DNA of 64,000 nt, taken from Strongyloides papillosus (Eukaryota; Nematoda; Chromadorea; Rhabditida; Strongyloididae). Position 1 is the first letter of the stretch, and every line of letters starts with the position of its first letter. Where the stretch lies: contig SRSI01000068.1 in the NCBI GenBank assembly GCA_005656395.1, positions 868,001-932,000 on the forward strand, in the 5' to 3' direction. The notes below the pieces were generated by a model. The model did not search any database. It saw only the letters and a list, made by a program, of their open reading frames with translations, and was not told the DNA's origin. The translations under genes and the position numbers were made by a program. This document shows positions 1 to 64,000 of this stretch, in pieces.

Positions 1-1154
1 GGCAAATTGGCACGAGATCGTTTTTCTTTAATCTCTAAATCACGATTTGAAGAAACAACATTCGAAAAATTAGCAGAATTGTTGGAAAGGACTGGCATTC
101 CATTGTCGTTTAAAACATTCCTACTGTCTTCAATTTGTTGTTGACCAGAGTACTGTGTAGAAGTGACGTGATTCTCACTATTACGAACGAATTGTTGGTT
201 TGTGTTTGCATAGCAATTTGGAGTAGCAAAGTTACCACCTTGAAGTACAACAATATTCCTTTTCTTAGCATTTGCCTCGTCACTAACAATCCTTTGAGTA
301 GAAGAATTATTTGGCATATAACGTCCATTGTGATCCACAAGAACATCACCGTTTATACCTACTCTACCAACAGGTCCCTCAACACGAGATCCATCCATAG
401 GTCTAAACCCGTTATATCTGCTGGGATTTAATGCGAAACTCTCTGTACGATAATACATAGGTGGGCTTGTGTGGGAGTAGGACGTAACATTGTTTGGATT
501 TGGTAAGACATTTGAATTGCAACGATTTGAAACATATCGACCCGGATTATAAACTGTTTCATAAGGCATCGTAGTAGTACTATTATCATGAAGATAATTC
601 CCACTATGAACATTCACCGGGGAACGAATAAACGATCCATTATTGTTCACGTTCCCTTCATTGAAAAAGGGATGGGAGTACTGATATTCAGTCTTTAATT
701 CATTTAAACCATTTTTACCATCTGTAAATGCTGAATTCTCACAAATAAAATTTATTAGTCTATAGGAATTTTCAGCAATAATATCAACAAAACTTTTGCA
801 TGTAGAGAAGAGATACTTCCTGTTTGCATTATCTCCAAAATTTACATTCTAAAAGGAAAATGTAAATGTAAACTTCAAAATACGAAATTCCAAGACATTC
901 AACTTACCATAATCATATCTTCAATGCTTGAATATGAACTTTGCAGATATGACCTACTGGAAGACTGAGAATTACTTCTACAGAAATTGCTTTCTTTCAT
1001 AAAAGCTTCCAATGTTTTTGTAAACTAAAAATTTTTTAGACAAAACAACCAAGAAAAAAAATACCTTGTGTCTTGAAAGATAATCAGCAAACAAACTCTC
1101 AGCCTCATTTCTCACATTTCGCTCGAACTCCGGATTCAAATAAGGCAGAGCCAT
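1..1154 (-). CDS. LisH-like domain protein, 5' part, cut by the window edge
   Basis: Three exons can be joined in phase 0: 1065..1154, 908..1024 and 1..848, with GT donors and TTTTAG-type acceptors at both introns. The start ATG at 1154 opens MALPYLNPEFERNVRNEAES. Residues about 18-43 (SLFADYLSRHKFTKTLEAFM) look like a LisH motif, an alpha-helical dimerisation module found in microtubule, centrosome and ubiquitin-ligase proteins. After that the 320 visible residues are rich in Asn, Ser and Tyr with no recognisable fold, and the frame is still open at base 1. The exact family cannot be assigned from this part. Exon 3 has no early ATG, so it reads as coding only after splicing. Confidence is high that it is a gene and moderate for LisH. 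Confidence 0.72.
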
Positions 1155-4100
1155 TTATTTCTAAAAATAAAAATTTTAAATTGTAAAAAATAAAAACTAC
1201 ATGGAAATAACTGATCGTAAATATGCAAAAAAAAAAAATAATAAATGCAAATAATGGAGTTGCATGATAAGGTCACAAAGACGATCCCGATCCGCAAAAA
1301 TGCAAGAAAAAAAAAGTCAACGACACTTGCGAACACCTAGTAGTAAAACGAATAATTAATGGTAGACAAAAAAACAATTTAGCGGAAAAACACCTCATGT
1401 AAATGTCAATTCACCAAACAATAATATTCATTTCCCACTCCACGCGGGATAAAGCGGATGTCGTTGTGGGAAATCGTCCATTAAATGTACAAAAATATTA
1501 TTCACAAGAGAACGACAATGGATATAAGTTAATGTCTTGGAGGTAATAACACTAACAGCGAAGGATCTGTGAAATAAGGAAATTTGGTCAAAGGTATACG
1601 AGACTCTATTTACAAGAGGAAACCAGGAACAAAAATAAATGGAGAGGAATATCATATTATGATCAGATAGAGGCTTAAGAATTACTAACATAACATTTAC
1701 ATTAAAAGTCTCTGGCTTTTCATTACTAGTGATTTCTTTTGGTACGGGGTTTGACTCTAAAGCTTTGAAGAAATATAAAATACCATTAAAACTTCTTTAC
1801 AAATATAGAGATTACAAATGTGGATAGTTATCACTTTAAAAACTAAATAATTTCTTCGATATAAAGTTATATACCTTTTCGCGAAGATAAGCTGTACTAG
1901 TACATAAAAAAAAACAAACTCTATCCAACAGTCTGATAACCCGACTATTATGCAAAATGTGAAAGAATAAAATTACCATAAAATTTGTTGCAAGGTTGTG
2001 ACTACTAATTGGTGAATTGAGAAACAACAACTTCTCTCTAAAAGTAAGTAACTGAATGAACTACTTGTTCATTGTAAATAATACGTTTTGTTACCAATAA
2101 TATGTGTTTGTAACATCCTCTTGTTAAAATATCTTAGAGTTCGATGTTGACTGATGAGTGAACAATATTCTAAAAATAGTTGAGTAATGTTACATGATTT
2201 TTAAAGTAAGGGTGAGTGAGATACTTTTAGAACTATTGTTTCTTTTTTTGTTAAATTTAACAAACACAATTATGTATGGTCATGCCTTTGTTTTCCTATA
2301 CAAAAATGAATAATCATGTTGAATTAATGTAAATTTATTAAAATAATAAAAGTTGAGTCAAAAGGTATTTGAACTATTGAAAAGTATTATTGTTATTAAA
2401 TGTATTTGAAGAATTTTAAGACTTATTGAGTTTGATATAACAAAATTCTTAATGATAAAAAGATTCGTATTTTGAAAAATCGACCCTTTGTATTCCTCTT
2501 AAAGATAATTTCATTTCAATGTATAATATAATTTATTATTAGAAAGGCTATAAAGAAAAATTTTTTTGTTGTTAGGTTAGACTTATGAAAAAAACAAAGT
2601 GCTTTGCATAAAGGAAGCTTCATTCAACGTCACAGTAAAAATTTTAATGTTTTTATGACGATAGAGATAATTTTAAACGCAGAAGGTAAGTAGTATTATC
2701 CATTACTTTACAATAATTCTTATTTTTCCACACAAATATGCGTTTATAGAATAGAATATTTGCAAATTTTAAAAGTTGATTCTTTTGTGTTAAATATTTT
2801 TTCAAGACCAAAGTTTTTTGTCATAATTTATATGTATGTAAACTACAAATAATTGAGATGGAGTATTATTTTTATATTATATCTATGCTTCAAAATATAT
2901 AAATTAGTAGGAAATTTTGACTGAAGAAAATGTTCAAATCACGATTGCTATTGATGTGATCTTTCTTAGAATAGGTATTGTTAAGGGTCTAATTATAAAA
3001 GTGTCACTTTAATGATGAAATTTTAGGAAACAGTTAATGAATAACTTTATAAGTATTATTTTAAAATTCTATAAATTACTCATAATAAAGCGCAATACCA
3101 GATAAGAAATACTTAACCAGATGTTAAAAATCATAAGTCAATATATCATCGTAAAAGATGTTTGAAAAGTGATTTGTGTGTTATACACCTTTTAAGAAAT
3201 TCATTTTATCAAATCATAAAAAAATCAACGTACAATGATTGATTTACCTACAAACAGCAATATTTTTGACAAATCATTGTTGTATCCCATAGCTCATATT
3301 TTTAATATTTATGCTACCTCTTACGATGAGTTAATATCACATTTCCAAATGTCTACATTTTTTTCGCATCAATTAGCAGATGCATTTTTGTTCAAGAATC
3401 AATCGAGTTTTTTTTACAACTGATTATTTTGTAGTATTAAAAATCAAATATGATTTTTACATCTATGATTAATATTATAACGTTATCACCACATTATTCG
3501 TTCATAAGCATATATGTTTCTGATCAATAATTTAAGATATATGTATATTATACTTTACCTAGCAACTGTTATTTTTTGATCTCATTAGGTTATTTTTATT
3601 GCAGATAGTAGAATGTAGCTTTATTTGTTTTTTCTATCATATATGTTTCACAATCTACAAATGTTGGCTGAGTAATCAGAAAAAAATTAACTCTAATTTC
3701 CAGTACTTTCTATATGTAGTAACTTCTAGAATTTCACATTCTATCATTTTAGTCTATTCAACGATATTTCATATAGTAAAATTATATAATTAAGAGTATT
3801 CATGTAAACAATTTCCAATAATTGGAAATAAAAGTTGGGACATCTATTGGCACATCCACATTCTTCATATTTCAACATATTTCACAACTATTGCATTAAA
3901 TATTTTTTTTAAAATCTTCCAATCGAGAGACAGGTTAAGTAATGGACATTCCAAGGAATGGATTATTTATGGTCATTAATATGCGAACGTTTGGGAGTTT
4001 GAGTTTATATCTTCTCTTAGTATATTTGTATATTAATTTTGAGTGATAAGCAGGGTATTTTCGTTTCAAAATTTATTGCTGGTTTTAAAATATTCTTTTA

Positions 4101-4559
4101 AAATTAAAATTTTTTCGTAAAAAAAATATAAATATTAGGCACACATATATATTTAGAGATTTGCGAGTCACAACTATTAGAATGCTAAATGAGAACAAAT
4201 TGGTTATGTAAGTTTATTTTATACTGTAGTTTACATTCTTAAAAGGTATTTTGAATTACTTTAGTCAGGAAGGAGATTTGATGCGATAAAATAGTAGAAG
4301 TTTTCAGTTGGATATAAGATTCCCCCAATATTTCACCAAAACTTATTGTACTAAATTTTTGTGAATTTCAAATGTTATGCATACTTTAATTTTTTAATAG
4401 TGAAATATGTTTTATTGGATACACTACTCCAATATTTTATGTCATTTTAAGAATGCTCAACTACTTTTTAATATTTTTCTCAATAGTTATTTTTTTCTTT
4501 AAAGTAGTACTTTCTTGAGTTTTTTAAATAACCGCATTTTCTGGCAAATGGTAACTTTT
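1155..4559. other. 3.4 kb AT-rich intergenic region
   Basis: I see no gene with support here. Short open frames exist on both strands, but they lack recognisable residue patterns and splice partners. A patch around 1430-1640 is noticeably richer in G+C than its surroundings and holds a short inverted repeat. This is the upstream region of the minus-strand gene starting at 1154. Confidence 0.6.
1431..1473. repeat. 8-bp inverted repeat in a GC-rich patch
   Basis: TTTCCCAC at 1431-1438 is the exact reverse complement of GTGGGAAA at 1466-1473, separated by 27 nt containing CACGCGGG. It lies about 280 bp upstream of the minus-strand start at 1154, so it could be a promoter element or a hairpin. 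Function is unknown. Confidence 0.5.
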
Positions 4560-4817
4560 TTATACTGCGCAATCTATCGTAGTTGGAGGCAAATTCTGCA
4601 AATTAAATTTTTTATTCTCCAAAAGTTTAGGTGGAGTTCTCAGCGTCTTGAAAAAGGCTAGGTCGAATTGTGAATAAAGACGACCTTCATATAAAACAAA
4701 AACGGGTTTATTTTTTTGATAATGTTGCCACATTGTAGTATTCGACGTTCTACCAATTCCCCTAGCTTTTAGTGCACAACTATAGGATGCTTTTTGCGTT
4801 TTCCAATCAATAAGCAT
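4560..4817 (-). CDS. Orphan 85-residue protein divergent from UBR5
   Basis: This is a single-exon frame of 85 codons beginning MLIDWKTQKASYSCALKARG. It is rich in Lys, Arg, Trp, Tyr and Phe, with no signal peptide or membrane segment, and its composition is much more protein-like than random AT-rich frames nearby. Its start lies only 72 bp from the start of the large gene on the other strand, giving a compact divergent promoter. The basic, aromatic composition would suit a small mitochondrial or ribosome-associated protein, but I do not recognise the family and assign no function. It could also be the last exon of nothing longer, because no upstream exon is visible in the 72 bp gap. Confidence 0.5.
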   Translation of the reverse strand: MLIDWKTQKASYSCALKARGIGRTSNTTMWQHYQKNKPVFVLYEGRLYSQFDLAFFKTLRTPPKLLENKKFNLQNLPPTTIDCAV

Positions 4818-4889
4818 TTCTTTGCGTTTATTGTGTATTAATATTTTTAATTTTACATTTGTTATAATTGATTAATTTTTTAGAATCAA

Positions 4890-7800
4890 ATGGGGGACAA
4901 TCCACAAATATTACTTTTTGGATATCCTTTAAATGGTCCTAATGATCATATTTTAATTGATAGGTTAGTTAGTTGGTTTATTTTTTAGTAAAAAAATATT
5001 TTCAATCTTTTTAGAATTAAAGAAGTTTTACAGCATAGGAATACAAAAGGTATTGATGCAGCAAAATTTTTGAATGAATATACAATTAATAATATTAAGC
5101 AATTTATTGTTGGTCCTAACTATTTAGGGTTTCTTTTCAAAGATGGAAATGTTGGTAGAGTACCTTATGGTATAGAAAAAGTAAAAATAGAAAATAAAAA
5201 TAAAAAAGATAATGATACAGATGGAGGGAATTTACCAAATTCTTCGGGAAACGGGTCATCTAGCAATGCAAGTGGGAGTAACAACCCACTATCATTTAGT
5301 TCAGACTCTGCTGCTTCAAGGAATGCTAGGTTACGACGTGTCATGATGTCAGCAAGAAGGGGTGGTCGTGGTATTTTTATTGAACGGACAAGACCTATGC
5401 TTCCACCTTCTGCTATTCCTGAAGAAATGATTGCTCAAGCTCAAGTTGTATTGCAAGGAAAATCTAGAGAAGTTATTATACGAGAATTACAACGAACAAA
5501 TCTTAATGTAAATGAAGCAGTTAATAATTTATTATCTAGAGATGAGGATGAAGATTTCGATGAGATGGCTGATGCATATCTTCCTGAAGAGTTATTATCT
5601 CTTATTGATGCTGGATTTCCAGAAGTTCAGGCAGCTTTAGATAGTGATGGTTTAGGTGACAATGCCTTTGACTATTTTATGGGTGCTGCATTAAACAGAC
5701 GTCGTATTGAAAGAGTTGAGAGGAGGGACAATAGAGATTCAGCAACTCCAGATGTTACACAAGATACATTCACAATTAAATCTAATATCTCTTTTTGGTG
5801 TGGTGAAGCAGGAAAGTTTCCAAAAGGAGTCAAGAAATTTATAAAAATTGTTAGTCTTCAAACACATATGATTGCCTTAGCTGACAACGGGATGATGTAT
5901 AATTGGAGCTGGAAAGATGCTGTGCCCGGTGATTTAGAGCCTTCCTCAATTGGAGAAAGAATTAGAAAAGATGCAAAAGAAAATGCCATTATTACTGATG
6001 TCGAGTCATGTGCATGGAGATGTGTTGTTTCTCTAAGTAACAATAAGGTAGCATCATACGTTGATGAAGAATATAGTGGGAAACGACTCTCTGAGAAATT
6101 GTATGTTGCTCCTCTTTCATTGCCTGATGGAGAGACAGTTCTGAACATGAGATGTTCACCTTTGTTCTGTGTTATCCAAACATCAAATGGACTATACTGG
6201 TTTGGTCTTGTACCATTCCAAGATCGTCGAAAGTTGTATGAGAAAAATAAAAGCAGAACAACTAAGTCTTCAGATGATGGCCATAAAGAAGAAATTGTTG
6301 TTGGAAGTGAGGTTGTTCTTAAGACGTCTCCTCTATATGCAGCAGGTTCAATAGGAATAAATTTCTCTTCAGGCCTGCCCCAAGTTGGTATTTTGCAGGA
6401 AGCCGCATGGACTTTAACTGAGCACTGTCGTTTTAAGATCGTACCTTTCCAGGATTATGACAAATACACTGATGAGGAATTATCAAAAGAGATTAAGGGA
6501 TCTATTGACCGTAAGTTTTAAAACTATGTTAGTTAGGTGCTAGTGCTATCTTAATGGTAGATCACTTTCCCAGAAACAAAGTGATAGCCAATAGTTCTTA
6601 TTTTCGAAACTTTTTTTTTTAAATTTTAAAGTTCTATAGTTTATCACTTTGTTTTTGACTTAGCACTTTTTTGTTTTCTCTCACAAAAAAGTGTACCCTA
6701 TTTAAGTTTCGATTCGAAAACGTGCTGCTCCTTCAGATGAAACAGTTTCCTCCGGCAATCAACCTTCTATAGGATCTACATATAAAGAAATGGCTTGGTC
6801 AATAAACGAAACTGTATTTCTAAAAGAAGAAGCCACCAAGATAACAGCAGTTGTCCACATCGTAAGTTATATATTATTATTTATTTTTTACTAATTTTTT
6901 CTTATTTTTAAGGTCGATGAAGGACTGATCGGAGTTGTTTTTAATCACTCAGATAATGGTGGAAGTAAAAACTCGAAAATGCGTTTATTGAAAAAAGATG
7001 ATGTTGTTCTTTACAATCCTGAATCTAATACAAGATCACCACAGGCTTTCCAAAGACAATTAGCAAAAATTCCACTATCTTCATCATATCAAAAGAAACT
7101 TCAAACATTTATGTGTGACTCTCTAAATGTTAGAATGCTTATTGAAAAACGTGGAAAAGTTAACTTGATCAGACTCTCTGTTTTTGGAAAGGTACTTTCT
7201 GAGCATATTCTACCAATATGTAGTGAAGCATTATCAGCAGCATCTATTAAGCAGACATCATTGTTGAACTATGGTGAAGAAGGATGGGTTACATTAACGG
7301 ACAGCCAAGGTCAGCTTGTTCCACTAGTAAGAAATTATGCAAATGGTTTCAGGGAACCAATATTTTTACCCTTTCCTACTGGAGCATTAACATCTGTTGG
7401 TTGCAAATACGATATTGATAAAGCTTATTCAACAAGAGTTATCCATTCAATCCCAGAAGTTATGAAAGATCTAAAGTGGACTGAAAAAAATTCAGGCGGA
7501 GCTCGTATGGGAGTAATTGCAATTCTTATGTCTAGTTCACCTGACCAAATACAACCATCCGTCGAACCACTTATGGATTCAATTCTTTGTTGTAATCTTG
7601 ATAGTGTAAAGAAGTCACTTGATGATCTTAGTAAATGTAATGATGACAACATTATCAGAGATGAAATTCTTAAGTCTAGGACCGGTGGAAATAAAAACAT
7701 ATTTCATGCTGCTATAATGGGGGCATTTGCAACATCAAACAAAGATCAAATGGATAAAGACGTTACTGATCTTCCATCTGCTATGGCTTCTATCGTTGAT

Positions 7801-10800
7801 AAATCTAAAAAACAAGATGACGACTCCATGGATGTTGATGATGGACCTATCAAAATTACAAATAAACCTGTGTCATGTATTAGACAAAGACAATCAAACT
7901 CAATTGAAATTATAAAAATACTTTGTAGCGATACAAACGTTGAAAAGTATTTGTCTGAATTATTTTCAATGAAAGATATCAATGGTATGACCCCATTTAT
8001 GTCAGCAATTCATCATAAAGCATACTCAGCAGCTTTAACCATTTGGGAAACGATTGAAAAATGTTTTCATAAAAACAGTAAGAATTCTTTCATGCCTTAT
8101 ATATTTCCGGTTGGTTCAAAACCAGATGACAATCCTATGTTTATACTTGCTTACAATGATGTTTGTTCTTTTACATGGACGGGTGAGAATCATATCCATC
8201 AAGACATATATGAATGCAAAACATGTGGATTGACAAATTCATTATGTTGTTGTACAGAATGTGCATATACTTGTCATAGAAATCATGACTGTAAAATAAA
8301 AAGAACATCTCCAACTGCATACTGTGATTGTTGGCAAAAAATAAAATGTACATCTTTAGTTGGTGGAAATCAAGCTAAAAGAAAAACACTCTTTAAAGAT
8401 CTTCTTAAAAAAACAAATCTTGTTAACTATGTTAATGGAAGAAATGAACACATACTGGTATTTTTAGCAAAAACAATTGGAAGACAACAAGAGGAACAAG
8501 ATTTTAATAGTCCAATGACTAATAGAAGGCAAAACAATGCAACCGGAGGTGATAAATCTTCTACACCTGACAGTAACTCTGAACCACCTAAATTTGCTAA
8601 ACAAGCTATGGCAATGTGTCTTCGTGACTTTAATGCAGTGAAGTCTCTTTTAACTTTAGAAATTATTAAATGTCCAACTGATTTACCCATTTCTGATGAA
8701 ACATTTTTCCTTACTTCCCAATCAGGTTGTAACCAATTGGATCGTTTTATGTTTTCATTACTAGCCAAATGTCCTGAATCTCATCTTGATGATTTAATTA
8801 CAACACTAATTTGTCAACACAATAATACAAGAACTAAGGATAATGATATTGAAGATTTAATTCATAGACTCGTCAGATCCGCAGTGAGAATTTTAACATT
8901 GTTATGTGTTTTATCACCACAAGCTGTTACTTTATGTGTCACGGCAAACTCCACAAACAATTTGACAACTATGACAAGCAGTATTGCAGCTATAACATCT
9001 GATAAGAGTGATAGACGTGGAGGACCATTCCAAGCTATCGCAATTTCTGGAATGCTTTCTTTCGTTCATTCACAATCGTTAAGAAGTAACAGTCAAACAA
9101 AGAAAGATAGACCTCGTCTCATGATGTCAAATGTGATATTGAAATGTAGAAGAATGTTCCAAGCTTTGTTGCCACAATCAATTTACGAAATAATTAAGGC
9201 TGCCGAGGCACTTGTCTTACCACTTAAGAATGGCTTGGTTAAGAAAAATCTCATTTTTTCATCATCATCAAATGATGCAGTAGAGAATATTGAAAAATAT
9301 TTAGATAATGAAATAACTTTTGCACAAATGTTCTTAAATGAAGAATCACAATTCTCTATCGGCCATAGGAAACGTCTAATTAGTAGAAGAGACGGTGGAG
9401 AGGAAGCTCCAACACCATTAAATGAAAATGGTTCACAAGATAATATTAGTTCAGATGATGAAGAAAGTTGGTCTGATGAAGAAGTTGAGAACGGTGACAG
9501 AAATATAAATGAAGGCGTCATGTCCGATGATGGTGAAGCTAACAATGATGAAGGAAGATCCATTGCTAGTACAGAAGAGTTAAGTTCTCATGATTCAGAC
9601 GACGATGATGATGATGATGACGACGAGGAAGATGATGATGATGGAGGTAATAATGATGGAAACGAAGATGGTGATGTTATTGAATTTAATATAAATGATT
9701 CATTAAATGAAACCGTTGATATAGAATTAGATGAAGAGGACGACTCAGAGAATAATGCTGAAGATGAGAGTGAAGAAGAGGCTGAAGATGATGAAGAGAC
9801 AATGGTTGACTCAGAACAAGTTAATTTTGATCGAATGGAAGGAGACAATTACGGTGATGATGAGACTAATGAAGCTCCAGACTCTGTCATTGATAACAAT
9901 GAACCATCTGCTATGGAGATTGATAGTAATCCCACTGAAGCAAATAATGTTCCCGAACGTGGTTCATCAACAAATGAAAACAATGCAAGAAATAGTAGCA
10001 ATAACACACAAACCAATGGAGATTCCACTTCTACTTCTTCAAATAGAGATCCAAGAAGAAGAATCGGTCAAACTGCAGCTAGTTCTGATAATCCTACTGA
10101 TGGTGGAAATGGAAGTAGTGAAGCAAACTCAAATAATAGTACACTTGCAAGAACTTTACGTTTTACTGATGGTAATTTAACATCTGGAGAATCTCATAAA
10201 ATTTCATACAAAGCAGAGAATCAACTTTCTGTTGCATTTGCTGCACTTATAAAGATTGTCAATAATCTTATGGTTTTACTGAAGAATTATAGTACATTCA
10301 GTTCAGTAGAACATAAAGGTATCCCAGTAATGCAAGTTCTAAGCAAAGATCAATTACTTGAATCATATACCTTTATTGAAACACGTCTTAATCCAATATG
10401 GATCTGGTTAGATTCTGTAATGGATTACTTTGAAGCAAGAATCCGTTACTCAAATGCCGTATTAAATCATCCTGTTGGCAATAATATCTATGGAAATAAT
10501 TTTATTGATAACGATAGAACAGGATCCATTAAGACTTTAAAACTTGAGAGACGTAATGCCATCAGGAATAAAAATAGAAAAGTTGTTTCTCCAAAGGATG
10601 ATTCGGAAGTTGTTTCACCAAGAAAAGAATTTATGCAATATCTTCTATCAATCCTACGTTCTTCCTCCGATGAAAATGGTGACAATTTTATGCAGATGGA
10701 TGAACAATCCATGTTACCTTATGCTTTTATTGCTGAAGGATATCTTTCATTTGGACAAGCTGTTGAGAATCTTCTTAATGAAAAAGTTAAAAAAGATCAA

Positions 10801-13323
10801 ATTGATATAAATACCTCCGAAAGCGACAATAAGATAAAAGAATTTTTCCAGAGAAGTCCAGAGTTCCTCTATCCAGGTGCTTGTCTAACTGCTCCATTCC
10901 ATTCAATGAAATACGATGCAAAAGATGCAATGCCTCTTTCAGTAAATCCCGCTTTGCTTACTCCAGAATCTGATAAATCTGCTTTATATGGTTTACCTAC
11001 TTCTGAAAGAACTTGTACAGATTATATCAATCTTTATACCGATATTGGCATTCAAAAACCTGCTCATCAAGCAATTGTTGGTTTCATTAATAGATCACCA
11101 AAGAAGAATAAACAATCTGCTTCACTGGATCAAATGTTAGATACAAATAAATACGTTAAAACTAATAATCGTTCAACATCGGGACCAACTACAAGACAAT
11201 CATTAAAAAAGCAAAAGAATAGTAAAAGTACAGAAATTTCTAAGCCAACATTTGGTTATGTAGATTTACTAACAGAGAATAATCTATCACAAGAAAATAT
11301 GCTCCAAGTAAAACTCACAAGATGGGCTTCATCTCTACAATTAATGGCAAGGAGATTCAATGATGATTTTTCCCCATTCTTTGGAAGTGAACATTCATAT
11401 TCTGTTTTAATTAATGAACTCTCTACATTCTACGTACGCGAAAGAGAATTTAAAAAGAAAATGGAGAAAACTACTAATATTCAAACGAAGGACTTAACAT
11501 TTAATGTTCATAGAGATCCTCATGTTCTTATATATCAAACATTTAACCAACTTAACCAACAATATGCCAAACGCACTGGATCAACATCTCTTCAGAAATA
11601 TAATCCAAGTTATAATACTACTGCTAGTGTTGCTTTAACTACTCCACAAGTAGCTATTTCGCTTGATACAAATGCTATTTGTAAAGTTAGAGATGAAAGT
11701 GGTGGTGCTTCCTCTGTTGGAACATCACATAAAAATGGCTCTTTAGCTTGTAAATCTGTTAAGGTTACTTTCCACAATGAACCTGGTGAAGGAAGCGGTG
11801 TAGCTAGAAGTTTCTACACAGCTCTTGGTGAAGCTTTTACTACAATGAAATTTTTACCAATGAAAGGTATGACTGGTATGATAGACGCACAGGATAAGAA
11901 AGATAAATCATCAGGATCAAATAATGAATCTAATAATCGTAGACGTTCAACAAATAGAAGTGGAAATCTTGGTTTTAATAGAAGAAACAGGATTCCATTT
12001 AACCTTCCAATTGTTTGTCATCCATTTTATCCTCTAGAAGAAAGAAATAGAAATGATAATGATGGTCAACAATTTAATGATTTTATATTTGATGATACAG
12101 TAAATGGAAATGGAGTAAGATTATTACCTAAAGTTCGTGAAATATCATCTGAGTTGGCTAATAAAATTACTGGAATGATTTTAACACTTCCAGCTAGTTC
12201 TGTTATGATTTTACTAGATAATGAAGATTTGCTAAGACAACAAGTACAAGATTGTGTTAATCTCCTTACATCATCAGGAGTTGGGAATAATGATTATGGT
12301 CCACCCGAAGGTGCACCAGCGCAAAGTATATCACAACCAGAACCAGAATCAAAAGCACCAACATCTCCAGTTAAGAAGAACTCTGTTACTGAAACATTTG
12401 ACTATGAAAGTTCAGATATTAAGCCATTATTTTACAAAGCATCTAAAAATGGAAATTACACAGTTAATCCTGGTTTAAATACTCCTGGAAGATTAAATGC
12501 TTTCCGTAATGTTGGACGTCTTATTGGAATTTGTTTACAACAAGGAGAAATTCTTCCTATACTATTTTCTCGTCACATCTTCAAATATATATTAGATAAA
12601 CCAATAAATTGGTACGATTTTGCTTTTTACGATCCAGCAATGTTTAATTCTTTGAGATCTCTTGCTTATGATAATAATGAACACTGTGGATTTAGTGACA
12701 GTTACTTTAATGATTTAGACATGTCTTTTGTTATTGATTTACCACCTGAAGAGGGAGGTTCAACAATCCAACTTAAAGAAGGTGGAATGGATGCTGTTGT
12801 TACTCGGGAGAACGTTGCTGAATATATTTATCTTTATGTAAATGCAAGATTACTAGGAAAACATATATTTGCACTTGAAGCAATAAAACAAGGTGTTTAT
12901 GACGTGTTGCCAAGGAATGCTCTTAACAATTTTAATCCAGAAGATCTCCGATTAATGCTTTGTGGAACTTATGAAATTAATATGACATTAATTCAATCAT
13001 CAACATCATTTTTAAATGAAAGTAATGCAGCACAAGATGATTTAGATTCATTTAAAGAAATGTTCTGGTCAGTTGTTATGAAATTATCTCGTGAAGAAAT
13101 GCAAGATCTTCTCTTCTTCTGGACTGGTACACCTACGCTTCCATCGAAAAAGGAAGGATTCCAACCAGCACCTACTGTTGTGATTAGACCACCAGAGAAT
13201 AGTCGTCTTCCTACAGCTAATACATGCATTTCTCGTTTATACATACCGTTGTATTCTAATAAGAAAATCTTAAAGCAACGCCTTTGTTTTGCAATCAAAG
13301 CGAAAAATTTTGGTTTTGTTTAA
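4890..13323 (+). CDS. ubr-5: E3 ubiquitin-protein ligase UBR5 (HECT, N-recognin)
   Basis: Four exons (4890..4963, 5015..6510, 6707..6861, 6913..13323) join into 2,711 residues, close to animal UBR5 (about 2,800). The start follows an acceptor-like tttttag by 6 nt, which suggests trans-splicing. Domains in order: an N-terminal segment with the conserved IKQFIVGPNYLGFL stretch; a UBA helix bundle at about residues 157-200; a zinc-binding UBR box at about 993-1050 (Cys/His-rich, ending CDCWQKIKC); long acidic Asp/Glu tracts encoded around 9590-9850; an MLLE (PABC) domain encoded around 12106-12290 with KITGMILTLP; and a C-terminal HECT domain. The HECT end reads NTCISRLYIPLYSNKK, so the catalytic cysteine is the TGC at 13225-13227. 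The last residues, KNFGFV, match the family. The enzyme transfers ubiquitin from E2 through this cysteine to substrates, including N-degron proteins. The final exon of 2,137 codons is uninterrupted. Confidence 0.97.
6511..6706 (+). other. UBR5 intron 2 with nested inverted repeats
   Basis: This intron (196 nt) is about four times longer than its neighbours (50-51 nt). It contains an 8-bp hairpin (ATCACTTT 6561-6568 with AAAGTGAT 6578-6585), a 12-bp inverted pair (AAACAAAGTGAT 6574-6585 with ATCACTTTGTTT 6643-6654) and an 11-bp hairpin (6664-6674 with 6683-6693). The first two share one arm, so they are mutually exclusive foldings. The last hairpin ends 13 nt before the acceptor. Confidence 0.7.
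9598..9644 (+). repeat. GAT/GAC trinucleotide tract in UBR5
   Basis: A run of GAC, GAT and GAG/GAA codons encodes an uninterrupted acidic stretch of about 16 residues. It is part of the acidic linker that UBR5 proteins carry and is the kind of tract that can vary in length between strains. Confidence 0.8.
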
Positions 13324-14700
13324 TTGTGATAAAACAAAAAATGTTACAAATCTCTTAAATGGTGTATTAATCAAAATCTTTTTAAAAAGATTTTATGTTG
13401 CGTGATAAAAGATGTGTACACAAGTTTATTACGACGAGTATTTGATTAAAATTTTTTGTAATTTATTTAAACTGTCAAAATTATATTAAATTTATTTTAA
13501 AATAAAACACTGATTTTTTGCTATATATAACTTCTTTTTACTAATTATAAAATCTTTTTTGGTGTACTTAATTGTATTGAATTATTTTTTAATATTATAA
13601 ATATATTTAAGATATAGGATTTTTTTTATTTTAATTATAAACCATTAAAGAATACATATAAATTATAAAAATATGTGATAATGGCATAAAGGCATTAATT
13701 ACTTTTAAAAATAATCAACAATTTCTAATCAAAGATATTTTGTCTCCATTATTTTTCATTTTGCCGCTTATATTATATTTCCATATAATATGTTTAGAAA
13801 CTGAATGAGGATAATAACTTTAGCAAAAATAATTACATGCAATTTTTGAGATAATAAATTTTATCATTGATGTCATTTATTATTCATAAAGTTACCTCTT
13901 TTATGTTTATATTATTCTAGATATCCTTTTATTAAAAGTAATACCTAAAATAGCGGAAAAAAAATTAAAAAGGATATAGTAATTATTTATATAACTATTA
14001 ATTTTTTAGTCATCACAAATTAAAAGGTTTTTAATTGAACTACCATAAAAAAAATACTCTTTACATACTACGTCATAAGCAAATAATACCTATTATTACT
14101 TGTTCTCATACTAATAAGCATTATAATGATGAATATCTGTTATTTATTATAAAATGCATCTTTTTTCAATATCTTTACCTTATGTTAATTTTACCATTTC
14201 ATTATAGATTTTATATTATTTTTATAAAATTGTCAACAGCATTCATCCAAAACTCATTATTTTTTCAATTCTTTACTAAATTTATTGTTGAAATTATGAT
14301 TTTCTTAAACATTACTCATCTATGTTTTTATAGTATTCTTTAACCAGGTATTATTATTTAAAAACATTTTTTACGTCAGATATTTTGTGAATAATTATAA
14401 CCTTTATCCCATCAAATAGATAGTAAGAATTGAAAATATAATTTATTTTTAATTAGACTCTTCTTAGTTAAATATTATTTTGTCAAGAATGATTGAAATG
14501 ACAACAATTGTTATAACAAAAAAAATGTGCTTTTAAAGAATAAATATTGTTTAATGAAAAAAATACCATTTAATGATATTATAGGACCAGTTTGTAATAG
14601 TTTTTTTTTATAAAATTAATATAGATGTTAATTTTTTTTATTTATTTATTTCATATTTATAACATTTTTTTTCATAGATATTAGTTGTACTTTTAAAACA
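13324..14700. other. Intergenic, no gene seen
   Basis: This stretch is extremely AT-rich, with homopolymer runs. A frame near 14035-14343 is Ile/Phe/Tyr-rich, begins without ATG and has no family features. The end of the stretch (ttttttttcatag at 14665-14677) looks like a splice acceptor for the gene that follows. Confidence 0.6.
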
Positions 14701-15126
14701 ATGTCAAAGCAAACAATGGAATTTGATGCTATTTCAAATGAAACAAATACAACAAACCAAAGAAGTGCTTCCGGTAGTGGAAAGATGCTATTATTGCCAA
14801 CAATGTTTGGTATTAATAGAGCAAGAAGGTATAATAATATTAAATTTATTATCTTTATTATTGTTTTTAGTTCAAATGATGTACGTGCTAAAGAGTTTTA
14901 TGATATTAATGGCTTAGATACTGATGACGTAACAAATCCTGCTTTGTCAAGTAACCGTCTATCTCCACAATGTTCGATGAAAAAATTCACAAAATATTCC
15001 TCTAGTGCAGACGTCTCTAAGGTCGGAGATGATGTCATACAATGTTCTGATAGAACTAGTGGCGGAAGTCATGGAAAAAATTCTCCTTTAAATAAATCAA
15101 ATAACAGCGTAAATTCAGAAAAATAA
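14701..15126 (+). CDS. Orphan 141-residue Ser/Asn-rich protein
   Basis: This single-exon frame starts at an ATG 23 nt after an acceptor-like ttttttttcatag, consistent with trans-splicing. The N-terminal 45 residues are polar. A hydrophobic stretch follows (IKFIIFIIVFSS, residues about 47-58), then a polar Ser/Asn/Asp-rich tail with two cysteines. The hydrophobic stretch could be a signal anchor or a non-cleaved signal, giving a small secreted or type II membrane protein. I recognise no domain. An upstream cis exon cannot be excluded, because the frame stays open back to the acceptor. Confidence 0.5.
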   Translation: MSKQTMEFDAISNETNTTNQRSASGSGKMLLLPTMFGINRARRYNNIKFIIFIIVFSSNDVRAKEFYDINGLDTDDVTNPALSSNRLSPQCSMKKFTKYSSSADVSKVGDDVIQCSDRTSGGSHGKNSPLNKSNNSVNSEK

Positions 15127-15985
15127 CTTTAATTGGCATATTATATCTTATCTTATAAAAAAAGTATTAAATATGTTTTAACTTTATAGAATTTACATTT
15201 CAATAAAAATATTAACACTTTCTGCGATGTTAAAAATTTTAATTAAATAAAAGATATAATTTAAAGATTAAACAAATTTAATTAGATAAAGTATCAGTTG
15301 GAACAAAAGATAAATAAATACCAGCATTATAATTATGTACATTGTTAATTTTATAAACTTAATTACCTTTTTATATATTAAAACATTTCATTTGTTAAAA
15401 ATTGAAGAATTTTTCCTAATTATTTATTTATTATAAAGTGAAACATTGTGACTCATAGCCTATAACATTTTATTTGCTTTAATTCCACACAAAAAAAGAG
15501 ATTTACCTTAACTCTCCTTAAGTATAAAAATGTCAATATTTTATCATTTACTTTTTGTTTACAATTAATATTCTAACACATGTATTTAATTTTAATTTTT
15601 GATAGCATATAATCTCTTGATAATATTAGTTCTCCTATTTCCCTGTGAACTTTTATTATCTTTTATAAACTTCTTTTATGAAATTGTTTTTTTTAACAAA
15701 ATTCTTTTGTATCATATACGTTAAAGAAGAGGATAATCTGTTTACACAATGAACAAGCCTATTTATATCAATATACTTACTTTGTTATGTGAATGCTATG
15801 TATATGAAGACTTTTTAAGACGTTTTCTATGGGCTGAGTTTGCTTGAAACTGGTTCTTAATTCAATATACAGACGTCAATAAGAACTTTAAAATTATATT
15901 TAAACGAAATTTGATGAGGAAGTTTATCATATATACATCTATCTCATAACTTGAGAAAATCTTTAATTAAATAACTTTATCCATA
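15127..15985. other. Intergenic, no gene seen
   Basis: AT-rich spacer of about 860 bp between two plus-strand genes. I see no RNA gene or repeat. Confidence 0.6.
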
Positions 15986-17069
15986 ATGATTAATATTTTT
16001 AAATTTATCTACATCTTACTACCATTTATTCACTATGGCTATGGACAAAGTTGTGCTAATAATATGATTAAACTTGGAACAGGAGTTTCCTGTCAAAATG
16101 ATTTAACTTGTAGAAATATGGCTGTAGGATTTTTCTGTTACCAAGGAACATGTTGTCAACTCTTAAATGGTAATTTATTTAGTTATCTTAATTTACAATA
16201 TTTTTGTAGCACCATCGGGATCATATGGATCATCATGCTCATATAATTCACAATGCACAATTGCAAATTCTGAATGTGTCCAAAACATTTGTTATTGTAA
16301 ATCTGGATACAATTTTAATGGAGTAAGTTGTCAATATGGTAATGCAATAACTACTCCAATATATGACAATAATCAATGTGGGTTCAATCAAGTTTTAATT
16401 AACAATGTATGTTACCTAACAGTAGCTTACGGTCAATTTTGTACTTTCAATCAACAATGTAATTATTATGGTGGTACTTGTAGTAGTAGCTACTGTAGAT
16501 GTACAGTTGGATTGATTTATAATGGACAAGCATGTGTTACAGATCCAGACTATCCATTTGATCAGCCATCTACAAATTGTGGATCAAATCAAGTTCAAAT
16601 TAATGGAAAATGTTACATGAAAGTTAGTCAAGGAGGTCCATGCCTTTACAATGAACAATGTTATACTTCATCAAATATCGCTATGTTATGCCAATCAGGA
16701 ACATGCCAACAATCTAATTTGAATCCAGGAATTGGCGGTGGAGTTACACCTGTTGGCGTTTGTCAAGTTTCCGGAGCTGTTCCAGAAATTGTTAATGGTG
16801 CTTATAAAAATTGTCTTTATACATCATGTAGTCCAGGATATAGATGTGAATACAATACAGTTGTTAATGGTGGACAATATATATGTTGTGGAACATCTAC
16901 TACATCACCAGGAAGTGGAGTTTATGGACAAGTAAAAATGTATCTCAATTATAATATTCCACTAGATTGTAGAAATTTAAATAGTTGTACATTTACTGAT
17001 TACCCATTCTGTGTCAATTCAGCACGATATGGACATAAAGTGTGTTGTAGTACACAATATTGTCAATAA
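15986..17069 (+). CDS. Secreted EB-module cysteine-rich protein
   Basis: Two exons, 15986..16169 and 16210..17069, are joined across a 40-nt GT...TAG intron and encode 347 residues. Residues 1-20 form a signal peptide (MINIFKFIYILLPFIHYGYG). The mature part is dense in cysteine. It has successive EB modules of the nematode type, seen as repeated blocks such as CGSNQVQINGKCYMKVSQGG followed by CLYNEQC and short CxC turns. The C-terminal third has two further cysteine blocks, each ending in a CC pair (YICCG, KVCCST). EB modules are common in secreted or matrix nematode proteins, and their binding partners are mostly unknown. No transmembrane segment follows the signal, so it is probably extracellular. 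Confidence 0.85.
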
Positions 17070-17633
17070 CCCTAAAATTTAGCTGATACATATTGCTCAA
17101 AAATATACTTACACTATGTTAAATCATGGTCTCATTAATCATAAAAACGATTCTTTTTTATATTATATAATCATTAATATAAATAAATTTTTTCTATTTA
17201 TTCGATTATATTATTTTATCTATGTTTCTTAAAACACAAATCTTCCTTTTTTAAAAATATTTACAAAATATATATTTATAAGAACTCGATTATCAAATTT
17301 TACAGAAAAAAATTATAGTAAAGCAATATTTATAGATGATATTTTTAAAATATTTCATTTTTACTTTTGTTTTTTAGTTTATATAAAAATATTTGCTAAC
17401 TTAACAGTATTTGTTTGTTTAAATTCACACTAATATTTAGATATAAGATAGGATTTACAATAAATAAAAAAGTAAATTTTCTTGTATAATGATCAATTTA
17501 TTTTACCAATCCTCATATATAACTTAATGCAACGAATCTTTGAAAATATAAATAAAAATTTAATAAGGAAACAAAATGTAGATTTTTTAACAATAAAATC
17601 TAATAAAATTTCTCTTTTGTTCCTTTCATCATA
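17070..17633. other. Intergenic, no gene seen
   Basis: AT-rich spacer of about 560 bp between two plus-strand genes. Nothing recognisable. Confidence 0.6.
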
Positions 17634-18137
17634 ATGATAAAATTGATTGTATACCTTATTTTAATTCATCAATTTTATATAAATGTTTTTATTTGTTTTC
17701 CAATAAGTGAAGAAAGTTCAACACAAGGAAGTATTGTTAAAATAAATGATACTAATTTACATATGAAAAACGAATTGTCAAAAAATGGTTCTGGATGTTT
17801 TGTTAATATCAATAAACAACTAGGAAATCATAATGTAACTGATGATGATATAATTTTTCCTAATTACAGTATTGTAACAATTGTTATTGTATCTATATTA
17901 GCAGGTGTAATAATTTTTTGCATCATTAAAGGAATGTTTTGTTGTTGTATGTGCTTTCAAATTTCTAAACATGAAAAATCATTGGAAAAAAAGCAACGAA
18001 ATCATGTCAAAAATAAAAGTAAAGATAAATTAAAGAGTACAAAAAGTACTAAAACTAATACTTTTATTGATACAGTTTCGACATTGAAAACAAATACATT
18101 AAAAAGTATAAGAACAAAAGCAGATGAAGAAGATTAA
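17634..18137 (+). CDS. Orphan type I membrane protein with Cys cluster
   Basis: This single-exon protein has 167 residues. Residues 1-22 form a signal peptide. A short ectodomain of about 55 residues carries Asn-glycosylation sites (NDT, NGS, NVT, NYS). A transmembrane helix at about residues 81-102 (IVTIVIVSILAGVIIFCIIK) is followed at once by GMFCCCMCF, a juxtamembrane cysteine cluster likely to be palmitoylated. The cytoplasmic tail is very Lys/Ser/Thr-rich and ends in an acidic DEED. I recognise no family. It is the first gene of the duplicated block: its last 129 coding bases are repeated at 19602-19730. Confidence 0.72.
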   Translation: MIKLIVYLILIHQFYINVFICFPISEESSTQGSIVKINDTNLHMKNELSKNGSGCFVNINKQLGNHNVTDDDIIFPNYSIVTIVIVSILAGVIIFCIIKGMFCCCMCFQISKHEKSLEKKQRNHVKNKSKDKLKSTKSTKTNTFIDTVSTLKTNTLKSIRTKADEED

Positions 18138-19601
18138 TGGAAAAAAAATTTTAATAAATAAATTGTAATACATTTTTATAATATTCAAAATTATAAATAT
18201 TGAGATAGATTAATAAAACGATATTTGATTATTAATAATTTAGTAAAATTATTCCATGTAAAAAGATGATATAAAGCGTTTAAAATTCTCGATTAATTAT
18301 TATGGATTATTTTATCATATATTGGTTTTTAATATTTGGAGTCATTCAATTAAAATGTAACTTTGTGAATTGTATTGAATATGATATATATATCAAGGGA
18401 TATATTAATTATGAAGGAAATGGTACTGGATATTGCTCAGATTGTAAGGTTCTAATATCATTAATTAATACAAATTCAAATAGTGATGTTATATACAGAA
18501 CGTTATCAGAAGATGTGAAGGTGGCAACTAATAGTACAGATGGAAGAAATAGACTGTATTTTGAACTTTTTAAGAAAATAAACGACACAAAATCTGGTAA
18601 TGGTTTATCTTTCTTCAAATTTGTTGATATTAAAAAAATGTTTAGAAATGATTTTCTTTATTTATCATTTTTACATATATCAATAAATACGAAATTGTAA
18701 GGAAATTTGTTTTTTATTCATTTTTATATTCATTTTTAGTGCAAGAAGTAAAAAAAAACGCTACCAATCTATTGTCTATCCAAATGGGGAGAAAACCCTT
18801 AATCCTATACTTCTTCTTGAAGGACCAAACAGAACAGCATTTTCAACATCGTTTTATCTAAATAAAATACAAACCGTAAGACTTTATTTTGATAGACAAG
18901 AGGGAGTCTCAAATTTGACGTTCATGGAAATAGAGGTGTTATATCGAATTGTGGATTCATTAGTTCACAAAAGAAGATTAATACCAAAAATGGTAAACTT
19001 AAAAAATGAAGCCAAAAAATATGATGCATATGTGAAAGCAAATCAGTTTCTAGTCAAAAGATACAATTTCTGGGTAGAATTTGTCAATTTTTTTAGATCA
19101 AAATTCTCTTTAACTACACAATCTTCAATGTCACCTTTTTATTGATATAATTACCTGCAATTTACTAATTTGCTACATATCTCTTGTTTATCTTAAACAT
19201 TTATTTATTTTTATTAAACTTAATAAAAATTTAATTTTGCAACATTTGTATTGTTTTTTCGAAAATGTATATATCTAGGATTGTTAATTAAAAGTTAAAA
19301 TTAATAATAACTCTTTTTTATAAAGAGATATATCACACTATGGTGATAACGCTTTTAAAAATTAACTCATATAAATTATGATCATTTGTATTAACACCAA
19401 TTTTTTAGATTTTAATGAGTTATAAGAAGTGATAACTTAACTCCAGATTTGGACAATGGAAATTTAAACCTACAATGTTATGTTCTGGATATCTTTCTGG
19501 CAACGAGTGATAATAAAAGATGGGTATGCAATCGATCATCTGACATTTAATGGTTCATACGGAAAATTTATTGGTCAACGTATGAATTTCCAAACATTAT
19601 C
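18009..19601 (+). repeat. Tandem duplication, copy 1
   Basis: This 1.59 kb unit runs from inside the orphan membrane gene, through the first secreted paralogue, into the 5' part of a TSEN2 copy. It is followed head-to-tail by copy 2. Offsets between matching landmarks are 1593, 1589 and 1573 bp (membrane-gene stop 18137/19730, paralogue start 18302/19891, TSEN2 start 19415/20988), so the copies are colinear with small indels. Confidence 0.88.
18302..19145 (+). CDS. Orphan secreted protein, tandem paralogue 1
   Basis: Two exons, 18302..18696 and 18740..19145, are joined across a 43-nt intron and encode 266 residues. The N-terminus is a signal peptide (hydrophobic core FIIYWFLIFGVIQL, then CNFVNC). 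The mature protein has a CSDCK pair early (residues about 44-48), several N-glycosylation sites, a basic patch SKKKRYQ at the exon junction, and an amphipathic Lys-rich helix near the end. It ends SPFY. There is no transmembrane segment after the signal. The neighbour at 19891 is a close paralogue with the same intron position and phase. I do not recognise the family; it may be restricted to these nematodes. Confidence 0.82.
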
Positions 19602-19730
19602 AAAAATAAAAGTAAAGAAAAATTAAAGAGTACAAAAAACAATAAAACTAATACTTTTATTGATACAGCTTCAACATTGAGAACAAATACATTAAAAAGT
19701 ATAAGAGCAAAAGCAGATGAAGACGATTAA
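19415..19730 (+). pseudogene. Chimeric pseudogene: TSEN2 5' end fused to membrane-gene 3' end
   Basis: Bases 19415-19601 match the first 188 bases of TSEN2 (20988-21175), including the ttttttagatttta leader before the ATG. Bases 19602-19730 match the last 129 coding bases of the membrane gene (18009-18137). The switch occurs at a shared TC (19600-19601). The TSEN2 part has a stop at codon 6 (TGA, then TAA) and a 1-base deletion near 19506. It is the junction left by the tandem duplication and cannot encode either protein. Confidence 0.88.
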
Positions 19731-21175
19731 TGAAAAAAATTTTAATAGTAAATTGTAGTATATTTTTTTAATATTTAAAATTATAAATATTGAGAAAAAT
19801 AATTAAAACGAAATTTGATTATTCATAAATCAGTGAAATTATTCCATGTAAAAAATGATATAAAGCATTTAGAATTGTCAATTATTTATTATGGAAAATT
19901 TTCTCATATATTTGTTTTTAATATTTGGAGTCATTCAGTTAAAATGTAACTTTGTGAATGGTATTGAATATGATATATATATCAAAGGATACATTGAACA
20001 TGAAATAAATAGTTCCAATGAATGTTCAAGCTGTGAAGTTCTAATATCATTAATTAATACAAATTCACAAAGTGACGTTATATACAAAAAGTTATCAGAA
20101 TATGTGTTAGTTAAAGCTAAAGACGGAAAAAACAGACAGTATTTTGAACTTTTTAAGAAAATAAGTGATACAAACCCTGATATTGGTTTGTCTTTCTTCA
20201 AATTTGTTGATATAAAAAAATTTTTTGATGATTATAGACGTTACATATCATTTTTACACGTATCAATAAACACAAAATTGTAAGTAAATTTGTTTTTTTT
20301 TTCTATTAATTCTTTTATTTATTTTTAGCAAGAATGAAAAAAAACGTTACCAGTCAATTGTCTATCCAAATGGGGATAAAACTTCTAATCCTATATCTCT
20401 TTTTGATGATGAACCTATATATAATACAAATTCAACACTTTTTTATTTAAATAAGATAGAAATTGTTAAAATTCACTATTATGATCACCCCAATATCTCA
20501 AAATATACATTTATGAACAACAAAGTGTTGTATCGATTTGTTGATTCATTGGTTTACAAAAAGAATTTAATACCCAAAATGGCAAACTTAAAAAAAGAAG
20601 CAAAAAAATATGATAAATACATTAAAGCAAACGAAGTTCTGGTTAAAAGATTCAATTTCTGGGTAGAATTTGTCAATTTTTTTAGACCAAAATTTTCTTC
20701 AACTAGTCAATCTTCAGTTTCACCTTTCTATTGACATAATTACCTGCAATTAACTAATTTGCTACATATCTCTTTTTTATCTTAAACATTCATTTATTTT
20801 TATTAGACCTAATAAAAATTTAATCTTGCAACATTTGTATTTTTTTGGAAATATATATATTTAGGATTGTTAATTTAAATAACTCTTTTCTATATAGAAG
20901 TACCACATTATGGTGATAACGCTTTTGAAAGTTAACTAATATAAATTATAATCACTTATATTAACAATAAAATTTTTTTAGATTTTAATGAGTTATAAGA
21001 AGCGGTCTTTTAACCCCAGATTTAGACAATGGAAATTTAAACCTACAATGTTATGTTCTGGATATCTTTCTGAAAACGGAGTAATAATAAAAGATAGTTA
21101 TGCAATTGATCATCTGACATTTAATGGTTCATACGGAAAATTTATTGGTCAACGTATGAATTTTCAAACATTATC
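19602..21175 (+). repeat. Tandem duplication, copy 2
   Basis: This is the head-to-tail second copy of the unit at 18009-19601. It begins with the 3' end of the membrane gene, contains the second secreted paralogue intact, and ends inside exon 1 of the functional TSEN2 gene. The unique sequence of TSEN2 continues after about 21175. Confidence 0.88.
19891..20734 (+). CDS. Orphan secreted protein, tandem paralogue 2
   Basis: Two exons, 19891..20279 and 20329..20734, encode 264 residues. The second exon has the same length as in paralogue 1 (406 nt), and the intron is in the same position and phase. Signal peptide and architecture match the neighbour, with a shared core such as FVDIKK and LISLINTNS. 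Differences cluster in the glycosylated region after the signal (GYIEHEINSSNECSSCE here) and around residues 95-115. Both copies are intact, so both are probably expressed. Function is unknown. Confidence 0.82.
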
Positions 21176-21762
21176 TTGTTTCTCTAATGAGGAGTCACTA
21201 TTAGAATATAACAATATTGTAAATAATTGTCAAAATTTGTATCTTTCATTTGTGGAAGCATTTTATTTAGCATATTCCTTAGAATTACTAACTATATATT
21301 GTTCAGAAAAAGATAAATTAACAATTGACCAGTTTTGGAAAATATGTGTTGATTTTAATGATAAGTTTTTAGTTGATTACGCTGTGTATAAATTTTTTAA
21401 AGACAGGTATTGGGTTGTCCGATCCGGTCTTAATTTTGGATGTAAATATAGTAAGTCCAATAATTATAATGTGATAAAATAAATTTAAATTAGTTTTATA
21501 CAAAAATTCTCCTGAGGTATGCCATGGAAATGCTGCTGTATATATCATGTCTAAATGTTATTTTGATGAATCTGATTTTGATACTATAGCAAGCAGAGCA
21601 CAACAACGTTTATTGAGTAATGTTAAGAAGGATCTTATATATTGTTATATCAAATTCATAAAAGATGAATTTAATGTATATGAAAAAGAAAGTCTTGAGT
21701 TTATTAAAGTAACTATGAAGGGTAAAAAAGCAAGGAATGCAGATCGTCCAGTAAAAAAGTAA
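20988..21762 (+). CDS. tsen-2: tRNA-splicing endonuclease subunit Sen2 (catalytic)
   Basis: Two exons, 20988..21450 and 21494..21762, join in phase 1 to give 243 residues. The nuclease domain starts near FLVDYAVYKFFKDRYWVVRS and continues LNFGCKYILYKNSPEVCHGN across the junction. The catalytic Tyr (157) and His (165) have the 8-residue spacing of the Sen2/EndA family, and a Lys in NVKKD (199 or 200) can complete the triad. The enzyme cuts introns out of pre-tRNA, with Sen2 making the 5' cut, in a complex with Sen34, Sen15 and Sen54. The protein is short compared with the human subunit (about 465) because the N-terminal half is reduced. An acceptor-like tttttttag lies 6 nt before the ATG. The first 188 bases are duplicated at 19415. 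Confidence 0.9.
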
Positions 21763-22862
21763 ATTACTACAAAGTAATACTTATTTATTTATTCTATTTC
21801 AATAAAATTTTATTATTTTTTCATCTTAATAACGTTAAATTTTTTTCAAGTTACGATGCTACAAAAATAATAAAAATAAATTCGTTTTTTCAACAGAATT
21901 TAATAACCACACTTCATACATAAAATGCTTTTTAAAAACATTAATTTTTTTTACTCATTTTAACATAACACATCATAATTGTCTATATAAAAAAAAACTT
22001 TTAGTACTCGCAATATAATTTGTATACATAAGTAAATTATGTAAAACTATATAAATGACCATTTCCGTCATTATATGTTGCTTGTAATATCATTAGATTT
22101 ATATTCAATATAGCATATTTTAATAAATGAAAACTAGAATTATTTTAGATTTGACCGTATGTTTTTAACAAAAGAATGTAAAATTTTGTTTTATTTGCCA
22201 TGTAATTATTTTAATGAAAGAAAAAAGGAAAAAATGTTGCTAAAGTTTTTATATAAACAGTTAAGACAAATATGTTCTGAACATTGTCTAGATATTAAGA
22301 TACTTATTTTTTTGTTTTATGATATTTACGCAGCTAAATAATATTTTTAAATTCCGATTAATTAAAAGTATCATTCAATATTTTGTATGTTTAAATTGAT
22401 AATATATAGTTAAGTTTCTAAAGATTTTGTTATTACTAGGAACTGTTTTTTAAAATAGCTAAATATTCTATTTTTTTATAAAATAAGTTTTAATTAAAAA
22501 TGCTTTTGAAAAAAGTTATAGAATATCAGTTTTCAACCTTCTAACAAATCTGAAAACAACTTTTTAATAAAAAAAATTATTTACCATTTTTTTAAAGACT
22601 TTCTTGTTTTCCAAATAATTAACATTCTACTTTGAGCTACTACTTTTTCTATTTTAAAAATTATTGATAGTAAAAAACTTTAATATTAATTATCTAATTA
22701 TACTGAATATACAATATTGTAATTTTTTTAATTTCAAAAAGTTAAATAAGAAATTTATTTAAAATATAATATGTTAACTATACATGACAATTAATTAATT
22801 AGTTAAATATACACAAGATTATTTTTAAAATATACAAAATTATTACATTTAAATTACAAAAA
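21763..22862. other. Convergent intergenic, no gene seen
   Basis: AT-rich spacer between the plus-strand TSEN2 gene and a minus-strand gene. A 60-codon frame at 22159-22341 is present, but I see nothing that supports it as a gene. Confidence 0.6.
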
Positions 22863-24994
22863 TTACATGTCGTCTAATGAACTATCACTAGTTCCCTCAT
22901 CATCTAAATTACAAACTACAGCCATTACAGATGATGTAACAGAATCTCTACGATGATTTAAACTTAGTCTAGGATCAGGTTTCTTAGGTATTGCCTGAAG
23001 TATATTTGAAGCAATAGAAGACTGTCTGCTTACAGTGGCACCTTTAAAATTTCGATTTGGTGAGGATGATAAATTTTTTTGACTTCCTCTATGTCCATTA
23101 ACAAATTTATTGTACTCCTCAGGATTAGTGGCAACTGATCTAGTTGAATAAATTCTTTCTTTAAATATACTTCCTCTAGAATCCACAGCATTACTAGTAC
23201 TATTTTTTTCTACAGTCCTTAACTTTGCAGGAGTACTAAATATGTGACTTCCATTACTAGACCGCTTTGATCCTGATTTCTGGCCACTTTGTTCTTTTGG
23301 AATATTCTTAACTGACGACTTTAGACTTACTGGAACTCCTACAACAGGGAAAGGTTTGTTTTTTCCTTTTACGTCTATATTCCCACTATTCAATGTATGT
23401 TGGTCGCTTCTATGCGCTAATTTATCTTCAGAAAGAACTCCTCTACCAATATCATTATTTCGATTATTATTACCCACTTCCAAGAACGAATCGGAAAGTT
23501 CCATTTCATCTAACTCGGGTACGACAATAATTGGAGCTTTTTTCGATGATACCTTCGGGCCCGATTTTTTATCCTCACCATGTTTTTTGGCTGGCTTTAC
23601 ATTAGGTTTCCTAGTATTTGTTTTTTTGTTAGGCCCCGTAAGTGATTCATTTTGGGACTCCATTTCTCGTTGTCCTGGCGAAGCTTTGGGACCTTCAAGA
23701 TCACATTGCGTTAATTTCTTCATAGAACTAGCAGAAACAATCTCTTTGTGTTTTTCTTTCAACTTCTCGCACTCCTTCTCTATATCAGAACGGATATTCA
23801 ATTTGTCCATTAGAAGTTTATTAGACTGAATAGTATTTTTAATCTCCGAGGTTGTTTTAGCGAACCTCTCCAATTTATCTTGCGCATCACGTTCCTTGCT
23901 ACTAACCCTTTCAGACTTCTCCTTCCGAAGAGTGCTCAGTCTTTTTTCAGCAGAATCAATGTCTCTCAGAAGCTTACTTATCTGTTTTGTAAGATCTGAT
24001 AGGTCAAGGCTCACTTCATCACTACTCTCTTTAACTTTGTCAAATTCCATACAAAGCAAAACGACGTCTTCCGGAAGATTCTCCGTATTTTCAAGTGAAA
24101 ATGATGAGCACCCAGCCCTGAATGACTCCAGAATACTTTTCAACCTCTTTTTTTGACCAATACGCTTGTTAACCGCAATACCCATATCCGTTGCTTTATC
24201 CTCCAGAAATCCTTTTAACTTACAGATTCTTGAGATTTTATCAGCATTAGAAAGAGTTACTCTATTAATTTTTTCCTTCAAAATTTCCATTTCCCTCTTA
24301 TTATTTTCGTTATCCAACTGCTTTTTGTACACCATATTCATATTTTCACTATTTCTCTTAGCAGCACACTCTTCATTATATAGTACACAATTTTGCAGGG
24401 CAGACAACTCTTCAGTTAGACATTTTTCCTGGATCCTTAACGACCATAACTTATCTTCACAATCGAGTTGTTGTTTCCTAAGAAACTCCCCAGAACTTTG
24501 AATAACATTTTTCAGACTCCCATCTTCATTTGTACAGCCTTTTACTGTTTCCGCCACGCTCATAAAAGGACCACTGAGGTAATTCCCTTTAGATTGCGAA
24601 TCTTTCCGGATCTTGCGAATGATGTGATATTTTGCACCCACCATTTTATTCAACATATTTAGTTTCAATTCACCTTCAATTAGCTCCTTATTTATACGAC
24701 AAACCACGCGACTAATTGCCGCAGTTTGATATTTATCACTAATCGCAGCCTCATCATTTTTCTCTTTGATTACTCTTTCAGAGTTTATTTTTATCGAGAG
24801 GGCCTTCATCCTATTGTCCAGTAAATTTGATTCAGCAACTAACGCTTCCCTCCTCTCTGACAAAACATGCTCCTTAATTTTCTACAAAAATACATAGTAA
24901 GAAAATCCTTTAGATAATTTCTACTTACTTTTTCAAACAAATCTATTCTACTTTGAACGTAACCTACATTACCTGTAGGACTTTCGCAAGCCAT
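22863..24994 (-). CDS. Coiled-coil protein with basic, Ser-rich tail
   Basis: Two exons, 24929..24994 and 22863..24881, join in phase 0 across a 47-nt intron to give 694 residues. The start MACESPTGNVGYVQSRIDLF follows an acceptor-like atacag by 10 nt. Residues about 15-400 are Lys/Glu/Leu-rich with heptad-like spacing and very few Pro, so a long, interrupted coiled coil is likely. Residues about 400-694 are low-complexity, rich in Ser, Asn, Lys and Pro, and end in an acidic DDEGTSDSSLDDM. The architecture (long coil plus basic tail) resembles structural chromosome, spindle or synaptonemal proteins, but I cannot name the family. Its upstream region is the 5.2 kb desert shared with the GPCR at 30222. 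Confidence 0.83.
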
Positions 24995-27900
24995 CTCGAC
25001 GCAACTGTATTTACAAAGAGTTCTTAGATAGACCAAGACACTCTTGCGAGAAAAAAATAAAATGAGATTTGAATGAAGAAATGCTTTTATAATGAAAAAT
25101 GATTGGGTTGTTTTAAACAAATTTGATGAATTGTTAAATAAATTACGCTATAGGCATATTATTCATTCCATTCTTTAATTTGATATTATGCTGTTGCATT
25201 TATACAGGCAAAGCTAAAGGTCTTTAAAAAAGTCATCTTTTTAGGTAATACCTTATGACAAAGAGAAAAAAATTATCTTTTATTCACCTCAGTCATGGGA
25301 AATTGTTGGTGTCCCACGATTATCCCAACGATAATTTTAAATGCTGTTATACGTTTTTCCAGTTTAAAAAAACTTAAATTAACATTTTTATAAAATGGGA
25401 TAATAGTATAATGTGATACATAAAGATAAATTAAGTATTTATTATACAACTAACATAAAATTAATATTTATTTGCATTACAATAATTTTTTGAGGTAGTT
25501 GATTGAAAATATTGTTATTATCTCAACAGGTTATAAAAAGCTTTATCAAATGAGTATAACATTACTAATAAATTCTAAAGAATGTTATGACAAGTCAAGT
25601 ATCACAATCTCATGATTTCTAAAAAAAGTAAATTGCGTATATTATTTTTTAGAGCATTTATGTAAAGAGTGAAATTATTAACATAAATATTACTCATTCA
25701 CTTATTTTTGTTTAAACAACAAAGACCATTTTTACCATTTAAATTTTCTAAAAATATAATACATTCACAGTATTTATAATTATATCACACATTTTTAGAT
25801 AATTATTATTTTGTATGAATCTTTTAAATTTGTCATCTACTCAATCTTATTTTCAACTTTTCAAAATATGACAGGTAAAAAATAAAGAAAAGTAATTCTA
25901 TGAACACTTTTGAATAAAAGGCATTATTGATATATTAAAATAAAAAAATGCCTTCGTAGATACTAAAAAAAATCTAAAAAATAAAATATATTTGATTAAT
26001 CATAACTTTCTTTAAAATTTGTTCAATCAACGATAGTATATATTTATCCGATATAGTTTCTTTTACTTTATCAGAAAATTGATAAAATTATTTTATTGAA
26101 ATTTTTTAATTAAAAAACCTTCAAATTTCAATTAAATTTATGACTCTATTTTCTAATAAGTAATTAACTAGTGATAATATTACTATAATCCTATGATATT
26201 TTTAAAATATATGGAAAAAAATATGTTTAAATTATCTCCATAACCCCGATCTCCATAGGACACTTGATAATTGCTCTCTTTGTTTAAAGGTATTTTTAAA
26301 GATCGAACGGTTTCTAAGACTTTTACCTCCGTGAGTAGAATATATTAATGCGCAACAGATAAAACTAAAGCAACAATTGTCTGGAACAACAAAACTTATC
26401 TATGGTTGAGACATAAATTTTTTTATGTATAAAATAATTCTATACTTAAATGAAGCAATTTAATTTGTTTTTATTTTTTTGCAATCATGGATGAATTTAT
26501 TTTTTTTCGAATGGATTAATTAGAAAAAATGAATGTGCTAATAAATTTAAAGAAATTATTCATCGTGGTTATATGTTAGATTAAAAAATAATACTAGGAT
26601 ACAGTTTTGTTCTGTAAAAACATTATTATACGTTTAAGTCTTTTTTATGATTCGGTTGTAAATAAAAAAAGTATTTACTTCCTTTATAGTTATTTAAGTT
26701 AATTGATTTTTTAATACTACAGTAGCATAGTTTGCAAAAATAACCAAAGACGTTAAGATGTTTTTGTTAAACTTCTCATAGAGATTGTCATGGTATAAAA
26801 AAATTTATGACAATATTTAAAATTAAACTTCTTTAAAACACGAAGCATAACGGCATTTATTAAATTTGTTATTTATCTGTCAACGATCTTTATTTAGTTT
26901 AATTTTTAGATTATATTAAATGTATTTTATGGAAAATACATTCATTTATTAATGATAAAGTTTATTTATTATATTTATGATTTTTTTATAGAAAAATTGT
27001 TTTTATATATCGTCCAGTTTCAGGAATGAAACACAATAAAATTAAATATATAAAATCAGAAAAAACAAAGATAACTTTATAAAATAATGAAAAAAAAATA
27101 TAAAGATAATGACGAATTATATTTTTTTAGTATTTAATTGAATGCATAACATTTTCACTTCTTCGTTATAGGGTTTTTTTTACAATGTTTATAAAATTTA
27201 TTATGAAAATCCTTAATTTAATTGTTTCCTTTCAAAAGTAAAAAGGATATATTATTTGCTATTTTAAATCCCACAAACATTTTACTTTCTAATTAACATT
27301 TAAATGATTTTGAATTCCACTAACATTAAAATAATGTATTTTATTAGAAAGAAAAAATGTACATTTATAAGTACACACAAACTAACTTTTAATAAAATAT
27401 ATATTGTGTGATTATTTAATTATATATATATATATTATCAGAAATAGTCAAACAATGAATCCTTGAAAATATATTTATAATAAGTTATTTTTAATTATAT
27501 CACATCATTGTTATTTATGGAAAGGCAACCTATTTTTTAAAGAATCGGATAAATATTGTTTTTAAAATTAATTTTTAAAGTGAAAATATACTAATTTTAT
27601 ATGGTACTTTGCACAAATTGACACAGTAACAAGGGATTTTCCTAGACATATATCATTCAAATAATCATATTTGATATTTTAAATGTTTCTGAATAAGAAT
27701 AAGCTTAATGATTTGGTAAGAGTTAAAACACATTTTTTATATTTTGTATGTTTTTAGTATTTAATAAAATATAAAGTTTGTTATTAAAAATTCTAAAATG
27801 AAATCTTTTAATAAGAAAATGTAGATTATATAAATAATCTTATCTAGTTAAATGAGTCTTTAGATAATATCATTCATTAACTATAAGTTAATTGTAATTG

Positions 27901-30221
27901 TTATAAAAATACGTGGGTTTATAAGCACAATATTATTTTTATGTCTGCATCCTAGAAAATTAATTTTAAGGTGTTAATGACGTTTAACAATCTAAAATAC
28001 TTTTCACCTCCTCTATTTTTCAAAATTCTTAATTTTTATAAATAAAGAAAACTGTCCTTTATCTGTTAACGTTTAGAGATTTAAATTTAATCTCTACAGA
28101 AATTAAGTAATCCATTTTAAACAAGTTACTTATTTTTCAGTAGAAAATAATTTGTTTTAAAAAGCTATTCCTTTTTCAATTTTCATTTTAAATTAGTTGA
28201 CCCAATAACACAATCTTTATTTTTTCACAAGCTAAAACTGTATTATAGTTCAAATCTTTACTTTTAATATTAATAACTTTTTCCCTACTCAAAATAAGCA
28301 TTTTTTAACATTTTAAATATTTAAAATTGGCATTAACTCCCAAGATGTTTAAAAAATTCATAAAAAAACATAGTGCTCTTAAAATCAAAGTTATTTTTTT
28401 CACTCTCCTGATTTGAATAATTTTTGTTTTTATAGTAATACTTTATTACCATACAAATATTTTATTCATCCAACCATTTATTTTTAAATGAAGCGATTTA
28501 ATATTTTTGATAATGATATGCCTAATAATAGTGACTTTGCTTTAGTCTAACTTTGTCATTTCAAATATTTCTTTTTCAAATTGGCCATGCTCTTAATAAT
28601 CTTTAATTTTCATAAACATAAAGAGTATGTTAACATCAAATTTTATAGAACAAAATTTATAAATACTTTGATAATTCGTTTTTAAATTTTCAATCAACAT
28701 GGTGTTTTATATAATTTTATATTCAGTTTTTGAACTCATGTAGAAAGATATTTAAAACTATTATTTTTCTTATTTACACTTTTTATGTTCTTTTATTTTT
28801 GTATTCATTTGTTTAAGAATTTTCCTAAAAATTATGTGGTCTTTAATAAGTGTCGTGTGAAATTAACAAAATATTTATATTTTTTATTATAAATAGTAAC
28901 ATCTCAGTGTTAGTGTAGATAAATTTATTTAGCCGAATATTTACATATAAATTATAAAAAAAAATATTAACATTTAGAGTTTTTTTACCAAACTGTTATA
29001 AACAATTTATTAGAAAGAACATTATATGTCGTTTAATATTATTTATAATTAAGAAAGAAAAACACCAATAATCAAAGAAGACATGGATATATGGATAATT
29101 GTAATGTTTATAGGTATTAAGGCTACCTTACAGGTGCCTTCGTAAAAGCGGAAACTGTTGATACTAGAATGTAAAAGATTTATTTTTTTTTACGGCTTCC
29201 TCTACTTATGTTTATAACTACTTTATCATAAATTTTCAGAAAAAACATTGTTTTTTTCCTTCGTTTTTTAAGTACATTAATATATTCCAAGTATTATTAA
29301 TAATACAAAAAATAAAAATTTTTAGAAATGGTACATTTAATTAAATAGAATTTTACTAACATAGTTATATTTAATCAATTGGAAAATATCAAATTTCTAA
29401 ACTTTATATTCCATTTTTATAAATAATCTTTAAAATAATTATTCTTTTCCTCTGTTCTTTTTCAATTGATAATAAAATCTCATCATCTCTTAAATGAATT
29501 CAAGCTGTCGACTTCATGTTAAATATGCTATTTTTATAATTATCTTAGTACTTTCTGTATTCTACCATATCTTTATATCATTTACATTTTTTATATAATT
29601 TTAAAAAGATTTTAACAAGTAAAATTGTGATATTATAAAGTTGAGATATTGCACTACTACAGATAGATGTTTGTTCTATTAAAAATTTCATAAAACGCAT
29701 TATTCTTTTGAATTTTTTCAAATTACTTTAATAGAAATTTATAAAATAAAATATTCTTTTTTAACAAATTAAGCTATAATGATTACAATTGATAAATTTT
29801 ATTTATAAATAAAATTTCTATTTGTGTAAATATTTCAATGAATTATTTAATATATATTTATCATCGTTGAAGATTTTGTTGTTACAACCGTCTATTAGTC
29901 ATATATTAAAAGGTTTCTGAAATCATATAATTTGAAAAATTTTAAGGTGCACCTTTTTTTAAGAAAAAAATGGGTTTTATTTACAAATAATTTTAACAAT
30001 TTTATATCTTCTATCATATAGATATAATAAAAATCTCTATCTTAAGGGACAGAAATTTTTTCTTTAAGTGCATACTTATCTTTAATCACCTTAATATTCC
30101 TGAATTATCCAGATAAACTTCTTTGATTGAGATATATTTTTAATCATAATAATTAAAAAATGCGTTTATTTTTTTCTTACTAATGTTTAATAATAATATT
30201 ATTATTTAGAAGTTTTTTATA
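24995..30221. other. 5.2 kb gene desert
   Basis: No coding region, tRNA or rRNA is recognisable on either strand. Composition is extremely AT-rich, with short AT repeats (for example a TA run near 27419-27436). It separates the divergent starts at 24994 (minus) and 30222 (plus). The length is unusual for this compact genome, where spacers are usually below 1.5 kb, so it may hold distal regulatory elements of the GPCR. Slightly more GC-rich patches lie near 26240-26340 and 29120-29215. Confidence 0.6.
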
Positions 30222-31943
30222 ATGTCACTCGATATAAATGATTCAACACTGTTTTCTACTATTTTAAACACATCACCTACCAGTGGAATTGTAATAAATG
30301 AAACAAGTTGTTATGGTACTGGAACTTATGATGGATTTGAATGTTGTAAAAAACAGGAATTTAACGAATATCATATTTCATATAGACTTTTGGCAAATAT
30401 GCCTATAAGTGTACTTGGAGTTATTACTAATATTATAAACATAATTGTCTTTGCTGACTATCAGATGAGGACACAACTAGTAAATCATTTTTTGTTAGTA
30501 TTAAGTATTTCAGGTAATTACTATAATTGATATATTAAAATAATTTATTTAGACTTATTTCTACTAATATGTAACTTTTTCTTCTTAATATTTCCTGTAT
30601 GTGCTACAATGATTAATGATCCACTTCTAAATTATATATATCCATCAATTTTACGGTAATATAATGTAGTATTATTATATTTTTTTTTAGTTATGGGTAT
30701 CCATTAGCATTAACTGCTCAAACATGTGGAGTTTATATGACGGTTCTTGTATCTGTTCATAGATTTATGGGAGTGTGTTATCCATTTAGAGCAAAAAGAT
30801 ATGTAAATATAACTCCTGTAAGAATTGCTATCATTTCTGCTATAGCCTTTTCATTTGGGGTGAATATACCAGTATGGGGAGAAATTTATATTGATTTTTG
30901 TATAGAACAATTTGGAAAATCTATTGTATTTGCAAGGCAAATTCAACTATCTGCATATATGGGGAACCCATATTATAAGTTATTTTATAAAGTAATTTGT
31001 TATACTCTCACAATGTTTATTTTACCTTTCGGTACACTTATATTTGTTAATAGCAAAATAATACTTGCATTAAAGCAAAGTAATAATTTGCGCTCAAAAC
31101 ATGGTCTAAAAAATGAAAGTGTTAAAACAGAGTAAGTTAATGATACTTGGTTTGTATTTTACAATATATTATTATAGTCCTTCAAGATGTGCATCACAAC
31201 TCAAATCATTAAAAAATATGAAATATAGTGATGTATTAAATAGTTTAAATATACGTTCCAATAACAATGGATTTAGAATTCCAAAATCATTTCTGAGAAC
31301 ACAATTTACAAATTCAGTTAGAGATAGATCAGTGACATTAATGTTACTTGCAATTGTAGCAATGTTTTTAGGATGTAATGGATTAGCTTTTTGCAATAAT
31401 TTTGTTGAGATACTTGTTGATATGTCTGGCGATTTGGGAAAGACGAGAGAAGAGACATTTGCTAAAAGCGTGGAAATCTCTAACATTTTAATAAGTCTAA
31501 ACTCTGCCTCTTCAATCGTAATTTACATAATTTTTTCAAGTAAATTTCGTCACACCCTTAAAATATATTTAGGATTAGCTAAAAGGCCAGAAAATGTGGT
31601 TAAAAGACCAAACGTTGTTGCAATTACAACAGCCCTCGCATGCCAAAAAGCATTAGAGTTATCAATTATTCCAAATGAAATAGACAACAATCATGATGGA
31701 AATAAAAATGCTGAAATATCACATCCTAAAAATAAAGAAATCCACCGAAAAAATAAAGAACTAATTAATAATACGAGTATTGGAAAGGTTTCTGATGCAG
31801 AAGATGATGAAAAAAAAGCACTATTAGGAAATACTACCAGAGGAAATAAATTGTCATATTCAAATAATGGAAATACTAATAAAAAAAAGCCTATTAATTC
31901 TTTATACCAATTAACAGAAACTACTAATGAAGAAGATAATTGA
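30222..31943 (+). CDS. FMRFamide-receptor-like peptide GPCR
   Basis: Four exons (30222..30513, 30553..30655, 30691..31131, 31178..31943) encode 533 residues with seven hydrophobic segments. The extracellular N-terminus has several N-glycosylation sites (NDS, NTS, NET). TM1 carries the GxxxN pattern (LGVITNIINIIVFADYQM), and TM2 begins LLVLSISDLFLLIC. The end of TM3 reads SVHRFMGVCYPFRAKRY, with HRF in place of the classic DRY, as in many nematode FMRFamide-type receptors. TM7 holds NSASSIVIYIIFSSKFRHTL. The cytoplasmic tail is long, polar and Asn/Lys-rich. It probably couples a neuropeptide to a G protein in the plasma membrane; the ligand is unknown. An acceptor-like attatttag lies 12 nt before the ATG. 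Confidence 0.88.
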
Positions 31944-32132
31944 TATATTTATTTTTAACTGATTTTTTTTATTATATTATTTAACCTTAATTTTTTAATC
32001 ATATTTTTCTTGGTTATTTAGTTTATCTTGTCATCATAAATAACTAGATCTCATTATAAAAAATAGGTAAATAGGTATATAAATGATATAAAATAAAAAT
32101 TTAATATACTATTTCATTAAAAAAAATAAATA

Positions 32133-33276
<1,144 letters not shown>

Positions 33277-33392
33277 TAAATACATCATACTCTCAAATTT
33301 TATTTATTTCATTACAATATATATTGAGAATAAAATTTATGTTTTGAAACACCGTAATTACATATCAGTTAAAAATGTGTTTTAGTAATAAA

Positions 33393-34718
33393 TTAATTAT
33401 AGATAGCGCTGGAAAGTTTTTGTATTCTATTAATAACGGCATCTCCCTCTTTAAGTAAAATTTTAAAAGATGATGTCTTCTTATTAGCAACGTGCATGAC
33501 GACATTTCCTTCAACACTGTCAATACGACAATTTAATAGTCCACTAGCTGCCATCTCATGTAACTCTCTATCGAGAATATCTTTTGGAATTCCAAAACTA
33601 TCAGCCATCATTTGGACTTTGATGCTTGCGTATGGGCGGAGGAATTGTTCATAAGCCACCAATCTTATATGACGAGAGTAATAATGAATATGTTCGAAGA
33701 AGTATGGATCAAGGAGCAAGTACTTATCTTCAAGCTCACAAAGAATTTTTAAAAATTTGTCATAATTACAGTCATAAAGAGCTTTTAAGAACTTTCCAGC
33801 AGTAATAGTATGGGCATTCTTCTCCGTCTCCATATAACTAATTTGCTCCTGCACATCATTGCAATTTATAACTTTTTCACATAATTGTCTTCTGGGCATC
33901 GTGGCCATTGTTGTAAGAATTGTGTAGAAAACTAAATCTTCATAAGTCATCAATTCATAGGCCGAGAATGTCGGAACAGCGGCGACAAACAACTCACCAG
34001 CTTTTTCGTAATCTCGATTAGCTAGTTTATAAATAGCTTCATAAGATCTGAGTTTATTTTTTCTTTCCCAATCACCACCTTCCTCAATTAGCTTTTGAGC
34101 TCTTGTTATATTGTCCTCAATCATAACTGAATCATTAAAGAAAAGTCCCATACGAACTAAACAAAATACAATGTCAATTTTCAATCCAATTCCAACTGTT
34201 TTAACAAAAGTTGCCTCGAAAGCTTCTACTGCCTTCTCTTTATATCCAATTTGGCACAAATATTCGGCTCTTTTTTGTAAAGCTTGCCTTACTTCAGTCT
34301 CACCCAAGTTAACTTCAGCATCTTCCAATTCTTTTGTAATATCAGAAAGGCGTTTCTCATTTTTTTCTTTCATTTGTTTGAGAACATGTTCATCTTTTTT
34401 CAAACCGTACTCCACACAAAGATCTTCATAAAATGGAGCCATATCGTACTTGCAGATGTATCCAAATAATTCCTTTAAATAGGCATTCTTCTTTTCTTGA
34501 GATATATTTGGGTGTGTAGCGTAAAACTTCAAACGCGATATTTCAATTTTCGGAAACTTTGGAGTTTCCTAGAATGTTTATTATAAGTATTACACAAATA
34601 AACTTACATCTAATAGGTTATCAGCAGTAGTTTTTTCAGGAGCTGTTCCTTCCTCCATTGGTTCGTTATTAGCTTCAGCAAATAACTCAGCAATATTAAG
34701 TTGATTCTTAGATGTCAT
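33393..34718 (-). CDS. rpn-7: 26S proteasome regulatory subunit Rpn7 (PSMD6)
   Basis: Two exons, 34608..34718 and 33393..34568, join in phase 0 and encode 428 residues. After an acidic N-terminus, the protein shows the Rpn7 helical-repeat region (for example AYLKELFGYICKYDMAPFYE and LGETEVRQALQKRAEYL). A C-terminal PCI domain follows, in which winged-helix sequence includes YEQFLRPYASIKVQMMADSF and VEGNVVMH. Rpn7 is a lid subunit of the 19S regulatory particle and helps hold the deubiquitinase Rpn11 in place. The 914-bp region upstream is shared with ATP synthase gamma on the other strand. Confidence 0.96.
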
Positions 34719-35632
34719 TCTTCTAACTATCCCGCACTATAGTTTTTAAAAGTGATGATATAGAAGCCGTGTTCAAATCACTTAGCAGACAATCTGTGTG
34801 GGACCACCTATAAGAGAAGTATGTATAATTCCGAGAAAATGTTCTATTCACGATACAAAATAAAAGTGAAATTTGAATTTTTTATTATTTGAGAATTTTT
34901 TTTATTATCGTGATTAAGTAATTCACAAATTTTATTCTTATTCCTAGAATTCTGTAGGAAATTTTTTTTATTGTAAAATTGTCATCATAAAAATATTAAA
35001 TGTTTTTTACTTTGATTTTACATAATAAAAATTGACAGTATTTGAATAACTTCTTAAAGATTCATGCTAAATCACCATTCCTAGTTTACTTTAATAACTT
35101 TGAATAAAAAATATTTTTAAATGTCTAAAACACCAATCAAATTTATAAATGTTTATTATACTTTCTTATATCATATTTATCCATTAAAATGATGTAGAAC
35201 TTTAAAGATTTGCGATAGACTTATTGGAATCGCAAACAAAAGAACCTCAATTTTTAAATTTTATTAGCTTCAATAGAAATAGGCCGGCAATTTCGATTCA
35301 TTCTTGATTTTTCAAATGTAGATAAATAGTTTTATTTTAAAACAAAACGTTTCTTTAAGATTCAATTCTTTAAATCTCAACATACTACCATACTAGATTC
35401 TTTTCTAAATATCTTGAGTAAAATATTCTTGAACTCTGTAAAGCAAATCGCTACTTACACGAAAAATTGGGCCGCAATTTAATGGAAAAGGAGCGGAATG
35501 AAGGCGCGGCCCACACTTTAAGTTATTACGTCGATGATTGGTTTGTATTTTACTACAGGAATTTATTTATTTTTCCTTAACAAACAATAACTTCTTAAAA
35601 TTATTTATTTCTAGGCTCTTTAATAATCCAAC
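34719..35632. promoter_or_regulatory. Divergent promoter region, rpn-7 / ATP synthase gamma
   Basis: This is the spacer between two housekeeping genes transcribed apart. It is AT-rich except for a GC-rich patch at about 35440-35540. The 8-mer atgatata at 34755-34762 is, on the minus strand, TATATCAT, which fits the degenerate SKN-1 site WWTRTCAT used by nematode proteasome genes. In a genome this AT-rich it may be chance. Confidence 0.45.
35468..35513. repeat. TGGGCCGC / GCGGCCCA inverted repeat
   Basis: TGGGCCGC at 35468-35475 and its exact reverse complement at 35506-35513 enclose a 30-nt spacer that includes GGAGCGGAATG. Eight-base GC-rich arms are conspicuous in this AT-rich sequence. 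It lies 120-165 bp upstream of the ATP synthase gamma ATG and may be a promoter element for one or both divergent genes. Confidence 0.6.
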
Positions 35633-36575
35633 ATGCTTCAGAACGGAGGACATCTTTTGAAAATTGGTGCTATTACCGCTCACAATGTAGAACAACGCAT
35701 GGGAATGGCTACATTAAAAGATATTTCCATCCGTTTGAAGTCTGTCAAAAATATCCAAAAAATTACCAAATCCATGAAGATGGTTGCAGCTGCCAAATAT
35801 GCTAAAGCCGAACGTGAACTTAAAGGTGCTCGTTCATTTGGAGAAGGAGCAAAAGCTTTCTATGACAATATCAAAACAGAATCTACTGCTGAAACCGCTG
35901 ATGCCCACAAAAAGCTTCTTGTTCTTATGACTTCTGACAGAGGTCTTTGTGGTGCTGTTCACTCTTCCATTGTAAAGGTATATTTTATTATCTTGATACG
36001 TTTGATATAAAGTTTTATAGGAAGCAAAAATTCTTCTTGAACACAAACCCGCCGGAGTTGATTATAAAGTAGTCGCTGTTGGAGATAAAGCCAAAGCTGG
36101 TCTTCAACGTCTTTATGCTGATAATTTCCTTCTTTCAGGTAACGAAATCGGACGTGCCCCACCAACATTTGAAGATGCCTCCATAGCTGCTGAAGCCATC
36201 ATGAACTCAGGATATGACTTTGATTCTCTTGAAATAATTTTTAACCGCTTCAGAAGTGTTGTATCATACAAAACATCAAAGATTGAAGTACTTCCATTAG
36301 AGTCAATTAAGAAGAATGAAAAATTGAGTTCATACGACTCTTTGGATGATGATGTTCTTCAATCTTACACTGAATACTCTCTTGCTCAAATGATCTACTA
36401 CGCTATGAAAGAATCTGCCACATCAGAACAATCATCTCGTATGACTGCTATGGATGGTGCTTCCAAGAACGCCGGAGATATGATTGATAAACTTACCCTC
36501 CAATTCAACAGAACTCGTCAAGCTGTCATTACAAGAGAACTTATCGAAATTATTTCTGGAGCTTCATGCGTTTAA
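35633..36575 (+). CDS. atp5f1c: ATP synthase F1 subunit gamma, mitochondrial
   Basis: Two exons, 35633..35977 and 36021..36575, join in phase 0 and encode 299 residues, the normal size. Residues 1-25 form a mitochondrial presequence ([20 protein letters not shown]). The mature part begins with the conserved helix [20 protein letters not shown] and [20 protein letters not shown]. It has the [20 protein letters not shown] core and ends with the C-terminal helix ([20 protein letters not shown]). The gamma subunit is the rotor shaft inside the F1 hexamer of the inner-membrane ATP synthase. Codons ending in C are more frequent than in neighbouring genes, as expected for high expression. A tttatttctag acceptor lies 18 nt upstream of the ATG. 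Confidence 0.97.
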
Positions 36576-36881
36576 ATTTGAAAGACTTTCAAGTTTTTTT
36601 AGTTCTTAGAGATGATTGCCTTTGTATTCAGACCCTATATTTTATCGTTAGGAATTGATAAATGTTTCACATAAATAACTGTTGTTAGAATAAACATAAC
36701 TTGAAGTGTTGTATTTTAAAAAAATCCCACGGATTATAATTTTTTTAAAGATGTTATGGCTTTTATGAGGAAATATTATCTTTATTTATTTTTAAAATTT
36801 AACAATATAATTTTGGTCTTAATTAGAATGGAATTATTTTTAATGAGTAATTCTGTTATTGCTTAAGTAGTTGAAAAAAAG

Positions 36882-37856
36882 TTACCATTCTTCTGTTAGC
36901 CAATTGCATCTTGTTTGATTGTAAGTTTGGCCATATGTCTCTCCAAAATAGCTTGAATGAGCCTTCCAGTATGGTTCTGAATCCCAAAGGAAATCAAATA
37001 TATCACTCCACTTGTAGGCTTTTTTCGAACAACTAGGATCTTCTACATGTTCTAGACATATTTTGTAACTATTATTTGTTCCATTTGGATAATATACCTC
37101 TGTTCCAACATGATAATACCAATTTAGAAGATCATCCTCTCCAGTATGACAACTATTTTCTTCTGATCCTTCAGAACAAGAGGGTATTGTTGGTATGAGA
37201 TCACCTTCTACAACAACTCTATATGTGTTGGGAATTAAGTTGTTATAGTTCATAGCAAATTCATAATCTCCTGATCGAGGAGCCCCAAATGTATAGACTT
37301 TGATATTTTCTGTTGGACAAATTTTTTCATAAACACATCGATAAGAACCTATAACAGACAAACCTCCACCTAGACTATGACCAGCAAATATTACATTTTT
37401 ATATTGTCCATTTTTGTTAATTTCTTTAACTTGTTCTCCTGCTCGATTATACGTTAATGTGTCGCCTTCTGCTTGATATGAATAAACTTTACCGCTATTT
37501 AAGAAATCGTCCATTGGTAAAAGTGAGGAGACAAGTTGTGCTAGAAGCTGGCTAGTACTTGTGGTAGCTTTATGCAAAACAATTAATGTTTCATTATCAT
37601 GCTTAAATTTTAGTATGGCTGTTAAGAAATTTCCTTTTAACTCTTCACTTTTATCAAAAGAAGTATCTAACAACTCAACTGTATCTTTAAGAATATAATC
37701 TTTTCTTATACATTCTTTATAATACATGCCAGCAATGGCTTTTGAAGCTCTGCCAAGTATCTCGGCTTCTTTTGGATCATAATCAAGAGAAAATGAATAG
37801 ATAAGAAATATATTATTAGATATTAAAAAAACAAATAGTGAAACAATTATGAACAT
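36882..37856 (-). CDS. Secreted class 3 lipase
   Basis: This single-exon protein has 324 residues and an N-terminal signal peptide (hydrophobic core FIIVSLFVFLISNNIFLIYS). The alpha/beta-hydrolase nucleophile elbow is GHSLGGG, with Ser161. The other triad members are probably Asp219 (in VVEGDLIPTIPS) and His249 (in WYYHVGTEVYYP). TFGAPRSGD is typical of the fungal-lipase-like Lipase_3 family, which is expanded in nematodes. Cysteines in the C-terminal third suggest disulfides, as expected for an exported enzyme that hydrolyses acylglycerols. No intron is seen. Confidence 0.93.
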   Translation of the reverse strand: MFIIVSLFVFLISNNIFLIYSFSLDYDPKEAEILGRASKAIAGMYYKECIRKDYILKDTVELLDTSFDKSEELKGNFLTAILKFKHDNETLIVLHKATTSTSQLLAQLVSSLLPMDDFLNSGKVYSYQAEGDTLTYNRAGEQVKEINKNGQYKNVIFAGHSLGGGLSVIGSYRCVYEKICPTENIKVYTFGAPRSGDYEFAMNYNNLIPNTYRVVVEGDLIPTIPSCSEGSEENSCHTGEDDLLNWYYHVGTEVYYPNGTNNSYKICLEHVEDPSCSKKAYKWSDIFDFLWDSEPYWKAHSSYFGETYGQTYNQTRCNWLTEEW

Positions 37857-37952
37857 TACAATAAAGAATTAAATTAAAATATATAACATTTGTTCACATA
37901 TCATATGTTTGCATTTATTTGTTAATATTTTGTTTATACAACTTAAAAAAAT

Positions 37953-38888
37953 TTACTTTTTCTTACCCAAAAACTTTAGAAATCGACCAGTTACTGATTG
38001 ATTATTTGATGATTGTGTATTTCCTCTAGAATTATTAGAAGAAACTTGTTCTTTACTTCCAACACTCATTCCTGCAGTTGGTCTGGGATTGATAGTAGGA
38101 GCAAATGGTGTAAAAATTGAGTTACATCTAAGCCAATTGTTGCAGATGTTGGTAGCCTCCTCGTCAGATACCAGTGAAACCAAATCACTTTTAAAGTGAG
38201 ACATTATGTCATCACTATTGAAAGAAAAATTTTTATTCTTGAAACGTAATGTACTTGCTGGTGCAATATCAACATCAATTAAATCTTTTGTTGTACTTCT
38301 CTCAATGACTGAAGTAATGACAAGTGAAAGATCGAATTTTGACTGTGGATTTTTTAGTAATGAATGAAACTCGTCATAAACAACTTTAGATTTTTCCTTT
38401 GACAAAAAACACAGCTGAAGAACATAATCTGAGTTCAATTCAAAACGCACCACACAATGTGCATAGGCATTCATTTTTAGTTGTTTATTTTTACCATGAA
38501 CATATGATTTGAAGACAAACGCTCTATTTGCGTCCTTATTTGCAGCCTCCGTTAAATCATGTTGTAATCGTTTAGCATCTTGAGGGGTCATTTCGAAATC
38601 CTCCTCACTCGCATCAATGGTTGGTGGGGGAATGTGACATTTTTTAAATATGACGGGTTTTCGTTCACAGATACCTTTATCATCAGACTGTCCATTTTTT
38701 TGTGAAGAAGAAGAATTATTTCTGGATTCCTTTTGAGAAACTACATCCAAACGAATTCTTCCACCATCGTCAATAATGTTATCAACTAAGGTATCTTGGT
38801 TTCCTGAAGCTAGAGAAGCATCAACAGTGTTGAGTAATGAGTTTAGTCTTTCTAAACGAGATGAACTTTTAGGGGGAATATTTGACAT
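37953..38888 (-). CDS. TUG/ASPSCR1 C-terminal half (UBX part), separate gene
   Basis: This single-exon frame has 311 residues from the ATG at 38888. An acceptor-like ccatttgcag ends 10 nt upstream, suggesting trans-splicing. The first 90 residues are polar. From about residue 95, EEDFEMTPQDAKRLQHDL matches the segment before the UBX domain of TUG (EFFELTVDDV in the human protein). It is followed by a UBX-like fold containing CVVRFELNSDYVLQLCFLS and NPQSKFDLSLVITS. The C-terminus is Ser/Asn-rich and ends KFLGKKK. It contains no TUG ubiquitin-like domain; that part is encoded by the next gene upstream (39270-40087). UBX domains bind p97/VCP. The two halves are discussed in the findings. Confidence 0.78.
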   Translation of the reverse strand: MSNIPPKSSSRLERLNSLLNTVDASLASGNQDTLVDNIIDDGGRIRLDVVSQKESRNNSSSSQKNGQSDDKGICERKPVIFKKCHIPPPTIDASEEDFEMTPQDAKRLQHDLTEAANKDANRAFVFKSYVHGKNKQLKMNAYAHCVVRFELNSDYVLQLCFLSKEKSKVVYDEFHSLLKNPQSKFDLSLVITSVIERSTTKDLIDVDIAPASTLRFKNKNFSFNSDDIMSHFKSDLVSLVSDEEATNICNNWLRCNSIFTPFAPTINPRPTAGMSVGSKEQVSSNNSRGNTQSSNNQSVTGRFLKFLGKKK

Positions 38889-39269
38889 ATGAGAATAACT
38901 GCAAATGGAACGCAATGTTCTTAAAATAGTTATTATGATAGTGTCACCATCCCAATATTTTTCGTCCCATCACATTACATTTTTTCAACATTCAATGGAT
39001 GGTTTTAGTATTTTTTTTTCAAATGAAAAATTAAATATTTCATGCTTTCCAAAAGTTTTTCCATTGTATAAAATTGATTCGGTTGATTGATTTGTTTAAA
39101 ATTTATATACATATATTTATTTATTTTAAAATAAAGTAGATTACACCGAGAATAAAAGGATAAAAAATGTATTGAAAAATATTAGCGGGTATAAAATAGT
39201 TAGTCATAGTTAATTTCATCAATATAATATAAATAGAAAAACTTTAAATATACGAGAAAATCATAAACT
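38889..39269 (-). other. Spacer between the two TUG halves
   Basis: This 381-bp AT-rich spacer is on the minus-strand transcript path. AATAAATAAA (tttatttatt on the plus strand, near 39116-39125) would serve as poly(A) signal for the upstream half. The spacer ends with a trans-splice-like acceptor before the downstream half. Confidence 0.55.
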
Positions 39270-40087
39270 TTATTTATCGTTGTTTTCCTCTTGATTTGAC
39301 TCTTCATTTTGTTCTTCTTTGTGTTTTAATTCCTCAAGATATTCTTTTTTTAGCCTTTCAAGTTCCATTTCTCTTTCTCTATTTTTAATTTCGTAAAATT
39401 CTTTTCTTTTTTCACTTTCTTGTTCCATCTGGAGTTTTAACAATTCTCGTTCCTCATTCTCTTTCTTCTTGATAAGGAACGTCTCTTCCATTTTTTTTCT
39501 CCTTTTCTTTTCATCTTCTAGTCGTTTTTCAAGTTCAATCTGTTCCTGTTCACTTAGTACTTTGAAATCATACTTAATTAATGTACGACCACTTATTATA
39601 CCAACAGACTTCAATGTTTTTATTTTTAATTCTTCAGTGCCAACAAAACTTTTATTCATTACCATCACAATAGGACATTTCTCTCTAGATGTTAAATCAA
39701 CTCCAAATTTCTCTAATACCTCGAGAAGTGTTAATCCATTCGACAAAACTTTTTGATCTCTTGAACCGGAAGGACTTTGTAAGGCAATTGTACACTGAAC
39801 ATTATCAGATAAAGGTTCAGAATATAGTAAATTCAATGTTGCACCATTGCTAAGGCCAGATAAACGAAAAGGTAATGATAAATCAAGTATTTTCTTTTGG
39901 TACATCAATTTGTAACTTTCAGGATTTAATCCTTGTTTTAAACATGCTTCTTCCAAAACCTAAGCATTTAACATAACGATTTTTTTTTTATAAAATTACA
40001 TCAACAAACCTCTTGTAGAATTTTACTTGGCGTAACTTTTACAACAGTCCTATGTGCAGTAGGTGATAAAACAACTAGTGAAGACAT
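39270..40087 (-). CDS. aspscr1: TUG/ASPSCR1 N-terminal half (ubiquitin-like domains)
   Basis: Two exons, 40010..40087 and 39270..39959, join in phase 0 and encode 255 residues. Residues 1-80 are a TUG-UBL1 domain: RTVVKVTPSKILQEVLEEAC followed by ESYKLMYQKKILDLSLPFRL. A second ubiquitin-like region follows (VQCTIALQSPSGSRDQ to about residue 155). The C-terminal 100 residues are a Glu/Lys-rich single helix or coiled coil ending EENNDK, then a stop. TUG tethers vesicles and works with p97/VCP. Here the UBX part is missing and lies in the next gene downstream. No good splice donor is visible near the end of this frame that could join the two. Confidence 0.88.
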
Positions 40088-40714
40088 CGCTCTAAATATC
40101 TTACTGATAAAAAGGTTTTTCCTTCTTTTCTATTTAAATGGTGTTTTGTCAAAAAATGAACACTCTAGCAATTTTTTCGTTGCAGGATTACTAATTCATC
40201 ATCAATGTTCAAAATTGGAAAACGGTGTTTTCATTTAATATGTATTTATTTACAAATTGAAATTATGAGGAACTTATTTGAGAATATAGGTGTAAATTTT
40301 AATGTGAACTCCTGAGAAAGAATAATTTTTTACCAGAATCAATTGTTATTTCCTATCCATAGTTTGAACGAAAAATAGAAATTCGATTTTTCGTTACAAC
40401 AAAATCGTTTATACATTTACAATTTCGTTGTTACACAATCTTCTAAAGCATCTTACTGCTAAGATAACCATTTACCAAGAATGACTATAACAAAAGGTAA
40501 ACCCTAATGATTGATGAATTTTGCATTGTCCGCGAACTTTGTATTGTTAGCTGCATAAGTCATTAAAGGAAAGAGCGGAAAACTATAAGTCTTCAGGCAA
40601 TTTACTTTTGCATAAATTGCGTGTCCTTGCTTTCTTGTAAATCATATTAAAAAGTGGTACGTGGTTTCAAAATCAACGTAACTATTATTTGTTTCCCGGT
40701 TTTTTGCTTGAACA
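40088..40714. other. Divergent promoter region, no gene seen
   Basis: 627-bp spacer between the TUG N-terminal gene (minus) and a small plus-strand gene. It is AT-rich with no recognisable RNA gene. Confidence 0.55.
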
Positions 40715-41201
40715 ATGACTTCAACGCATAAATCTATGACTATACTTACTGTTGAAGATAAAATTATTTTATCTAAAATAAGAAAGAAGCGACAACAATT
40801 AATAAGAGGAACTTTGATCCTGTTTTCTGATATATTTCGTTTTCGAGAGTCAATAAAGGAGATTGATGAATACCACTACAGTTTAATTAACATGAACGAT
40901 GTAGACAATGGAAATTATTTTGACTACAATAAAATAGAAATGGCTTCTAAGGTGGGTTTTGGATTTGGTTTTTTTTATGTTATGTATAATATATATTTAG
41001 GAGTGTAAGGAATACAATGTGTCAATTTATAAACGTATCTCTGAAAAGCGGAATCAAATAAATAAGGAGCTTCGGGAGTACAATGAGTTTTGCAAATTGC
41101 TTAAGCTACAGTCTAGCTTTAACTCATTGGCAACAGTTGAATTTGTCAAGAAAGTTTTGAAAAAAGCGGATTGTATTGTAGGAAATGTTTTCTATTTCTA
41201 A
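40715..41201 (+). CDS. Orphan 145-residue helical protein
   Basis: Two exons, 40715..40951 and 41001..41201, join in phase 0 across a 49-nt intron. The product is basic and rich in Lys, Ile, Glu and Tyr, with two likely long helices (around LSKIRKKRQQLIRG and YKRISEKRNQINKELREYNE). It has no signal peptide or transmembrane segment. The helical pattern suggests a small coiled-coil subunit of a larger complex. I do not recognise the family. The in-frame join and consistent residue composition on both sides of the intron are the evidence for the gene. Confidence 0.62.
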
Positions 41202-42361
41202 TTGAAAGTACCACGAATTTTAATTAATTTATTATATAATTGTCTAGGAAATTTCTATATAATGTATAATTAATAAAACTTAAAAAGATAGAAAAGTGTA
41301 TAAGATTTTTGTGGAAATCAAAAACTGATTTTTTGTTATTAGTCGCAAAAAAACATTAATTTAATTAGTGAGATTTTAGAAAAATGTTTTACTAATTACT
41401 AAAACAGATCTTCTAGATTATGCTTACGTGATCGGTGTTTTAAAAATCTTTTTTGTTTATGATGATTTTTTAAAAAAAAAAGAAACACTTGCTTTGAATA
41501 GTAGTTTTTGTTATCTCAAAACCTTTTCTTAGGAAATATTTAAACACAACCAATGGATAATGTTATTTAAAAATGACCATAAAATTTAATATTCAAAGTT
41601 AATATAATGTAGAAAGAATTAGTTACTAAATAACGAAATCTCAAAGGAAGATCTTGAGTAGTTTACGTCATCATTTACTGCACTTTTGTTAATTAATTTA
41701 TTTTTTATTATTGCTATTTTCTTTCTTTAATTTTCTAGTGCACTTGTATATGCAATTTGTTTTTCTTTTCAGTAAATTATTGGTAGCCGGAATCTTCATG
41801 TTAAAAAAAAACAAATAATTTTACTTCCTTTGACATTATCAAAAGTTTATAGTGATATTTTTAACATAATTAAAAGTTGTAAAGTGTTTACAATAATAAA
41901 TTGGTATTTATATAAAATATAAAGAAATGAGTTTATGAAACTTATTTAATAATCATTATTTATATAGAAATATAATTGTTACATCACATTTCAACAATAG
42001 TAGTTAACAACAAAGTAATTTATCATGTCATTAAATTTAACTGCAACTCATAAAAAATTCTTATTGATTTTTATGACATTATTCTTTATACATTTAGACT
42101 TATGTTCTGAGTATTAAAGAAATCTCAAATGACAAATGATTTAAACATGTGAAACAGATTATTTAAAAAATTATATTACATATAGGCATAAGACTATTTG
42201 ATGGCCTATGTTTCATGCAATAACATTAGAAATATTTTTTGTTACTTATTTTTTAAACGCAATTTAGGCACGTATAAATAACATTAACATTATACCATCT
42301 GGATGACAGGTTTATTTTATCAATAATATTATATTATTATAGTATTTTTAACGTAAAGATT
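41202..42361. other. Intergenic, no gene seen
   Basis: 1.16 kb AT-rich spacer between two plus-strand genes. No feature recognised. Confidence 0.6.
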
Positions 42362-43766
42362 ATGTCTATTGTGGGGTTATCTGAAGAGGAAATTCACAAA
42401 ATTATTGATACATTAACAGATGAGGAACGTCTTCAATTACAAAGCATTTACTCAGAACTGAATAAAAGCATTCTAGAAAGGATATATGAATTAATTTATA
42501 GTGTCTATCCTCAGTTTGAACTTCTTTTTTCGATATGTTTACTTCAAAGAATTTTGATTTCTTATGGTAAGGAAAACTCTTATAAATAAGGTATATTTTT
42601 AGGTACATTAATCAACAGGAACGTTTTCCATATAATTTTTGGAATTTTTGGATTTTATATTCTTTCAGATAGAAACAATTTTGCACCAACAGTAATAATT
42701 CATTTTACATACTTTATTTGCCTATTTTTAACCATTAAGTTTTTTAAAAATTTTCCACTTTTACCATTTATTATAACTATAATAAGTACTTTCATCATGC
42801 AGCATTATTTTAATGACAAAATATACTCATCTATCCATGGATCTCTAATGATTATGTCAATGAAAATGATTTCATTAGTTTTTGAGAATAATATAGGTTT
42901 TTTTGAAGTTTTTGGTTATATATTTTCACCGGGAACTCTAATATATGGTCCATTTATAAGCTTAAAAATGTATAGATTATCATATCAGACAAAATTGTTT
43001 TCAAACCTATATGTGCCAATTTTGTCTTCAATCTTATCGTGCCTGTTTTTGTTTTTATCACACTACATTGTAAATGAAATTGATATCTTGAATTACAATT
43101 CATTATTAATCAACTATAAAACAGCAGCTTCTTTTCGATATTCTCACTATTTTATTTCCTATATTTCACTTACATTGGCATCACTATCCGGAATCCCAAT
43201 TAATCAAGTTACCTCATGTTTGAATGTAGAAATACCACGTTCTATGATGGATGTTGCCTGTTATTGGAACATCCCAATGCACATATTCTTCCACAAATGT
43301 AAGTGTAATTTTTAATAGACATATTACTTTTTTAGATGTTTTTCAAAAGATAAAAGCATATGGTAAATTTCTGGCTGTCCTTTTTACTTTTACTTTCTCG
43401 GCAATGTTACATGGTTTTAACTTTCAATTGACAGCTGTTTTAGTAAGTATTGGTGTTAATGCTTCAATTGAATCAAAATTAAGGAGTAGACTTTCAAATA
43501 GATTAAATAGTTGTTGCAAATCTCGTAGATGTTTAGAAAATTGTGATCATTATTACAAAACATACCATTTCAGAACACTTATTGTTAACTTCATATTCTT
43601 TATTATTAATGTTTATCATCTAATATACCTTGGAGCTCCATTCGACGATAGTGTTGAAGAAGGAACATACTCAATGAATCACACATTAAAAATATGGTCT
43701 CAAGAATTTTACTTTGGTTCCTTAATTATTACTTTTTTGATGTTAATTGCATCTTTTTTAATTTAA
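42362..43766 (+). CDS. mom-1: Porcupine, Wnt O-acyltransferase (MBOAT)
   Basis: Three exons, 42362..42566, 42603..43298 and 43336..43766, encode 443 residues, close to human PORCN (461). The protein is strongly hydrophobic with many membrane segments. It has the porcupine-specific stretches GSLMIMSMKMISLVFENN, GYIFSPGTLIYGPFISLKMY, VEIPRSMMDVACYWNIPMH and FTFSAMLHGFNFQLTAVLV. His326 in the LHGFNF motif is the MBOAT catalytic histidine. In the ER membrane this enzyme attaches palmitoleate to a serine of Wnt proteins, which is needed for their secretion. The polar N-terminus (about 45 residues) is slightly longer than usual. An AATAAA signal follows just after the stop. Confidence 0.93.
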
Positions 43767-43832
43767 GCTTTCAATAAAATAGTTTAAAATTATATTAAAT
43801 AAATGTTTTATTTTTTTAACATAAAGAAAAAT

Positions 43833-44018
43833 TTAAGTACAAGAACATTTTTGTAAATGTAATCCAAGAATATTTGGCTTATGACAATAGTAGTTCTTAT
43901 GAAATTTCATACAGTGTTTTGGACATTCTTTGTAACAGTACTTGTAATACGGATCAACCACCCCTTGAGATGGTGCAAATATAGTCATAATAAAAATAAA
44001 TGTTTGAATAAATTTCAT
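43833..44018 (-). CDS. Small secreted six-cysteine peptide
   Basis: A 61-residue frame encodes a signal peptide (MKFIQTFIFIMTIFAPSQG) and a mature chain of about 42 residues. Cysteines lie at residues 28, 32, 36, 45, 58 and 60, spaced C-x3-C-x3-C-x8-C-x12-C-x1-C. The CxxxC and CxC elements are those of the cysteine-stabilised alpha-beta (defensin) scaffold, although the first gap is unusually short. The mature chain is basic with several His and Lys. It may be an antimicrobial-type or other secreted effector peptide; neither target nor activity can be read from the sequence. It sits between the 3' ends of porcupine and acyl-CoA oxidase. Confidence 0.6.
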   Translation of the reverse strand: MKFIQTFIFIMTIFAPSQGVVDPYYKYCYKECPKHCMKFHKNYYCHKPNILGLHLQKCSCT

Positions 44019-44228
44019 TTTGGTATATGTTTATGATAAATAATTTGATAATATATTTTTCTTCATACAATATGCTTTTTATAACATAATTTATTTAATA
44101 TTTTCATATCATATAAATATTCATTAATCAAATGTGAAAAAATATTTTTTATCGTTTCTGAATTTAATTATTATAACTTTTAATTCAAAATAAATTCAAT
44201 TGTATTTTTTCCAATGAATTGCAAACAT

Positions 44229-46265
44229 TTAAAGTTTGCTTTGTATGTTTCCATTAGTCATTGGTAATAGGTATTTCTTATGAGATGGTAGTACTTCAAA
44301 TTGGTTTAACTCACTTGATTGAGCCCATTTTAATAGATTCTCATAAACATTTCCATCACGTCTTCCTAAAACGGAAACCAAATCACGATCAGAAAAGTCA
44401 AATGAATCAACAATTGACACAGCTTGGGGTCTAATTTTCTTTAAAATTTCATATATTTCAATTTTGATTTTATCAATTTCATTGGGAGTCAGTAAACTAT
44501 ATTTCAAAACACTACTAGAAATTTTCATTAATTCATATTTTTCCCACAATTCTTTTAGTAAACCTAAAACACTTTTTAAATTTTGATCATCTATTTTATT
44601 GACAAATTCAGTGTATACTAAAGATAAGAAAACTCTAATATGTGCTTTAGCTGCCTGACAAAGATCAACAGCACAACTGTTCCATGCTGTTTCGTGTGAC
44701 ATTCCAGATTCTTTTAATTTATTTAATTGATTATATACTTCCATTGTTTTGTGGTGAGAAATTGTTTCGAAAATTTTTTGAATACTCTTATACTTTGAAT
44801 TATTATAATTTTCGAAATAATATCCAAACAACTTATCATTTTTTAAAGTATTTTCTTTATTCTTTACAGATTGAGCAATCTTCATGAGGTATCTAGAACA
44901 TTGTTGAAGCATAACCATATTCTCACCTTCATATGTACAACCACCAATTTGTGTTGCATAAATACTTGGAAGGCCACTTGCATGTGAATATCCATGACCT
45001 CCACAACTCATTCTACATTGTTCAATTCCTAAACCAGCTTGGAAAGAAACTACGGCTTTCAACCCTGATGTAAGACAATGAAGTTGAGGTAAAAGATCAA
45101 CATTTCCAGATGACATATCTTCATTTACTTTATTATATAAGTCAATGATATATTTTCCACTACATACAAAAGCCCATGCTCTTGCTAATTGAGGAAATAT
45201 TCTATACTGTTGTGTTTGATAATCTAAAACTTTAACTTCTCTAGTTTTATCATCCAATTCACCCTGTCTTCGAATACAACTATATCTTGTAGCTATAGTA
45301 CAAGCCATAGCTAAATATTGAGCTTGTTGAAGTATCATTACAGATCTTACAAAAACCATTGAACCATAAGCTGCTTTCTCATGAATTGGTTTACAATATT
45401 TACCGCCTTTTTCAACTTGAGCATATTTCATAAACATAAATTCACGAGGAATCTTAACATTATTAAATCTAATAAACCCATTATCAATAGATGAAAAAGC
45501 AAATTTTGGTCCAATATCCCCTACACTAATACCTGGCAAAGGCATATGATTATTAAAATCTCTTATTTGTACCATAAAAGAGTGTGGACCATAACACTTT
45601 CCCTCAATATATAATTGTGCAATAACAATACATACATTGCATGTTTTCCCCAAATTTCCTGGCCACCATTTAGTTGATGTAATTGTTGGACTATTAATTA
45701 TAAAAGAATCACTTTCTTTATCATAAGTAGCTGTCGTTTCCAGTTTCCTTAAATTAGTTCCATGACCCATTTCTGTTTGAGCATATGTTCCAATAATTTT
45801 CTTTTCCATAACGAGGTTTAACCAGTATTCCTGTTGTTTTCCACTCATTGAATTGAGGATATTTGGTAGGAAAACGAAAAAATGAAGTGATAATGGTGAG
45901 CCTTCATATGAGAAAAATTTGTCGTAAAACATTGATGCTTCATCTGGATTTGAAGTATCAACTTCGTTAAAAAAGTGTTCAAAAAATGTAACACACTAAA
46001 AGAATACTATAATTTATCTATTAATAAAATAACATACTTTCTTAGAATTAACATCAAATCTTTCTAACCTATCCATGAAAACTGTAGGTTTTTCATTTTG
46101 AAATTCAGGTAGATTTTTGACAAATTCTTCAAATTCTCTTCTTTTTTTTAATTTCTCATAACTTCCGTAATACAATGCAGCTAACTTTTGAGTATCAAAC
46201 GAACATTTTTTTCTTTCCTCCGTCAATTCAGGATTATCATTAGGTTGAATATAATAATTGATCAT
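44229..46265 (-). CDS. acox: Peroxisomal acyl-coenzyme A oxidase
   Basis: Two exons, 46038..46265 and 44229..45995, join in phase 0 and encode 664 residues, the normal size. The N-terminal helical domain is followed by the FAD/substrate middle domain (KIIGTYAQTEMGHGTNLRKL, then TYDKESDSFIINSP and STKWWPGNLGK). The C-terminal acyl-CoA oxidase domain includes CRMSCGGHGYSHASGLPSIY and TYEGENMVMLQQCSRYL. The last three residues are SKL, a classic PTS1 peroxisome signal. The enzyme makes trans-2-enoyl-CoA and hydrogen peroxide in the first step of peroxisomal beta-oxidation. In nematodes related oxidases also shorten the side chains of ascaroside pheromones; which substrate this one prefers cannot be read here. 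Confidence 0.96.
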
Positions 46266-47311
46266 TTTAAAAAATAAGATGTAACGTCTACAATCAAAAT
46301 ATCATCTAGTTGACTGACAATTAACTTCCATATATTATACATTCTTACTATAGTCTTCTCTACTCTATTATTGTATATATTTCTTGATTAGAAAATGATG
46401 CCAATTAGTACACGTGATTTTGTTATAACGACCTTTATTATTTATCAATATTGATAAGGAAACATTTAATTAATACCTATTAAATTGTATATTTTTAAAA
46501 AAGTAATTATCTATATGTTATTACAAAAAGCCATTAACTATTAATAATAATTTGTTTACTTTCATGACATTGTTCCCTATCATTTTTATTGTATTTTAAA
46601 TAAAAATTTTCTTATATTACAATATCAATCTATATTGTGTATTTTGGAAAATCATTTTATAAAACATTACTTAGATTATCAGTATATTATATTTACATAA
46701 ATCATATACATATTATCATAAACTTTACAATCCTCCAATGGTATTTATATTTATTTTATCATACACTATTCAATTTATCATATTTTGTTTAATTATCGTT
46801 GCATAAAAAACATGAAATAATATATAACTTTTAGCTGATATTCAATTTTAAATCAGATCCCTTTAAAGATCATGTAGAAATCTAGAAGTACTCACATTTA
46901 TTTGTGTCAAATATGCTACTTACTGAACCTTTTTTTTAAAAACTACAAAATATTTAGAACATTTATTTTCAACAATAAAGCACATAGTCATTCCATTAAT
47001 AAATTAAAGTCAAAAAATGCAATTCTTTTGAAATATATAAAAACCAACATTTCAAAAGTTTTATTAAATCCATTATATATCGTATGAAATACAACTACAA
47101 AACTTAATACGGATATAATTATATTCAAAGTATATTTCTCAGAGACAAATAATAAAAAAAAATAAATGATTCTCAAATGCTATAGAAATAGCGTATAAAT
47201 GTATTATAAGACACAGAAATTACGCAAACATTAGTGGGATAAAACTTTTGATTAACTAATTTTGAATAATTTAATTCTATGCAAAAAATAGTACTTCTTT
47301 TGGAAAATAAA
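46266..47311. other. Intergenic, no gene seen
   Basis: 1.05 kb AT-rich spacer: upstream region of the acyl-CoA oxidase and downstream region of the KDEL receptor. Short frames on both strands lack support. Confidence 0.6.
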
Positions 47312-48009
47312 TTAGATTGGTAATGCCATCTTAGCTTTTTCTTTGATAACTTTGTTAAAGTAAATATAAAAGAAATCAGCATATAAAACTGTTTGAACAA
47401 CACCAGCAACAATGGCAATTGGATCATAAAATTGTTCAGTTTGGTATCTGTATACCCAATTTAAGATATAAAGACCTCTGTATAATCCAAGGCAGAAGAG
47501 ATAGTGGGCTGTTATAGTTTCGGCTTCTCCTCTTTGTTGCAACATAAACATTTGTGGCAAAATTGCTACAGCTTCAAGATAAATAGAGAATGTCCATAAA
47601 ACTTCTAATGGTGTAAATTGAGCATTAATAACACAAGCCAAAATTGCTGCTGGAATAACCAAAATTTCAACACGGAAGTTATCTTGTTCACTATTTGCTG
47701 TATGTTTAAACATATGATAATAGAAAACAACTGTGGCATATGAAGAGGCGATAAAGAAAATCTGGAATAAATTTTTTAAGTAAAATATGGAAAATTTCTT
47801 AAAAAATGTTAAATTACCTTCATTATTGTGTTGTACAAAGAGATGTAAGTCGTGAAAAGATCCAAATATCTTGTCGTGAATACCAACGCAAAAAGAACCA
47901 GCGATTTACCTGAAAGTCCGGAAACTGATTTTGTTTTCCATATTTTGAATAGTAAAATTATTATGGCAAATAAATGACATAAATCACCAGCTAATCTAAA
48001 AGCATTCAT
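47312..48009 (-). CDS. erd-2: ER lumen protein-retaining (KDEL) receptor
   Basis: Two exons, 47818..48009 and 47312..47761, join in phase 0 and encode 213 residues, the exact family size. The seven-helix protein begins [20 protein letters not shown] and contains the conserved [20 protein letters not shown]. Later conserved stretches are [40 protein letters not shown] and YFNKV. It cycles between Golgi and ER and retrieves escaped luminal chaperones carrying KDEL/HDEL ends. A TGACGTGG element lies 167-174 bp upstream of the ATG on the coding strand and fits stress regulation by the unfolded protein response. Confidence 0.97.
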
Positions 48010-49547
48010 TTTTCCCTGAAAACAACAATATAAACAATTTAATCAACAAAAAATACTTTTTAACTATTAAAAATTAATTGTAAAATTGAAAAAAATAACT
48101 TTCTAGGTCAAAGACACGACCTTCAAATAAAAAGAGGTAAGTTATACGTATTACGGCCATCACTAAAGATTCTGGCCACGTCACTTTTTACATAGGATAA
48201 ATATCTAATCAATTAATAATTCCCTATTAACTCACTAATAAACAATAAAGCAATTATAAAAGATATTAAATAGAAGTTCTCTTTTTTCATAACTAAATAA
48301 AATTTCTCTTTTTTTTATAACTAAATAAAAATTCGCATTCCTTCATAAATAAAACAAATCAATTGTAAAAAAATCTCTACTCCTCCAATAAAGTTAATAT
48401 TTTTTATTATATTTTAGTAGAACAATCAAATAGTGATACTTAAACCACCGATCAGTAAAATTTTTATAAATCTATCCAATAGAAGTGTGAGATAAAATTG
48501 ACATTTGGTGGATAGGTAAACTGATGAGTGTCAACAAACCTTATACAAAAAATTATATTAAAATTATATGATATGGAAATTTAAAATTACTACCACAATA
48601 ATACAATTTTCCATTGATTATTTAACATATCATTAGTTTTTTCCATATAAAAAAATGTACATTGTCATTAAAAAAAGTTCGAAAACATAATGTTGTTGGA
48701 AGAAAATTCTTACAGAGAAAAATTGGAAATTTGATCGTATATTGTAATGAGCAATTTTAAATTGTATTATCAGATTTTACAATGAATAAATTATCATCAT
48801 TGTAGGTGAATGTATATTTGTATTGGAGTGAATAATAATGTTTTTACAATTTGAATTATTATAAAAACTTGATCATGTTTGTAATGTATGAGAGATAATG
48901 GAATATTTTAAGGAAACTTGAAAAGTGTATTTTAATAATAAATTTCTAACAAATAAAAATTATAGCGTATATAATTATTATGACGAGGAGTAAATATTTC
49001 CCATAATTTACTACACATTCTATTATTTTGTCAAATAAAAGATTTTCTTTGTTTCTTAAAAATTTTTAAATTAATTTATAAAAAATATTTTAAAGTACTT
49101 TATTTGAGTATAAATTGCACAGAAGTTATTTAGCTACGAGGATATTTCTTGTTATCATCTGCCTCCACAATCTATTTGCCATACAACATATATGTAGAAA
49201 ATATATATATATTATACATATAGATATATATGGTATTTTGTTATTCTACATTTTGAATAGCTTATATTTAACTGGATTGCTGTAAAATGGTCCATTTATA
49301 TAAGCTTAGAAAAGGGGGATGATGAGGTCAATCCTCTTTTTAATGATTCTGGCTAGTTCGTAGGGGTAGGAATAAGTACTGAGCTATTGTCAATGTTAGT
49401 TTAAAATTTGCTCAAAATATATGAACGCACATTATTTATATTTATATTATATTTGTAATATTTATTTATAGGTGTTGGTTAAAGACAACATATCACATAC
49501 ATTAATCTAAACTTTATTATATATTTTTCAGAATTTTTCTGTTTAAA
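48010..49547. other. Divergent upstream region
   Basis: 1.5 kb spacer between the KDEL receptor (minus) and the DDAH-like gene (plus). It carries the UPRE-like site at 48176-48183 and a short (TA)n-rich patch near 49199-49230. Otherwise nothing recognised. Confidence 0.6.
48176..48183 (-). promoter_or_regulatory. UPRE-like site TGACGTGG
   Basis: The plus strand reads CCACGTCA, so the minus strand reads TGACGTGG, the core site bound by XBP-1 and ATF6 in unfolded-protein-response promoters. It is on the coding strand of the KDEL receptor gene, about 170 bp upstream of its ATG. With this base composition such an 8-mer is expected well under once per window. Confidence 0.55.
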
Positions 49548-50519
49548 ATGAAATTTAGCCATGCTGTTATGATAAGGCTTCCTGAAAAAATTAAATATGA
49601 CAACAAAAAAATGATATCAAAAGTAAATTTAACACTTGCCAAACAACAGCTGGAAACATTAACAGAAATATTGAAAGAGGTATTTTAAATATGGAAGTAT
49701 TTTGACTTTATTTTAGGCTGGTATAAATGTTATTGAATTAGCACCAGAAAAAAAAGGCAATTGTATGAGCTTATTTCCCGATGATGCTGCAATCGTTATC
49801 CATGGAACAGCATTGTTAACGAGACCAAAAAAACAAGGAGCGCGTTTTGAAGAGGTAATAAATTGGAAACAGATGTTTCGTCGTCGTAATTAATTAAATT
49901 AATTAAAATTATTTATAGATAGCTTCAATACTTAAAGAATTAACATGGAATGTTGTTAAATGTGATGAGAAAGAGAATGGACATTACGTAATTTTGGAAG
50001 GTTCAGATGTATTGTTTACAGGAAAAGAGATATTTGTTGGAATTAGGAAAGATGGAACAAATATGGAGGGTGCAACAATTGTTGCTAAAACATTTCCAGA
50101 TATCCCAGTAATGCCTATATATTTACCTAGTAAATTACCACTTAAACACTATTTTTGTATGGTTAAAGATGGAGTATTAAGTTATTTTAAATGTAAAGAT
50201 TCCGACATAATATTAGAGAGATTAAATAGAGAAGCAACTTATAGGTATCAAATATTGTCGTTAGATCAAGATACATCGTCAAATTGTTTAAACGTGAATG
50301 ATCACCTAATATTTCGAGGTGATGTTAATGAAACTGTAAGTGAATTACTAATAATTATCTTTTAATCTGATTGTTTATTTTAAGAAATTTAATGTTTTGA
50401 AGTTACCTATTGAGCTATGGGGAATTGATGTTAGTGAATTGATAAAAATTGGAGGTTCATTGACAAGGTTTTGTTTGATGATAAATAAAATAAATAGTAA
50501 GAAAGGAATTTTAATGTAA
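49548..50519 (+). CDS. DDAH-like protein lacking catalytic residues
   Basis: Four exons, 49548..49679, 49717..49854, 49919..50335 and 50385..50519, encode 273 residues (human DDAH1 has 285). The fold is recognisable by FSHAVMIRLPEKI at the start, ALLTRPKKQGARFEEI, EGSDVLFTGKEIFVGIRKDG and TRFCLMINK at the end. Dimethylarginine dimethylaminohydrolase hydrolyses methylated arginines using a Cys/His pair. Here the catalytic His position (LHLK in DDAH1) reads LPLK with Pro164. The nucleophile position (TCCS) reads TRFC, putting Arg257 where Cys274 is expected. VED reads PDD, and DGGDV reads EGSDV. It is probably a pseudoenzyme or a protein with a changed activity. A ttttcag acceptor lies 17 nt before the ATG. 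Confidence 0.85.
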
Positions 50520-50592
50520 TTATTTTAAAGTATATACAATTTACTCAAATGTTTTTACAGATAATTTTTATCAATAAAAATAAGTATGAATA

Positions 50593-51579
50593 TTATTTAT
50601 GATTCAATTCACATCTTGTTATAGTTCTTCGTATCTCTTTATTAAACATCATTAAACAAAAACCATCTAATATATGGCATAATATCCAAGCACAACTTGT
50701 AAAGGCCATTATTCCTAATTTAGTCGTGAAGTATGTTGAAAAAACATAAAAAGACAATATTTCTAGAAGAAATATAATATTTTGGCAAAATGCTTGGAAG
50801 AAAAATTTTGTTTTCATTGTTCGTTTATTAGAACTTCCACCCGTAGTTGTTGCATCTTTCAATTGTGACTTTTGTGTTGGCTTTCTAATGGCTGTAAATT
50901 TAAACATTGTTCTATTAACTGTAAACGGTGATAATGTTGTCTTTTTTTTCACTCTTTTTATTTCATTTTGATTTATAGCTTTTTTAAATCTTATTGCAAG
51001 TTTAACACATATTAGAAAATCTATAGACATTGTCATAATTACATATATTGTTGTCAGTCGGAAATCAATTACATTTCCTAGAATATAACTACAATTTGTA
51101 TCGCCAAAGATAAACAAATACGTATCAGGATCAAAATAATAATCACATGTTGAAAAAAAGTACGGAATAATATGAAGAATAGCAGTAGTCCAAAGGATGA
51201 TTAAAATTATTTTCGTTTTAACGCTAGAAAAAAACGAGTTATACTTTAAAGGAAAATAGACAGCAATAAATCTATTTATACAAATAAATACATGACAGTA
51301 AATTGATATATACCAAAAAAGTAACCCTATTTGACCAATTTTAGTGTTAAAGTAGTGAATAAAATTACTTCTAGGTAACACTAGTATCATTAATGGAGTC
51401 CAAAAAAAATATATTAATGAAATGGATAAATTAGATATACTATGATTGAGGCATATATAACCAAATATGTTTTGCATTTCCGCCATTTTTAAAAGTTTAA
51501 TAATACAAATACTATTTATTATAATACCAATCATTCCCAATATTACAAAAATTGCACTTGCCAATATGTCATCTGTCAT
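50593..51579 (-). CDS. Srx-type serpentine chemoreceptor
   Basis: This single-exon GPCR has 328 residues and seven hydrophobic helices. The N-terminus is very short. TM3 ends CHVFICINRFIAVYFPLKYN, the NRFxAVxFP pattern of the nematode Srx family. TM7 and the tail read ILCHILDGFCLMMFNKEIRR, also typical (DG...FN.EIR). The third cytoplasmic loop is long and basic, with many Lys/Thr. Srx receptors act in chemosensory cilia. The single-exon structure and lack of close neighbours of the same kind suggest a lone member here. The assignment to Srx rather than another Srg-superfamily group is by motif only. Confidence 0.85.
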   Translation of the reverse strand: MTDDILASAIFVILGMIGIIINSICIIKLLKMAEMQNIFGYICLNHSISNLSISLIYFFWTPLMILVLPRSNFIHYFNTKIGQIGLLFWYISIYCHVFICINRFIAVYFPLKYNSFFSSVKTKIILIILWTTAILHIIPYFFSTCDYYFDPDTYLFIFGDTNCSYILGNVIDFRLTTIYVIMTMSIDFLICVKLAIRFKKAINQNEIKRVKKKTTLSPFTVNRTMFKFTAIRKPTQKSQLKDATTTGGSSNKRTMKTKFFFQAFCQNIIFLLEILSFYVFSTYFTTKLGIMAFTSCAWILCHILDGFCLMMFNKEIRRTITRCELNHK

Positions 51580-54020
51580 GTTCAGGTTGAACTTTACGAT
51601 TTTAGGTGAATAGTTTTACAAATATTCCTAAAATATTGTATAAATTTTAAGTTATTTTTTTTCTATTGTATCCTGAAAACAAAATTATATACAAGCATAA
51701 AAAAATAAAAAGTTATTATTATTTATGCACATTTCCAGCAAATAAAAATTTTATTAATATTCTTTACAATAAACTTATAGAAATATTAAAAAATTATGAT
51801 AAATATTTGAATTGAAGTAAATAAGTTTTTTGCAAATGGATAACAAAAATAAGTAATGTAGTTTAGTAACACTAGGGAATCAACAAAGATAATATAAATT
51901 TTCAAAATTGTAATATTTTCAGAAATTAACACGGTTTTTTTAGTATTAAAAAAATTTTTAAATATCATAACTTTCAATCAAAGAGTATTTTTGACTCATA
52001 AATGGCTTTATAGAACCAATAGGGAAATATTTGAAAATCTAATTATATTAATAATTTTTATAATTAAAAAGACATTTAAAATAAAATTCTTATTACATAA
52101 TTATATTTTATATAAATAATGTTCTCCATGAATTAATTTATTAAACATGGAATCGTTAAAAATAACTTATTGGTATATTCCGGTACTTAAAATCACCCAT
52201 ATTTAACAAATTTCATAAAAACTTATAGTAACGACTTAACAAGTTTATTATATCAAATAATTAACTTATGATATATAAATGATATTACAAGTATATAACT
52301 TTTTAGCATTATTTAATATAAAAATTGAGTTGTGAACGATTTAGTTAAAGCAAAAAGTCAAAATATAGGTTTACAAAAAGTGTTATTACATGTGATAAAT
52401 TACATTATAATTTTATGAAAAGAAATCTTTTTTTAAATGTTTTGTCTATATATAATTAAAAACTAAGTGTATACTCTAGATATCCAATTTTTTAATAATA
52501 CAACAGTTTATGAACATGCTTTAACAATGTTTTTTTCATTTTTAAAAAGAAATAAATTTAATTTATGAGTTTATCCTACAAAGTGAAAATATTCATTTAT
52601 TAAAGTTGTTATAGTATTTTAAATTAAATATTATTTAATTTTATAATAAAATATTTCACGAATCTCTTTAAACTACATTAAATTTTCATTTTATATGTTT
52701 TTTAAATTATTGTTACTCATAAAAGAAAAATATATTTTTTATGTGATTTCTAATTAAAATGAAAGTTTAGAGGTAATGTCAAAAGTATTACAATATAAAA
52801 GTTTTAATAACAAATATGTAAGATTAGCAATAACTCTACTCTCCAGATGAAAGAAATGAGTATATACAGTAAAAATACTTTAAATAATTAGTTTAGCTTA
52901 GTTTTAATAATTATGAACATGTATAAAAAACTAAAACTTTATCATTCTAGTTACATTTAGAAAATAAAGTAAATTTATAAATCAAATTTTCCCTATTTTT
53001 GAAATATACCAATTTAATACTGAGCAAAATGTTATAATTAAGTTATTTACAATTGTCAGCAAATATTATAAAAATAATTAACATCTCTGATTGTTTATGA
53101 GTCAGAAATTGATTGTATAATATTATTAAAGAGAAAACAAATAATTTTTGATTAATCTGTTTATATCATATTACTAATAATAAAGAAAATGCGGAACTAA
53201 ATTGCTATACACAGAACGTAATTGATATTACCGTATATTTATAATAAATTATTATTATTTAAAAAGAAAATTTCAGTGAAAAAAAAACTGTTATCGAGAC
53301 AAAAAAGGTTTAGGGAAAATCTACTGCTTGAGAAAATTCCCTAAAGATTCATTCAATAAAAAAATTAATGTATTTAAGTTTTTTAATCAACTTTTTGTTA
53401 ATAATTAAAAGTACAGTATTTTATTAGAGATGATGTTATAACTGGAGATTAATACTTTATTAGTTACAAAAAAATGTAGATATAAAAAGTACAATGTCAA
53501 TTATTAGAAAATAATTAGAAACCCAAAATTTATTATCCTAGTTTCGTTGATACCAACTTTTATAGTTGCACTTTTAATTATTTTCCATAAAAATAAAAAA
53601 ACTAATATGATAATATATGCTGTTGTTTACAACGATGATTTCATCAGTTTCATGAATATTTATAGCCACAACATAAATTATCTTTGTTTCATGGAACTCT
53701 AGTAAGAATATTTAAAGAAAACTTGACCACAAAATAAAAAACTGCATAACATTTTTATTCGGTTAAACATGTAATTTTAAACAATGACATAACAACAAAA
53801 AATATTGTTGAAGATTTGCTATTAAGTTAGGATTATTTGTTATAGTTAATATCTTTTCTACAGTAAAAAACAAATCATTATAAGGTGAAATATTTAATAT
53901 TTACTATCTACAAAGATTTTATTATATTTTCAGTTAAATAGAAATCTGTATTTAAATAAACTTTAGGTTTTGACTTTTATCAGTGGTTATTTATAATAAG
54001 TAAAAGAACTTTTTTAATCA
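51580..54020. other. 2.4 kb AT-rich intergenic region
   Basis: Upstream region of the chemoreceptor and downstream region of Sec24. No coding or RNA gene recognised on either strand. Confidence 0.6.
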
Positions 54021-57005
54021 TTACTTCTTAATAGATTGAACAATATGTCTAAGAAATTCCATGTATGAGTGTGAACTTTCATTTTTGTCTTCTATCAAAC
54101 GACTAACAAAAACATGTCTGTTAGGACTGTCTTCTCTGAAAAAAAATTAAATAAGTTATATATTGACAACGAGGTAAAACTTACTTCACAATAATTGGCA
54201 AAGAATAACGACCTCGTTTAGACATCATTTTGTTTATAAATTTAAAAAGTTTTTTTGAATTTTCATTATCTTGTTCTTCTAATATGAACCCATCATTGAC
54301 ATCGTAATAAGTATCTGCATCAAATAATTCTTTGAGAATAACATTGTTAGAGGAGGAACCAACAATTATATAAATAAATGTACCAGCATCCAGTAAATAA
54401 ACTTCACTTCTATGAATTCTACTATAACTTAGTGGTAAAATTTCGGGAACTAGTGGTCTTTCACCGATATCGGGGATATCATGATCTAAATTAAGAATAC
54501 TATTTATATTATACAACACGGGATGTATTTCAGCATTAATAACTTCAATTGGAGCAGTTGAGAAAAGTTGCATAGCTGCAATACGTTTATCAAATTTAAT
54601 AGAACGCCCAGCACCAAAGAAACAATCGTGTTTTAAGCAACCAAGAACAAATAATGGTAAAAACTTTAATTCTGTTGTTGGTGATAAAAGTGCATTAGGA
54701 TGCATTCCATTTGCTCTGTTAAAAGCACCCAATCCATCAATGGCTGAATACAATAGTGCTTCCCTACAATCGGAAATTGGAACACCATGTGTTGCACGTT
54801 CTGAACCCATTTTTGTTAAAAGTGAAATTGAAGCACTTATATCAAAGTTTCTATAAACATCTAACATATCACTAGTTAAAGGAAGACACATTGTATGAAC
54901 ACGTATTCTTCTATCACCTTTTGATGAAGTATATAATAAAGCCGCTTGAATAGTAATCTTATCAAGACCTTTTAAGTCATCTTCAAGTTCCAGTTGAGCT
55001 GCCATACCGATATCAGGTGAGACAATTGGCATATTTATTAAGTCAGTGGAACGAACAAAGTGATTTCCATAAAATGAATGTAATGTAACATTCTCTGTAC
55101 ATCTAATTCTTAATACAGCTTCCCATCCTATTTTGCGCGTCAAATATCTATCTAATATTTTACGGAATCTTGGATCACTCATATAAACATTGCTATTCTC
55201 TAATTTTGGAATGTAATATGTTTCACCACTTGAATATTTAGGTAAATCAGTTAATGTTGCCAAATCAACATACTCATTACCAAGTACAAATAAATCAACT
55301 CCAATTTGAACAGCACTAGCATTTAATGAAAATTGTTTATAAAAATCAGTTGCTGGAGCAAGTAAATCATATTCTTGTGCTGCTTTTTTTGTTGCTTCAT
55401 CTCTACGTTCTAAAGAGCCCAAACCAACATCCGGTAAAGAACATTGAAAGACTGTAATTCTACCACCAACATCCTTAATTAGTTGATGTGCAACATTCAG
55501 AGCACTTCCAAGACAGTTAGATTTTGAAGTAGATCCCTTGAACATATTTGGAAGATTTTCCAAAAATTTCTTTATCGTATCAAAGTAGTAGTGTAATGAG
55601 ACAACGAAACCATCTGCAGCTGGCACGAAAGGTTCATCAATATCTGATTCAACAAATACCTTTGGTTCAAATGTATTTTTATCGAATCTAAACGTATGAA
55701 TAAAAGCGTCAACAGCAACAAAACCAATAAGTACATTTTTATCCTTATATCCAGGTAAGTATTCCAATTTCTCAATAAGTTTTTCGCAAAATTCATTCAA
55801 ATATCCATTGTTTTGAGCAGAAACACTAACATCAATTACAAAAATGTAACAGCATGGTTGAGGTGATCTTGCCATATACTCAGATGGAGCAATAAATTCA
55901 ACAGTAGCACTCTTAATCTCTGGTCTCTCCGTAGGCTCTCCCCTTGTCTTGGTTGTTGGATTCCACAAGAACTCCTCTGGAACTTCATTGTTTCTAAAAC
56001 AAATATTGCATCTCCAGTGCCTCAAATCAGTGAACATAACAAATGGATTTATATAAGCTCTACAATAACGGCATCTAACAATATGCGTTTGAAGAATATT
56101 TAAGTTTGTCATATCTCTGAATGGTTGTAATGTAACACCAAATGGTAGCCGAGATTTCTTTAACAATTCACGAGTTTGAGGAACAACTCTTAATGAAGAT
56201 CTCATGATACGACTATCAACATTAATATTTGGATTAGATACAGTTAATGGAAGTTGTGGTGGATCTGATTGAAAACCCAATTGCCACAAATTGTTCGTTG
56301 TAAGAAGGTCAATTCTTCTATCTGTAGCTGTTGGTATATTATTTCCAAAATTCCCCATATTGTTGGATGGCATGCTATTTTGTTGATATGGTTGATTCAT
56401 ATTTGAGAATTGATAATTGGTTTGTTGAGGAATTAATGGTTTCGTTGGCATTCCGGGAGGAATCGGTTCCATTTGTGGAGGTTGTTGTAGAGGAAAACCA
56501 CTCTGCATATTTCCTAATGGTAAAGGATTAGGATTAGGCAATGGTGGCTGAGTGAAATTAGGCTGACTCAAAGGTGGACCACTACTAAATTGTGCAGGCC
56601 CACCAAATGAAGTTGGCTGTTGATATGATTGAGCTGGAGGAATTGCATTGAAATTTGTTGTTGGAGGAGCTGGAAATGATGATTGACCAGGGAAATTGTA
56701 TTGAGGAACATTACTCTGTTGCTCCATTGGCATTGGAGGAACAATAGCCTGAGGAATCGATTTTTGGCTACCAAAATTATTAACCACCCCTGTTCTAGGA
56801 GGTTGCTGAAATGGAATATTATTTTGCAAAGGCTGATTCATATTTTGAGTAGAATATTGTCCCATCACTCCATTTGGAATTGGCTGATTTATAGAACCAT
56901 CTGTAAATATTATTATACGTGTCAATTTAAAAAAAATAACTTACTATTTTTAAATTGTTGTGACTCAGGTCTTGGAGGACCAGGAAATGATGGAGAACCA
57001 TACAT
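54021..57005 (-). CDS. sec24: COPII cargo adaptor Sec24
   Basis: Three exons, 56945..57005, 54185..56900 and 54021..54135, encode 963 residues. The N-terminal 215 residues are Pro/Gln/Asn-rich and disordered, as in animal Sec24A/B. A zinc-binding domain follows with Cys297, 300, 318 and 321 (CRYCRAYINPFVMFTDLRHW region). Then come the trunk/vWA-like domain (CCYIFVIDVSVSAQNNGY), beta-sandwich, helical region and a C-terminal gelsolin-like domain (YLLDAGTFIYIIVG). The last exon supplies EDSPNRHVFVSRLIEDKNES. Sec24 binds cargo sorting signals at ER exit sites with Sec23. A ttattttctag acceptor lies about 11 nt before the ATG. Confidence 0.96.
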
Positions 57006-57317
57006 TGTATCTACCCTAGAAAATAATCGACTTAAAAAAATTATTCAAAAAGTACACAAATATAAATTATGAATCATATTTATATATATTATTCATGCTT
57101 GTTATGGCAACGAAAAATTTAAAAGAAGAAACATTATCCCAAAATGATATGCATATATCGCCGCGTTGGAGTAAAAGCTTCCTGCATGCGGCCTCGTAGA
57201 TCTGGTAGTCGTAAAATTATAAATCATCATCACATAAGTCATGTGTCTATTTTTATTTTTTTACAATAATAAATTAAACAAAATGTAAATTTAAAATTAT
57301 TAGTAAAAATTAAATTA
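57006..57317. other. apc-11 / sec24 spacer with GC-rich island
   Basis: 312-bp spacer between two minus-strand genes. The part at about 57155-57215 is strikingly GC-rich for this window (it includes GCATGCGGCCTCGTAGATC). A 46-codon minus-strand frame with its own ATG (57242 down to a stop at 57102) crosses it, but the other frames there are also open, simply because stop codons are rare in GC-rich DNA. Confidence 0.5.
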
Positions 57318-58091
57318 TTATTTACTAGCAAATTTCCATTCCTGTCTACATAATGGGCAATGGGGTTTTGCAGATTGAGCTCGATCTTCAGTCCATTTTA
57401 CAATACAATGCATGTGAAACGGATGTTTACAGGCACCCAAGACAAGGGGGCACTCATCTCCGGGTGTCTTACAATCTACACAACATGCCTCAAATGGCAT
57501 ACGACAAATACCACATGAATCGTCTCCTCCTTCAATCCATTTCCACTCAGCAAATGTGATAAATTTTTTTATTGTTACTTTTAAATCGGTACTTGATGGA
57601 ACTTGGTATTCTGATAAACATTTGGGATTATCCATCTCTATATCTACATCAACATCTACATCCATTGGTTGTATTATTTCACGTTTCTCTTTTGAAAATT
57701 TCACACCGTCCTCGAAACCATCAAAATCACTATAACATGTTACCCTACGAGTTTTAGCTGAACTTGACTGTGTTGGTTTCTTTATTATACCTGTTCGTTT
57801 ACTCCCCACAGATCTTCTTTTTGGTCCAGGTTCTGTTGGGAAAGATTCAAAAAGGTTCTGCCTGAGGCTACTATTTATACTCTTACCCCAACTAGCACCT
57901 CGTCCTTGGTTATAACTTTGGGTTGGTAAATCTTCAAACCAAGGTGAATTTTTTGTATCTTCATCATCATCACTTTCTGATAGGCTTAAATTTTCAACGG
58001 AAGGATGAATAATTTCTAATTTTTTGATAAGATCCTGGTGTTTTGTGTGAAATTTTATAGATGATTTCTCATTGAAGTTTAGAGTGGTCAT
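57318..58091 (-). CDS. apc-11: APC11-type RING subunit with long N-terminal extension
   Basis: This single-exon protein has 257 residues. Residues about 170-257 are APC11, the RING subunit of the anaphase-promoting complex: VTIKKFITFAEWKW, then CGICRMPFEACCVDCKTPGD, CKHPFHMHC and CPLCRQEWKF. All zinc ligands of the RING-H2 are visible between residues 193 and 250. APC11 recruits the E2 for ubiquitination of securin and cyclins. APC11 is normally about 85-135 residues, and here about 170 residues precede the domain. The extension is polar, with an acidic SDDDED patch, an RQNL that fits the D-box minimum RxxL, and a basic KTRRVTCYSDFDGF segment. No acceptor or alternative ATG marks a shorter start. 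Confidence 0.9.
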   Translation of the reverse strand: MTTLNFNEKSSIKFHTKHQDLIKKLEIIHPSVENLSLSESDDDEDTKNSPWFEDLPTQSYNQGRGASWGKSINSSLRQNLFESFPTEPGPKRRSVGSKRTGIIKKPTQSSSAKTRRVTCYSDFDGFEDGVKFSKEKREIIQPMDVDVDVDIEMDNPKCLSEYQVPSSTDLKVTIKKFITFAEWKWIEGGDDSCGICRMPFEACCVDCKTPGDECPLVLGACKHPFHMHCIVKWTEDRAQSAKPHCPLCRQEWKFASK

Positions 58092-58437
58092 TATTTAGAT
58101 AGAAATTAAGTAAATAATATCTTAGGTAGTTAGTTTGTGGAGTGTGTTTTTTACATCTTCTAGCTGAGAGTATGGAAATTGGACTACTGTGACTTTGTAT
58201 ATTTCATACAATAACGTTATAAAGTCAAGCTTGCGGCTAATTTATTGATAAATTGTTTACAAATTTAACTGCAGTGAAGGTTGTTACTTATTTAATTATC
58301 AATAACAAAACTCGTAAATTTTCTTATTAAGATTTTATATTAATAATAATATATGTATTATAAAGGTGTCAATGATATGTTTATCATGTAAATATAAATT
58401 AAAGTAAATTTGTTAAGAGGTTAATTTATGTAAAATA
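58092..58437. other. Short intergenic spacer
   Basis: 346-bp AT-rich spacer between the kinase and APC11 genes, both on the minus strand. No trans-splice-like acceptor is seen directly before the APC11 ATG. Confidence 0.5.
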
Positions 58438-59834
58438 TTATGATAATTCAAAAGTTTTATCAACAGTATTGTTTGGACGTTGTTCGTGAGTTGATTTACT
58501 CTCTATGTCGTCTATTAATTGTTCTTTTTGGGCTTCATATCGACATATTCCAGTTTCTCGTTGTAAGCATTCAACAACTTCTGACATAGAGGCACGTTCT
58601 TTGGGATTCTTTTCCCAACATCTTTTCAAAATACATTCTTTAAAGTTTTTGGGCATTTCATCAGGGAAAGACATTCTATAATCTTCTTTTATAACTTTGA
58701 TAATAAATTCATAGTTAGAAAATGAAGAATATGGTTCTGTACCGTTGTTAAAAATTTCCCACACCATTATGCCATATGCATATACATCACTTTCCGTATA
58801 GTAAACTTTAGAAACTATTGTTTCAGGGCTACACCATTTAACAGGAACTCTACATTTAGGATCCATTTTATATTGTGTACCTTCAACACTCATACCAAAG
58901 TCAGATATTTTTACTTGACCATCTCCTCCGTACAAACAATTTCTTGCAGCAATATCGCGATGGATAATTTTCAATGAGTGAAGATATTCAATTCCAAAGG
59001 CTGCACCACAACACATATTCATTTTTCTATCAATATCTAAAGTATTTTTTTGTAAATACTTGTCAAGTGCTCCATTAGTGCAAAGTTCCATAATTAACAT
59101 TAGAGGTTCTTGACCTGCTGCAATACCAAATAATCTAACGACGTTCGGGTGATCAAACTTTCTCATCAATCTAGCTTCCTTCATTATCTCTTTTATTTGG
59201 TCTTTTGTCAATTTTTCTAATTTAGCCAGTTTAATTGCAACATTTTTAGTTCTTCCACTTAAATTTTCGTCATATGTACCGAGGTGAACTTCAGCGAATG
59301 CACCTTCACCTAGTTTTTTAGTTACCTTAATCTGAAATAATATTTATGTTATTTTATAGGTATTTAAAAATAATTTACCTGAGAATGACAAAACTCCCAT
59401 GGTTGTTTTCCTACTGGATTTTTTAGTAGAATATCATTACCACATGAAACTGATTTCTTCGATTCACTATAGTGATTTATTAATTCAACGACTGACTTAA
59501 AAGCTGCTTTTGAAATCTGATATCTGTTGTCTGGTGTTTTTTTAATAACAAAGTGATTTAAACATCTGGTGATAGTTACACTTCCTTTTTGTGGTTTTAT
59601 TCGCACTGATAGTATGTAAGCACGTTCTTTACCAGGTACAGGTTCTGATAGACGTACCAAAAAATCACCACATTTTTTAAGCATTTTATTAATATCCTCT
59701 CTCGGTAAAAATCCATGATAATAGGGTTGTTTTATGAGTTCATTTATCACTGGATCATTAATTGATACTATGATTGTACCATTTTTCTCCTCAAATGATT
59801 TATTTGTATTACTTGTCTTATTTTGTTTAACCAT
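58438..59834 (-). CDS. Fer/Fps-like SH2 tyrosine kinase
   Basis: Two exons, 59379..59834 and 58438..59331, join in phase 0 and encode 449 residues. The SH2 domain (about residues 37-128) starts PYYHGFLPRED and has the phosphotyrosine-binding FLVR with Arg61. The kinase domain follows: glycine loop LGEGAFAEVHLG, VAIK Lys186, HRDIAARN with catalytic Asp278, and DFG Asp296. Next come an activation loop with a Tyr (GTQYKMDPKCRVPVKW) and SDVYAYGIMVWEIF. There is no F-BAR domain, matching the short SH2-kinase group expanded in nematodes, several members of which act in sperm or germline. The third glycine of GxGxxG is Ala here, but all catalytic residues are present. Confidence 0.93.
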
Positions 59835-59851
59835 TAAGAAAATAAAATTAA

Positions 59852-59981
59852 TTATCAATCAAATTTATTTATATTATGAAAATTTGAATATATACAAAAA
59901 TTAATAATCAAATTACTTATCAATCAAATTTATTTATATTATGAAAATTTGAATATATACAAAAATTAAAAATCAAATTAC
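59852..59981. repeat. Two 65-bp tandem repeats
   Basis: The unit starting ttatcaatcaaatttattta occurs at 59852-59916 and again at 59917-59981, with one visible mismatch (ttaataatc versus ttaaaaatc). It begins 18 bp upstream of the kinase ATG, so it lies in its promoter or 5' UTR. Confidence 0.9.
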
Positions 59982-60070
59982 ATAAACAGCATTGTTTATC
60001 TACTTATTATCATTACTAATGTTGACCTATATAAAAAAAAGGATTTTATCTACAAATTCATACTAGTTGT

Positions 60071-63000
60071 TTATCTTCCTTCAGATACAAGTTTGTCATA
60101 TGCATCATTTGTAAGGAATTCACTTAATTCACTTTCGAGAACAAATTTCTCTAACAATTCAGCAGCATCAGCAATTCTATTAGTGGTACTACCTGATTTA
60201 ATTAATAATGGTTCCATTTCTGTTGCAATTACATTTTGAATCATTTCAGGTGTTATATGTTTACCATTTTCAATTTTAGCTCCATGTTTAACCCACTGCC
60301 AAAGTTGTGCTCTTGAAATTTCTGCTGTAGCTGCATCTTCCATCATATTATACAATGGGACACATCCAATTCCTCTCAACCATGCTTCTAAATATTGTAA
60401 TACAACACTTATATTTCTTTTCAGACCAGCTGAGGTAATTGCTCCTTTGGGTATAGCAATTAATTCACTTGGAGAAACATATCCTGGTAATTGTTTATCA
60501 ATTTGATTATCTCCAAGTATAATTTGATCAAAAACATCCCTGGCAATATCAACAAGACCTGGATGAGCTACCCATGTACCATCATGACCATTTGAGGCTT
60601 CTCTATGTTTATCATTAAATACTGCTGTAATTGCTGCATTATTAGCATCAGGATTATTTTTAATTGGTATATGTGCTGCCATTCCACCCATAGCATGGAT
60701 TTTTCTTTTATGACATGCTCTAATAACCTGTTCACTGTAAGCTGCCAAGAATGGAGATGTCATAGTTATTTGGAATCTATCTGGAAGTAAGAATTTTGAA
60801 TGATTTCTAAAGACTTTAATATAAGAGAAGATATAATCCCATCTTCCACAATTAAGTCCAATAATGTAGTCTTTCAAATTGTATATAATTTCTTCCATCT
60901 CAAATGATGCTAGGAGATGTTCAATTAATACAGTACATTTAATTGTTCCCTTTGGAAGGTTAAGTTTATCTTCTGTAAATGCAAAAATATCTGCCCACCA
61001 TTTTGCTTCCTCAGCGTTTTGTAATTTTGGAAGATAAAAATATGGACCAGTATTCTTATCAATAAGTTCTTTAGCGTTATTAAAAATAAAAACACCAAAA
61101 TCAAACAAACTTCCACTTATTGGATTATTATGAATCAATACGTGTTTTTCAAGTAAATGTAAACCTCTAGGTCTAACATTTAATACAGCATGTTTTTCAT
61201 TTAATTTATAAGGTTTTCCTGTTAGTGGGTGATTAAAAGATATTGTTCCGCGAATAGCTTCATATAAATTATATTGACCATCCATTTGATTTCTCCATGT
61301 TGGTGTGTTTGAATCTTCAAAATCAGCCATAAATATCTTTGCTCCACTGTTCAATGCATTTATTACCATTTTCCTGTCAGTTGGACCTGTAATTTCAACT
61401 TTCCTATTCAACATATCATGAGGAATTGATGCTCCTGACCATGAATCATCTCTACGAATATCCTCTGTTGCCTTTGGAAAGGTTAATACTAACTGGTCAT
61501 TATCAATTTTATCTTGGATAACTTTACGATTCTCAAGTAAAGAGATACGTCTGCTATCAAAATTATTATGAAGATCTCTTAAAAATCTTAACGCGTCAGG
61601 TGTTAAAATTTTCTCGTCATTTGATAACATTTCAGAAGTTAACTAAATACACAAAAAATTAAATTTTATTTTTATATATGTAAACATTTTTTGTTAAATT
61701 ATTCAATAAATACATACGAAGATAGTCATTATCTAATATTAAGCAGCAGCATTTTTACTTACCGTCATAACTTCATCATCCTCAACGGTTTTAGTTTTAA
61801 ATTGTGCCTCCTCTGTACTTCCAGAGAGAGCAGTTGTAGAACTGGTACCACCAGCACATGCATTTGCAACAGCGTCAAAGTACCCAGTTCCAACTTCACG
61901 TTGATGTTTCACAGCTGTATATCCTGATTTCTCCGCATCAAATTCAGCTTTTTGAAGTTCAGCATAAGCAGCCATACCACGTTCTCTGTAGTTTTTAGCT
62001 AAATCAAATATTGAGAAACTATTTGTATGGAAACCAGCAAGTGTAATAAATTGATATTTATATCCCATAGCACCAAGTTCTCTTTGGTATTTTTCCATAT
62101 CACTTTTTTTTAAATGTTTACCCCAGTTAAATGATGGTGAACAATTATAGGCAAATAATTTATCAGGGAATTCTTTTTTGACACCTTCAGCAAATTCTTT
62201 AGCTTGTGACAAAGATGGGTATGATGTCTCCATCCATATCATATCACAATATGGAGCATATGCAATACCTCTTTGAATGCATGCTTCCATTGAGGTGGAA
62301 TCTTTAAGTCTATAGAAACCTTCGGGTGTTCTACCAGCTTTTCTATCAATAAATGGTTGATCTCTCTCATCGATGTCGCTTGTTAAAAGTCTAGCACTTT
62401 CAGCATCAGTTCTAGCGACGATAATTGTTGGTGTATCACAAACATCAGCAGCTAAACGGGCAGCATTTAAGTGACGAATGTGTTCAGATATTGGGATTAA
62501 TACTTTTCCTCCCATGTGACCACATTTTTTTTCTGATCCTAATTGATCTTCAAAGTGGACACCAGCAACTCCTGATTCAATATATGCTTTGGTAAGTTCA
62601 AAACAATTTAAACTACCACCAAAACCAGCTTCACAATCAGCTACAATAGGTGCATAGTAATCTCTGTGTGGTTTCATGTCATCAGACTCGACACATTCAA
62701 TTTGATCAGCTCTTCTTAATGATTTGTTAATACGTCTTGCCAATTCAGGTCCAGAACTTAAGGGATACAATGATTGATCAGGATACATGTCACCAGAAGA
62801 GTTATTATCAGCAGCAACTTGCCATCCAGAAAGATATATTGCTCTCAATCCGGCTTTTACCATTTGGACTGCTTGATTACCTGTTTGAGCACCTAAAGCA
62901 GCTACATATGGTTCAGTATGAATGAGATGCCAAAGTTTATTTGATGTTTTGTTAGCTAATGTATATTCAATATTTACAGAACCACGTAATTTTAAGACAT

Positions 63001-63137
63001 CCTTAATATCATAATTACGTTTGATTCCTTGCCACCTTCCTTTTGGAGAATTTTTGACAATCTAGTAAAAAAAATAAATCAAGTATAATTAAAGTTATAC
63101 TTACGTGATAAAAATTACTAGCTTTCAACTGTGACAT
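60071..63137 (-). CDS. icl-1: Bifunctional isocitrate lyase / malate synthase
   Basis: Three exons, 63105..63137, 61763..63061 and 60071..61642, join in phase 0 and encode 967 residues, the size of the nematode ICL-1 fusion. The lyase half (residues 1 to about 440) has [29 protein letters not shown] and the catalytic KKCGHMGG with Cys191. The synthase half starts after the linker EDDEVMT/LTSEML and has [30 protein letters not shown] and the signature [16 protein letters not shown]. Together they turn isocitrate plus acetyl-CoA into succinate and malate, bypassing decarboxylation and allowing sugar synthesis from fat. The second intron (61643..61762) lies exactly between the two enzymes. If it is retained, the lyase alone ends after VSKNAAA. 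Confidence 0.97.
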
Positions 63138-64000
63138 TTTTTTTAAAATACACAAATGTTATTTGTTGAAATATAACTGTTGCTAGCAATTTAGTATCTT
63201 TATATACTTTCCCTATAACTTTCTTTATCTAACCTATCAAAAAGGGATGGACTTTCTTTAGTCATAAATATATTTATTATTAATGTCCATGATCTTCATT
63301 TAAAGATTATTGTTGACATTTATTTCATGTCCTTTTTATAATAAATAGATAATCACACTGTTATTTTTGATTTTGTATTTTGTAGTTAAAGGCAAACACT
63401 GTTTTCACTGATTCTAATCATATTAGAAGATCATAATATCAAAAGACAAACACATCTTATTAGATGAAAAATGACTTTATTAATGATGTAAAGATAACAC
63501 TCATTGATCATAAATCTCAGGATGACCATTCACGTTTTAAGTTTCCTTACTTATAATGATGCGATAATAATATTCATAAACAACAATTACGATTTATTCA
63601 CAAAATAATCATATATCATTACAATAACATACTCTTTAATTAGGCTTTTTTAATTAATAACAATATATTTACTGTATAATTGTCGCAAACAAGGTATTTT
63701 CCACTCATCAGGACAAAGTTCAATTTTAAAAATTATACCAATACATCTATTTATAAATTGATCTATAATTAGAAGGAAGTTAAAGTGATAACTTATTATA
63801 CATTTGACGACTTTGGTAACTTTTTTACAATTGCTAAAACAACAAATTTAACGAACAAGCATTAAAACAACGTCTCAAAGTACGGTTTTTTTATTTATTT
63901 TATACATAAAACAAATTTATAATCATTTAATAGATATCATAAATTTTTTTAACGAAATAAGAAACAAAAATAATGATGGTTGTCTTTTTTGCGGTAATCT
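63138..64000. other. icl-1 upstream region
   Basis: AT-rich, with no gene seen to the window edge. Paired GATA-type sites (GATAGGTTAGATAA on the minus strand, near 63224-63238) lie about 90 bp upstream of the ATG and would suit intestinal expression, but GATA sequences are common in such AT-rich DNA. Confidence 0.45.

What the first reader, a model, noticed from the sequence alone, without database searches (positions are those of the whole stretch)
37953..40087. TUG/ASPSCR1 appears split into two consecutive genes
The gene at 39270-40087 carries the TUG ubiquitin-like domains and ends in a stop after a charged helix. The next gene on the same strand (37953-38888) carries the pre-UBX segment and a UBX-like domain. 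In other animals these parts lie in one protein. The order and strand are those of the ancestral gene, the spacer is 381 bp with a poly(A) signal, and a trans-splice-like acceptor precedes the second ATG. I see no good donor at the end of the first half. This suggests a gene fission kept together, possibly as a two-gene operon. Mammalian TUG is cut by proteolysis between its N- and C-terminal parts, so a genetic split is notable.
Basis: partly seen in the sequence, partly recalled or inferred. Interest (0 to 1): 0.75.

Follow-up and report, generated by a model that had tools for sequence, protein, structure and literature searches.

The report
TUG gene split in Strongyloides worms
In parasitic worms of the genus Strongyloides, a protein that the other animals compared here make as one piece (TUG, a regulator of vesicle traffic and of the p97 ATPase) is encoded by two neighbouring genes, while a worm of a related genus still appears to have it as one.

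Summary
Confirmed, and placed in evolution. The window matches Strongyloides papillosus: the spliced upstream protein is identical over 255 aa to that species' UniRef entry. The upstream gene (40087-39270, minus strand, one 50-bp intron) encodes the tandem ubiquitin-like half of TUG/ASPSCR1. The downstream gene (38888-37953) encodes the lariat + UBX-like half. Each has one match in the genome.

Separate proteins with nearly the same end and start exist in S. ratti and S. stercoralis, with a C-half in S. venezuelensis. Parastrongyloides trichosuri (same family), Toxocara, Ancylostoma and a wallaby have one collinear protein. So this is a gene fission, most simply on the stem of Strongyloides. 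The break falls in a low-confidence, probably disordered linker.

Splicing that keeps the whole N-half and joins both frames would need a very poor donor; better donors exist further upstream but would cut out the conserved helix. RNA is needed to close this. An operon is plausible but untested; the 381-bp spacing is ordinary here. The split does not copy mammalian TUG proteolysis: that site lies about 105 residues upstream and its Gly-Gly is absent in Strongyloides.

The parts
40010..40087 (-). TUG-N gene, exon 1 (26 codons)
   Evidence: spliced protein identical to S. papillosus UniRef entry P0004
39960..40009 (-). 50-bp GT-AG intron of TUG-N
39270..39959 (-). TUG-N gene, exon 2: rest of UBL1, UBL2, long charged helix, TAA stop
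   Evidence: helix 163-248 and tandem ubiquitin folds in the model of the P. trichosuri relative
38889..39269 (-). 381-bp spacer at the fission point: overlapping AATAAA at 39125 and 39121; acceptor-like AGs at 38921 and 38900
   Evidence: corresponds to a low-confidence linker, residues 249-264, of the P. trichosuri model
39299..39300 (-). the one GT in the last 150 nt before the stop that is frame-compatible with the acceptors at 38921 and 38900; a very weak donor
37953..38888 (-). TUG-C gene: short conserved helix, beta0 strand, two lariat helices, UBX-like domain, basic C-terminus
   Evidence: fold inferred from the orthologous part of P. trichosuri

Best explanation
An ancestral single TUG (ASPSCR1/UBXD9) gene was split into two adjacent protein-coding genes on the lineage leading to Strongyloides. 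The upstream gene makes a free tandem ubiquitin-like protein with a long charged helix. The downstream gene makes a free protein with the lariat helices, a UBX-like domain and the basic C-terminus. Shown here: two open frames with conserved ends, one match of each in the genome, orthology of both to a one-piece protein in the same family of worms, and a break inside a low-confidence (probably disordered) linker. Inferred: that the two are translated separately in vivo; that the downstream mRNA gets its 5' end by spliced-leader addition just upstream of its ATG or from a short promoter in the spacer; and that the C-half acts alone like plant PUX1, or finds the N-half through the helices on either side of the break.
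Against: No RNA or protein data were examined. Eight of 33 GTs in exon 2 are frame-compatible with the acceptors; two upstream ones (39609, top 3.6%; 39573, top 7%) are decent donors, so a fused isoform without the long helix is not excluded by sequence. The P. trichosuri protein is a database gene model and could be a false merge. Only S. papillosus DNA was seen; for the other species the split rests on database proteins, and no output states that their two genes are adjacent. The direct AF2 model of the Strongyloides C-half failed (pLDDT 34), so its fold is inferred from the 58% identical P. trichosuri part. By sequence, that P. trichosuri part matches UBXD1 in the PDB (E 0.032) and not TUG at E<=0.1.
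Confidence: 0.86

Rival explanations
1. It is still one gene, at least in part of the transcripts: a long intron joins the two frames, and the separate database entries are gene-prediction errors or one of two isoforms.
For: Donor 39300 with acceptor 38921 or 38900 is frame-compatible (381 or 402 bp; whole N-half nearly kept). Donors 39609 and 39573 score in the top 3.6% and 7% of GTs, and acceptor 38921 in the top 5% of AGs; they would give fused proteins of 457-476 aa without the long helix. The split in other species rests on gene models.
Against: Donor 39300 is very poor: 82% of all GTs score as high, while 16 of 25 model donors score in the top 15% (one of the 25 scores worse than 39300). 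Donors 39609 and 39573 would delete a helix that is conserved in the one-piece nematode proteins. Stop and start positions are conserved between species about 25% divergent.
Confidence: 0.08
2. The split is older than Strongyloides: the P. trichosuri one-piece protein is an artefact of merging two neighbouring genes, so the fission happened earlier in Strongyloididae.
For: Merged models of operonic genes are a known annotation error (PMC7986045, passages seen). P0010 is a database model.
Against: The P. trichosuri C-part has no start codon before its conserved first helix; its length (561) is close to the one-piece proteins of other nematodes aligned (565-606).
Confidence: 0.12
3. The two genes form a two-gene operon, with the C-half mRNA released by spliced-leader trans-splicing at 38921 or 38900 (compatible with the fission itself).
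For: Same strand, 381 bp apart, poly(A) signal 145 bp after the stop, acceptor-like AGs 10 and 31 nt before the ATG. S. ratti has operons resolved with SL1-like leaders (PMC1657053, passages seen).
Against: 381 bp is ordinary here: rank 10 of 21 same-strand gaps between ORFs of 100 aa or more. AGs of this quality near an ATG are expected fairly often by chance (own estimate, not simulated).
Confidence: 0.4
4. The downstream protein is not a TUG C-half but an unrelated neighbour.
For: No Pfam UBX hit; unrelated names in databases.
Against: 58% identity to the C-half of P. trichosuri TUG (E 5e-119), 30% to the one-piece P0012 (5e-34), and 3 of 3 PDB sequence matches are TUG.
Confidence: 0.01

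Closest known systems
TUG / ASPSCR1 / ASPL / UBXD9 (animals, Dictyostelium, fungi)
   Same: The parts in the same order: UBL1, UBL2, middle region, lariat, UBX-like domain, basic C-terminus.
   Different: Two genes and two proteins. No Pfam UBX hit, no Pro-Pro in the beta3/beta4 loop, no Gly-Gly at the mammalian cleavage point. The Pro-Pro loss is shared by the one-piece nematode TUGs of the alignment, so it is not a result of the split.
Arabidopsis PUX1
   Same: Natural stand-alone C-half of the family, without UBL1/UBL2; it disassembles p97 hexamers (PMC8495200, passages seen).
   Different: In PUX1 the N-half is absent; in Strongyloides it is kept next door as its own gene.
Proteolytic TUG products (TUGUL and the 42-kDa C-terminal product) in mammals
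   Same: N-terminal ubiquitin-like part and UBX part become separate proteins.
   Different: The mammalian cut is at Gly164-Ser165 (mouse numbering), at the start of a strand of UBL2 (PMC9556833, passages); the genetic break is about 105 residues further on, after the long helix.
Nematode operons resolved by SL1-like leaders (S. ratti)
   Same: Two close genes on one strand, acceptor-like sites before the second ATG.
   Different: Co-transcription and leader use not shown here.

Membership tests
TUG/ASPSCR1 (UBXD9) | N-terminal TUG-UBL1 domain | tested here: met
   PF11470 61.2 bits in exon 2 alone, cut-off 23.3; PDB 2al3 TUG
TUG/ASPSCR1 (UBXD9) | Second ubiquitin-like domain (UBL2/LHU) | tested here: met
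   Alignment through residue 160; tandem-ubiquitin (linear di-ubiquitin, ISG15) Foldseek matches for the model of the 62% identical P. trichosuri part; not modelled for S. papillosus itself
TUG/ASPSCR1 (UBXD9) | Extended UBX: beta0 + two lariat helices + UBX fold | tested here: met
TUG/ASPSCR1 (UBXD9) | Both halves in one polypeptide (true of the aligned relatives outside Strongyloides, not of PUX1) | tested here: not met
   Stop at 39270, separate ATG at 38888; fused isoforms by splicing not excluded. Filed as a split ortholog, not as a standard member
UBX domain (Pfam PF00789) | Score above the curated cut-off | tested here: not met
   No UBX hit at E<=1 for four Strongyloides C-halves or P. 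trichosuri; Ancylostoma 15.0 bits, below the cut-off of 21. UBX is claimed as a fold only
p97-disassembling UBX proteins (ASPL, PUX1, Dictyostelium UBXD9) | Double-Pro touch-turn loop that contacts the p97 N domain | tested here: not met
   IT, VN or LN in place of PP in 8 of 8 rows other than the wallaby (two of them T. canis, one of unnamed source); PP in the wallaby; p97 binding is therefore not claimed
p97-disassembling UBX proteins (ASPL, PUX1, Dictyostelium UBXD9) | Binding to and disassembly of p97 hexamers | not testable with these tools
   needs biochemistry
TUGUL-type processed precursor | Gly-Gly before the scissile bond in UBL2 | tested here: not met
   SG in S. papillosus, ND in S. 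ratti, S. stercoralis and P. trichosuri; GG only in the wallaby and in P0012
Nematode operon | Polycistronic pre-mRNA and spliced leader on the downstream gene | not testable with these tools
   no RNA reads available; spacing is ordinary for this window

The most novel reading that the evidence does not exclude
TUG was permanently cut in two by loss of a cis-splice, the former linker region becoming an intercistronic spacer with spliced-leader addition to the second half. Strongyloides therefore lives with a TUG that can no longer tether vesicles as one chain: its N- and C-halves either reassemble through the helices flanking the break or have taken separate jobs, giving a natural separation-of-function experiment for TUG.
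Probability: 0.3. Interest if true: 0.65.

Novelty: new variant of a known kind. Interest (0 to 1): 0.5.

Why it matters
[quoted passage not shown] its extended UBX region takes p97 hexamers apart (PMC8495200). A genus of parasites that keeps both halves, but apparently as separate proteins, suggests that the one-chain arrangement is not needed for at least some of the conserved job, and gives a natural test of which tasks need physical linkage. It also places a gene fission between two related genera, so the route of fission (intron or linker to spliced-leader spacer) could be reconstructed. In practical terms, the C-halves returned here for S. ratti, S. stercoralis and S. venezuelensis are unnamed or misnamed in the database.

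Tried and rejected
Structure prediction of the Strongyloides C-half with a 6-row alignment failed (mean pLDDT 34.1); the order of its elements looked UBX-like but is not used as evidence.

Profile comparison of four Strongyloides C-halves with nine mammal and fungal-type TUGs gave only probability 57% (E 1.1e-4) over 93 columns: compatible but weak. P. trichosuri TUG against PDB sequences hit TUG UBL1 (E 1e-8), a redesigned ubiquitin, and for the C-part only UBXD1 (E 0.032), not TUG UBX. One-piece nematode proteins are the stronger link.

Proteolytic-site equivalence was tested and rejected. Operon by short spacing was tested and not supported (rank 10 of 21 gaps; the gene calls were ORFs of 100 aa or more, so gaps include introns and missed genes).

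Rate change after fission: Tajima relative-rate tests, 18 comparisons (3 Strongyloides x 3 outgroups x 2 halves). N-half: no acceleration (p 0.07-0.52, direction slower). C-half: hints of faster change with Toxocara and the 595-aa outgroup (p 0.01-0.15), none with Ancylostoma (p 0.32-1.0); uncorrected for multiple tests; inconclusive.

Splice-site models rest on 24 introns inferred in CCT and kinesin genes plus the TUG-N intron. My first reading that only one GT in exon 2 is frame-compatible was wrong; one search found 8 of 33. This moved the one-gene rival from 0.06 to 0.08 and the best explanation from 0.88 to 0.86.

Print: no title among the rows listed reports this split, in searches at (20 of 90 rows seen; 2 of 2; 16 of 16; 20 of 155; 6 of 6; 15 of 184; 15 of 40); open-licence PubMed Central only, so this is no proof of absence. 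Papers: PMC9556833, PMC8495200, PMC1657053 and PMC7986045 were seen as passages; PMC12218103 gave one passage, in its reference list; the others as search listings.

Foldseek's top rows are di-ubiquitin and ISG15 chains that match the N-terminal half; ASPL appears at ranks 37, 45 and 48. Folds not listed are not thereby excluded.

Full report
Observation. On the minus strand the first gene runs from ATG 40087 to TAA 39270 with a 50-bp intron after codon 26; the second runs from ATG 38888 to TAA 37953 without an intron. The spliced first protein is identical over 255 residues to a UniRef entry of Strongyloides papillosus, so the window is taken to be that species. The genome held is 58.2 Mb in 79 contigs, and each half has a single match in it.

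What the parts are. The first protein has the TUG-UBL1 Pfam domain and its best PDB match is the TUG UBL1 structure. The second has no Pfam hit, but the three PDB sequences that match it at E<=1 are all TUG UBX constructs, at weak E-values of 0.012-0.031. The decisive evidence came from relatives. Searches with each half found separate proteins of 251 and 310 aa in S. ratti, 251 and 321 aa in S. stercoralis, and a C-half of 310 aa in S. venezuelensis. A search with the ubiquitin-like part, in which only proteins of roughly one-piece length could be candidates, returned 38 proteins, many of them fungal or unnamed. The best is a 561-aa protein of Parastrongyloides trichosuri, a member of the same family Strongyloididae. 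It aligns with both S. papillosus halves in order: N-half 156 of 253 and C-half 176 of 299 identical residues; C-half by BLASTP 178/308, E 5e-119. Toxocara canis (two entries), Ancylostoma, Mesorhabditis (two entries), a 595-aa protein of unnamed source, and marsupials also have one-piece proteins. I aligned 9 rows in detail and 21 of 44 returned proteins in the structure alignment. Riehl et al. describe C. elegans TUG (UBXD9) with the same domain organisation in one protein (PMC8495200, passages).

Polarity and age. One-piece is therefore taken as the ancestral state and the two-gene state as derived. The simplest placement is the stem of Strongyloides, after its separation from Parastrongyloides. 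The weak point is that the P. trichosuri protein is a database gene model. Against a false merge: it has no methionine between residue 250 and the conserved helix SARLDRLNSLL, so its C-part would have no start codon there if it were a separate gene.

Is it really two genes? Exon 2 holds 33 GTs before its stop. Eight are frame-compatible with the acceptor-like AGs at 38921 and 38900. Only one of the eight, 39300, would keep nearly the whole N-half (245 residues; intron 381 or 402 bp, protein 567 or 560 aa). It scores -0.33; 82% of all GTs in the window score as high or higher, against 8.8 for the TUG-N donor and the top 15% for 16 of the 25 donors in the model. Two upstream donors are decent: 39609 (top 3.6%) and 39573 (top 7%). 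Joined to 38921 (top 5% of AGs) or 38900 they would give fused proteins of 457-476 aa without the long helix, which is conserved in the one-piece nematode proteins. The N-half ends within four residues of the same place in three species and the C-half MSN start is shared, with an upstream extension in S. stercoralis. A one-gene reading is thus unlikely, and a minor helix-less fused isoform is not excluded; RNA is needed.

Operon? Order, strand, poly(A) signals 145 bp after the stop, and acceptor-like AGs 10 and 31 nt before the second ATG fit an operon. S. ratti resolves operons with SL1-like leaders (PMC1657053, passages). But 381 bp is rank 10 of 21 same-strand gaps between ORFs of 100 aa or more in this window. 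I give about 0.4 to co-transcription.

Mechanism. [quoted passage not shown] insulin-stimulated cleavage at Gly164-Ser165 separates them (PMC9556833, passages). The Strongyloides break is not that cut: the equivalent residue is 150, some 105 residues earlier, and the Gly-Gly is SG in S. papillosus and ND in S. ratti, S. stercoralis and P. trichosuri; of the rows aligned, only the wallaby and P0012 have GG. For the C-half there is precedent for working alone: plant PUX1 lacks the N-half, and C-terminal constructs of human and Dictyostelium proteins disassemble p97 (PMC8495200, passages). But the Pro-Pro of the p97-contacting loop is absent in 8 of 8 rows other than the wallaby, split or not, so p97 binding should be tested, not assumed. 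The identity between S. papillosus and S. ratti (N 187/252, C 226/301) suggests that both halves are still useful. Relative-rate tests were inconclusive. My best guess is two separately translated proteins whose interaction, if any, goes through the long charged helix of the N-half and the short helix at the head of the C-half; that last step is inference only.

Novelty. Gene fission and TUG are both known kinds. A conserved fission of TUG with both halves kept side by side was not seen in the rows listed by my paper searches (open-licence PubMed Central only). I rate it a new variant of a known kind.

Noticed in passing
36882-37856 (-): A lipase-like ORF with a signal-peptide-like start (named by eye, not by a search) begins 96 bp after the stop of the TUG C-half on the same strand, so three genes lie tightly head to tail.
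   Followed up: no
40712-41201 (+): Two short ORFs, perhaps exons of a small protein, lie head to head with the TUG N-half; they may share a promoter region (by eye).
   Followed up: no
P0010-P0014 and Strongyloides C-halves, UBX beta3/beta4 loop: The nematode or nematode-like TUGs aligned lack the Pro-Pro touch-turn that contacts p97 in human and plant proteins, whether split or not.
   Followed up: partly
P0001, P0002, P0003: Database names of the Strongyloides C-halves are misleading (Ras-associating, hypothetical, DHHA2); none says TUG.
   Followed up: yes
P0003 and P0006 (S. stercoralis): Both halves are listed from assembled contigs (14 and 17) whose longest is 3293 bases in both cases; possibly the same contig carries both frames. 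The contigs could not be fetched with the tools at hand.
   Followed up: no
window 39573 and 39609 (-): Two decent donor-like GTs inside the TUG N-half are frame-compatible with the C-half acceptors and would give a fused TUG without the long helix; worth checking in RNA data.
   Followed up: partly
P0015 (Mesorhabditis spiculigera, 902 aa, labelled partial): A TUG that continues into further sequence with Pfam PF21021, its end UBX-like by eye: either a real fusion or a merged gene model.
   Followed up: no
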